A stretch of DNA of 36,794 nucleotides, from positions 1-36,794 of the forward strand of contig JAFZWV010000028.1 in assembly GCA_017617035.1 (NCBI GenBank). The letters are read 5' to 3'. Positions 1 to 36,794 of the stretch are shown in pieces. Origin of the DNA: Bacteroidales bacterium. Lineage in GTDB: Bacteria; Bacteroidota; Bacteroidia; Bacteroidales; UBA932. The translations under genes were made by a program, and so were the position numbers. Numbering within the stretch: the first letter of the stretch is position 1; each line of letters opens with the position of its first letter. The notes under the pieces are model-generated. The model had not been told where the DNA came from. It saw only the letters and a list, made by a program, of their open reading frames with translations, and did not search any database.

Positions 1-89
1 GATCCACCTCTTCCCATCCCGAACAGAGAAGTTAAGCACACTAACGCCGATGGTACTGCCCCACCAGGTGGGAGAGTAGGCAGCTGCGG
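1..89 (+). rRNA. rrf: 5S ribosomal RNA, 3' part
   Basis: The window opens inside a 5S rRNA. The stretch has the conserved loop B/C region (CCCATCCCGAACAGAGAAGT), the AAGCAC segment, and the 3' GGTACTGCC...GGTGGGAGAGTAGG region. The 5' part (about 25 nt) lies outside the window, so the 3' end near 89 is estimated rather than set by pairing. A strong terminator follows at once, so this is probably the last gene of an rRNA operon that runs in from the left. Confidence 0.93.
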
Positions 90-96
90 CTCTTCG

Positions 97-141
97 GAAG
101 GCCCGCTTGAGACTAGCGTCTCTGGCGGGCCTTCTTTGTTT
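97..141 (+). terminator. rRNA operon intrinsic terminator
   Basis: A perfect 10-bp stem GAAGGCCCGC (97-106) / GCGGGCCTTC (125-134) encloses a second small stem GAGAC/GTCTC (109-113/118-122) and is followed by TTTGTTTT. This is a classic strong intrinsic terminator directly after 5S rRNA. Confidence 0.92.
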
Positions 142-166
142 TCGCTTCGCTCAAACAAACCGAAAG

Positions 167-284
167 CCGCAGGTGAAACCCAAAAACGCCTCTACCTGTG
201 GAATATCAGCACAGGGTAAGGGCAAAAAGGGCCTACCCTGTGACAAATCGCCACAGGGTGAGGCGAAAAAGGGCTTACCCTGTG
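167..284. repeat. Three tandem hairpins (REP-like)
   Basis: Three successive inverted repeats of 33-35 nt are spaced 8-9 nt apart. Hairpin 1 (167-201) has arms CCGCAGGT/ACCTGTGG. Hairpin 2 (210-242) has arms CACAGGGTA/TACCCTGTG. Hairpin 3 (252-284) has arms CACAGGGT/ACCCTGTG, extended inward by GAG/CTT with a G-T wobble. Loops are rich in A and G, and hairpins 2 and 3 are clearly copies of each other. They lie between the rRNA terminator and the promoter at 296-326, so they should not be part of the downstream mRNA. A hairpin with the arm sequences of hairpin 1 in reversed order follows the next gene (2318-2347). Confidence 0.75.
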
Positions 285-295
285 AATTTTTGAAT

Positions 296-326
296 TTTGG
301 TATTAAGGGCAGAATAAGTATATTTG
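296..326 (+). promoter_or_regulatory. Bacteroidota promoter for the 332-8302 operon
   Basis: A -33 box TTTG (296-299), a 19-bp spacer and a perfect -7 box TATATTTG (319-326, TAnnTTTG) match the known Bacteroidota housekeeping promoter. The start codon ATG at 332 is only 5 nt past the -7 box, so the mRNA should have almost no 5' leader. This also argues for 332 and against the in-frame ATG at 107, which lies inside the rRNA terminator. Confidence 0.8.
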
Positions 327-331
327 AGGAT

Positions 332-2311
332 ATGAAAAGGACTTTATTGATTTTTGTGGCTGTGATGGCGTCGATGACGGCGCGCGCGCAGGCCGTGATG
401 TTGAATCCGAATCCGGGTAAGGTTGCGGATAAGGAAGTTGCACTCGCAAGCTATCCTCTCGATACTACTGCCGCGGCAGTATTCCTGGTCAATCGTACCG
501 AGGTAGCTATCAGAGTCGATAAGCCGGAGCAGCTCAGATTGGAAAAACCTATTCTTCTGGATATCTCTACCATCACCTATCATCGAGTGAAGATACTCAA
601 GGAGACCGGTTGGGAGGAGTTGACCCGTTATGAGTTGACGGTTCCTTTCGTGGACAGGATAGACCAGATTAAGGTTACGACCTATAATATGGTAAACGGA
701 AAGGTTGTAAAAAGCAAGCTTGCCGCGAAGAATATCAGCAGGGAAAAGATTTCCGACGAACTCGTAACATACTCTTTCACAGCGCCCGAAGTGAGGAAAG
801 GCTCTGTCATCGAGGTCTCGTACCAACACGTCAGCAACGATTATCTCAAAATTCCTGAACTCAGGCTTCAGAGAGCATACCCCATCAATTTTGCGACGGC
901 GTCCCTTGACTATCCGGATTATTTCCTGATGAACAAAGAGGTAAGGGGCTATATCGAGCCCAGGTTCACCGTTACCCACCCCATCCTCAGGGGCCTTTCG
1001 GACGAACTTCCTCCTTACCACATCGTCTCTCACAGATATTCCCTGGCCGACGTGCCGGCCCTTCACAACGAGTATTCATCCATCTGCCCCGAGCAGTATA
1101 TGGTTGCCGTCCAATATGAGGTGGCCCAGGCTACTATCCAGAACTTCCTCGAGAAGATCTATTCTACCGAGTGGTCGGATGTCGATTCCGGTATCAAAGA
1201 CGGACAGATCGTAAAGCAGTGTGCGGTTAAAGGGAAATTCCTTGATCCGTTCATCTCGAACGAAAAGTCCGAGAAGGCGGCCATAGCCCAGGTCCGCCAG
1301 AACGTTCTCAACGCAGTAAAATGGGACGGCGCTTACACACTGTTCCCTGGCAATATACGCGACGTTTTGAGAGACGGAATAGGTTCCTCTGCCTCCCTCA
1401 ACGCAATAGTTGCGAGTACGCTCAACTCGATGGGCTACAAAGCCTCTCCCGTCCTTCTTCGAAGCCGCGACAAGGGCGCCGTGTCCGAAGAGTTTGTCAC
1501 TACGGACGCCTTCACCAACATGATCCTCAAGATCGTCACCCCTTCGGGCGCAAGCTATTATTTCGATGCTGCCCCGGAAGAGGGTAATCTTGATATATTT
1601 AACCCTCTTTTCCTGGTAGATAAAGCCAGGGTTTACCCAATCGGCAACTATGCTGAGCCGGACTGGGTGGATCTTACGACAAAGGCGAGTGCGACTTCAA
1701 TGTATCTGGTCGACGCAACCCTTCGGTCTGACTGTTCTGTTGCCGGAACAATGTCTTTACGTTCACAGGGCGAAGCGTCCTTCCAAATGCGTCAGAAACG
1801 TGCGGAACTGTCGTCTGACGAGGAATTAATTGAGACCCTGGAAGAGGGCGATCTGTTTGAAACTGTTTCCTTCGAAGATCAGACCGAGCCTTATGGAGAC
1901 AGTTACGGGTTCACTCTTTCATTCAAACAGGAGGCCGACGAGGAGGACGAAAAACTGTTCGTCAGGCCCATTTTTCTTTCGCTGTTCGATAAAGATGAGT
2001 ATCCGGCCGTGGTCAGAACTCTCCCGGTAGATTTTATCATAAAAAATAACATCATTTACAACTATACACTCCACATCCCCGATGGCTATGTGGTAGTGGA
2101 TTTGCCGGCAACGAAAAGCGTACGTCTCGCCGGAGTCGACGCAATGTTCTCGTGCCGCTCATTAGTCAATGAAGACGGGTCGGTTTCAATATCTTTCTCC
2201 TATAAGAATGACTCCATGCAGGCTTCCGCCAAGTATTACGACAATCTGCGGGTGTTCTGGGAGAGACTATGCAAACAGGCCGAAGCGACTATAGTGATTA
2301 AAAAACAATAA
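332..2311 (+). CDS. DUF3857 / transglutaminase-like exported protein
   Basis: The protein has 659 aa with a type I signal peptide (about residues 1-21, ending ARAQA). Residues about 50-250 fit the DUF3857 domain (motifs ITYHRVKIL, SYTFTAPE-like region, GSVIEVSYQ). Residues about 330-420 align by pattern with the transglutaminase-like core that follows DUF3857 in this family. The usual catalytic Cys and His positions read Ser (GIGSSASLNAIVAS, about residue 349) and Asn (AFTNMILKI, about residue 396), so it is probably not an active peptidase or transglutaminase. The C-terminal beta-rich part fits DUF3858. It starts an operon with a GHL10-like lipoprotein (45 nt downstream) and an alpha-2-macroglobulin-like protein, all apparently exported. 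The substrate is unknown. The start is set by the promoter at 296-326 and by the signal peptide. Confidence 0.85.
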   Translation: MKRTLLIFVAVMASMTARAQAVMLNPNPGKVADKEVALASYPLDTTAAAVFLVNRTEVAIRVDKPEQLRLEKPILLDISTITYHRVKILKETGWEELTRYELTVPFVDRIDQIKVTTYNMVNGKVVKSKLAAKNISREKISDELVTYSFTAPEVRKGSVIEVSYQHVSNDYLKIPELRLQRAYPINFATASLDYPDYFLMNKEVRGYIEPRFTVTHPILRGLSDELPPYHIVSHRYSLADVPALHNEYSSICPEQYMVAVQYEVAQATIQNFLEKIYSTEWSDVDSGIKDGQIVKQCAVKGKFLDPFISNEKSEKAAIAQVRQNVLNAVKWDGAYTLFPGNIRDVLRDGIGSSASLNAIVASTLNSMGYKASPVLLRSRDKGAVSEEFVTTDAFTNMILKIVTPSGASYYFDAAPEEGNLDIFNPLFLVDKARVYPIGNYAEPDWVDLTTKASATSMYLVDATLRSDCSVAGTMSLRSQGEASFQMRQKRAELSSDEELIETLEEGDLFETVSFEDQTEPYGDSYGFTLSFKQEADEEDEKLFVRPIFLSLFDKDEYPAVVRTLPVDFIIKNNIIYNYTLHIPDGYVVVDLPATKSVRLAGVDAMFSCRSLVNEDGSVSISFSYKNDSMQASAKYYDNLRVFWERLCKQAEATIVIKKQ

Positions 2312-2317
2312 CCCTAT

Positions 2318-2347
2318 GTTAACCTGTGGAGCAATCCGCAGGTTAAC
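2318..2347. repeat. Intergenic hairpin with 12-bp stem
   Basis: An inverted repeat GTTAACCTGTGG (2318-2329) / CCGCAGGTTAAC (2336-2347) with a 6-nt loop AGCAAT and one G-T wobble fills most of the gap between two co-directional genes. There is no T-run after it, so it is more likely an mRNA processing or stability element than a terminator. Its arms contain the same 8-mers (ACCTGTGG, CCGCAGGT) as hairpin 1 at 167-201, in reversed order. Confidence 0.75.
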
Positions 2348-2356
2348 TGCATAATT

Positions 2357-3646
2357 ATGAGAACACCGATACTGAAACTGATGGCGCTGGCGGTTCTTTT
2401 CACCGCGTGCGCGAAACCTGCTCATAAGCCCAGAATAGTCTGGATTGAGGCCGGCGCGTCATCAGAGTATTATTTCGAATCTCAGGAGAACATCTTCCGT
2501 GACTGCAAACGCATCAAGGAGGCGGGCTTCACCGACGTGGTGGTCGACGTGAGGCCGACGAGCGGAGACGTCCTCTTTAAATCGAGCGTCGCGCCCGAAC
2601 TGAGGCAGATCGCGAAGTGGAGTGACCATGGTCATAAATACACCCCGCGGGAAGCGACCTTCGACTATCTCGAGACCTGGATCAAAGCGGGCCACAAAGC
2701 TGGCCTTAAGATCCATGCCGGAGTGAACATGATGGTCGGCGGCTGGTGGTCCGAATCGGCCGGACCCGAGGGCATGGTCTACGATCACCCCGAGCGCAAG
2801 GAATGGTGCGCGGTCGACCTTCTCAAGAGCGGCGAGCTCGTGAACTTCGCCGACAACACCGAGAAGATAGGCGGCCGCTTCCTCGACCCTGCGAACAAGG
2901 AGGTCCAGGCGTTCCTGATCCAGATGCTGCGCGACCTGGCGGCCTACAAGGGCCTCGACGGCATGGTCCTCGACCGCTGCCGTTACGACGACTACGCCAT
3001 GGACGCAGGCTATACTCAGGCGGCCTACGATGGCTTCACGGCTTACCTTGGCCATGAACCCGAGCGCTGGCCCGCCCTTTCCCATTGCCCTGGCCATGTC
3101 TTCATCGACTGGGATCCCGACCAGCTCGACGTGCAGTGGCTGACCTACCGCTGCAAGGTGATCCATGACTTTGTAGCCGACGCGCGCGCCGCCGTGAAGA
3201 AGGTGGCACCCAAATTGCAATTTGCCGTCTATGTGGGAGCATGGTTCTCAGAGTACTACCGTTCCGGCGTGAACTGGACTAGCCCGCGCTACAATCTGGC
3301 GCAGGAGGAGAAGACCTTCTGGTGGGCGACGCCCGAGTATCAGGCGACCGGCTTTGCCGACCTATTCGATTTCATGATCCTGGGCGCATACGGCCCGGCG
3401 GATGATGTCCATGGCGACAAAGAGTGGACGATGGAAGGCTTTGCGAAACTCGGCCGGAAGCGCCTTTGCGGCGACGTCCCGTTCGCAGTCGGGCCCGACA
3501 TCGGAAACGGCAAGGGCTTCGAAAAGGGCGGCCGCGCCGATGTCCTGCCCGAGATAGCTGAGACCATACTCAATGAGGCCGACGGTCTGTTCATCTTCGA
3601 CCTCTGCCACATCCGCAAGTTTGATTATTGGGATGCGTTTAAATAG
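2357..3646 (+). CDS. GHL10-like glycosidase-family lipoprotein
   Basis: The protein has 429 aa and a lipoprotein signal peptide (lipobox LFTAC, Cys18). The rest looks like a single TIM-barrel domain of the GHL10 / alpha-amylase-like superfamily. Residues about 28-75 hold a first beta-strand (PRIVWIEAG) and the segment IKEAGFTDVVVDVRPTSGDV. Later come GLKIHAGVNMM (about residue 120) and YKGLDGMVLDRCRYDDY (about residues 195-211), which resembles the GHL10 motif for a catalytic Asp (DGI-x-FD-x-x-RY). The C-terminal part has many aromatic residues (WFSEYYRSGVNW, FWWATPEY), as expected for a sugar-binding cleft. Its substrate cannot be read from sequence. It is the middle gene of the 332-8302 operon and lies 6 nt before the next start. 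Its GC content looks higher than that of its upstream neighbour. Confidence 0.75.
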   Translation: MRTPILKLMALAVLFTACAKPAHKPRIVWIEAGASSEYYFESQENIFRDCKRIKEAGFTDVVVDVRPTSGDVLFKSSVAPELRQIAKWSDHGHKYTPREATFDYLETWIKAGHKAGLKIHAGVNMMVGGWWSESAGPEGMVYDHPERKEWCAVDLLKSGELVNFADNTEKIGGRFLDPANKEVQAFLIQMLRDLAAYKGLDGMVLDRCRYDDYAMDAGYTQAAYDGFTAYLGHEPERWPALSHCPGHVFIDWDPDQLDVQWLTYRCKVIHDFVADARAAVKKVAPKLQFAVYVGAWFSEYYRSGVNWTSPRYNLAQEEKTFWWATPEYQATGFADLFDFMILGAYGPADDVHGDKEWTMEGFAKLGRKRLCGDVPFAVGPDIGNGKGFEKGGRADVLPEIAETILNEADGLFIFDLCHIRKFDYWDAFK

Positions 3647-3652
3647 TTGATT

Positions 3653-6600
3653 ATGAAAAAGTTACTACCGATTGTCTGTATACTTATGGCGTTGTTTTCA
3701 CCAAAGGCCAAGGCCGATTCCGATGGCCACGTCCTGGACGCGCTCTGGAAGCAGTACCAGGCCGCATATAATTCAGATCAGCCTCAGAAGGAGCAGGAGA
3801 TTCTGACTAAGATAAAGGAAGAGGCAGGCAAACAGCGCCTGGCCTGGGACTACTACGACGCCGTTACTCGTTATGAAGATGTTGGCGTACGCATCAATTG
3901 GAAGATGCGCGAGTCGTTGCATGAGGCTACGAAAGAAGCTATAGCTGAGTTTAACGAACCGGTCGTAACATATTATTACAGCCTTAGGAATGCAATTCTT
4001 CCCGAGAATTTTCTGGGTTCTAATGAGGATAGACTGAAGTCTACCAATAACCCGGAATTCCATAAGCGCGACTGGGCTGTGAAGAACAGATCATACTCCA
4101 AAACACTTCTGGAGAACTTCCAAAATGACTATGACTATGTAGTCTGGAGTCTGTACATGAACTCCACGGATAAAACAGCGCAGACAGCGTTTAAAGGACG
4201 TTATCCGCTTGAGCAGCTGGTCGAATTCGAGGATATAGAGTCGGACTATACTTACTGGCGGACAAAATATGAAGACAGAGCCGCGGCGCTCGATGCCTTT
4301 ACCGAAAAATACAAAGACAAGGCGGTCTCTCTGCTTTCACGGCAGGCAAGGCTGAACGACATCTTCAGAAAACACGGAGAGGATAATGCTGAAGGGAAGA
4401 AATATGAGGAACTGAAAGCTTTGTGTGAGGCCTTCGAAAAAGACCGCAAGGCTTCGCCGGAAAAGACTCTGGCGGAGTCGTGCACCGAAGTGAAAGATCT
4501 ACTGAATACTCTGAATAGCAAACACATTGGCTTTGAACTGAAAGACAGCCAGCTTAAGGTCTTCGTCCGTAACCTTGCCAGTGTTGATCTGGAGATAAAG
4601 ACGGATAAAAAGACTGTCCATAAAGCCAGTCTCACCAATCCCAAATGCAGCTTCTACGCCCAGGATACCATTTCGTACAAGATACCCGCGATTGACGACG
4701 GCGAGTACACTGTCATCTGTAAGAATGGAGACGAAAAACAGGAATCGAGATGGGAGTTGTATACGATATCGGTCGTAACAAAGTACGACGCCGACGGATG
4801 GTGGGCCTACGCGGCTGATTATCAGAGCGGAGAGCCCGTTAAAGGCTACGAAAAGGGCTTCCAGAAGATATCCGCCAAGGATAAATTCAGCGTCAGCATC
4901 AATGAGAATGGCCGCACTCGCCGCTCGCGCGAAGTAAAGCTCCGCGAATCAAGCATTGGGCCTTATAGTATTGACAAACGGCTCGAGGCTATACTGCTTA
5001 CCGACCGTGCGGCTTTTAATCCTGAGGAGACTGTTCAGTACAAGGTCATTCTTTTCCGCATGGACTACAGCCTTGAGGCCGTTGGCGCCGGGCAAAAAGT
5101 TAAGGTTCGCATGAACGACGCTAAGGGTGAAAAGGTGGCGGAAGAAGATCTGACCACCAATGAATTCGGCTCGGTTGCCGGCAGTTTCTTCATTCCTCGC
5201 GGCGAGCGCAATGGCTCTTATACGATTGAGGTTGAGGTTGACGGCAGGGTAGTGGAGTCTCGTGCGATAACCGTCGACGATTTTGTCCTTCCGACTTTTG
5301 CCGTCTCCTTCGACAGGCACGATCCGGTTCAGGCGGGAGAGAATGTCGTGTTCTCCGGAACTCTCAAGGCTTACAGTGGCCATTCCATCGCAGGCGCAGA
5401 TGTCTCTTACCGTATATCCAAGTGGGGAGATGTTGTCTCCGAAGGAAAGCTGGAACTCAACGCCGGAGGACGTTTTAAGGTCGGATGTGCGACAGAACCT
5501 ACGGGCTATCAGTCTTATGTGCTGACTATCAAGGTGGTCGATGGTACGGGCGAGACTAAGGAATTCAATACCAGCGCATATGTGAGGTATACTGAGCCTG
5601 AAACTGAAAAGCAGAAGGAGTACTTTTTCGAGAATCTCGGAGACGATAATCATATCGGCATCCGCGCCGTCGCTGGCGACCAGCCGGTCTGGGCGCTGGT
5701 CGATTTCTATGGACTTGACTCGCGGCTTATCGAGACGCGCTTCGTGCGCTTCAATCCTAAGGGAGGGGCCAAGGCGGAGAAGTCTTTCACTTACGAGTAC
5801 CTTAAAGAGTACCCCGACGCACTGACCCTGAGCGTATTCTACTTCCAGAACGCCAGACAATACAGCTATACCACGACCTTGAGGCGGAAAGATACGCGCT
5901 ACGATCTGCCGCTGGAATTCACGCGTTTCCTCGACACAACCGCCCCGGGCCAGTCTTATGAATTCCTCATCAATACGGCTCCGGGAGTGGAATGTGCGGC
6001 GACCATCTTCGACAAAAGCAGCGAGACGGTCAGGGCCAACGGCATTTCGATTGTCCGCCCTTACCAATATCCGGTTTACGGCCCGCGCTACAACTCAATG
6101 GTAGGATCGGATCGCGCAAGCGCATGGTTTGATCGCGGACGCGTATACTATATGAAGTCGGCCACGACGTCCATGGTAATGCTCGATGCAGCTGTCGACG
6201 ACATGGCTGAAAACGAGGCCATGGTCGAGGATGCGGTCGCGATGGGCTTTGCTGCCCCGCAGGAGGAAGAGTCGGAAACTGAAATCGCAATTCGCGAAGA
6301 CATGTCTACCACCATCGCATGGGAGCCGTTCCTGCGCTCGGATGAAAATGGCAACATAAGTTTCAAGTTTACCAATGCCGACAAGCTGTCGACATTCTAC
6401 GTCCAACTCTTCGCCCACGACAAGGCAATGCGCAACGCGACACTGCGTAAAGAAATGGTTGTCACTCTGCCGGTAAAGGTGTCCGTTCTCGAAGCGCGTT
6501 ACCTCTATCCGGAAGACCGCTGGCGTGTTCGCGTCTCACTGTCCAGCAGCGTGGATCACGAGATAAATGGCACACTGACTGTCAACGGCAATAAGATATC

Positions 6601-8302
6601 CGCGGCTATTCCTGCGTTTGAACAGGTCTGGGCGGAGGTGCCTGTGTTCTTCGATGAAGATGACAAGGAACTGATTTTGACTGCGGTTTTTCAGCCAGAG
6701 AATGACATTCATTCTGTCATTCCGAGCGAAGCGAAGGAATCTGTAGCCGGCGACGCAGTCCGTGTTCGAATTCCTATCAAGGAATCCTGGCAGACCATTA
6801 CCGAGGCCCATTCGGAAGTTCTCCTTGCCGGTGACGATAAAGATGCGCTCATCGCCGATCTGCGCAGCCGCTTTGTAAATTTGGACGGCAGCGAGGCGAC
6901 CCTCAAAGAAATCTCCATCAAGCAGATGCTGGAGGAAGCCCTGCCGGAGCACTTCAATATCGATTCAGAGAATTGCATCACTCTGATGCGCGCCCTCTAC
7001 GCAGCCACTCTGGCAAAGAGTCTTGGCTCGCAGGGCCTGACGAATGACGAACTCCAAGACGTCGTGAAGCGATTGCTTGATTGCCGCAACTCCGACGGCG
7101 GATTCGGCTGGTTCAAGGAATTCGACTCCTCGCCGATCATAACCGCTACGATACTCGACTACTGCGCCGGCATTCGCACGAGAGGTCTCGGGCTCCCCGC
7201 CGCGCTGGCGGATGTCCTCCCTGCTGCGGTAAGTTTCCTCGACGCGAAGTATTTCTCCAAAGACCCCTTCCCGTTTTGGCGCGGCGGGATCTCCATGGAA
7301 CAGTATATATATATAAGGTGTCTGTATCCCGAGGTTAAGTTTGCCCAGAAGACCGACGCGAAGTGGCGCAAAGAGGCGCGTAAGTACCTGGTCCCGACCA
7401 AGGACCGTGGCCTGCAGTACTCTGTGTTCGCTAAGGCTCGCCGCATGAAGACCCTCCAGGCCCTGCTCGAATCCGATGGCGGCCTCGAGCTGGCCCGCAG
7501 ACTCGGCATCAGCCTCGGGGTGAAGTGCCGCCTCCGCAAATCGCTCGAGGCCGACACCCGCTCGCTGGTCCAGTACGCGGTAAAGCACCGCACGGGCGCC
7601 ACCTACTATCCTAACGCCGTGATGCCATGGCGCGGACTGCTCGAAAGCGAGCTTTATGCCCATAGTCTCATCTGCGACCTGCTCGCCTCGCGCGGGGAGA
7701 CCGAAATCGCGGAAGGCATACGCCTGTGGCTCATGCTCCAGAAGGAGACCCAGCAGTGGGGCGCCGACCCTGGAACCGTCAACGCGCTAGCCAGCGTGCG
7801 CGACGCCAGCCCCGAGACTCTCGAGACCATGGTCATAGCCCTGTCGGGCACAACCCGACTCCCGTTCGCGCAGATCAAGGCGGCCGGCAACGGTTTCACG
7901 ATCGAGCGCGGCTGGTACAAACTGGCCGACGACGGGACTCGCAGCGCGCTGAGTGAGGGCGACACGCTCACCGTGGGCGACAAGGTCATCGCAGTTTGCC
8001 CGATATGGAACGAAGAGAACCGCAGCTTTATCCATATTTCCATCCCTCGCCCGGCATGTTTGACCCCGAAGAACCAGTTGTCGTCATTCTACGGCTGGAA
8101 TGCATGGCGTAGTGTGGGTATAGACCGGACGGAGTACTGGTTCGAGTCGTATCCCGAGGAGAAAACCACCATCGAGGAGGTCTTCTATGTGACTCAAAGC
8201 GGACTATTCCACGCGGGCGTTCCCGAAATAGAATCGCTTTATGCGCCGCATTACAGGGCAAATGGTGAATCCGGCATAGAAATCGCGACAAAATCGCGCT
8301 AA
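3653..8302 (+). CDS. Alpha-2-macroglobulin family protein
   Basis: The protein has 1549 aa with a signal peptide (about 1-22, ending PKAKA). The in-frame TTG at 3647 was rejected in favour of ATG 3653. An MG2-like segment begins near residue 440 (LLTDRAAFNPEETVQYKVILFR) and is followed by further macroglobulin beta domains (VDDFVLPTFAVSF, about 540). The conserved A2M segment (WEPFLRSDENGNISFKFT) lies near residue 885. From about 1095 there is an alpha-toroid, thioester-domain-like region (CRNSDGGFGWFKEF, near 1143). I find no GCxEQ thioester motif, so it should not trap proteases covalently. Bacterial A2Ms are periplasmic proteins thought to bind proteases or repair-related partners. A palindromic repeat lies in frame at 6699-6742. 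GC content rises from the 5' to the 3' half. Confidence 0.88.
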   Translation: MKKLLPIVCILMALFSPKAKADSDGHVLDALWKQYQAAYNSDQPQKEQEILTKIKEEAGKQRLAWDYYDAVTRYEDVGVRINWKMRESLHEATKEAIAEFNEPVVTYYYSLRNAILPENFLGSNEDRLKSTNNPEFHKRDWAVKNRSYSKTLLENFQNDYDYVVWSLYMNSTDKTAQTAFKGRYPLEQLVEFEDIESDYTYWRTKYEDRAAALDAFTEKYKDKAVSLLSRQARLNDIFRKHGEDNAEGKKYEELKALCEAFEKDRKASPEKTLAESCTEVKDLLNTLNSKHIGFELKDSQLKVFVRNLASVDLEIKTDKKTVHKASLTNPKCSFYAQDTISYKIPAIDDGEYTVICKNGDEKQESRWELYTISVVTKYDADGWWAYAADYQSGEPVKGYEKGFQKISAKDKFSVSINENGRTRRSREVKLRESSIGPYSIDKRLEAILLTDRAAFNPEETVQYKVILFRMDYSLEAVGAGQKVKVRMNDAKGEKVAEEDLTTNEFGSVAGSFFIPRGERNGSYTIEVEVDGRVVESRAITVDDFVLPTFAVSFDRHDPVQAGENVVFSGTLKAYSGHSIAGADVSYRISKWGDVVSEGKLELNAGGRFKVGCATEPTGYQSYVLTIKVVDGTGETKEFNTSAYVRYTEPETEKQKEYFFENLGDDNHIGIRAVAGDQPVWALVDFYGLDSRLIETRFVRFNPKGGAKAEKSFTYEYLKEYPDALTLSVFYFQNARQYSYTTTLRRKDTRYDLPLEFTRFLDTTAPGQSYEFLINTAPGVECAATIFDKSSETVRANGISIVRPYQYPVYGPRYNSMVGSDRASAWFDRGRVYYMKSATTSMVMLDAAVDDMAENEAMVEDAVAMGFAAPQEEESETEIAIREDMSTTIAWEPFLRSDENGNISFKFTNADKLSTFYVQLFAHDKAMRNATLRKEMVVTLPVKVSVLEARYLYPEDRWRVRVSLSSSVDHEINGTLTVNGNKISAAIPAFEQVWAEVPVFFDEDDKELILTAVFQPENDIHSVIPSEAKESVAGDAVRVRIPIKESWQTITEAHSEVLLAGDDKDALIADLRSRFVNLDGSEATLKEISIKQMLEEALPEHFNIDSENCITLMRALYAATLAKSLGSQGLTNDELQDVVKRLLDCRNSDGGFGWFKEFDSSPIITATILDYCAGIRTRGLGLPAALADVLPAAVSFLDAKYFSKDPFPFWRGGISMEQYIYIRCLYPEVKFAQKTDAKWRKEARKYLVPTKDRGLQYSVFAKARRMKTLQALLESDGGLELARRLGISLGVKCRLRKSLEADTRSLVQYAVKHRTGATYYPNAVMPWRGLLESELYAHSLICDLLASRGETEIAEGIRLWLMLQKETQQWGADPGTVNALASVRDASPETLETMVIALSGTTRLPFAQIKAAGNGFTIERGWYKLADDGTRSALSEGDTLTVGDKVIAVCPIWNEENRSFIHISIPRPACLTPKNQLSSFYGWNAWRSVGIDRTEYWFESYPEEKTTIEEVFYVTQSGLFHAGVPEIESLYAPHYRANGESGIEIATKSR
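6699..6742. repeat. In-frame palindromic repeat inside the A2M gene
   Basis: The unit at 6715-6742 starts TGTCATTCCGAG and ends AAGGAATCT, with pairing arms ATTCC/GGAAT. It is identical to the units at 24246-24273, 25109-25136 and 25937-25964. It is preceded by the end of an opposed unit (AGAATGACA, 6699-6707) and a 7-nt spacer, the same back-to-back layout as at 24 and 25 kb. It is read in frame as SVIPSEAKES (about residues 1021-1030) between two beta domains. Confidence 0.85.
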
Positions 8303-8319
8303 AATGTCAAAGAAATTGC

Positions 8320-8327
8320 TAAATTTG
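8320..8327 (+). promoter_or_regulatory. Candidate -7 box of the enolase promoter
   Basis: TAAATTTG matches TAnnTTTG and lies 61 nt before the enolase ATG in an AT-rich gap. No good TTTG was found at the -33 distance, so this is a moderate call. It would give a leader of about 56 nt. Confidence 0.45.
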
Positions 8328-8385
8328 TTCGGCTTTTTAGCAAAAACCGTTAAAAAACATACAAATTCAACATAATTTCTATTAA

Positions 8386-9699
<1,314 letters not shown>

Positions 9700-9700
9700 T

Positions 9701-11155
9701 TTATTGGTGTAGGAAAACACCGAAAGACTCTCGTTTAGGCATAGCCGGTTGCTCCACAGCGACCGGCTTTGTCGTTGATTTCACGCCGGGAGTGGAGGGG
9801 TAGGAGTAGCCGGCGAGGGTGAGGGTCGCCTTGAGCATGGTCTCTTCGGGGTCGCCCAGCTGGTGTCCGTCGCGCGGGTTGTCGTGGATTTCGTGGTCCG
9901 GAATAAAACCGTTGGGCATGCATAGGGTCTCGCCATTGCGGTCGGCATAGCGGCCGATCATCACGTAGATTCCCCAGTTGGCGGCGTATTTCAGGCCATT
10001 CTGGTAGTCCTTTTTGGGCAATTCGTCTTTGTAGGTCTCAAACCAATTGGAGCCCTCGAAAACGATGCCCGTGCAGTATTTACCATAGCTTTGCTCACCG
10101 ATTATCTCGATGTCCACGAAAGGCTTGAGCCCACAGATTATGGCTTCCGAGGCCGAAGCGCTGCCTCCGGTCATAATCGCGTAAATCTTCGTAAGCCCCA
10201 GATTGACGTCCGATGTGTCGAAGGTGTTGGTGCCGACCTTGAATTTTGTGCGGAAATGTGTGACGGACTCCTCTTCGCCCCAGGACTGAGTCAAATACTT
10301 ATTGTAAACCTCGGTCATAAAGACATCTCCTGAAGCGACTACTGATGCCGGGGCGAACATCGATGCAAGGACCTCTTCAATAACAACGTATCCTCCGCTG
10401 TTGTAGCGCAAATCGAGGATGAGCTCGCTCACGTCGTAGGTTTTGAAGGTTTTACACAGAGAGATGAGTTCCTGGCAGGAATTCATTGCGAAAGAAGTGT
10501 AATGGAGATATCCTACCTTCTTTCCTCCACAGTTGAAGACTCTGGCTACGTTGACCGGGTTGCAATACATTTCGACGGCGTCCATCGAAATAGTTTGATT
10601 GTCGGAGAGGGTCAGCTCGCAGTGGGAACTGTACATCAACTTGCTCTTTACTATGTCTTCATAACCCTCGACGGGAATAGGGCTGCCGTCGACTTTTAAA
10701 ATGACATCGCCCCTCTTGAGACCGGCAGCGGCGGCGGGGGAGTCTGCATAGATGACAGTTACTACTGCCGCTACATACTCGCGCGCTTCACTTGTATAAT
10801 ATAAGGTAAACTCGTATCCGTAGGTGGTGCCGACTCCTTCTATAGAATTCACGAAAGAATCGTAGTCGTCTGTCACTCTGGTCCAACGGTCGATATCTTT
10901 TCCTTCGGAATCTTTATAGCGTATTTCTTTGATTTTTTCGACAGGATCGTCGTTAGTCATCCAGTTATCGAGCTTTTCGCGTATCTCGTCTACCCAGAGG
11001 TAATATACTGCCATTATATTGTAGGCGAACTGGTTTACGTACTTGCGTGTATACTGACTCTCCTCTTCAGGCTCGTCCACCCAGAAAGGCTTGATGCACG
11101 AAGAAAGCAGCGCTACTGCGCCCGCCAGAAGAAGGATTTTTACGCCGCGTTTCAT
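9701..11155 (-). CDS. S41 family peptidase lipoprotein with PDZ domain
   Basis: The protein has 484 aa from ATG 11155, chosen because it opens a lipoprotein signal peptide (KRGVKILLLAGAVALLSSC, Cys20); an upstream in-frame ATG would add 18 residues before it. A PDZ domain covers about residues 95-190 (SPAAAAGLKRGDVILKVDG). The C-terminal-processing-protease core follows, with VSELILDLRYNSGGYV, the nucleophile region GGSASASEAIICGLKP, and the general-base Lys in IIGEQSYGK. It is probably an outer-membrane-anchored serine protease of the Ser/Lys type. It is monocistronic and convergent with enolase. Confidence 0.92.
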   Translation of the reverse strand: MKRGVKILLLAGAVALLSSCIKPFWVDEPEEESQYTRKYVNQFAYNIMAVYYLWVDEIREKLDNWMTNDDPVEKIKEIRYKDSEGKDIDRWTRVTDDYDSFVNSIEGVGTTYGYEFTLYYTSEAREYVAAVVTVIYADSPAAAAGLKRGDVILKVDGSPIPVEGYEDIVKSKLMYSSHCELTLSDNQTISMDAVEMYCNPVNVARVFNCGGKKVGYLHYTSFAMNSCQELISLCKTFKTYDVSELILDLRYNSGGYVVIEEVLASMFAPASVVASGDVFMTEVYNKYLTQSWGEEESVTHFRTKFKVGTNTFDTSDVNLGLTKIYAIMTGGSASASEAIICGLKPFVDIEIIGEQSYGKYCTGIVFEGSNWFETYKDELPKKDYQNGLKYAANWGIYVMIGRYADRNGETLCMPNGFIPDHEIHDNPRDGHQLGDPEETMLKATLTLAGYSYPSTPGVKSTTKPVAVEQPAMPKRESFGVFLHQ

Positions 11156-11163
11156 TAGAGAGA

Positions 11164-11171
11164 CAAATATA
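11164..11171 (-). promoter_or_regulatory. -7 box of the S41 peptidase promoter
   Basis: Read on the minus strand this is TATATTTG, a perfect TAnnTTTG box, 8 nt before the chosen ATG. No TTTG is seen at the -33 distance. The position implies a leader of only a few nucleotides and supports the start at 11155. Confidence 0.55.
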
Positions 11172-11507
11172 ATAATAAATAGTGTAGACCGTGTTACCAG
11201 ATAGCTCAAAAAGGTTTTGAAATTTTTTTAAGAATTTTTTAAAGTTTTAAAGTGTAAGCTAGGGCTGGCAAAAAACTTACAAAATAAAAGCGAAAAAGCG
11301 CGAGAGAAGGAAATTTTTGGCTGAAAACCCGCCCTAAGTGCCGGATAGTCAGTATTGGCACCCCTTTTAGTATTTGTCTTTTAAGAATATTATTCCTAAC
11401 TTGCGGCCGATTCGCATCTTTTTGAACCCCCTATTTCCAGGGGTTTTTGATACGAATTCCGAATAGGAAATTGTTTATAGTGTATTATTTATTGTATAAC
11501 TAAATCA
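11172..11507 (+). promoter_or_regulatory. Gene-less upstream region of the susC operon with two hairpins
   Basis: No gene is seen in this AT-rich stretch. Hairpin A (11338-11361) has arms GTGCC/GGCAC with inner ATA/TAT pairing and is followed by CCCCTTTT. Hairpin B (11425-11445) has arms AACCCC/GGGGTT with a 9-nt loop and is followed by TTTTTGA, so it looks like a weak intrinsic terminator 62 nt before the susC ATG. No exact TAnnTTTG box is present on the plus strand; the nearest is TAGTATTTG (11369-11376 region), with one extra base. The layout would suit a regulated leader, but nothing here proves it. Confidence 0.45.
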
Positions 11508-14500
11508 ATGCTTATGAAAAAAATTAAGCTTCTATTCACCGCTCTGATGCTTCTGGTGTCGGCTATAGCCTTCGGTCAGAACATCACAGTCGTGGGTGTC
11601 GTGCGTGACGCCGCCGGAGCTCCCCTCCCGGGTGCCGGAGTTGTCATTCAGGGAACCACAATCGGTGTAGCGACTGGCAACGATGGTGAGTATTCCATCT
11701 CCGTTCCGGCCAATGCGACCCTGGTTTTCCAGCTTTATGGTTTCAAAGACACCGTTATCCCCGTCAACGGACAGAAACGTATCGACGCAGTGCTCGAGGA
11801 CGACTCCGAGCAGCTTGAGAGTTCTGTTATCGTAGGTTACGGTTCAGCCCGTAAGGTCGGTAACATCGTTGGCGCAATCTCCACCGTCAAGTCGGACGTG
11901 GTCAAGAACGCTCCCTCAGCTTCCGCCCTCGACCTTCTCCAGGGCCAGGTAGCAGGTATGCAGGTTCTCTCCACCGGTGGTGTTGCTGGTGATAACAACA
12001 TCTCCATGAAGATCCACGGCGTGGGCTCGCTCTCTTCATCTTCAGCGCCTCTGTTCATCGTCGATGGTATTCAGTCTTCGAGTGGCGCCGTGATGGCAAT
12101 GAACCCGAACGACATTCTTTCCGTGACCGTTCTTAAGGACGCTTCCTCCACCTCCATATATGGTGCACAGGGCGCAAACGGTGTTGTTTTCGTTACTACT
12201 AAATCAGGTCAGTATGACAAGGACGCAGTTGTGACCATTACATCCCAGTACGGTATCTCGACCCTCGCGAACATGCAGTTCTACGAGAACATGATGAGCG
12301 CGGCTGAGTTGAAGAACTTCTGGATGCGTTCAGGCCTCCTTACCGCAGACCAGATTTACAACACCTACACCAGCAAGGGTTGGACCTACGATACGAAGTG
12401 GCACAACTACTTCCAGAGGTTCAACAACCCTCAGTATCAGAACGACGTCACCATCGAGGGCGGTAGCAAGAAGATAGCTTACCTTTTGGGCGCTTCTCAG
12501 TTCCACCAGGATGGTAATACCGTAGGTAACTTCTACGACAGGTACACCGTCCGTTCAAACATCCAGGCCCGCCCGAAAGAGTGGCTCAAGGTTGGTTTGA
12601 ACCTCAACGGCGCACTCACCAGTTCCATGCAGAACGATAACTGGGGCGACTCGACAGGCCAGGATTCCAACTACCTCTCCGGTGGTCTTTCCTTCCTGAA
12701 CAACCCTCTCTATCCGGCTGTTGATCCCGCTACCGGAAAGACCTATGAGATTACTTTCCCTAACGGACTCTACAATCCTTATTACTATTTCGAGAAATTC
12801 CACGAGCAGTACAATACTTATCGTATTACCGCATCGTCGTTCGTTGAGATCGACATCCTGAAGAACCTCAAGTTCAACAGCCGTCTCGGTACCGACGCGG
12901 TCCTGCAGATCATGGATCGCTGGGGCAAGCCTTCAGGAGACATGTACAACGGAAACGGTATGGTCCAGAAGAGGTCGTCGACCACTGCAAAGACCACCAT
13001 CACCAACACTCTCGAGTGGAGCTTCAACCTCGGAGAGAAGAACGAATTCGTTCTGCTTGCCGGACAGGAAGGAATCGACTACGATTACCAGACCTTCACC
13101 GCTTACGGACGTGGTATGACAGACGACCGCTACCTCTCTCTTAACAACGCCACTCAGGATACTAAGAGCGTAGGTCAGAGCCGTTCACAGTACAGGTTCC
13201 TCTCCTTCTTCGGACACGCCGATTATAACTTCGACCAGAGGTTCTTCCTCGACCTGACCGTCCGTAACGACGCCAGCTCCCGTTTCGGTGAGGATCATCG
13301 CAACGGTCTGTTCTGGGCAGTAGGTGGAATGTGGAAGATGGGCCAGGAGAGCTTCATCAACAATATAGATTTCATCAACGATCTGAATCTCCGTGCAAGC
13401 TATGGTACCCAGGGTAACGCTAACATCCCCAACTACCAGCACCTCGGTATTATCAGCGCCCTCTCAACCCAGTACAATTCGGGTTCAGGTATCGTCCTTT
13501 CCCAGCCTAGCAACGAAGACCTCATGTGGGAGTCCCAGTCGTTGCTTACTGTAGGTTTCGACGCCCGCGTCCTCGATGCTATCGATGTTGAGTTCGCATG
13601 GTACGATCGTCGCACCACCGACATGCTCCTCGATGTCCCTCAGTCCTATACGACTGGTTTCAACGAGTTGACTTGCAACACCGGTGAGCTTTCGAACTCG
13701 GGTATCGACCTCACCCTCGGATTCGACATCCTCAAGGGCCGTGACTACTACTTCAACGCCCACGCTACGTTCGGCTACAACATGGAAAAGGTCACCAAAC
13801 TCTTCAACGGACTCAACCGTTGGGAAATCGCCAACACGGGTGTCGCATGGGTTGTCGGAAGCCCGGTTATGTTCTACTATCCTATCTATGCCGGTGTTGA
13901 TCCTGCAGACGGTAAGCCGATGTGGTATCTCCCCGCACAGGGCGATCCTATCATCGACCCTGAGACCGGACTCCAGAAGCTCGACGACGAAGGAAATCCT
14001 ATGTACGGCATCAACAAAGATGTCTGCACGATGGATCCCACCCGTACGACAAAGACCTTCGACGAGGCTGCTCTTACCCAGAACACCGGTATCAAGAGGC
14101 ACGAACCCATCAACGGTGGTTTCGGTTTCAACGCCGGCTGGAAGGGCCTGTTCGCAAGAGTTGACTTTGCCTACGTTCTTGGCAAGTACCTCATCAACAA
14201 CGACGCCTTCTTCTATGCCAACCCGAATACCTTCCCTGGTATGAACCAGCACAAAATGGTAAGTGACTTCTGGACTCCGTACAATACTAACGCGAAGTTC
14301 CCTGATTGGTCTTCAGGTGCTGAAATGCAGTTCGATACCCATATCCTCGAGAATGCATCGTTCCTCCGTCTGAAGAGCCTCGTGCTTGGCTACACACTTC
14401 CTGAAAACTGGATGAAGAGTACCGGTCTCTTCAAGAGCGTCACCTTCACCCTCACAGGACGTAACCTCCTCACTCTCACTAAGTACACTGGTATGGACCC

Positions 14501-14579
14501 CGAGGTTGACAGCAACCTTGCAATCGGTATCCCTGGTAATACTCTCCAGGTCCTTGGCGGTGTTGAGATCAAGTTCTAA
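11508..14579 (+). CDS. SusC/RagA-family TonB-linked outer membrane transporter
   Basis: The protein has 1023 aa, the usual SusC length. The signal peptide ends near AIAFGQ; ATG 11514 is an equally good start. A carboxypeptidase-regulatory-like domain (about residues 27-100: VVGVVRDAAGAPLPGAGVVIQG) is followed by the plug (about 105-225: IVGYGSARKVGNIVGAIS, FIVDGIQSSSGAV, LKDASSTSIYGAQGANGVVFVTTKSG). The 22-strand barrel then runs to a terminal aromatic residue (GGVEIKF), as expected for BAM-dependent assembly. It should import large oligomers across the outer membrane with the SusD-like lid encoded 18 nt downstream. The operon also carries a secreted protease and no glycosidase, which suggests peptide rather than glycan uptake, as for RagAB. 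The substrate is inference. Confidence 0.96.
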   Translation: MLMKKIKLLFTALMLLVSAIAFGQNITVVGVVRDAAGAPLPGAGVVIQGTTIGVATGNDGEYSISVPANATLVFQLYGFKDTVIPVNGQKRIDAVLEDDSEQLESSVIVGYGSARKVGNIVGAISTVKSDVVKNAPSASALDLLQGQVAGMQVLSTGGVAGDNNISMKIHGVGSLSSSSAPLFIVDGIQSSSGAVMAMNPNDILSVTVLKDASSTSIYGAQGANGVVFVTTKSGQYDKDAVVTITSQYGISTLANMQFYENMMSAAELKNFWMRSGLLTADQIYNTYTSKGWTYDTKWHNYFQRFNNPQYQNDVTIEGGSKKIAYLLGASQFHQDGNTVGNFYDRYTVRSNIQARPKEWLKVGLNLNGALTSSMQNDNWGDSTGQDSNYLSGGLSFLNNPLYPAVDPATGKTYEITFPNGLYNPYYYFEKFHEQYNTYRITASSFVEIDILKNLKFNSRLGTDAVLQIMDRWGKPSGDMYNGNGMVQKRSSTTAKTTITNTLEWSFNLGEKNEFVLLAGQEGIDYDYQTFTAYGRGMTDDRYLSLNNATQDTKSVGQSRSQYRFLSFFGHADYNFDQRFFLDLTVRNDASSRFGEDHRNGLFWAVGGMWKMGQESFINNIDFINDLNLRASYGTQGNANIPNYQHLGIISALSTQYNSGSGIVLSQPSNEDLMWESQSLLTVGFDARVLDAIDVEFAWYDRRTTDMLLDVPQSYTTGFNELTCNTGELSNSGIDLTLGFDILKGRDYYFNAHATFGYNMEKVTKLFNGLNRWEIANTGVAWVVGSPVMFYYPIYAGVDPADGKPMWYLPAQGDPIIDPETGLQKLDDEGNPMYGINKDVCTMDPTRTTKTFDEAALTQNTGIKRHEPINGGFGFNAGWKGLFARVDFAYVLGKYLINNDAFFYANPNTFPGMNQHKMVSDFWTPYNTNAKFPDWSSGAEMQFDTHILENASFLRLKSLVLGYTLPENWMKSTGLFKSVTFTLTGRNLLTLTKYTGMDPEVDSNLAIGIPGNTLQVLGGVEIKF

Positions 14580-14597
14580 TTATAGGAGATTATCGAT

Positions 14598-16127
14598 ATG
14601 AAAAATATATTTGGAAAAATTCTCACAGTCGCAGTCGCCGCTTTTGCAGTCGTTTCCTGCGATCTCAACCTCTTCCCTGAGGCAAGCGTCGTCTATCGTA
14701 AGGGCGATGTGATCCTTGCATCCCAGGACGATATCGATGCCAGCCACAACACAGTTTATGTGTACTTCAGGGCCGGCGTCGGAGGTTTCTACAATACCCT
14801 TGAAGAGCTCATGTTCGACGGTTTCAACGCAACCCTCGACTATGGTAACAATTATGGCCCTATCCATCGCACCGATGATACCTTCACCGCCAGCGACCAG
14901 GATATCGAGAGCTATTGGTCAAGGTTCTATCTCTCGATGAAGAACTACAACATCATCATCGAAGCTACCGATAACGTCAGCGACGAACTTAAGGAAAACG
15001 CTCGCTTCCTCAAGGCCGAGGCTCTTCTTGCCCGCGCTTACTCTTATCAGCAGCTCGCAAGGCACTTTGGAAAGGATTATGATCCCGCTACTGCCGAGAC
15101 TGACCTTTGCGTTCCGCTCGTAACCGTTTACGACCAGCTCGCTGCACCTAAGAGGGCTACCGTCAAGGAGGTTTACGACCAGATCAAGGCCGACCTCGAT
15201 ACCGTTTCCGTCATCTTTGCCGAGCAGGGCGAGGATTGGTCGGAGGTCAACGCAAAGTACTTCACTCCCGATGTGCTCCGCGCAATGTATGCACGCTACT
15301 ATCTGGATGTCCACGAGTATGCAGCAGCAGCTGATTCAGCTCTCGCAGTCATCAACTCCGGCAAGTACACCCTCAGCGCAGACGCTGCCGCTCTCAAGGC
15401 AGTCTATGAGGCTGACAACGGAACCGAGGCTATCCTCCAGCTTTTTGCAAGCCAGGACGAAGCTCCCAATAGCTACACCGCTTATGCAAACTATGGCAAG
15501 GACAACCGTTCTACCACCGGCTACGCATACAGCAGCTACTTCATCCCCAGCAAAGCCCTCATGGATCTCTACGACAACAACGACTATCGTAAGATCAACT
15601 GGTTCAAGCAGACAACTGACGATCCGCTTATCATCCAGGGCAACCCTATCAACAACGTGTACCTCTTCAGCAAGTTCTTCGGTAACCCGAACCTCAATGC
15701 AGACGGTCTCCAGCATGGTAGGACAGCTCCGAAACCTTTCATGATCTCCGAAATGTACCTTATCGCCGCTGAGGCTTACGCACAGGACAGCAATGCTACC
15801 AAGGCAAAGCAGTATCTGAACCAGCTTCAGAACAAGCGTAAGGCTACCCTTACTTCCGGTTCTCTTGACAACATTCAGAAAGAATGGCTCAAAGAGACTG
15901 TCGGTGACGGTCTCCACATGAGCAACCTCAAGAGATGGGGTGTCGGCTTCGACGGCCGCGCCGCTCAGACCAATGCCGCCGGTATCGTGATGAGCACCCC
16001 TGCCTCCAGCTATGAAGGCAAGACTATGGCTGCAGACGCAGCAGCTCTCTGCTGGCCTATTCCTTCTTACGAGATTCAGATTACTCCGAGCCTCGTTCAG
16101 AATCCTGGTTATGGTGTAAACAATTAA
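14598..16127 (+). CDS. SusD/RagB-family substrate-binding lipoprotein
   Basis: The protein has 509 aa with a lipobox VVSC (Cys21) followed by DLNLFPE, as in SusD proteins. It has the helical TPR-like core (ENARFLKAEALLARAYSYQQLARHFG, about residues 132-157) and the late conserved segments PKPFMISEMYLIAAEAYAQ and EWLKETVGDGLHMSNLKRWG (about 375-450). It forms the surface lid of the SusC transporter and binds the ligand. It sits 18 nt behind susC and 12 nt ahead of the next lipoprotein gene, so it is surely in the same operon. Confidence 0.96.
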   Translation: MKNIFGKILTVAVAAFAVVSCDLNLFPEASVVYRKGDVILASQDDIDASHNTVYVYFRAGVGGFYNTLEELMFDGFNATLDYGNNYGPIHRTDDTFTASDQDIESYWSRFYLSMKNYNIIIEATDNVSDELKENARFLKAEALLARAYSYQQLARHFGKDYDPATAETDLCVPLVTVYDQLAAPKRATVKEVYDQIKADLDTVSVIFAEQGEDWSEVNAKYFTPDVLRAMYARYYLDVHEYAAAADSALAVINSGKYTLSADAAALKAVYEADNGTEAILQLFASQDEAPNSYTAYANYGKDNRSTTGYAYSSYFIPSKALMDLYDNNDYRKINWFKQTTDDPLIIQGNPINNVYLFSKFFGNPNLNADGLQHGRTAPKPFMISEMYLIAAEAYAQDSNATKAKQYLNQLQNKRKATLTSGSLDNIQKEWLKETVGDGLHMSNLKRWGVGFDGRAAQTNAAGIVMSTPASSYEGKTMAADAAALCWPIPSYEIQITPSLVQNPGYGVNN

Positions 16128-16139
16128 CATCGACTAGCA

Positions 16140-17051
16140 ATGAAAAAGATTATAAGAGTATTATCCGTATTTGCCCTTGCCGCAGCTCTCACTGCTTGCG
16201 GTAGCGCAGAGGCTGAATTCGTGTCGGCATCGTTCGTGGGATTCAGCGGAACCAAATACACCGTTAAGGAGAACGCAGCTCAGGTCAAGATTCCTGTCAA
16301 CCTTATCTCTGACAAGACTATCGAGACCACGGTTACTTACTCGATTACCGGTGGCAACGCAATCGTAGGCAAGCACTACACCCTGCCCGATGCATCCGGC
16401 GTTCTTCGCATCAGCAACGACCCCGCCAAGTGCGACAGCATCGTGATTTGCCCCATCGACTCTACGGGTATCCTTACCAAGAACAAGACCATCGAAATCA
16501 CCCTTGGTGAAGTTACAGGCAGTGACATCTACCTGAGCAACACAACCAAGTGCCAGGTCGTCATCATCGACGTCGACGGAGGTATCAACCTCCTCGTCGG
16601 CAACTGGACCGGTTCGGATCTCGCATCTTCGAAGAACCCCGCTCAGATGGAGTTCACCATCGATACCTGCGATCCTACGGAAGATTTCCCTGAGGCCAAC
16701 ATCGTCATCCCTGCTGGAATGAACATCACTGACCCTATCGGGAACAAGTGGGGCAGCCAGGTAGATGTTTACGGTAAGTTCGACGACGACACTTCCGAGC
16801 TTCTCCTCTTCCCCGGACAGGTATTCGATGCCGGTAACTTCGGCGACGAGATCGGTGTTCTCTACGTCTCCATGGACGTTGAATCCACCATGAGGGGAAC
16901 GGCTGAAGAGCCCGTTGTCTTCTCGGTCAACGAAGGAGTTCTTACCATCAAGCAGGACTTCTACTTTGCTCTCTGGAGTGAAGAGATGGAGTGGTCCGGT
17001 TACACTTGCGGCAGCATCAAAGCCAATGGTGAAATAAGGAAGAATGACTAA
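16140..17051 (+). CDS. Lipoprotein with Calx-beta-like N-terminal domain
   Basis: The protein has 303 aa with a lipobox LTAC (Cys20). Residues about 25-140 form a beta-sandwich of Calx-beta / BT_3987-like type (YTVKENAAQVKIPVNLISDK, then VGKHYTLPDASGVLRIS, and NKTIEITLGEVTGSDIYLSNTTKCQVVIID). The C-terminal half (GGINLLVGNWTGSDLASS onward) looks like a second beta domain of unknown type. Third genes behind susCD often encode surface lipoproteins that bind the substrate; that role is inferred from position. It overlaps the subtilase start by 8 nt, which suggests translational coupling and matched production with the protease. Confidence 0.85.
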   Translation: MKKIIRVLSVFALAAALTACGSAEAEFVSASFVGFSGTKYTVKENAAQVKIPVNLISDKTIETTVTYSITGGNAIVGKHYTLPDASGVLRISNDPAKCDSIVICPIDSTGILTKNKTIEITLGEVTGSDIYLSNTTKCQVVIIDVDGGINLLVGNWTGSDLASSKNPAQMEFTIDTCDPTEDFPEANIVIPAGMNITDPIGNKWGSQVDVYGKFDDDTSELLLFPGQVFDAGNFGDEIGVLYVSMDVESTMRGTAEEPVVFSVNEGVLTIKQDFYFALWSEEMEWSGYTCGSIKANGEIRKND

Positions 17052-19653
17052 ACGTCTGTTAATATTGGTGGCAGCTGCCTGTGCTCTTCTTTCCTGTGTG
17101 AAGGAAGAGCGGCAGGTCGCTACACTGTCGAAAGAGGATAAGGAAGTGCGCGAGCCGCGCAGCGTCTTTGTCCCCGGACAGGTTATTGTCCAGTTCGACG
17201 AAGCCACCACCGAAGCTCTTGAGGGCAAACTCACTAAGGGCGCTCTGGACAACACCGGAAACGAATCCCTCGACAGAGTCCTCAGACTTCTCGGCGCGAC
17301 CAGCGTCAAACGCCTTTACCCGGATGCGGGTGAGTGGGAGGAGAGACACCGCGAGGCGGGTCTCCACACATGGTACATAGTCAACTACGACGAAGAAAAG
17401 GCCGTTGAAACAAAAGCGGGAGCAAGCCTTCTCTCGACGGTAGACGGTATAGTCTATACCGAGCCGATGCGAGTCAAGAAGAGCATGGCCGCTCCTTTTA
17501 ACGATCCTTATTTCTCCCGTCAGTGGCACTACTACAACGACGGTTCCAAGAGTACATGGGTTTCCGGCGCCGACATCAATGTCGTCCCCGTCTGGACCAA
17601 GTATACCGCAGGCTCGTCGGAGGTTATAGTAAGCGTCGTCGACGGTGGCATAGATCTCACTCATGAAGACCTCGCCCCAGTAACTCTGCCCGGCGGAGCC
17701 AACGGAAGCCGTAATTTCATCAAGAATACTTATGAGATTACTGCCCATAGCCACGGTACACACGTGGCCGGAACTATAGGCGCAATAAACAACAACGGAA
17801 AGGGTGTCTGCGGTATCGCAGGCGGTTCCGACGGCAACGGTGGCGTCAAACTTATCAGTTGCCAGGTATTCGACAACAGCGCGCAGTATGGCTCAGGCTT
17901 CTATGAGGCAATGGTTTGGGGCGCCGACCACGGCGCAGTCATCTCCCAGAACAGTTGGGGCGATGATTACGAGACTCTCAGTCAGGCCCAGGCCGGCAGC
18001 GTAGGCGCAATGAAAGGCGCAATCGACTACTTTATCAAGTACGCCGGTACCGACAAGAAAGGCAACCAGACCGGCCCTATGAAGGGTGGTGTGGTTATCT
18101 TCGCCGCGGGTAACGACGGCTGGCCCATAGGCTGGCCGGCAGCATACGACGAGCCCAGGTGTGTGGCGGTGGGTTCATTCTCATCGATGAACACACGCGC
18201 TTACTACTCCAACTATGGAGACTGGGTAGACATCGCAGCCCCCGGCGGGGATGCCAAGATCGGCCCGCAGGTCGTAAGTACCGTCCCCGGCGGCTACGGC
18301 GAGATGCAGGGAACATCGATGGCTTGCCCACACGTCTCAGGCGTGGCAGCCCTCATTATATCGTACTATGGCGGTCCCGGATTCACCAACGACATGCTTG
18401 TCGAAAGGCTTCTGGGCGGCGCCAACTACGACGCGCTCCCGACTTCTTACCAAATAGGCCCCAGGGTAGACGCCTACGGTTCATTCCGCTATGGTAGTTC
18501 CGAACCCCCGGCAAAAGTCACAAGCTATACTGCAGAGGGAACAGGCGGCAACATCAACTTCGAGTGGACGGTTGGATCGGATCCCGACGACGAAAAGGCG
18601 TTCGGGTACGTACTCTTCGTGAGTCCCAATCTCAGCGACTTCACTTCGCTGAAACCGGGAACTCCTCCTTCCACTATGAAGAGGGTTGCAGTTGAGGTCG
18701 GTGATCTCAAAGTCGGCGATGTTATCAAGGGTAATGTCGGCGGTCTTGAGTTCAGTACCCAATACTATTGCGCAATAGCCGCCTACGACTACGGAAAGGC
18801 CTACTCGGAGGTTTCGCAGGTTAAGTCTGTGAAGACCACCGAAAATCAAGCCCCGAAGATTGAGACCTCTTATACCGGAAACTGGAAGATTAGGGCCAAC
18901 CAGATTGCCGAGATTCCCATCGACATCTATGATCCTGATCACCACCAGTTCTCAGTTACCTTCAATTCCGATTGCGAACACGCCACCATGGTTAAGAATC
19001 CCAACGGAACCTACACCCTGAAGATTGACGGTACCGCGACCGATGAAGGTAAGTATAAGGCTACTTTTGTGGCAAAGGACAGTTATGGTAAGGTGGGATC
19101 GAAGACATTTAATTTCGAGGTCCTGCCCAACCATGCCCCCGTTGTTAAGAAGAATCTTGAGGATCTGCTGCTCGAGCAGATAGGTAAGACGGTCGTTATT
19201 GACATCAACGATTATCTCTATGATGAAGACGGAGATGACATTACCTTTGTGGTCGAGCACACCAACTCGAAGATTCTCCACGTTAATCCGGTGGGTAATA
19301 TCCTGAATATGACCTCTCTTAGCTATGGCCTCGACGAGATTATAATCCACGCTTACGATATAAAGAAAGCGGAAGGTGTATTCTCCTTCAAGGTTAGCGT
19401 CCGCAACCCCGACTCGGAAGCAGACATCTATCCCACACAGGTGACAGACGTCCTGAAGGTCGCAGGCGGAAACGAGGCTGAGACTATAATTAGGATTTAC
19501 TCCTCTACCGGTCAGCTGGTTTATGAGGCTACCACCACCTCAAGCGCATTCAACCCTGCTGTGGTAGATATGTCGGGTCTCGCACCCGGAATCTACCGCG
19601 TAGTGGTTATAATCGGTGGAAAACAGACAGAAAGAACGATAGTTAAGTTATAA
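17044..19653 (+). CDS. Subtilisin-like serine protease (S8) with T9SS sorting domain
   Basis: The protein has 869 aa. A propeptide-like region (about 38-155: FVPGQVIVQFDEATTEALEG) comes before a complete S8 domain with Asp200 (VSVVDGGIDLTHED), His237 (AHSHGTHVAGTIGA), oxyanion Asn357 (FAAGNDGW) and Ser425 (GTSMACPHVSG). A fibronectin-III-like domain (about 490-600) and two Ig/cadherin-like domains follow (about 605-790: DIYDPDHHQFSVTF; ININDYLYDEDGDDITF-like). The last 80 residues are a type A T9SS sorting domain (RIYSSTGQLVYEA ... MSGLAPGIYRVVV, ending IVKL). The N-terminus also carries a lipobox-like ALLSC (Cys18), which is odd for T9SS cargo. It is the degradative enzyme of the susCD operon. 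Confidence 0.93.
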   Translation: MTKRLLILVAAACALLSCVKEERQVATLSKEDKEVREPRSVFVPGQVIVQFDEATTEALEGKLTKGALDNTGNESLDRVLRLLGATSVKRLYPDAGEWEERHREAGLHTWYIVNYDEEKAVETKAGASLLSTVDGIVYTEPMRVKKSMAAPFNDPYFSRQWHYYNDGSKSTWVSGADINVVPVWTKYTAGSSEVIVSVVDGGIDLTHEDLAPVTLPGGANGSRNFIKNTYEITAHSHGTHVAGTIGAINNNGKGVCGIAGGSDGNGGVKLISCQVFDNSAQYGSGFYEAMVWGADHGAVISQNSWGDDYETLSQAQAGSVGAMKGAIDYFIKYAGTDKKGNQTGPMKGGVVIFAAGNDGWPIGWPAAYDEPRCVAVGSFSSMNTRAYYSNYGDWVDIAAPGGDAKIGPQVVSTVPGGYGEMQGTSMACPHVSGVAALIISYYGGPGFTNDMLVERLLGGANYDALPTSYQIGPRVDAYGSFRYGSSEPPAKVTSYTAEGTGGNINFEWTVGSDPDDEKAFGYVLFVSPNLSDFTSLKPGTPPSTMKRVAVEVGDLKVGDVIKGNVGGLEFSTQYYCAIAAYDYGKAYSEVSQVKSVKTTENQAPKIETSYTGNWKIRANQIAEIPIDIYDPDHHQFSVTFNSDCEHATMVKNPNGTYTLKIDGTATDEGKYKATFVAKDSYGKVGSKTFNFEVLPNHAPVVKKNLEDLLLEQIGKTVVIDINDYLYDEDGDDITFVVEHTNSKILHVNPVGNILNMTSLSYGLDEIIIHAYDIKKAEGVFSFKVSVRNPDSEADIYPTQVTDVLKVAGGNEAETIIRIYSSTGQLVYEATTTSSAFNPAVVDMSGLAPGIYRVVVIIGGKQTERTIVKL

Positions 19654-19684
19654 TTAACCATATCAATCATTTAATTCAACTATT

Positions 19685-21340
19685 ATGAAAGCAAGAGTAT
19701 TATTCGCAGCTTTCGCTGCCTTCGCACTGATGGCAGCTTGTACGCCTGATCCTCAGCCGAAACCGGATGAGTTCAAGGCAGCCCTCAATGTTTCCGGTGT
19801 TACCGGTAACACTATCAATGTTCCCGCAGCCGGAAAGGATGTTACCTTCAAGGTTGCAGCTAACATTTCCTGGTCTGTTGCTAACACGGCAGCTTGGATT
19901 ACCGTCGAGCCGGCTTCCAACGAGAACGCAAACAAGGAGACCGTCGAGACTACTGTTACCGTTAAGGTCGCAGCAAACGAATCTGAGGAAGCCCGTGAGG
20001 CAGCTCTCACCATCTCCGCTGATGGTATCGACCCCGTCGCCGTTACCGTAAAGCAGGCTGGTGTCGAGAAGCCTGAGGTCATCCTCGAGGTTTTCGACGT
20101 CGATGCATTTGAGGCTATCGCAGACTTCGCTCTCGAACTGCCCGGCATGAACGCCGCTGCATCTTTCACCATCCACGCTACCGCAAGCTGGGCAGCTACC
20201 ACTCCCGAGTGGCTCACCATCGAACCCGCATCTTGGGAGTTCGACGGCGAGAATGACCTCGTGAACGTAAGCGTTGTTGCTACCGCAGCTGAGGCTGCCC
20301 GTACCGGTGAGCTTAAGCTCGCTGCCGACGGCAAGGAGCTCGCAATCGCTGTCAGCCAGGCCGCTGCACCTACCATTGGTATCGCCGCTGCCGAGGCTGA
20401 TTATCCTTACAGCCAAATTGCCTTCACAATCACTCCTGCTGCCGAGTCAGACTGGTATGCCTACATCTATGCCCCTAAGGCTACAGCAGATCAGATGGGT
20501 GTCCAGGGTCTTTGCGACTACATGCTTACCAACCGTAACAAGTATCTTGCTAGCTACAGCGCAGAGGTTATCCTCAATGCTCTTTGCTATCAGGGAGCTA
20601 ATACCTATGTAGAGAGCGACATGAAGGAGCAGACTACTTACACCGTAGTCGCTTGTGGTCTTGCTTACGATGAGGCTAACAATGTCTTCGTTCAGTCAAC
20701 GCTTGGCGCATCTGTTGAGATTACCACCACCACTGCTCCTGTCGCAAGCGAGGCTTACCTTGCATTCCTTGGCGACTTCAAGGGTACCGTTTATGATTAC
20801 TTCGGAAAGGCGGATGCAGACTTCACCTTCACAATCGAGCCTTTCGGTATCAATGAGACTTACCTCGTCGGTTCAGCTGACGACATCATTTCTCCTGTCG
20901 GATCCGATGGCACCTACGATCGCTACGTCGCTTACTTCGATGAGGAGAACAACGCAATTCTCTTCGATGCTGTAACCGAGAGTGATCTTGGCGCATACTG
21001 GAACTTCAACGGTATCGGAACTTGCCAGGTCATCCTCTGCGCATTCTACTATCAGGCAAATGAGGACATCACCTACTGGGGACTCCAGATGGGCTCCGAT
21101 GGCAACACCCTCAGCGCATTCGCATCTCCTGCAGTTCCTGACGGAGACGCACTCCTCTTCGGTGGTAACCTTATCACCGCAGCTGGTGAGGATACCGGCT
21201 ATGCATATGGCTATGGTATCGTTGAGAGCGATTTCGTTCGCGTAGAGGAAGCAGCTTCCGCTCTTTCTGTCAAGAACGACATCGTCGACTGCGCACAGAA
21301 GAACCTCAAGGCCCTCAAGGCTCGCAAGGCTGTCAAGTAA
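19685..21340 (+). CDS. BACON-domain lipoprotein
   Basis: The protein has 551 aa with a lipobox MAAC (Cys19). It contains two BACON-type domains: about residues 30-128 (VTFKVAANISWSVANTAAWI, ending VAVTVKQAG) and about 130-230 (ASFTIHATASWAATTPEWLT, ending LAIAVSQAA). The region from 235 to 551 is an unrecognised domain with many Tyr and acidic residues. BACON domains are common in surface lipoproteins of SusCD loci, where they act as spacers or binders of glycan or mucin. It lies 31 nt behind the protease gene and 12 nt before the PorV-like gene. Amino-acid use is strongly biased to Ala, Glu and Thr. Confidence 0.88.
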   Translation: MKARVLFAAFAAFALMAACTPDPQPKPDEFKAALNVSGVTGNTINVPAAGKDVTFKVAANISWSVANTAAWITVEPASNENANKETVETTVTVKVAANESEEAREAALTISADGIDPVAVTVKQAGVEKPEVILEVFDVDAFEAIADFALELPGMNAAASFTIHATASWAATTPEWLTIEPASWEFDGENDLVNVSVVATAAEAARTGELKLAADGKELAIAVSQAAAPTIGIAAAEADYPYSQIAFTITPAAESDWYAYIYAPKATADQMGVQGLCDYMLTNRNKYLASYSAEVILNALCYQGANTYVESDMKEQTTYTVVACGLAYDEANNVFVQSTLGASVEITTTTAPVASEAYLAFLGDFKGTVYDYFGKADADFTFTIEPFGINETYLVGSADDIISPVGSDGTYDRYVAYFDEENNAILFDAVTESDLGAYWNFNGIGTCQVILCAFYYQANEDITYWGLQMGSDGNTLSAFASPAVPDGDALLFGGNLITAAGEDTGYAYGYGIVESDFVRVEEAASALSVKNDIVDCAQKNLKALKARKAVK

Positions 21341-21352
21341 TTTCTAACGTTG

Positions 21353-22273
21353 ATGTTTCGCAAGAAACTTTCAATTATTCTCGCCCTCGCGCTGATATCT
21401 TCCCAGGTATCAGCGCAGACGAGCGAGGCTCTGCCTTTCGTAAGAATAGGCCATGACGCCTCGCGCGAAGCAATGGCTGGCGCCGGATCCCTTTCCGGCG
21501 CCTCCGCTGCTTGGGCTTCGTATGACAATGCCGCTCTCAGCGTAGAAAGCGCGTCACGCCTTAGCGTCGCCGCCGGTTTTCAGACTTGGGCCCCTACAGG
21601 AGGAAGTTTCCTCAATGCCGGAGCCAGCTATAAGATTGGCGAGCGTCTGGGCGTTACTGCAGGAGTGAGCTACGGAATGGGCCAGCCATACGACGTATAC
21701 TCTGCTACCGGAGTTAAAACAGGTACCTTCACTCCAAGCAATTATATCCTGAATATTGGCGCTGGATATAAAATCCTGCCCTTCCTTTCAGCCGGACTCA
21801 ACCTTCATTCTGCGAAGGAAACTATCGCTGAAGGAGCAAGCCATGGAACCATCTCGGGCGATCTGTTCGTGATGGGTGCTTTCAATGGCGTAAAGGCTGG
21901 TCTGGGACTTCTCTCGCTGGGAACTCCAGTTTATTCGGCTTCCGGCGCGAAGTTCAACCTCCCCTCGTCGGTAAGACTTTCTGGCGCTTATGAGGGCAAG
22001 GCAGGCGAGGTCATCGCTTTCGGGGCTTACGCAGATGCCGACTATTTCCTCTTCAGCGGCGCGCTTACTGCAGCAGCTGGCGTCAGGGCCGAGTATAACG
22101 AAATGGTCCGTGTGATGGCCGGTTACAGCTATGGCAGCGCGGGCGCAATAATCCCTTCCCACGCATCCGTCGGTCTTGGCGGCTCTTTCGCGGGTATAGA
22201 CCTCGATGCCGCAATACTGCTTGGTGGCAGTCTTAGCGGCACTTTCCTGGTTAATCTGGGATACCGATTCTAA
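21353..22273 (+). CDS. PorV/PorQ-like outer membrane beta-barrel protein
   Basis: The protein has 306 aa from ATG 21353 (the TTG one codon upstream was rejected). The signal peptide ends near SQVSAQ. The mature N-terminus (LPFVRIGHDASREAMAGAGSL) resembles PorV/PorQ proteins, which begin with a 'DAR..GMG.A' segment. The rest alternates Gly-rich amphipathic strands and ends in an aromatic residue (LVNLGYRF), as barrel proteins do. PorV-type proteins shuttle T9SS cargo to the surface attachment complex; here the gene is in one operon with a T9SS-domain protease, which supports that role. Its stop codon abuts that of the convergent aldo/keto reductase gene, with no base between them. Confidence 0.8.
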   Translation: MFRKKLSIILALALISSQVSAQTSEALPFVRIGHDASREAMAGAGSLSGASAAWASYDNAALSVESASRLSVAAGFQTWAPTGGSFLNAGASYKIGERLGVTAGVSYGMGQPYDVYSATGVKTGTFTPSNYILNIGAGYKILPFLSAGLNLHSAKETIAEGASHGTISGDLFVMGAFNGVKAGLGLLSLGTPVYSASGAKFNLPSSVRLSGAYEGKAGEVIAFGAYADADYFLFSGALTAAAGVRAEYNEMVRVMAGYSYGSAGAIIPSHASVGLGGSFAGIDLDAAILLGGSLSGTFLVNLGYRF

Positions 22274-23584
22274 TTACAACTTCCCTTGTTTGAGCTGCTC
22301 CACGTATCTATCGATGCGGTGGAGTTCTTCAGGGATGTTTATTTGCTGGGGACAGGCTTCGAGGCAGGTCCCGCATCCGATACAATGGTCGGCCTGGCGT
22401 AGAGTCGGGACGGCTTTATTGTATTCAAGCAGGTACTGCTTGCGAGCCTTAGCATAGTTTTTCTGCTCTGTGCTCACGACGAATGTTCCTTCGCGAACAT
22501 TGTCGTTGTAGAATTTGAATACACCCGGAATATCGATACCATAAGGGCAAGGCATGCAGTACTTGCAGTCGGTACATGGAACCAAGGGATACTCATTCAT
22601 CTTTACCGCCACCTCCTCGAGAAGTTTGAAATCTTCTTCACCCAGAGGTTCGAAATCCAGATAAGTTTCAAGATTGTCCTTGAGGTGCTCCATGTAGGTC
22701 ATGCCACTGAGCACACACAGAACCTTAGGGAAACTGCCGACAAAGCGGAAGGCCCAGGAGGCGATTGATTTCTCGGGCTCGGCGGCCTTGAGCAGGTCGG
22801 CCAGCGGAGCTGGCACAGAAGCAAGCCTGCCGCCGAGCAGGGGCTCCATGATAACGACGGGGATATCCATTTCCGCGAGCCTTTCGTACATGTAGTCGGC
22901 ATTGACATCGCGGGTGGCGTGCTTCCAGTCGTTGTAGTTCATCTGGATCTGGACGAAGTCCCAGTGGTATTTGTCGTGGAGGGCAAGCATTTCATCGAAG
23001 CCTTCCTTCGGGCCGTGGAAGGAGAATCCAAGCTGGCGTATCCGGCCTGCCTGACGCTCTTTTTCAAAAAAATCGACCAACCCAGTGTCTTCGAAACGCT
23101 CCTTGAACTCGTCGTATCCGCTCAGCGAATGGAGAAGGTAGTAATCTATATAATCAGTCTCGAAATTCTCCAGCGACTTCAGGTACAGGTCGCGCCCCTG
23201 CTCAAAAGAATACGGTCCCCTGAAGTTGGAACACTTTGTCGCGACGATATAGCTCTCGCGCGGATAGCGCAGAAGCGCCAGGGCGGTTGCGCGTTCGGAC
23301 TTGCCGCGAAGGTAGACCGGGGCGGTGTCGTAGTAGTTGACGCCATGGGCCATGGCGTAGTCTATCATCTCATCGACCGCTTCCTGGTCGATCTCGCCGT
23401 CTTTCATGGGCCAGCGCATGGCTCCGAAGCCCAGCAGGCTGATGCCGGGGTAGTTCTGGGCCATGTGGTCGGGGCCGAGCGCCTGCTTGTGCAGGGCAGG
23501 CTCGGGGCTTCGGGGTGCGCAGCCCGCCAGACCGGCAGAAGCCGCAGCGAGGCCCGAAATCTTAAGGAAGTCTCTTCTATCCAT
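22274..23584 (-). CDS. Aldo/keto reductase with 4Fe-4S C-terminus and Tat signal
   Basis: The protein has 436 aa. The N-terminus has a twin-arginine motif (DRRDFLKIS) and then a lipobox-like LAGC, so it is probably a Tat-exported lipoprotein. The aldo/keto reductase barrel shows the catalytic set Asp/Tyr in NYYDTAPVY, Lys in IVATKCSN and His in YYLLHSLS. The C-terminal part carries two ferredoxin-like clusters (CTDCKYCMPCPYGIDIP and CIGCGTCLEACPQQINIP), typical of iron-sulfur AKRs of anaerobes. It overlaps the upstream ferredoxin gene by 8 nt and should be its redox partner, although the substrate is unknown. Confidence 0.92.
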   Translation of the reverse strand: MDRRDFLKISGLAAASAGLAGCAPRSPEPALHKQALGPDHMAQNYPGISLLGFGAMRWPMKDGEIDQEAVDEMIDYAMAHGVNYYDTAPVYLRGKSERATALALLRYPRESYIVATKCSNFRGPYSFEQGRDLYLKSLENFETDYIDYYLLHSLSGYDEFKERFEDTGLVDFFEKERQAGRIRQLGFSFHGPKEGFDEMLALHDKYHWDFVQIQMNYNDWKHATRDVNADYMYERLAEMDIPVVIMEPLLGGRLASVPAPLADLLKAAEPEKSIASWAFRFVGSFPKVLCVLSGMTYMEHLKDNLETYLDFEPLGEEDFKLLEEVAVKMNEYPLVPCTDCKYCMPCPYGIDIPGVFKFYNDNVREGTFVVSTEQKNYAKARKQYLLEYNKAVPTLRQADHCIGCGTCLEACPQQINIPEELHRIDRYVEQLKQGKL

Positions 23585-25049
23585 TGTGTCTGACGTGTTG
23601 GGAGCGGCCGTTGACCCTGACCGCGCTTATCGGGCGCACGGGGCAGAGGTTCTCACACGCTCCGCATCCTATGCAAATCTCTTCGTTTACGACCGGTATT
23701 TCGTGGCCATGGCGACCCTTCACCATCCTGATGGCGCCGACGGGGCAATGGCGGACGCAATTGCCGCAGCTGATGCCTTCGTGTTGGAGGCAGTCATGGT
23801 GGTAGACATGGGCTACGCCCCAGCTGACGGTGAGCTTTTCGAACTTCTCGAGCGGCTCGATAGCGCCGGCGGGGCACACGGTCGAGCAGGTATTGCATTC
23901 CGGGCGGCAGTAGCCGTCGGCATAGCTCATGTGCGGCTGAAGCAAATGGCCAAGGTCAGTTGAAGTCTTAAGCACGCCGTTCGGGCAGTTCGACACGCAT
24001 AGCTGGCAGCCGGTACAGCGCTCGTAGAAGCGCTTCACGCTCTCGGCTCCGGGAGGCACCAGCGGTGTCTCTCGCTCCGGGTCCTGCTTCGGAGCGATCG
24101 CCGCCAATCCACCGTGGAGCTGAGCCTTTGCCTCAAGCGAGCCGAGAGCCACTCCTCCCGCCAGCATTGTCGCTTGCGCGATGAAATCGCGTCTTTCGAC
24201 GGCAGATCCCTTCGTCGCTGACGTTTCTCGGGATGACATTGGTGTTGTCATTCCGAGCGAAGCGAAGGAATCTTTCCACGCGAAGCGCAGTTTCACCCCA
24301 CCTTCCTGACAGAGGCCTATGCAGTCGAAGCAGTCCACGCAGCGCGAATGGTCTATGACTTTCCCGCCGTCGATGTCGATGCAGGAGGCCTTGCAGCCGC
24401 GCTCGCAGCTCTTGCAGGCGATACACTTGTCCTTATCGATCTCGATGCGGAACATCGAGATGCGGCTGACCAGGCCGAGAACGGTGCCGACAGGGCAGAT
24501 GTTGGAGCACCATGCGCGTCCGTAGATCCAGCTAAGGATAATAATGCCCACGAAAGTCACTCCGGCTACCACTATGAGCGGCCATGCAGTTACTTTCCCC
24601 AGCGCGAGCGCCACCATCCTGCCGTAGGCGCTGTAGGGTGCCACCAGCAAGACGACGCCCTGGATGCCTGCGGCAATGCAAATGATAATGAGCGCGAGCA
24701 CTCCGTAGCGTACCCACTTTCGCTCCTTATTGTAAGTGAAACGCTTGATAAAAGGTTTGCGACCTTTCAGCGCGAGGCGTTTGCGGGTGAGTTTACCGAG
24801 GGTGTGGCGCAGCCAGATGACTATGTCCTGGAATACGCCCAGCGGGCAGACGGTCGAGCAGTAGATTCGGCCGAAGAGCAGTGTCACGGCGAGTACGCCG
24901 GCAATCACCGCGAAGTTCAGACCCAGCACTGCTGGGAGAAACTGGAGTTTTGCCATCCAGCCCCACCAGTCCGTTCCAATTCCGGTGAACAGCAGCGTAA
25001 TGCCGATCAGGAACACCGCCGCCAGAATAATTCTTATTTTCCTTAGCAT
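23577..25049 (-). CDS. Membrane-bound polyferredoxin (NapH-like plus ferredoxin fusion)
   Basis: The protein has 490 aa; ATG 25049 was chosen over an in-frame ATG 15 nt upstream because of the promoter box at 25054-25061. The N-terminal half is NapH/CcoG-like with four membrane segments (about 6-23, 35-58, 100-125, 135-160) and cysteine motifs YCSTVCPLG and WCSNICPVG, then two 4Fe-4S clusters (CIACKSCERGC, CVDCFDC). A linker holds a palindromic repeat in frame (24204-24273). Then comes a Tat-like hydrophobic segment (VERRDFIAQATMLAGGVALG) and a C-terminal half with four more cysteine groups (CTGCQLCVSNC, CNTCSTVC, CGNCVRHC, CIGCGACENLC). It probably moves electrons across the inner membrane. 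This fused architecture is known in Bacteroidales. Confidence 0.9.
   Translation of the reverse strand: MLRKIRIILAAVFLIGITLLFTGIGTDWWGWMAKLQFLPAVLGLNFAVIAGVLAVTLLFGRIYCSTVCPLGVFQDIVIWLRHTLGKLTRKRLALKGRKPFIKRFTYNKERKWVRYGVLALIIICIAAGIQGVVLLVAPYSAYGRMVALALGKVTAWPLIVVAGVTFVGIIILSWIYGRAWCSNICPVGTVLGLVSRISMFRIEIDKDKCIACKSCERGCKASCIDIDGGKVIDHSRCVDCFDCIGLCQEGGVKLRFAWKDSFASLGMTTPMSSRETSATKGSAVERRDFIAQATMLAGGVALGSLEAKAQLHGGLAAIAPKQDPERETPLVPPGAESVKRFYERCTGCQLCVSNCPNGVLKTSTDLGHLLQPHMSYADGYCRPECNTCSTVCPAGAIEPLEKFEKLTVSWGVAHVYHHDCLQHEGISCGNCVRHCPVGAIRMVKGRHGHEIPVVNEEICIGCGACENLCPVRPISAVRVNGRSQHVRHNG
24204..24273. repeat. Pair of back-to-back palindromic repeats inside a CDS
   Basis: The left unit (24204-24238) runs AGATCCC ... 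GGGATGACA with pairing arms ATCCC/GGGAT, and the right unit (24246-24273) runs TGTCATTCC ... GGAATCT with arms ATTCC/GGAAT; a 7-nt spacer separates them. Both lie in frame in the polyferredoxin gene, read as DSFASLGMTT and PMSSRETSATKG (about residues 259-282), in the linker before the Tat-like segment. The right unit is identical in sequence to 6715-6742. Confidence 0.88.
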
Positions 25050-25053
25050 GTAA

Positions 25054-25061
25054 CAAATATA
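25054..25061 (-). promoter_or_regulatory. -7 box of the polyferredoxin promoter
   Basis: The minus strand reads TATATTTG followed by only 4 nt before ATG 25049. A clear -33 TTTG is missing; the region is occupied by a repeat unit. The transcript would be nearly leaderless. Confidence 0.55.
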
Positions 25062-25067
25062 CACAAA

Positions 25068-25175
25068 AGATTCTTTCGTCGCTAACGCTCCTCAGAATGA
25101 CATAGTGTTGTCATTCCGAGCGAAGCGAAGGAATCTATTTGTCATTTCGACCGAGCGTAGCGAGTGGAGAAATCT
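25068..25175. repeat. Cluster of three palindromic repeat variants
   Basis: Three units of one family stand in a row in the gap between two divergent genes. Unit 1 (25068-25102, reversed) has arms ATTCT/AGAAT. Unit 2 (25109-25136) has arms ATTCC/GGAAT. Unit 3 (25140-25175) has arms ATTTC/GAAAT. All share the TGTCATT start, a GAGCG..AGCGA core and an AATCT end. Units 1 and 2 are back to back with a 6-nt spacer. Confidence 0.9.
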
Positions 25176-25186
25176 CTGCATTTTTG

Positions 25187-25194
25187 TATCTTCG
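25187..25194 (+). promoter_or_regulatory. Candidate -7 box of the thiamine pyrophosphokinase promoter
   Basis: TATCTTCG differs from TAnnTTTG at one base and lies 4 nt before ATG 25199. The same TTCG variant occurs before the nitroreductase gene (28592-28599), and both match the near-leaderless layout of other promoters in this window. Confidence 0.5.
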
Positions 25195-25198
25195 CACT

Positions 25199-25837
25199 AT
25201 GAACGTATTGATTCTTGCGGCGGGAGAGTTTCCGCGAAAAGCCTATCCGAGATACCTTCTTGAAAGCGCAGATACTGTCGTGTGTTGCGACAGCGCCGTG
25301 AAAGCTGCGCTGAGATTTGGAATTAAGCCCGTGGCTGTGGTGGGAGATATGGATTCAGTTCTAAATTTGAAACAATTGGGCTTTTCCGGCGAGATAGTAC
25401 GAATTGAAGAGCAGGACGACAACGACCTCACTAAAGCCATGAAGTATGTGATGGAGAAGTGGCCTGATGTGGAAGAGATCACTATTCTGGGCGCGACGGG
25501 GAAGAGGGAAGCGCATACGCTTGGCAATCTGTCGCTTCTGATGGAGTATGAAAAGCAGTATGGATTTTGGGCGCGCGGAGTCGCCGTCCAGGCAGTGTCC
25601 GACTACTCAACTTCGTTCGTAGTCGGTGACACCTGCTCCCTGGAGCTCGGCGAGGGGCGCGCTGTCTCGCTCTTTACCTGCGATCAGTCTCTCCGAGTTA
25701 AATCCGAAGGTCTTCAGTGGAAGTTGGACGATGTGGTCTTCGACAACTGGTGGAAAGCCACTCTCAACCGCGCCACCGCCGACACCGTCAAGCTGACGTT
25801 CAATCACCCCGCCCCATTACTGATAATCCTTGATTAG
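25199..25837 (+). CDS. thiN: Thiamine pyrophosphokinase
   Basis: The protein has 212 aa, the usual length. It transfers pyrophosphate from ATP to thiamine to make thiamine diphosphate in the cytoplasm. Conserved motifs are CCDSAVKAAL (about residue 30), VVGDMDS (about 49-55), the metal-binding DDNDLTKAMKY (about 75-85) and GATGKREAHTLGNL (about 100-113), followed by a C-terminal beta domain. ATG 25199 was chosen over an upstream ATG because the upstream part lies in repeat DNA and a -7 box sits just before it. The last two bases of its TAG stop codon are the first bases of a palindromic repeat. Confidence 0.93.
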   Translation: MNVLILAAGEFPRKAYPRYLLESADTVVCCDSAVKAALRFGIKPVAVVGDMDSVLNLKQLGFSGEIVRIEEQDDNDLTKAMKYVMEKWPDVEEITILGATGKREAHTLGNLSLLMEYEKQYGFWARGVAVQAVSDYSTSFVVGDTCSLELGEGRAVSLFTCDQSLRVKSEGLQWKLDDVVFDNWWKATLNRATADTVKLTFNHPAPLLIILD

Positions 25838-25964
25838 ATTTCTCCACTCGCTTGCTTCACCCCACCAATTTGCAATTGGCGGGGGCCCCGATCGCTCGGT
25901 CGAAATGACACTTTTTGTCATTCCGAGCGACCCTTCTGTCATTCCGAGCGAAGCGAAGGAATCT
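25836..25964. repeat. Composite palindromic repeat with nested loop insertion
   Basis: The first unit (25836-25910, reversed) has arms AGATTTC/GAAATGACA like the unit at 25140-25175, but its loop carries about 40 extra bases that form their own hairpin (CCACCAATT/AATTGGCGG with one mismatch, 25862-25881). A broken unit (25916-25936) that stops after the GAGCGA core follows, and then a full unit (25937-25964) with arms ATTCC/GGAAT. This fills the gap before the phosphatase gene. Confidence 0.85.
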
Positions 25965-25979
25965 CATAATTATTGAAAT

Positions 25980-27251
25980 ATGAAGAGAATAAGCATTTTG
26001 TTTGCGCTTCTGGCAGTATGCGTACTGTCGCAGGCCCAGCCGCATCGTAGCGAAGCTGCCGTGAAGGCCCTTATGGAGGACAACACCCGCGCGGCGAACA
26101 ACCACAACTCCTACGAATTCTTCCCGATCAGCGACACTCCCGCGCCGAAAGGCTACAAGCCGTTCTACATCAGCCACTACGGACGTCATGGTTCGCGCTC
26201 TTCCTGGGGCGGATCTTCCTATGAGTATGTAATCGACGTGCTCTCGAAGGCTAAGGAGTGCGGCATGCTCACCCCCGGCGGTGATTCGCTGCTCGTCGCA
26301 GCCCGCAAGGTCCTCGCTTCCTACAACGGCATGGACGGCCGTCTTACCCCGCGTGGCGCCCGTGAGCATGCCGCCATCGCGAAGCGCATGTACAAGCGCT
26401 ACCCGGCCGTGTTCAAGGGAGCGAAGCGCATACGCGCCGTCTCGAGCACTGTCCCTCGCTGCATCGTGAGTATGAACGCGTTCACAAACTCGCTTGTAAG
26501 CATCAACCCGAAGCTCGACATCAGCCTCGACACCGGCGAGCGCATCATGGAATACATTTCCCCCGACGACAAAAACGCTCGTGATCTCACTAAAGTTGCG
26601 TATGAGGCGGCCAAGGCGGCTATTGCCGATATTCCCGACGACACGCTCGGTGTCCTGAAGACTCTTTTCAAGGACCCTCAGGCCGCAAGGTCGATTGCTC
26701 CGAGCCCCAGGGCGCTCACCGACGCCGTCTTCTACACTGCCGACATAGCCGAGGACTTCGACATCGAGGAGAACCTCTTCCGCTTCCTTCCCTTCGACGC
26801 CATCTACAAGCGCTGGGCGAAAAAGAACATCAGTCTCTACACCGGCCAGTGCAACTCCGTTGAGGGCGGCGCGGCCCGCTGCTTGATTGCAAAGCCCTCG
26901 GTCGACGACATAGTCGCCAAGGCAGACGAAGCAATCGCCGGCGGCCCTTACGCAGCCGACCTTCGCTTTGGCCACGACTATCCGCTCCTCGGGCTCGTCA
27001 GTTATCTGGGAATCGAGGGAGTGGGCGAAAAAATCCCCGCCGAAGAGATATGCGACCGCTGGCTCGGCTTCTGGAATATCCCCATGGCCAGCAACCTGCA
27101 GATAATCTTCTATCGCAATAAGAGGGGAGATGTCCTGGTGAAGTTCCTATACCAGGAACAAGAACGTCTTCTTCGCGGCCTCGAGCCCGTTACCGGCCCC
27201 TACTACCGCTGGGAAGACGTCAAAGCTAACATCGAAGGCTATAAGCGCTAG
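25980..27251 (+). CDS. Histidine-acid phosphatase (MINPP/phytase-like), exported
   Basis: The protein has 423 aa with a signal peptide (about 1-19, ending LSQAQ). The branch 2 histidine phosphatase motif RHGSR is at about residues 67-71 (YISHYGRHGSRSSW), with the catalytic His, and the second active-site HD pair is at about residue 330 (RFGHDYPLLG). The overall pattern fits multiple inositol polyphosphate phosphatase-like enzymes of Bacteroidales, which release phosphate from phytate or other phosphoesters in the periplasm or at the cell surface. The exact substrate is inferred. It starts 15 nt after a palindromic repeat. A weak -7-like TAATTATTG (25967-25975) sits 4 nt before the ATG. Confidence 0.88.
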   Translation: MKRISILFALLAVCVLSQAQPHRSEAAVKALMEDNTRAANNHNSYEFFPISDTPAPKGYKPFYISHYGRHGSRSSWGGSSYEYVIDVLSKAKECGMLTPGGDSLLVAARKVLASYNGMDGRLTPRGAREHAAIAKRMYKRYPAVFKGAKRIRAVSSTVPRCIVSMNAFTNSLVSINPKLDISLDTGERIMEYISPDDKNARDLTKVAYEAAKAAIADIPDDTLGVLKTLFKDPQAARSIAPSPRALTDAVFYTADIAEDFDIEENLFRFLPFDAIYKRWAKKNISLYTGQCNSVEGGAARCLIAKPSVDDIVAKADEAIAGGPYAADLRFGHDYPLLGLVSYLGIEGVGEKIPAEEICDRWLGFWNIPMASNLQIIFYRNKRGDVLVKFLYQEQERLLRGLEPVTGPYYRWEDVKANIEGYKR

Positions 27252-27277
27252 TTTTTCGGACCGAAAAAAATTTTTTT
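27252..27277 (+). terminator. Terminator after the phosphatase gene
   Basis: The arms TTTTTCG/CGAAAAA (27252-27258/27262-27268) form a short AT-rich stem with a 3-nt loop, followed by a run of seven T (27271-27277). It is right after the phosphatase stop codon. Confidence 0.6.
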
Positions 27278-27282
27278 CTACG

Positions 27283-27317
27283 ATTCTTCGTCACTTGCCG
27301 ACTAAGTGACGAAGAAT
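27283..27317. promoter_or_regulatory. 14-bp inverted repeat upstream of hicAB (possible operator)
   Basis: ATTCTTCGTCACTT (27283-27296) and AAGTGACGAAGAAT (27304-27317) are perfect reverse complements with a 7-nt spacer. The site ends 24 bp before the -33 box of hicA. HicB proteins with a C-terminal DNA-binding domain usually repress their own promoter, so this is a plausible operator. As RNA it would also be a stable hairpin, so a second terminator function cannot be excluded. Confidence 0.6.
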
Positions 27318-27340
27318 TGCCTTATTATCGTGCAAAAGTA

Positions 27341-27371
27341 TTTGTTAATAATAGAAAAAATTCTACTTTTG
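27341..27371 (+). promoter_or_regulatory. hicAB promoter
   Basis: TTTG (27341-27344), a 19-bp spacer and TACTTTTG (27364-27371, TAnnTTTG) form a full Bacteroidota promoter. Only 3 nt separate it from the hicA ATG, so the hicA mRNA is probably leaderless. Confidence 0.8.
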
Positions 27372-27374
27372 CAG

Positions 27375-27563
27375 ATGAAATACACCGAACTTGAACGAAA
27401 ACTTCGCAAAATTGGTTGTTATGATACTGGCGCGCAGGCAAATGGACATCCGCTTTGGTATAGCCCTGAGAGCGGCAGAATCTTTAAATTGAGTAACCAT
27501 GGTGTTCATGAAGTGCCACGGGGTACTTTAAGGCAGATATTAAAGGACGCTGGTTTGAAATAA
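27375..27563 (+). CDS. hicA: HicA-family mRNA interferase toxin
   Basis: The protein has 62 aa, typical of HicA, a small double-stranded-RNA-binding-fold ribonuclease that cleaves mRNA. It has the N-terminal helix KYTELERKLRKIGC, the catalytic-His region NGHPLWYSPESGRIFKLSNHG and the conserved end VPRGTLRQILKDAGLK. The start was taken at ATG 27375 because an upstream ATG would add 23 residues that cross the promoter. The antitoxin gene follows 8 nt downstream (order toxin-antitoxin, usual for hicAB). Confidence 0.92.
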   Translation: MKYTELERKLRKIGCYDTGAQANGHPLWYSPESGRIFKLSNHGVHEVPRGTLRQILKDAGLK

Positions 27564-27571
27564 AAGAAGGT

Positions 27572-27973
27572 ATGAAAGAGGTAAAAGTGTTTATTGAAAA
27601 AGCAGAGTTCGGCTTCTCGGCATATATGGAGGAAGCCGGGTTGGATTATGGGTGTACGGGTGAGGGCGCTACCGTTCAGGAAGCCATCAATGATTTCAAT
27701 CTTTCATATGCCGGAATCAGGGATTACTATGAAAGCATAGGTAAAAGATTTGAAGAAATACACTGCAGGTTTTATTATGATACGGCCAGCTTTCTTGCAG
27801 AGTACTGCGAAGCGTTTTCGCTGGCCGGCCTGGAGCGTATTACCGGCATCAATCAAAAGCAGTTGGGCCATTATCTCCATGGCCAAAGCAAGCCATCGAG
27901 AAGGACTATAGAAAAAATTGAGGCTGGCGTAAAAGCATTTGCCGCCAACCTCACCGCTGTTCAATTCACCTGA
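27572..27973 (+). CDS. hicB: HicB-family antitoxin with C-terminal HTH
   Basis: The protein has 133 aa. The N-terminal part (about 1-70) is the HicB partial RNase H fold (VFIEKAEFGFSAYMEEAG ... GEGATVQEAINDFNLSYAGI). The C-terminal part is a DNA-binding helix-turn-helix (LERITGINQKQLGHYLHGQSKPS, about 90-112). It should neutralise HicA and repress the operon, perhaps at the inverted repeat 27283-27317. Its TGA stop touches the stop codon of the convergent nitroreductase gene (TGATCA). Confidence 0.92.
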   Translation: MKEVKVFIEKAEFGFSAYMEEAGLDYGCTGEGATVQEAINDFNLSYAGIRDYYESIGKRFEEIHCRFYYDTASFLAEYCEAFSLAGLERITGINQKQLGHYLHGQSKPSRRTIEKIEAGVKAFAANLTAVQFT

Positions 27974-28585
27974 TCAGTACTTGTTGTAGTGGATCTTCTC
28001 CGGTTTCCACTTGTCTTTGGGCTGAGGCTTCTCAGCAGGGAAACCGATAACGATAACGCATAGAGTGGAGAGGTCGTCGGGAATACCGAGGGCCTCTTTT
28101 ACGATCTCGCCGCGGTCGTCCTTGGCGGCGGTCCAGACCGCGCCTAGCCCAAGGGCATGGGCGGCGAGGAGAATATTCTCGGTCGCTGCCGAGCAGTCGT
28201 CGACCCAGAAGATATTGTCCCACGGCTCGCCGTTACGGCCTATAAGAGTGTTTTTGCCGCAGACCACTATCGCGAGTGGCGCTTCGGTGAGCATCTTCGC
28301 GTAGCGGAGCTTGCCGGCCAGCGCGTCCATAGTCGCACGGTCATTCAGGACTACGAACTCCCACGGCTGCGAGTTCATCGCAGTTGGCGCCGCCATTCCG
28401 GCTTTGAGCATCTGCTCTATCATTTCCGCCGGAACAGGCTGATCCGTAAACTGACGGACCGAGGTCCTTGTCATGATGTTCTCAAATACGGCTTTCTGCG
28501 CCGCCTCCTTCGAGGTCTGCGATCCATTGTTGCATGCTGTCGCTGCCATAGCCAAAACCAATAGGGTGAATAATACTTTTTTCAT
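27974..28585 (-). CDS. Nitroreductase-family lipoprotein
   Basis: The protein has 203 aa from ATG 28585. Residues 1-18 are a lipoprotein signal peptide (KKVLFTLLVLAMAATAC), which is unusual because most nitroreductases are cytoplasmic flavoproteins. The nitroreductase fold begins at about residue 35 with the FMN-binding pattern TRTSVRQFTDQPVP, then MAAPTAMNSQPWEFVV (about 65-80) and HALGLGAVWTA (about 140). Family members reduce nitro compounds or quinones with NAD(P)H. An extra-cytoplasmic member would need another electron source, so its reaction is unclear. It is convergent with hicB and has its own promoter box at 28592-28599. Confidence 0.88.
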   Translation of the reverse strand: MKKVLFTLLVLAMAATACNNGSQTSKEAAQKAVFENIMTRTSVRQFTDQPVPAEMIEQMLKAGMAAPTAMNSQPWEFVVLNDRATMDALAGKLRYAKMLTEAPLAIVVCGKNTLIGRNGEPWDNIFWVDDCSAATENILLAAHALGLGAVWTAAKDDRGEIVKEALGIPDDLSTLCVIVIGFPAEKPQPKDKWKPEKIHYNKY

Positions 28586-28591
28586 AATGCA

Positions 28592-28599
28592 CGAAGGTA
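28592..28599 (-). promoter_or_regulatory. Candidate -7 box of the nitroreductase promoter
   Basis: The minus strand reads TACCTTCG, one base from TAnnTTTG, then 6 nt to ATG 28585. It is the same TTCG variant as before thiN and supports the chosen start. Confidence 0.5.
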
Positions 28600-28626
28600 G
28601 CAAAAAAATATCAGTGCCGAGCGATG

Positions 28627-28801
28627 AGTTTTCGCAGACGTGACGCACAGCGCAGATCCCATATTGTGCCACATACGTGCTTCAGGGGCCGACTGCTGAT
28701 TGAATGGTGTGCGTCTGAGGGCAATTTTGCCGCCAGCCGCACGGGATGGGTGGCTTGCGGTGCGTTGTGCGGCATATGGCTGTGCGTCACATTTGCGAAC
28801 T
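28627..28801. ncRNA. Candidate structured RNA or palindromic element, unknown family
   Basis: This is a gene-less stretch between nitroreductase and rpsO. Its ends pair over a long distance: TTCGCA (28631-28636) with TGCGAA (28794-28799), a 3x3 internal loop, then GTGACGCACAGC (28640-28651) with GCTGTGCGTCAC (28779-28790), and further in CATAT with ATATG (28660-28664/28774-28778). Inside is a separate hairpin at 28709-28742 with stacked stems GTGCG/CGCAC, CTG/CAG and GGCA/TGCC. The long rod with bulges and a terminal hairpin is like 6S RNA in outline, but no promoter box was found on either strand, so a small mobile palindrome is also possible. A 74-codon ORF across it shows no protein features. 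Confidence 0.45.
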
Positions 28802-28821
28802 GGACGGGGTGTTCAGTAAAA

Positions 28822-28853
28822 TTTGTTATTCACGAATTTATTCACTAATATTG
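28822..28853 (+). promoter_or_regulatory. rpsO promoter
   Basis: TTTG (28822-28825), a 20-bp spacer and TAATATTG (28846-28853, one mismatch to TAnnTTTG) form a good promoter 59 nt before the rpsO ATG. Transcription would start near 28858, just before the leader hairpin. Confidence 0.65.
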
Positions 28854-28862
28854 CACGCTTTT

Positions 28863-28881
28863 TTGCGGGAGGGTCCCGCAA
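28863..28881 (+). promoter_or_regulatory. rpsO: rpsO leader hairpin
   Basis: TTGCGGGA/TCCCGCAA (28863-28870/28874-28881) is a perfect 8-bp stem with a GGG loop close to the predicted 5' end of the rpsO mRNA. S15 often binds its own leader to limit translation; whether this stem is such a site is inference. It may also shield the 5' end of the mRNA. Confidence 0.55.
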
Positions 28882-28912
28882 GCTTATAATAACAAACAAA
28901 ACTTTTGCACTT

Positions 28913-29188
28913 ATGGCCGAGTATTTAATGCCTGAGAAAAAGCAAGAGATTTTCGCGAAGTACGGGAAGTCTAATAAAGACACCGGCTCTCCTGAGAGTC
29001 AAGTTGCTCTATTTTCCTACCGTATCGCTCATCTTACCGAGCACGTGAAGAAGAATAAGAAGGACGTCGTAACCCGCCGTTCTCTCCTTCGTCTCGTCGG
29101 TAAGCGCCGTCAGGTTCTGGACTACCTCCAGAAGGTTGACATTGAGAGGTACAGAAGCATTATCAAGGAGTTGGGACTCCGTCGATAA
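28913..29188 (+). CDS. rpsO: 30S ribosomal protein S15
   Basis: The protein has 91 aa, close to the usual 89. Conserved segments are [36 protein letters not shown]-type helices 1-2 and the rRNA-binding [20 protein letters not shown]15 binds 16S rRNA early in small-subunit assembly. ATG 28913 ([10 protein letters not shown]) was chosen: the longer in-frame ORF would begin inside the promoter and cross the leader hairpin. It is followed by a strong terminator and then pnp, the same gene order as in Enterobacteria. Confidence 0.96.
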
Positions 29189-29201
29189 TCAAAATAGGAA
29201 C

Positions 29202-29234
29202 AGGGGTGGTGCCCAGGCGGCGCCGCCCCTTTTT
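29202..29234 (+). terminator. Strong terminator between rpsO and pnp
   Basis: AGGGGTGGTGCC (29202-29213) pairs over 12 bp with GGCGCCGCCCCT (29219-29230), including two G-T pairs, with a 5-nt loop and then TTTTT. Because no good promoter is seen for pnp, read-through here may set the rpsO/pnp ratio. Confidence 0.85.
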
Positions 29235-29249
29235 GCACGAATTTCAGAA

Positions 29250-29266
29250 ACCCGGACGGTCCGGGT
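29250..29266 (+). promoter_or_regulatory. Hairpin just upstream of pnp
   Basis: ACCCGGA/TCCGGGT (29250-29256/29260-29266) is a perfect 7-bp stem with a CGG loop, ending 27 nt before the chosen pnp ATG and directly before an alternative in-frame ATG (29267). It could control pnp translation or mRNA decay. PNPase regulates its own leader in E. coli through a stem-loop, but similarity here is only in position. Confidence 0.5.
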
Positions 29267-29293
29267 ATGAAGCAATACAAAGACGAAATCAGA

Positions 29294-31684
29294 ATGAACG
29301 TAATCAACAAGAAGATCGAACTCGCGGACGGCCGCGTGATCGAGATCGAGACCGGCAAGCTGGCCAAGCAGGCCGCCGGTTCAGCTGTCGTGAAGATGGG
29401 TGGCACTATGCTTCTCGCCACCGTGACAGCCGCTACGGAAGTGAAGGAAGGCACCGACTTTATGCCCCTCACCGTAGACTACAAGGAAAAGTATTATTCA
29501 GCAGGACGCTTCCCCGGAGGATTCATGAAGAGGGAAGGCAAGTCGAGCGACTATGAGATTCTCATCAGCCGTCTTATCGACCGCCCCATCAGGCCCCTCT
29601 GGCCGGATGATTTCCACCTGGAAGTGTTCGTCAACGTAACCCTTATCTCGGCTGAGAAAGATATCCAGCCGGATGCTCTCGCAGGTCTTGCTGCATCTTG
29701 CGCCCTCGCAACCAGCGACCTCCCGTTCGGAGGCCCTATCGGCGAGGTTCGCGTCTGCCGCATCGACGGCCAGTTCGTCATCAACCCTACCTTTACCGAT
29801 ATGGAAAGGGCTGACCTCGAACTCATGGTCGCAGCTACCGAAGAAAACATCATGATGGTCGAAGGCGAAATGAAGGAAGTCTCCGAGCACGACATGCTCG
29901 AGGCCATCAAGTTCGCCCACGAAGAGATCAAGAAGCACTGCCGCGTACAGAAAGAGCTCATGCACGAGCTTGGTACCGACGTAAATAAGCGCGATTATCC
30001 CCACGACGAGCAGGACGAAGAGCTCCGCGCCGCCGTCAAGGATTTCTGCTATCCCAAGTGCTACGCTCTCGCAAAGGCAGCAAAGCCCAAGCACGAGCGC
30101 GAGGACGGCTTCAAGGCCATCCTCGACGAGTTCATCGCCACTATCCCCGAGCCCGCAAACCTCGAGGAGAAGCCGGCTTATGACCTGAAGGTCGTTCTCG
30201 CAAGCCGCTACTACCACGACGTGGAGAAAGAGGCCATGCGCAACATGATCCTCGACGAAGGTCTCCGCCTCGATGGCCGTAAGACCGACGAGGTCCGCCC
30301 GATCTGGTGCGAGGTCGACTATCTGCCTTGCGCCCATGGTTCCGCAATCTTCACCCGCGGTGAGACCCAGTCCCTCGCGACCGTGACCCTCGGAACCAAG
30401 ATGGACATGAAGGAGATGGACGAGGTCCTCATCCAGGACGACCAGCAGTTCGTGCTCCACTACAACTTCCCTCCGTTTGCCACCGGTGAGGCTAAGCCTC
30501 AGAGGGGTGTCGGCCGCCGTGAGATCGGCCATGGCAACCTTGCGATGCGCGCTCTCAAGCCCGTTATCCCCATGGCCCCGGAGAACCCGTACGCCGTTCG
30601 CGTCGTGTCCGATATCCTTGAGTCCAACGGCTCCTCGTCAATGGCTTCGGTCTGCGGCGGCTGCCTCGCACTCATGGACGCCGGCGTGAAGATCAAGAAG
30701 ATGGTAGCAGGTGTGGCCATGGGCCTTATCACCGACGCTGAGCGCCCCAACGAGCGCTACGCCATCCTCACCGACATCCTCGGCGACGAAGACCACCTCG
30801 GCGACATGGACTTCAAGGTCACAGGTACCGCCGACGGTATCACCGCAACCCAGATGGATATCAAGGTCGACGGCCTTTCCTACGCAGTCCTCGAGCAGGC
30901 TCTCGAGCAGGCGCGCCAGGGCCGCCTCCACATCATGGGCGAGATGAAGAAGACCATCAGCGAGCCTCGCGAAGACTACAAGCCGTTCGTGCCTCGCATC
31001 CAGCAGCTCATCGTCGCTTCCGAGTTTATCGGAGCCATCATCGGCAAGGGCGGCGAGACCATCCAGAAGATTCAGAAGGAAACCGGTGCAACCATCAATA
31101 TCGACGAAGAACCCAACCCGAACGGAGAGGGAACAGTCGGTGTGGTCGACATCGCTTCCAACGACGCAGTGGCCATGCAGAAGGCTCTCGATTGGATCAA
31201 GGGCATCTGCGCAGTTCCCGAGGTGGGTACTGTTTACCATGGTCGCGTGGTGTCTATCCTCGACTTCGGCGCATTCATCGAGATACTCCCTGGTAAGGAA
31301 GGACTCCTGCACGTCAGCGAGATCGCATGGACGAAGACCGAGAAGGTTGAGGATGTCCTGAAGGTCGGCGACGAGGTTGATGTCAAGCTCCTCGAGATCG
31401 ATGCCAAGACCGGAAAGATGCGCCTTTCGATGCGCGCTCTTACCGAGAAGCCCGAGGGATACGTTGAGCCCAAACCGCGTGAGCGCGGCCCCAGGCGCGA
31501 CGGCGACCGTAAGGGCGGAGAGCGCTCAGATCGCGGTCCTCGCCGCGAGGGCGATCGCCGCGGAGGCGAGCGTCGTGACGACCGCCACGACCGCGGTCCC
31601 CGCCGCAGCTTCGGCCCGCGCCACGAAGAAGCCCCGGCCCCTCAGGCCGACGACTTCCGCGAACCCGCCGACGAAGTCTTTTAG
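29294..31684 (+). CDS. pnp: Polyribonucleotide nucleotidyltransferase (PNPase)
   Basis: The protein has 796 aa. It degrades RNA 3' to 5' with phosphate. Two RNase PH-like domains (about 1-210 and 320-550; [61 protein letters not shown]) flank the helical domain. A KH domain (about 570-630: [17 protein letters not shown]) and an S1 domain (about 640-715: [19 protein letters not shown]) follow. The last 70 residues are a low-complexity Arg/Gly/Asp tail with repeated RGPRR (about 726-796), beyond the usual PNPase end. ATG 29294 ([13 protein letters not shown]) matches the family N-terminus better than ATG 29267, which would add 9 residues. It probably shares transcription with rpsO. Confidence 0.96.
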
Positions 31685-31699
31685 GTGATTTTTCGACTT

Positions 31700-31721
31700 C
31701 TCCCCCCTAAATTACGGGGAG
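31700..31721 (+). terminator. Hairpin after pnp (possible terminator)
   Basis: CTCCCC/GGGGAG (31700-31705/31716-31721) form a 6-bp stem with a 10-nt loop, 16 nt after the pnp stop. There is no T-run after it, so termination is uncertain; it may only protect the 3' end. Confidence 0.4.
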
Positions 31722-31740
31722 TAGTCCAAAAATTACAGAA

Positions 31741-31834
31741 CAAACTGCACCCCATTAGCCGCTATCGCTGAGCGACGCTTTGCGTCTGGCAGCGACCCTA
31801 GTCCGGGCAAAAAGCGGCCCTGGGGTGCAGTTTG
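31741..31834. repeat. 94-nt structured palindromic element between convergent genes
   Basis: The outer arms CAAACTGCACCCCA (31741-31754) and TGGGGTGCAGTTTG (31821-31834) are perfect 14-bp reverse complements. Inside lie GCCGCT/AGCGGC (31758-31763/31813-31818), TCGCTG/CAGCGA (31765-31770/31790-31795) and GACGC/GCGTC (31774-31778/31782-31786), so almost the whole left side folds into one nested rod. It fills most of the gap between pnp and pdxB, which converge. It has no T-run, so it is not a typical intrinsic terminator. A small mobile palindrome, a structured 3' UTR or a two-way terminator are all possible. Confidence 0.7.
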
Positions 31835-31846
31835 CTTCTGCTTTAT

Positions 31847-32815
31847 CTATTCCCTTCGTGGGGGGTAATCTGAGCGGAGACGCTCGAAGGAGGAGATATC
31901 GGCTTTGAGGCGGGCGCTGTCCTGAAGAACATCATAATGAGCTGAAGTGACCGGCGGGAGCGCGACGGAGAAATCGAATAAATCGGAAAGTCCTAAAGTG
32001 CGGGCGACGACGCGGACGGCGGCGGTGGTGCCTGCGGCTTTGCCGTCCTGGCTGTAGCCGGCAATGTGCGGTGTCGCGATCTCCGCGAGGCCGACCAAAA
32101 CAGGATCGACGAGCGGTTCGTTTTCCCACACGTCCAGCGCGGCGGCCATCAGTCGACCATCTTGCAGCGCTTCCCGAAGTGCCGCAGAGTCGACCACCTC
32201 GCCGCGCGAGGAATTGATTAGAATCTGCGACGGCCTCATGCGCCCCAAAACGGATGCGTCTATCATATGATACGTTTCCTGAGTCAAAGGAACGTGTAAG
32301 GTCACAATATCGGCCCCAGCAATAATCTCGTCGAGTAAGACAAAACCAGCCGGACCTTCGGCCATGGCCCTGGGTGGATCGCAAAGCAGTGTCCGAAGGC
32401 CAAGCGCAGACGCTAAAGCCTGAACTTTCGATCCAACATGCCCGACACCGACTATTCCCAAGGTCTTTCCAACCAGCGAGAATCCATGCGAGCGCGAAAG
32501 CGTCACCAGCACCGATTCTACCCACTGCGCTACCGAACCTGCGTTACAGCCGGGCGCGTTGGCCCACACAATACCATGCTCCGAACACCAAGCTGTATCG
32601 ATATGGTCATAACCAATGGTCGCGCTGGCGATGACGCGCACAGAGGACCCTTCCAGCAAAGTGCGGTCGCAGCGAGTGCGCGTCCGGACTACCAGCGCGT
32701 CGGCATCCTTAACATCAGAAGCCGAAATTGCGGCGCCATGAAGATACACCACCTCCGCGTAGGGCTCGAACACCCCGCGAAGGAAGGGAATCTTATCGTC
32801 GCAAACGATTTTCAT
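31847..32815 (-). CDS. pdxB: 4-phosphoerythronate dehydrogenase
   Basis: The protein has 322 aa. It is a D-2-hydroxyacid dehydrogenase of the PdxB type, which oxidises 4-phosphoerythronate in the DXP-dependent pyridoxal phosphate pathway. Signs are the N-terminal MKIVCDDKIPFL, ALVVRTRTRCDRTLLEG with VIASATIGYDHID, the NAD-binding LGIVGVGHVGSKV (about 115-127), catalytic Arg in INSSRGEVVD, and the PdxB-like His segment TPHIAGYSQDGKAAGT (about 268-283). It is shorter than the E. coli enzyme (378 aa) because the C-terminal dimerisation region is reduced. Its ATG overlaps the stop of the upstream CotH-like gene by one base (TAATG), so the two are co-translated. Confidence 0.93.
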   Translation of the reverse strand: MKIVCDDKIPFLRGVFEPYAEVVYLHGAAISASDVKDADALVVRTRTRCDRTLLEGSSVRVIASATIGYDHIDTAWCSEHGIVWANAPGCNAGSVAQWVESVLVTLSRSHGFSLVGKTLGIVGVGHVGSKVQALASALGLRTLLCDPPRAMAEGPAGFVLLDEIIAGADIVTLHVPLTQETYHMIDASVLGRMRPSQILINSSRGEVVDSAALREALQDGRLMAAALDVWENEPLVDPVLVGLAEIATPHIAGYSQDGKAAGTTAAVRVVARTLGLSDLFDFSVALPPVTSAHYDVLQDSARLKADISSFERLRSDYPPRRE

Positions 32816-34155
32816 TACAAAGCAGGAATGCGCTTGTCAAGAGCGCTGATGCGCGACCGGAGAGCATCTTTCATCCGGTCGAGGGCTTCCTGATAGCTCA
32901 GATTTTCGTCGTGATTGACCATCCCGCTACCATCTTCAGTGACGGGATTGGGATAGCAGGGCCACATCTGGTTGTTGTTCCACTCCGATTCCCAGATTAT
33001 GTCGGCCTGCTCGTCGATATAATCGGGCAGAGTCTCGAATGAGGGCTTCAACTCGGCCCAGCGCTCCTTGAGGCGGGCCTTGAAAGCCGAGTTCTTAAGC
33101 AGTCTGCTATACCAGAGACTGTTGCTGATATCCAGGGTATTATGGTTGGGCGTAAAGGTGTTCCAATCAAAGTCCCACACAGGACCCGCATACATCTTTC
33201 CGCCCCTCCAGTGGAAGAAGCAGCTCTTGGGATGATTGGGCTCCATGTTGTAGCAAAGTTCGTGGACCAGATACCAGTCGCAGAAAGAGTCGATATCGAT
33301 TACGTCGGAGAAATTCCCGGCGGCAATCGCGTCCGTCATAGTCTTGAGCGTCTGCTCGGCGGCTGTAAGGATGGGCCTGAACTTCGACGGATCGGTGTCG
33401 TAGTCATAATCATCCCTGTCGGGATACTTAACCTCTACCGGACAATTCCACTGCCGTACATTTGCGCGGTAGGTGCCGGTTGAGAAGAAATCTCTCTCGT
33501 TGGAGTCGGAAGTATCAAAAGTAAAAAGGTACTCGGCTTCGAACTTCGATCCTTCCACATTGATCTTCTCCCCGAGCCAATAATTACCCAGATGTTCGCC
33601 GTTGAGGTACAGCTCCACGAACCTGCCGTAAGGCGTCCATTCGATAGAGGTGCGGCGGGAGGCTTCGAAGGCGACCTGATTGCGCAAAAGAGTCCTGTCC
33701 ATCCAGTTGGCCAGAAGCACCCACTTCTTGCTCTTTCCGGTTCCGTAGAAATCGGCCTGATGATCGAGCTTTATATAATAAGGTTTCTTGGGATAGTTCC
33801 ACCACGTAGAATTGCCGCGGCCGCGTATCTTAAGGCTGTCGTCCTGATACAGGACCTTTCCCTCATCGCCGGTAATCTTGATAGTCGCAAGTTCAACCCA
33901 GATGGTTTTGCTTCTAACGGCTACACGACCCGGGGTCTCGATATAAACGCAGGGGAGCGCATCCATCTCGTCCGGGATTATAGGACCGGCGGGTTCGGGC
34001 GGTACCGGAGTCGGCGGGTCGACCGCGGCAGTGTCGTTAACAGGCCCCGGCTCCGGCTTCGGTCCCGGCACTATGACGACCTGCTCAGGCTGGCAGGCCA
34101 GCAGCAGACCGAGGGCCAGAAAGGCCGAAAAAATATGCTTGCGCACAAAAGTCAT
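32815..34155 (-). CDS. CotH-kinase family lipoprotein
   Basis: The protein has 446 aa with a lipobox LLAC (Cys21) and a Pro-rich linker (about 28-62). The CotH-like domain covers about 70-400: LKIRGRGNSTWWNYPKKPYY, then LLANWMDRTLLRNQVAFE, YGRFVELYLNGEHLGNYWLGEKINV and the metal-binding AGPVWDFDWNTF. CotH proteins are atypical kinases that phosphorylate surface proteins in Bacillus spores; in Bacteroidota they are frequent cell-surface lipoproteins of unknown target. It is the first gene of a two-gene operon with pdxB. The pairing has no obvious metabolic logic. Confidence 0.88.
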   Translation of the reverse strand: MTFVRKHIFSAFLALGLLLACQPEQVVIVPGPKPEPGPVNDTAAVDPPTPVPPEPAGPIIPDEMDALPCVYIETPGRVAVRSKTIWVELATIKITGDEGKVLYQDDSLKIRGRGNSTWWNYPKKPYYIKLDHQADFYGTGKSKKWVLLANWMDRTLLRNQVAFEASRRTSIEWTPYGRFVELYLNGEHLGNYWLGEKINVEGSKFEAEYLFTFDTSDSNERDFFSTGTYRANVRQWNCPVEVKYPDRDDYDYDTDPSKFRPILTAAEQTLKTMTDAIAAGNFSDVIDIDSFCDWYLVHELCYNMEPNHPKSCFFHWRGGKMYAGPVWDFDWNTFTPNHNTLDISNSLWYSRLLKNSAFKARLKERWAELKPSFETLPDYIDEQADIIWESEWNNNQMWPCYPNPVTEDGSGMVNHDENLSYQEALDRMKDALRSRISALDKRIPAL

Positions 34156-34162
34156 AGCCCTG

Positions 34163-34170
34163 CAAAGATA
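34163..34170 (-). promoter_or_regulatory. -7 box of the CotH-pdxB promoter
   Basis: The minus strand reads TATCTTTG, a perfect TAnnTTTG, 7 nt before ATG 34155. It is back to back with the plus-strand box at 34185-34192, so the 59-bp gap is a divergent promoter region. Confidence 0.6.
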
Positions 34171-34184
34171 TCATATTATTTTGG

Positions 34185-34192
34185 TATATTTG
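34185..34192 (+). promoter_or_regulatory. -7 box of the DUF1573-GH29 promoter
   Basis: TATATTTG is a perfect TAnnTTTG, 22 nt before ATG 34215. No TTTG stands at the -33 distance. The two divergent -7 boxes lie only 14 bp apart, so RNA polymerase binding on one strand should exclude the other. Confidence 0.6.
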
Positions 34193-34214
34193 TCGCGAAA
34201 CGAAACATAGCGAA

Positions 34215-34964
34215 ATGATAACAAAGTCAATTTCCAGGGGCGCAGTGCTGATTGCGACGTTGCTTGCCGCCTTCGCCTGCAGCCCGAAAGGACCCAGAGA
34301 ATTTATCGTAAACGACAACACTGTAATCGATCTCGGAATTATCAAGGAAGCCGACGGCCCGTGTGAGTTCGTAGTCCTCTATAAAAATGAGACTAAAGAC
34401 ACGATGGTAGCGGCCCAGAGCCGCTCCACCTGCCGCTGTACGACCCCCATGGTAAACAATCTCCCCATTCCTCCCGGAGAGTACCATCGCATCCCGATCA
34501 AGTATAACCCGTCCTATCAGAGCGGCCATATCGACGAGCAGGTCGACATCCGTTATCGCAACGGAGTGATCAAGTCGTTCCTGTTCATGGGCGAGGTAGT
34601 CCCGATGAAGCACCCCGTAACCGACCATGCCCGTTACGCGATGGGCCGCGATTTCTACTCCAGCCGCCTGCTGATCAGCCTCGGACTGATGGACCCGGGC
34701 GAGACTAAGGAAGTATACTTCAATCTCGGTAACGATACCCACAGAAAAATGAGGGTCCACTTCAATCTCGAAGGCGATTACGCCGCCGACCTTAAGATGC
34801 GCAAAGACATAGTGATGCCCGCAGACGGGCGCGATTCCGTCCATATCCGTTTCACAATGCCCGAAGGAGTAGCTTCGACCGACTCGGTGATCGTAAAGAT
34901 CCAGCCCGTGGTCGACGGTAAGCCGACTACGGAGAGTTTGCGTTTTAAAGCAGTAGCACGATGA
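34215..34964 (+). CDS. DUF1573-domain lipoprotein
   Basis: The protein has 249 aa with a lipobox AFAC (Cys22). A DUF1573 domain covers about 30-130, with VIDLGIIKEADGPCEFVVLYKNE and the Cys pair in SRSTCRCTTPMV. The second half is another Ig/ASH-like beta domain (LGLMDPGETKEVYFNLGND). DUF1573 proteins are common exported proteins of Bacteroidota with unknown function, often near glycan genes. Here it leads an operon with two GH29-like genes, and its stop overlaps the next start (ATGA). Confidence 0.87.
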   Translation: MITKSISRGAVLIATLLAAFACSPKGPREFIVNDNTVIDLGIIKEADGPCEFVVLYKNETKDTMVAAQSRSTCRCTTPMVNNLPIPPGEYHRIPIKYNPSYQSGHIDEQVDIRYRNGVIKSFLFMGEVVPMKHPVTDHARYAMGRDFYSSRLLISLGLMDPGETKEVYFNLGNDTHRKMRVHFNLEGDYAADLKMRKDIVMPADGRDSVHIRFTMPEGVASTDSVIVKIQPVVDGKPTTESLRFKAVAR

Positions 34965-36526
34965 AAAAGAATATGATCCTGGCAGCGATGGCGCTGACCG
35001 CGGCGATCCTGGCAGGATGCGTCGATTCGCCCGTTACACCCGATAAACCGGAAGGCCAGACCGATACGACACAAACACCCCCGGTCGATACCACCGACGT
35101 CACCCCTCAGCCCCAGGACCCCGGCGCCCCCGCCGCTTACGGCGCAGTGCCTACCCAGGGCCAGGTCGACTGGCAGCGCAGGGAGCTTCTGATGTTCTAC
35201 CACTACGGCCAGGCCACCTTCTCCGGCTGGGACGGTGAGAACAGCAACTGCAACGGCAAGGCCTGGAGCGAGAGCTTGCTGCTGAACAACTACGCACCGA
35301 CCACCATCGACGCCGATCAGTGGGTAAAGGTGGCCGCCGACAACGGTTTCAAGGAAATCATCATCACCGCCAAGCACCACGACGGTTTCTGCCTCTGGGA
35401 CAACCCAGAGAGCACGACCGACGTCGCGAACGAGAACTGTAAGAACCACACCGACGTCCTGGCCGCCCTTCGAACCGCCTGCGACAAGTACGGAGTCGCG
35501 ATGGGAATCTACCTCTCGCCGTGGGACAGGATGATCGAGGTCAGCGGAGTTAGTACGAGCGTCTACGAAACGCGCTTCAAGAACGCGGCGAAAGACCTGA
35601 TGACCAAGTATGCCCCTGTGGTTGAATTCTGGCTCGACGGTAACCATGCCGGCAACTTCGACTGGACCAAGGTCAACCAGACCATCTTCGATATCAACCC
35701 GCAGTGCGTCATCTTCTCCAACGGCGGCCCCGGCTGCCGCTGGGTCGGCAACGAAGACGGTGTGGCGGGGGAGACCAACTGGTCTACCCTCGATATAACC
35801 GGGCGCCGGCTGTCGCCCTCCAACCTCCCCGGCAGCTACGGAACTTACCTCAGCCAGGGCGACGAGGGCGCCGACTCCTGGTGTCCCGCCGAGTGCGACT
35901 TCTCCATCCAGCAGATCGGCGACCGCAACGGCTGGTTCTACGGCAAGAACGACTCCCGCAAGACAGCAAAGCAGCTCATGGACCTCTACTACAAGAGCGT
36001 CGGCCGCAACGGCGTCTTCCTGATGAATGTCCCGCCGTCTAACCAGGGCGTTATCGCAAACGAAGAGAAGACTATAATCGAGCAGTTTACCACCATGCGC
36101 CAGACCATTTTCGGAACCAACCTGGCCGCAGGGGCCACGGCGACCGCTACCAACGTTCGCGGCGAGTACCTGAAGGGCTACGGCCCCCAGAACCTGCTCG
36201 ACGGCGACCAGGAAACCTATTTCGCCACCGACGATAACGAAAAGACAGTCGAGATAGAGTTCACCCTCGACGGACAGAAGACCTTCAACCGCGTCTCGCT
36301 GCAGGAATACATTCCGCTCGGGCAGAGAGTCCAGAGTTTCGTGATCCAATACAAGAAGAACGGCAGTTGGACCGCATGGAAGAGCGGCACAACCATAGGC
36401 CACAAACGCATCCTTCTCGGATCGAGCGTGACCACAGACGCCGTGAAGCTGAAAATCAAGACATCCAAGGCCTGCCCGGTCCTTTGCGAGTTCGGCCTCT
36501 ATAAAGATACCGTCTCCGGCCTATGA
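34961..36526 (+). CDS. GH29 alpha-L-fucosidase-like lipoprotein with CBM32-like domain
   Basis: The protein has 521 aa with a lipobox LAGC (Cys20), then a Thr/Pro/Asp-rich linker (about 22-60). The GH29 TIM barrel (about 65-380) shows FYHYGQATFSGWD, KEIIITAKHHDGFCLWDN, GIYLSPWDR and the likely nucleophile Asp226 in VVEFWLDGNHAGN. The C-terminal domain (about 390-521: NLLDGDQETYFAT, VEIEFTLDGQKTFNRVSLQEY) is an F5/8 type C / CBM32-like sugar-binding domain. The family removes L-fucose from host or plant glycans. Its exact linkage preference is unknown. It overlaps both neighbours by 4 nt. Confidence 0.92.
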   Translation: MKKNMILAAMALTAAILAGCVDSPVTPDKPEGQTDTTQTPPVDTTDVTPQPQDPGAPAAYGAVPTQGQVDWQRRELLMFYHYGQATFSGWDGENSNCNGKAWSESLLLNNYAPTTIDADQWVKVAADNGFKEIIITAKHHDGFCLWDNPESTTDVANENCKNHTDVLAALRTACDKYGVAMGIYLSPWDRMIEVSGVSTSVYETRFKNAAKDLMTKYAPVVEFWLDGNHAGNFDWTKVNQTIFDINPQCVIFSNGGPGCRWVGNEDGVAGETNWSTLDITGRRLSPSNLPGSYGTYLSQGDEGADSWCPAECDFSIQQIGDRNGWFYGKNDSRKTAKQLMDLYYKSVGRNGVFLMNVPPSNQGVIANEEKTIIEQFTTMRQTIFGTNLAAGATATATNVRGEYLKGYGPQNLLDGDQETYFATDDNEKTVEIEFTLDGQKTFNRVSLQEYIPLGQRVQSFVIQYKKNGSWTAWKSGTTIGHKRILLGSSVTTDAVKLKIKTSKACPVLCEFGLYKDTVSGL

Positions 36527-36794
36527 GAAAGTACGCCCTCGCGATAGCGCTGCTGGCGCTGGCTTCATGTACCCGTCCCTACGGCGCGCTTCCCTCGAAG
36601 GAGCAGGTCGAGTGGCAGGCCATGGAGATGAACATGTTCTGCCACTTCGGGCCGAATACCTTTACCGGCCGCGAGTGGGGCGAGGGGACCGAGGCTGAAG
36701 ACATCTTTAACCCCACGGCGCTCGACTGCAGTCAATGGGCGCGCACCGCGAAGGCCGCCGGCTTCAAGGGCATCATCATCACGGCCAAGCACCA
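36523..36794 (+). CDS. GH29 alpha-L-fucosidase-like lipoprotein, 5' part
   Basis: Only the first 90 codons are in the window; the gene runs off the right edge. It has a lipoprotein signal (lipobox LASC, Cys16) and the start of a GH29 barrel (MNMFCHFGPNTFTGREWG, FNPTALDCSQWARTAKAAGFKGIIITAKH). The same order of segments occurs in the previous gene (YGAVPTQGQVDW versus YGALPSKEQVEW), so the two are tandem paralogs that have diverged. ATG 36523 overlaps the upstream TGA (ATGA). Confidence 0.9.
   Translation, partial: MRKYALAIALLALASCTRPYGALPSKEQVEWQAMEMNMFCHFGPNTFTGREWGEGTEAEDIFNPTALDCSQWARTAKAAGFKGIIITAKH

Follow-up and report, generated by a model that had tools for sequence, protein, structure and literature searches.

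The locus analysed here raises the question whether a 28-nt palindromic repeat (unit A) inside an alpha-2-macroglobulin (a2M) gene is a mobile element read as part of the protein, and how such an element could be tolerated in coding DNA. The gene lies in a 36,794-nt stretch of DNA from a Bacteroidales bacterium, all of which is referred to as the window (Table 1). The genome to which it belongs comprises 1,640,911 bases and is 80% complete. Compared genomes, aligned loci and contigs of the own genome are designated by G, L and C, respectively.

According to the original prediction, the unit lies in frame within the coding region, and the open reading frame and its Pfam matches bear this out. 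The unit contributes the codons GTC ATT CCG AGC GAA GCG AAG GAA TCT, which specify VIPSEAKES as residues 1024–1032, just before the conserved DAV/DGV...IPV segment of a2M. A sequence search of the PDB with the a2M protein gave no match at E ≤ 0.01.

Matches to a2M at E ≤ 1e-100 were obtained in 301 of 400 genus genomes, the own included, and loci were retrieved for the best 30 of these 301, again with the own among them. All 29 best-scoring orthologs lacked the insert (27 by MAFFT alignment, two by tblastn), with 9 residues between a conserved F and D where the own protein has 20. The insert is therefore specific to the lineage and adds a net 33 nt, or 11 codons, rather than the ten or so residues initially proposed. 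The loop was of variable length in distant orthologs (in L057 it was longer and of different sequence), and VIPSEAKES was absent from those shown. The relatives nearest by a2M were G286, G399 and G357 (66% identity), followed by G035 and G395 (56%). These five genomes contained no match to unit A at two mismatches, and their a2M proteins lacked the extra residues as well; the same residues were thus not found in repeat-free genomes. Some of the 29 orthologs came from genomes carrying unit A elsewhere (13 copies in G068, seven in G191). By sequence comparison, the a2M copy is a newer insertion, apparently gained after the split from the nearest sequenced relatives.

The exact nucleotide borders of the 39-nt block that replaces ortholog sequence at this site (Table 1) lie beyond resolution at the given ortholog divergence, and the flanks of the a2M insert, CATTC and GTAGC, are not duplicates of each other. 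An opposed partner unit was also proposed to have stood here, with AGAATGACA as its remnant. Most of these 9 nt overlap ancestral codons: GAG AAT aligns with codons for P-D-N in L108 and P-Q-D in L105, so that a former opposed unit is suggested chiefly by GACA and the frequent spacing of 7 nt. The arrangement TGACA-7 nt-TGTCA is present at the a2M copy, which is counted among the 13 intragenic dimer-like copies described below. A former opposed partner at the a2M site is plausible.

Table 1. Features of the window related to unit A and its host genes.
Feature	Position	Strand	Basis or remark
a2M gene, bacterial alpha-2-macroglobulin	3647..8302	+	ORF of 1551 codons from TTG; Pfam MG2, bMG10
ATGACA, possible end of opposed partner unit	6702..6707	.	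Spacing table; partly ancestral codons, so uncertain
39-nt block GAC...TCT replacing about 6 nt of orthologs	6704..6742	+	Ortholog alignment
Unit A, TGTCATTCCGAGCGAAGCGAAGGAATCT	6715..6742	+	28 nt, codes VIPSEAKES in a2M
Polyferredoxin gene, second intragenic insert in the window	23577..25064	-	Pfam Fer4 families; G399 ortholog without unit
Unit C, AGATCCCTTCGTCGCTGACGTTTCTCGGGATGACA, opposed partner in polyferredoxin head-to-head dimer	24204..24238	-	Sequence, dimer spacing
Unit A in polyferredoxin gene	24246..24273	+	Minus-strand reading DSFASLGMT
Unit C variant, opposed partner, intergenic dimer	25068..25102	-	Sequence
Unit A, intergenic	25109..25136	+	Identical copy
Unit B (TGTCATTTCGACC...GAGAAATCT), another TGTC-tagged palindrome	25140..25175	+	Sequence
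Cut-down unit head with 9-nt spacer, 21-nt tandem step before full unit	25916..25936	+	Sequence
Unit A, without supported gene around	25937..25964	+	Identical copy, Pfam scan

Copies identical to that in a2M start at 24246, 25109 and 25937. Their identity agrees with the earlier description of intergenic copies about 18 kb away; their placement agrees in part, as no supported gene surrounds those at 25109 and 25937 but that at 24246 lies in frame in a polyferredoxin gene. The polyferredoxin of G399 lacks the unit and is 14 residues shorter at this point. In a by-eye comparison, no counterpart of the intergenic dimer at 25068–25136 was seen at the matching place in G399.

An Rfam scan of the window at gathering scores returned 5S rRNA only, located at 1–92 and cut by the window start. 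The enolase encoded at 8389–9699 is 100% identical in protein sequence to that of G286 and 99.8% identical to that of G399; the two genes upstream of it are about 66–83% identical, and some downstream far less. The polynucleotide phosphorylase (29267–31684) is 97.7% identical to that of G399 over residues 1–733, and the match stops about 70 residues short of the stop codon.

Genome-wide, unit A was found in 54 copies within three mismatches (32 exact), while a reversed control pattern gave none, which argues that the unit is not a chance sequence. All 54 copies were examined in 232 kb of sequence. Units were spanned by 67 ORFs with 130 codons or more, 50 of which were scanned against Pfam, including a2M and some antisense alternatives. 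As a result, 33 of the 54 copies proved to lie in frame within 30 genes with a Pfam match, so that the in-frame copies expected in other coding sequences are numerous. Another four (C2:65695, C12:67548, C18:40839 and C33:8209) are spanned by long ORFs that gave no Pfam match; of these, C2:65695 is conserved in G286 and G399. For the remaining 17, no host gene is supported. These counts exclude seven looser units, found in DnaX and an M16 peptidase among other places.

The supported host genes encode an ABC exporter (unit inside the ATPase), FtsK, UvrC (two units, the second at the C-terminus), a U32 peptidase, an OMP (two), SpoU, CitX, CitG, MatE, RNase R, PrmC, MurE, a2M, polyferredoxin, DUF4855 and DUF4296 proteins, an S41 protease (unit near the C-terminus), TldD, a nucleotidyl transferase, an amidohydrolase, DNA Pol I, BatD/TPR, an FAD oxidoreductase, a Ser/Thr kinase (two), a sigma-54 regulator, RibF, GH2, an amino-acid kinase, DUF1963 and FHA. 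In some of them the unit falls inside the domain match itself (ABC_tran, RNB, Mur_ligase_C, CitG and the PrmC methyltransferase).

Two larger arrangements were also observed. Tandem cut-down heads, each consisting of about 12 nt of the unit and a locus-specific spacer of about 9 nt, with a period of mostly 21 nt, precede the full unit at window positions 25916–25964 and at C8:6275, C8:48636, C18:4281, C19:45226, C23:88596, C25:9825, C33:2795 and C33:17488; they possibly arose by slippage at the hairpin. A composite of the end of partner C, the palindrome GAGGGGGCCCCTC and unit A recurs at the unrelated positions C1:33786, C2:39363 and C10:7745, two of the three within genes (FtsK and SpoU), which suggests that composites move as one.

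Five of the six frames through unit A are open, and their use was strongly skewed. Among the 33 supported copies, 26 read as VIPSEAKES, five as DSFASLGMT and two as HSERSEGI; the readings SFRAKRRN and RFLRFARND did not occur. The bias towards VIPSEAKES, a frame chosen after the fact, had a binomial probability of 6e-13 against 1/5. Three of the four ORFs without a Pfam match would read as VIPSEAKES or a variant, and one (C12:67548) would use the SFRAKRRN frame.

Spacing followed the reading frame as well. TGACA was present 1–7 nt upstream of 21 of the 54 copies, degenerate partners being left out. In supported genes, the spacer n of the dimers TGACA-n-TGTCA was 7 (ten cases), 1 (two) or 4 (one); it was 7, 7 and 4 in unsupported ORFs and 6, 6, 1, 5 and 7 outside genes. 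Spacers equal to 1 modulo 3 accounted for 13 of 13 intragenic dimers versus two of five outside (Fisher's test, p = 0.012), and tandem steps before the unit were multiples of 3 in all seven intragenic cases versus three of eight others. A fixed preference for a spacer of 7 or a step of 21 could be the source of part of this pattern. Purifying selection on translated insertions is the simplest reading of the frame and spacing data. A model with a frame filter only was considered separately: by hand arithmetic, with an assumed 88% of coding sequence, about two-thirds of survivors would lie in genes, which fits the intragenic share but fails on the frame bias.

Variation among the copies was concentrated at one position, with 16 of the 28 substitutions among the 54 copies falling on N of GCGNAGC, where all four bases occur. 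DNA mini-hairpins with a GNA loop and at least two G-C pairs are described as extraordinarily stable, GCGAAGC melting at 78 °C (PMC4686876). The predicted fold of unit A has 5 bp, an internal loop, 2 bp and a 3-nt loop. A lone unit folded no better than shuffles (z = 0.03 as DNA, −0.53 as RNA); the one dimer folded (z = −4.6) and a sister-family unit (z = −3.56) were both better than shuffles. Since the fold energy of the lone unit is unremarkable, the hairpin argument stands on the substitution pattern, and this pattern at position 14 could represent amplified subfamilies instead of structure.

In related genomes, another repeat was found at places of unit A in RNase R (G286), UvrC (G395) and the ABC gene, where it was truncated in G286 and G399 and divergent in G395. 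The UvrC gene of G286 also has an insert of unassigned type. A single in-frame TGA was observed within the ABC match in four of five near-relative genomes. The sister unit M (GTCATGCCCGACTCCGATCGGGCATCT; predicted fold of 8 bp with a 6-nt loop) is read VMPDSDRAS and occupies 12 sites in G286, six in G399, two each in G395 and G035 and none in G357; the own genome has one divergent copy. M loci were compared with own DNA around unit A, a choice by which misses would mostly show as uncalled, and 16 of the 22 sister loci were aligned. For G286, 8 of the 12 sites had unit A in the own ortholog (RNase R, FHA, TldD, RibF, MatE, C2:65695, amino-acid kinase and FtsK), or 9 of 12 with the looser unit in DnaX; of the others, one corresponded to an M-like relic in the own genome and two were uncalled. 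Five of the six G399 sites (MurE, nucleotidyl transferase, MatE, RibF and C2:65695; one uncalled) and one of the two in G395 (nucleotidyl transferase) were likewise shared. Neither G035 site was, one of them lying in a homolog of the sigma-54 gene, where unit A falls outside the matched part. Unit A was within about 110 nt of the sister M site in shared orthologs. At any one site, a unit A would lie within 150 nt by chance with a probability of about 1%; under this null, which ignores that some loops are more tolerant of inserts, 8 of 12 has a probability of 4e-14.

Because relatives without unit A carry units of another family at the same sites, inherited intragenic sites may have changed REP family. 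We hold it tentatively, at slightly under even confidence, that inherited safe-harbour sites were taken over in place by an invading family through the shared TGTCAT/ATCT ends, usually with orientation and frame retained. Orientation and frame agreed at 10 of 11 distinct shared sites, including TldD on the rarer minus strand, the exception being the orientation in DnaX. Of 14 alignments with unit A, 8 had coinciding right borders (offset 0), which corresponds to 7 of 10 distinct sites; in two others the borders were 3–9 columns apart. Right borders also coincided across four species in the ABC gene. This agreement may be inflated by the alignment of similar GTCAT/ATCT unit ends. Conserved codons follow immediately at the RNase R, MatE, amino-acid kinase, nucleotidyl transferase and ABC sites, which makes these the clearest.

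It is credible, if somewhat doubtful, that tolerant loops instead act as independent hot spots which repeatedly receive new repeats, giving shared sites without any family exchange. The RNase R loop was length-variable across 86 aligned sequences, and the arrangement differed in RibF (two sisters), TldD and FtsK, where the units were 33–109 alignment columns apart, as did the orientation in DnaX. Also in line with hot spots, the PrmC, a2M and ferredoxin sites had no unit in the sisters compared, and the UvrC and RNase R sites no clear unit in G399. The coinciding right borders and the agreement in orientation and frame, the minus-strand TldD site included, speak against independent insertion.

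With respect to replacement in place, decayed M/N units seem to have been kept in the ABC genes of G286 and G399, and PDQPAGE, found in the RNase R proteins of G399 and G395, is perhaps another. This suggests an older M/N layer that was replaced by A/B/C units in the own lineage. The exchange could be enzymatic, a gene conversion or repeated hot-spot insertion. If exchange does take place, the intragenic repeat complement would be renewed in concert, with the proteins staying in frame. Nested insertion of a new unit inside an old one was not favoured: only two M/N-like remnants (≤6 mismatches) were present in the 232 kb, none within 150 nt of unit A.

Selection for the peptides as useful hydrophilic linkers or tags is improbable. 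The strong VIPSEAKES bias and the occupation of several sites by REPs in more than one species fit this idea, but the 30 host proteins are unrelated, relatives lack inserts at several sites, and the bias would also be explained by purging of Arg-rich or hydrophobic readings. In a further reading, the unit is removed from the RNA like an intron or bypassed by the ribosome, which would leave the protein unchanged and accommodate palindromes inside conserved domains, that of the ABC ATPase among them. This is very improbable, as selection on frame and spacing argues against it and the retained frame and avoided stops of the 33 supported cases would be unneeded.

The unit is not confined to one species. 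At two mismatches or fewer, unit A was present in 68 of the 400 genus genomes searched, the own included, and ten other genus genomes held 20–57 copies each. In a sample of 29 copies from three other species (G195, G214 and G121), for which 20 ORFs were scanned, nine lay in Pfam-matched genes: PBP1C, DUF3575, MFS, GH127, the tail of ribosomal protein S2, MutL, nucleotidyl transferase, GH92/GDSL and Fmt. Units at the extreme ends of Pfam-matched ORFs (L252, L260 and L262) were left out of the nine. In-frame copies were observed in nucleotidyl transferase, GH127 (with EAKESS repeats) and MutL in L262 (G214), L255 and L257 (G195). Repair and replication genes recur as hosts, with MutL elsewhere and UvrC and Pol I here; such genes are also described as recurring hosts of other REPs by Di Nocera et al. 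(PMC3733652). Relatives by RNase R included three Candidatus Cryptobacteroides (56–64% identity), and the best was Bacteroidales bacterium isolate Tb.RUG.374 (89%), identical to G286 in the loop and length compared; the genus may be Cryptobacteroides.

Taken as a whole, the locus is probably explained by a REP-like, TGTC-tagged repeat that spread through the genome, with its in-gene copies filtered by frame and read as peptide. This explanation builds on direct observations, namely the repeat, its frame, its absence from orthologs, its abundance in other genes and the frame bias. The palindrome would spread as single units and head-to-head dimers, most likely through the action in trans of a RAYT-like enzyme of the HuH/Y1 type on its single-stranded hairpin. 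Selection would then filter insertions for frame and a tolerable peptide, so that an in-gene copy survives only when its net length leaves the host gene in frame and the frame of the unit is open. Translation of the unit by the ribosome would yield a short peptide, mostly VIPSEAKES, in apparent loops or linkers; we infer that the inserts are translated, nearly neutral and located in loops. Old REP sites may serve as landing places where the unit replaces older families. Pfam Y1_Tnp had six matches in the genome, four over the cut-off. A search extending 2.5 kb from each of these six revealed no unit head, the nearest known unit (C26:21790) being about 3 kb from one of them, so that no candidate for a dedicated enzyme emerged.

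One 28-nt family thus occupies at least 30 protein genes, replication and repair enzymes among them, and sister species with a different family occupy many of the same sites. Within the genus, with at least 400 genomes, empty, old-family and new-family sites form a natural series on which REP movement and the tolerance of proteins to REPs could be tested directly. Gene callers and metaproteomic databases would also encounter the insert peptides.

Rickettsia and a few REP-rich genomes account for most of the known in-frame mobile repeats. Literature searches with the unit core GAGCGAAGCGAA gave no match on repeats by title, and no report of the present case appeared among the matches listed for Bacteroidetes REPs, RPEs, GCGAAGC hairpins, Cryptobacteroides palindromes and REPIN/RAYT systems. 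In the mostly Bacteroidetes REPIN/RAYT subclass 2.6, flanking structures without a GT[AG]G foot are described (PMC6006769). The likeness to REPIN/RAYT systems consists in inverted REP pairs and Y1 HuH-type ORFs in the own genome; unit A differs in having no GTAG tag or foot and no copy near a Y1 gene. The RPEs of Rickettsia are reported as in-frame inserts of 105–146 bp in conserved proteins (PMC2229807). Set against this description, unit A is alike in its in-frame insertion into conserved protein genes but is 28 nt long (net 33 nt in a2M) and belongs to another phylum.

The closest resemblance is to the CGTC/TGTC-tagged REP superfamily, in which Rickettsia RPE-4 and RPE-6 were placed (Di Nocera et al. 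2013, PMC3733652). As described there, these REPs have a terminal CGTC or TGTC tag, a stem of 8–9 bp starting with A-T and T-A, a loop of 4–5 nt and a short unpaired tail, mostly CCA; head-to-head dimers predominate, no transposase is associated, some copies are intragenic, and different REPs occupy about the same recB site in two Xanthomonas species. Unit A shares the TGTC tag, followed by an ATTCC...GGAAT stem opening with AT, as well as head-to-head heterodimers, intragenic copies and the lack of an adjacent transposase of the Y1_Tnp type, the type covered here. It differs in its stem, predicted at 5 bp and enclosing a GNA mini-hairpin, and in its tail, which is mostly ATCT without CCA. Given these differences in stem, loop and tail, unit A works like a CGTC-tagged REP rather than being one. 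Most of its copies are intragenic, and families share sites at 10 aligned sites as well as in DnaX and the ABC gene. The kind of element is already known from Rickettsia RPEs and intragenic REPs; the extent of its spread and the sharing of sites look new.
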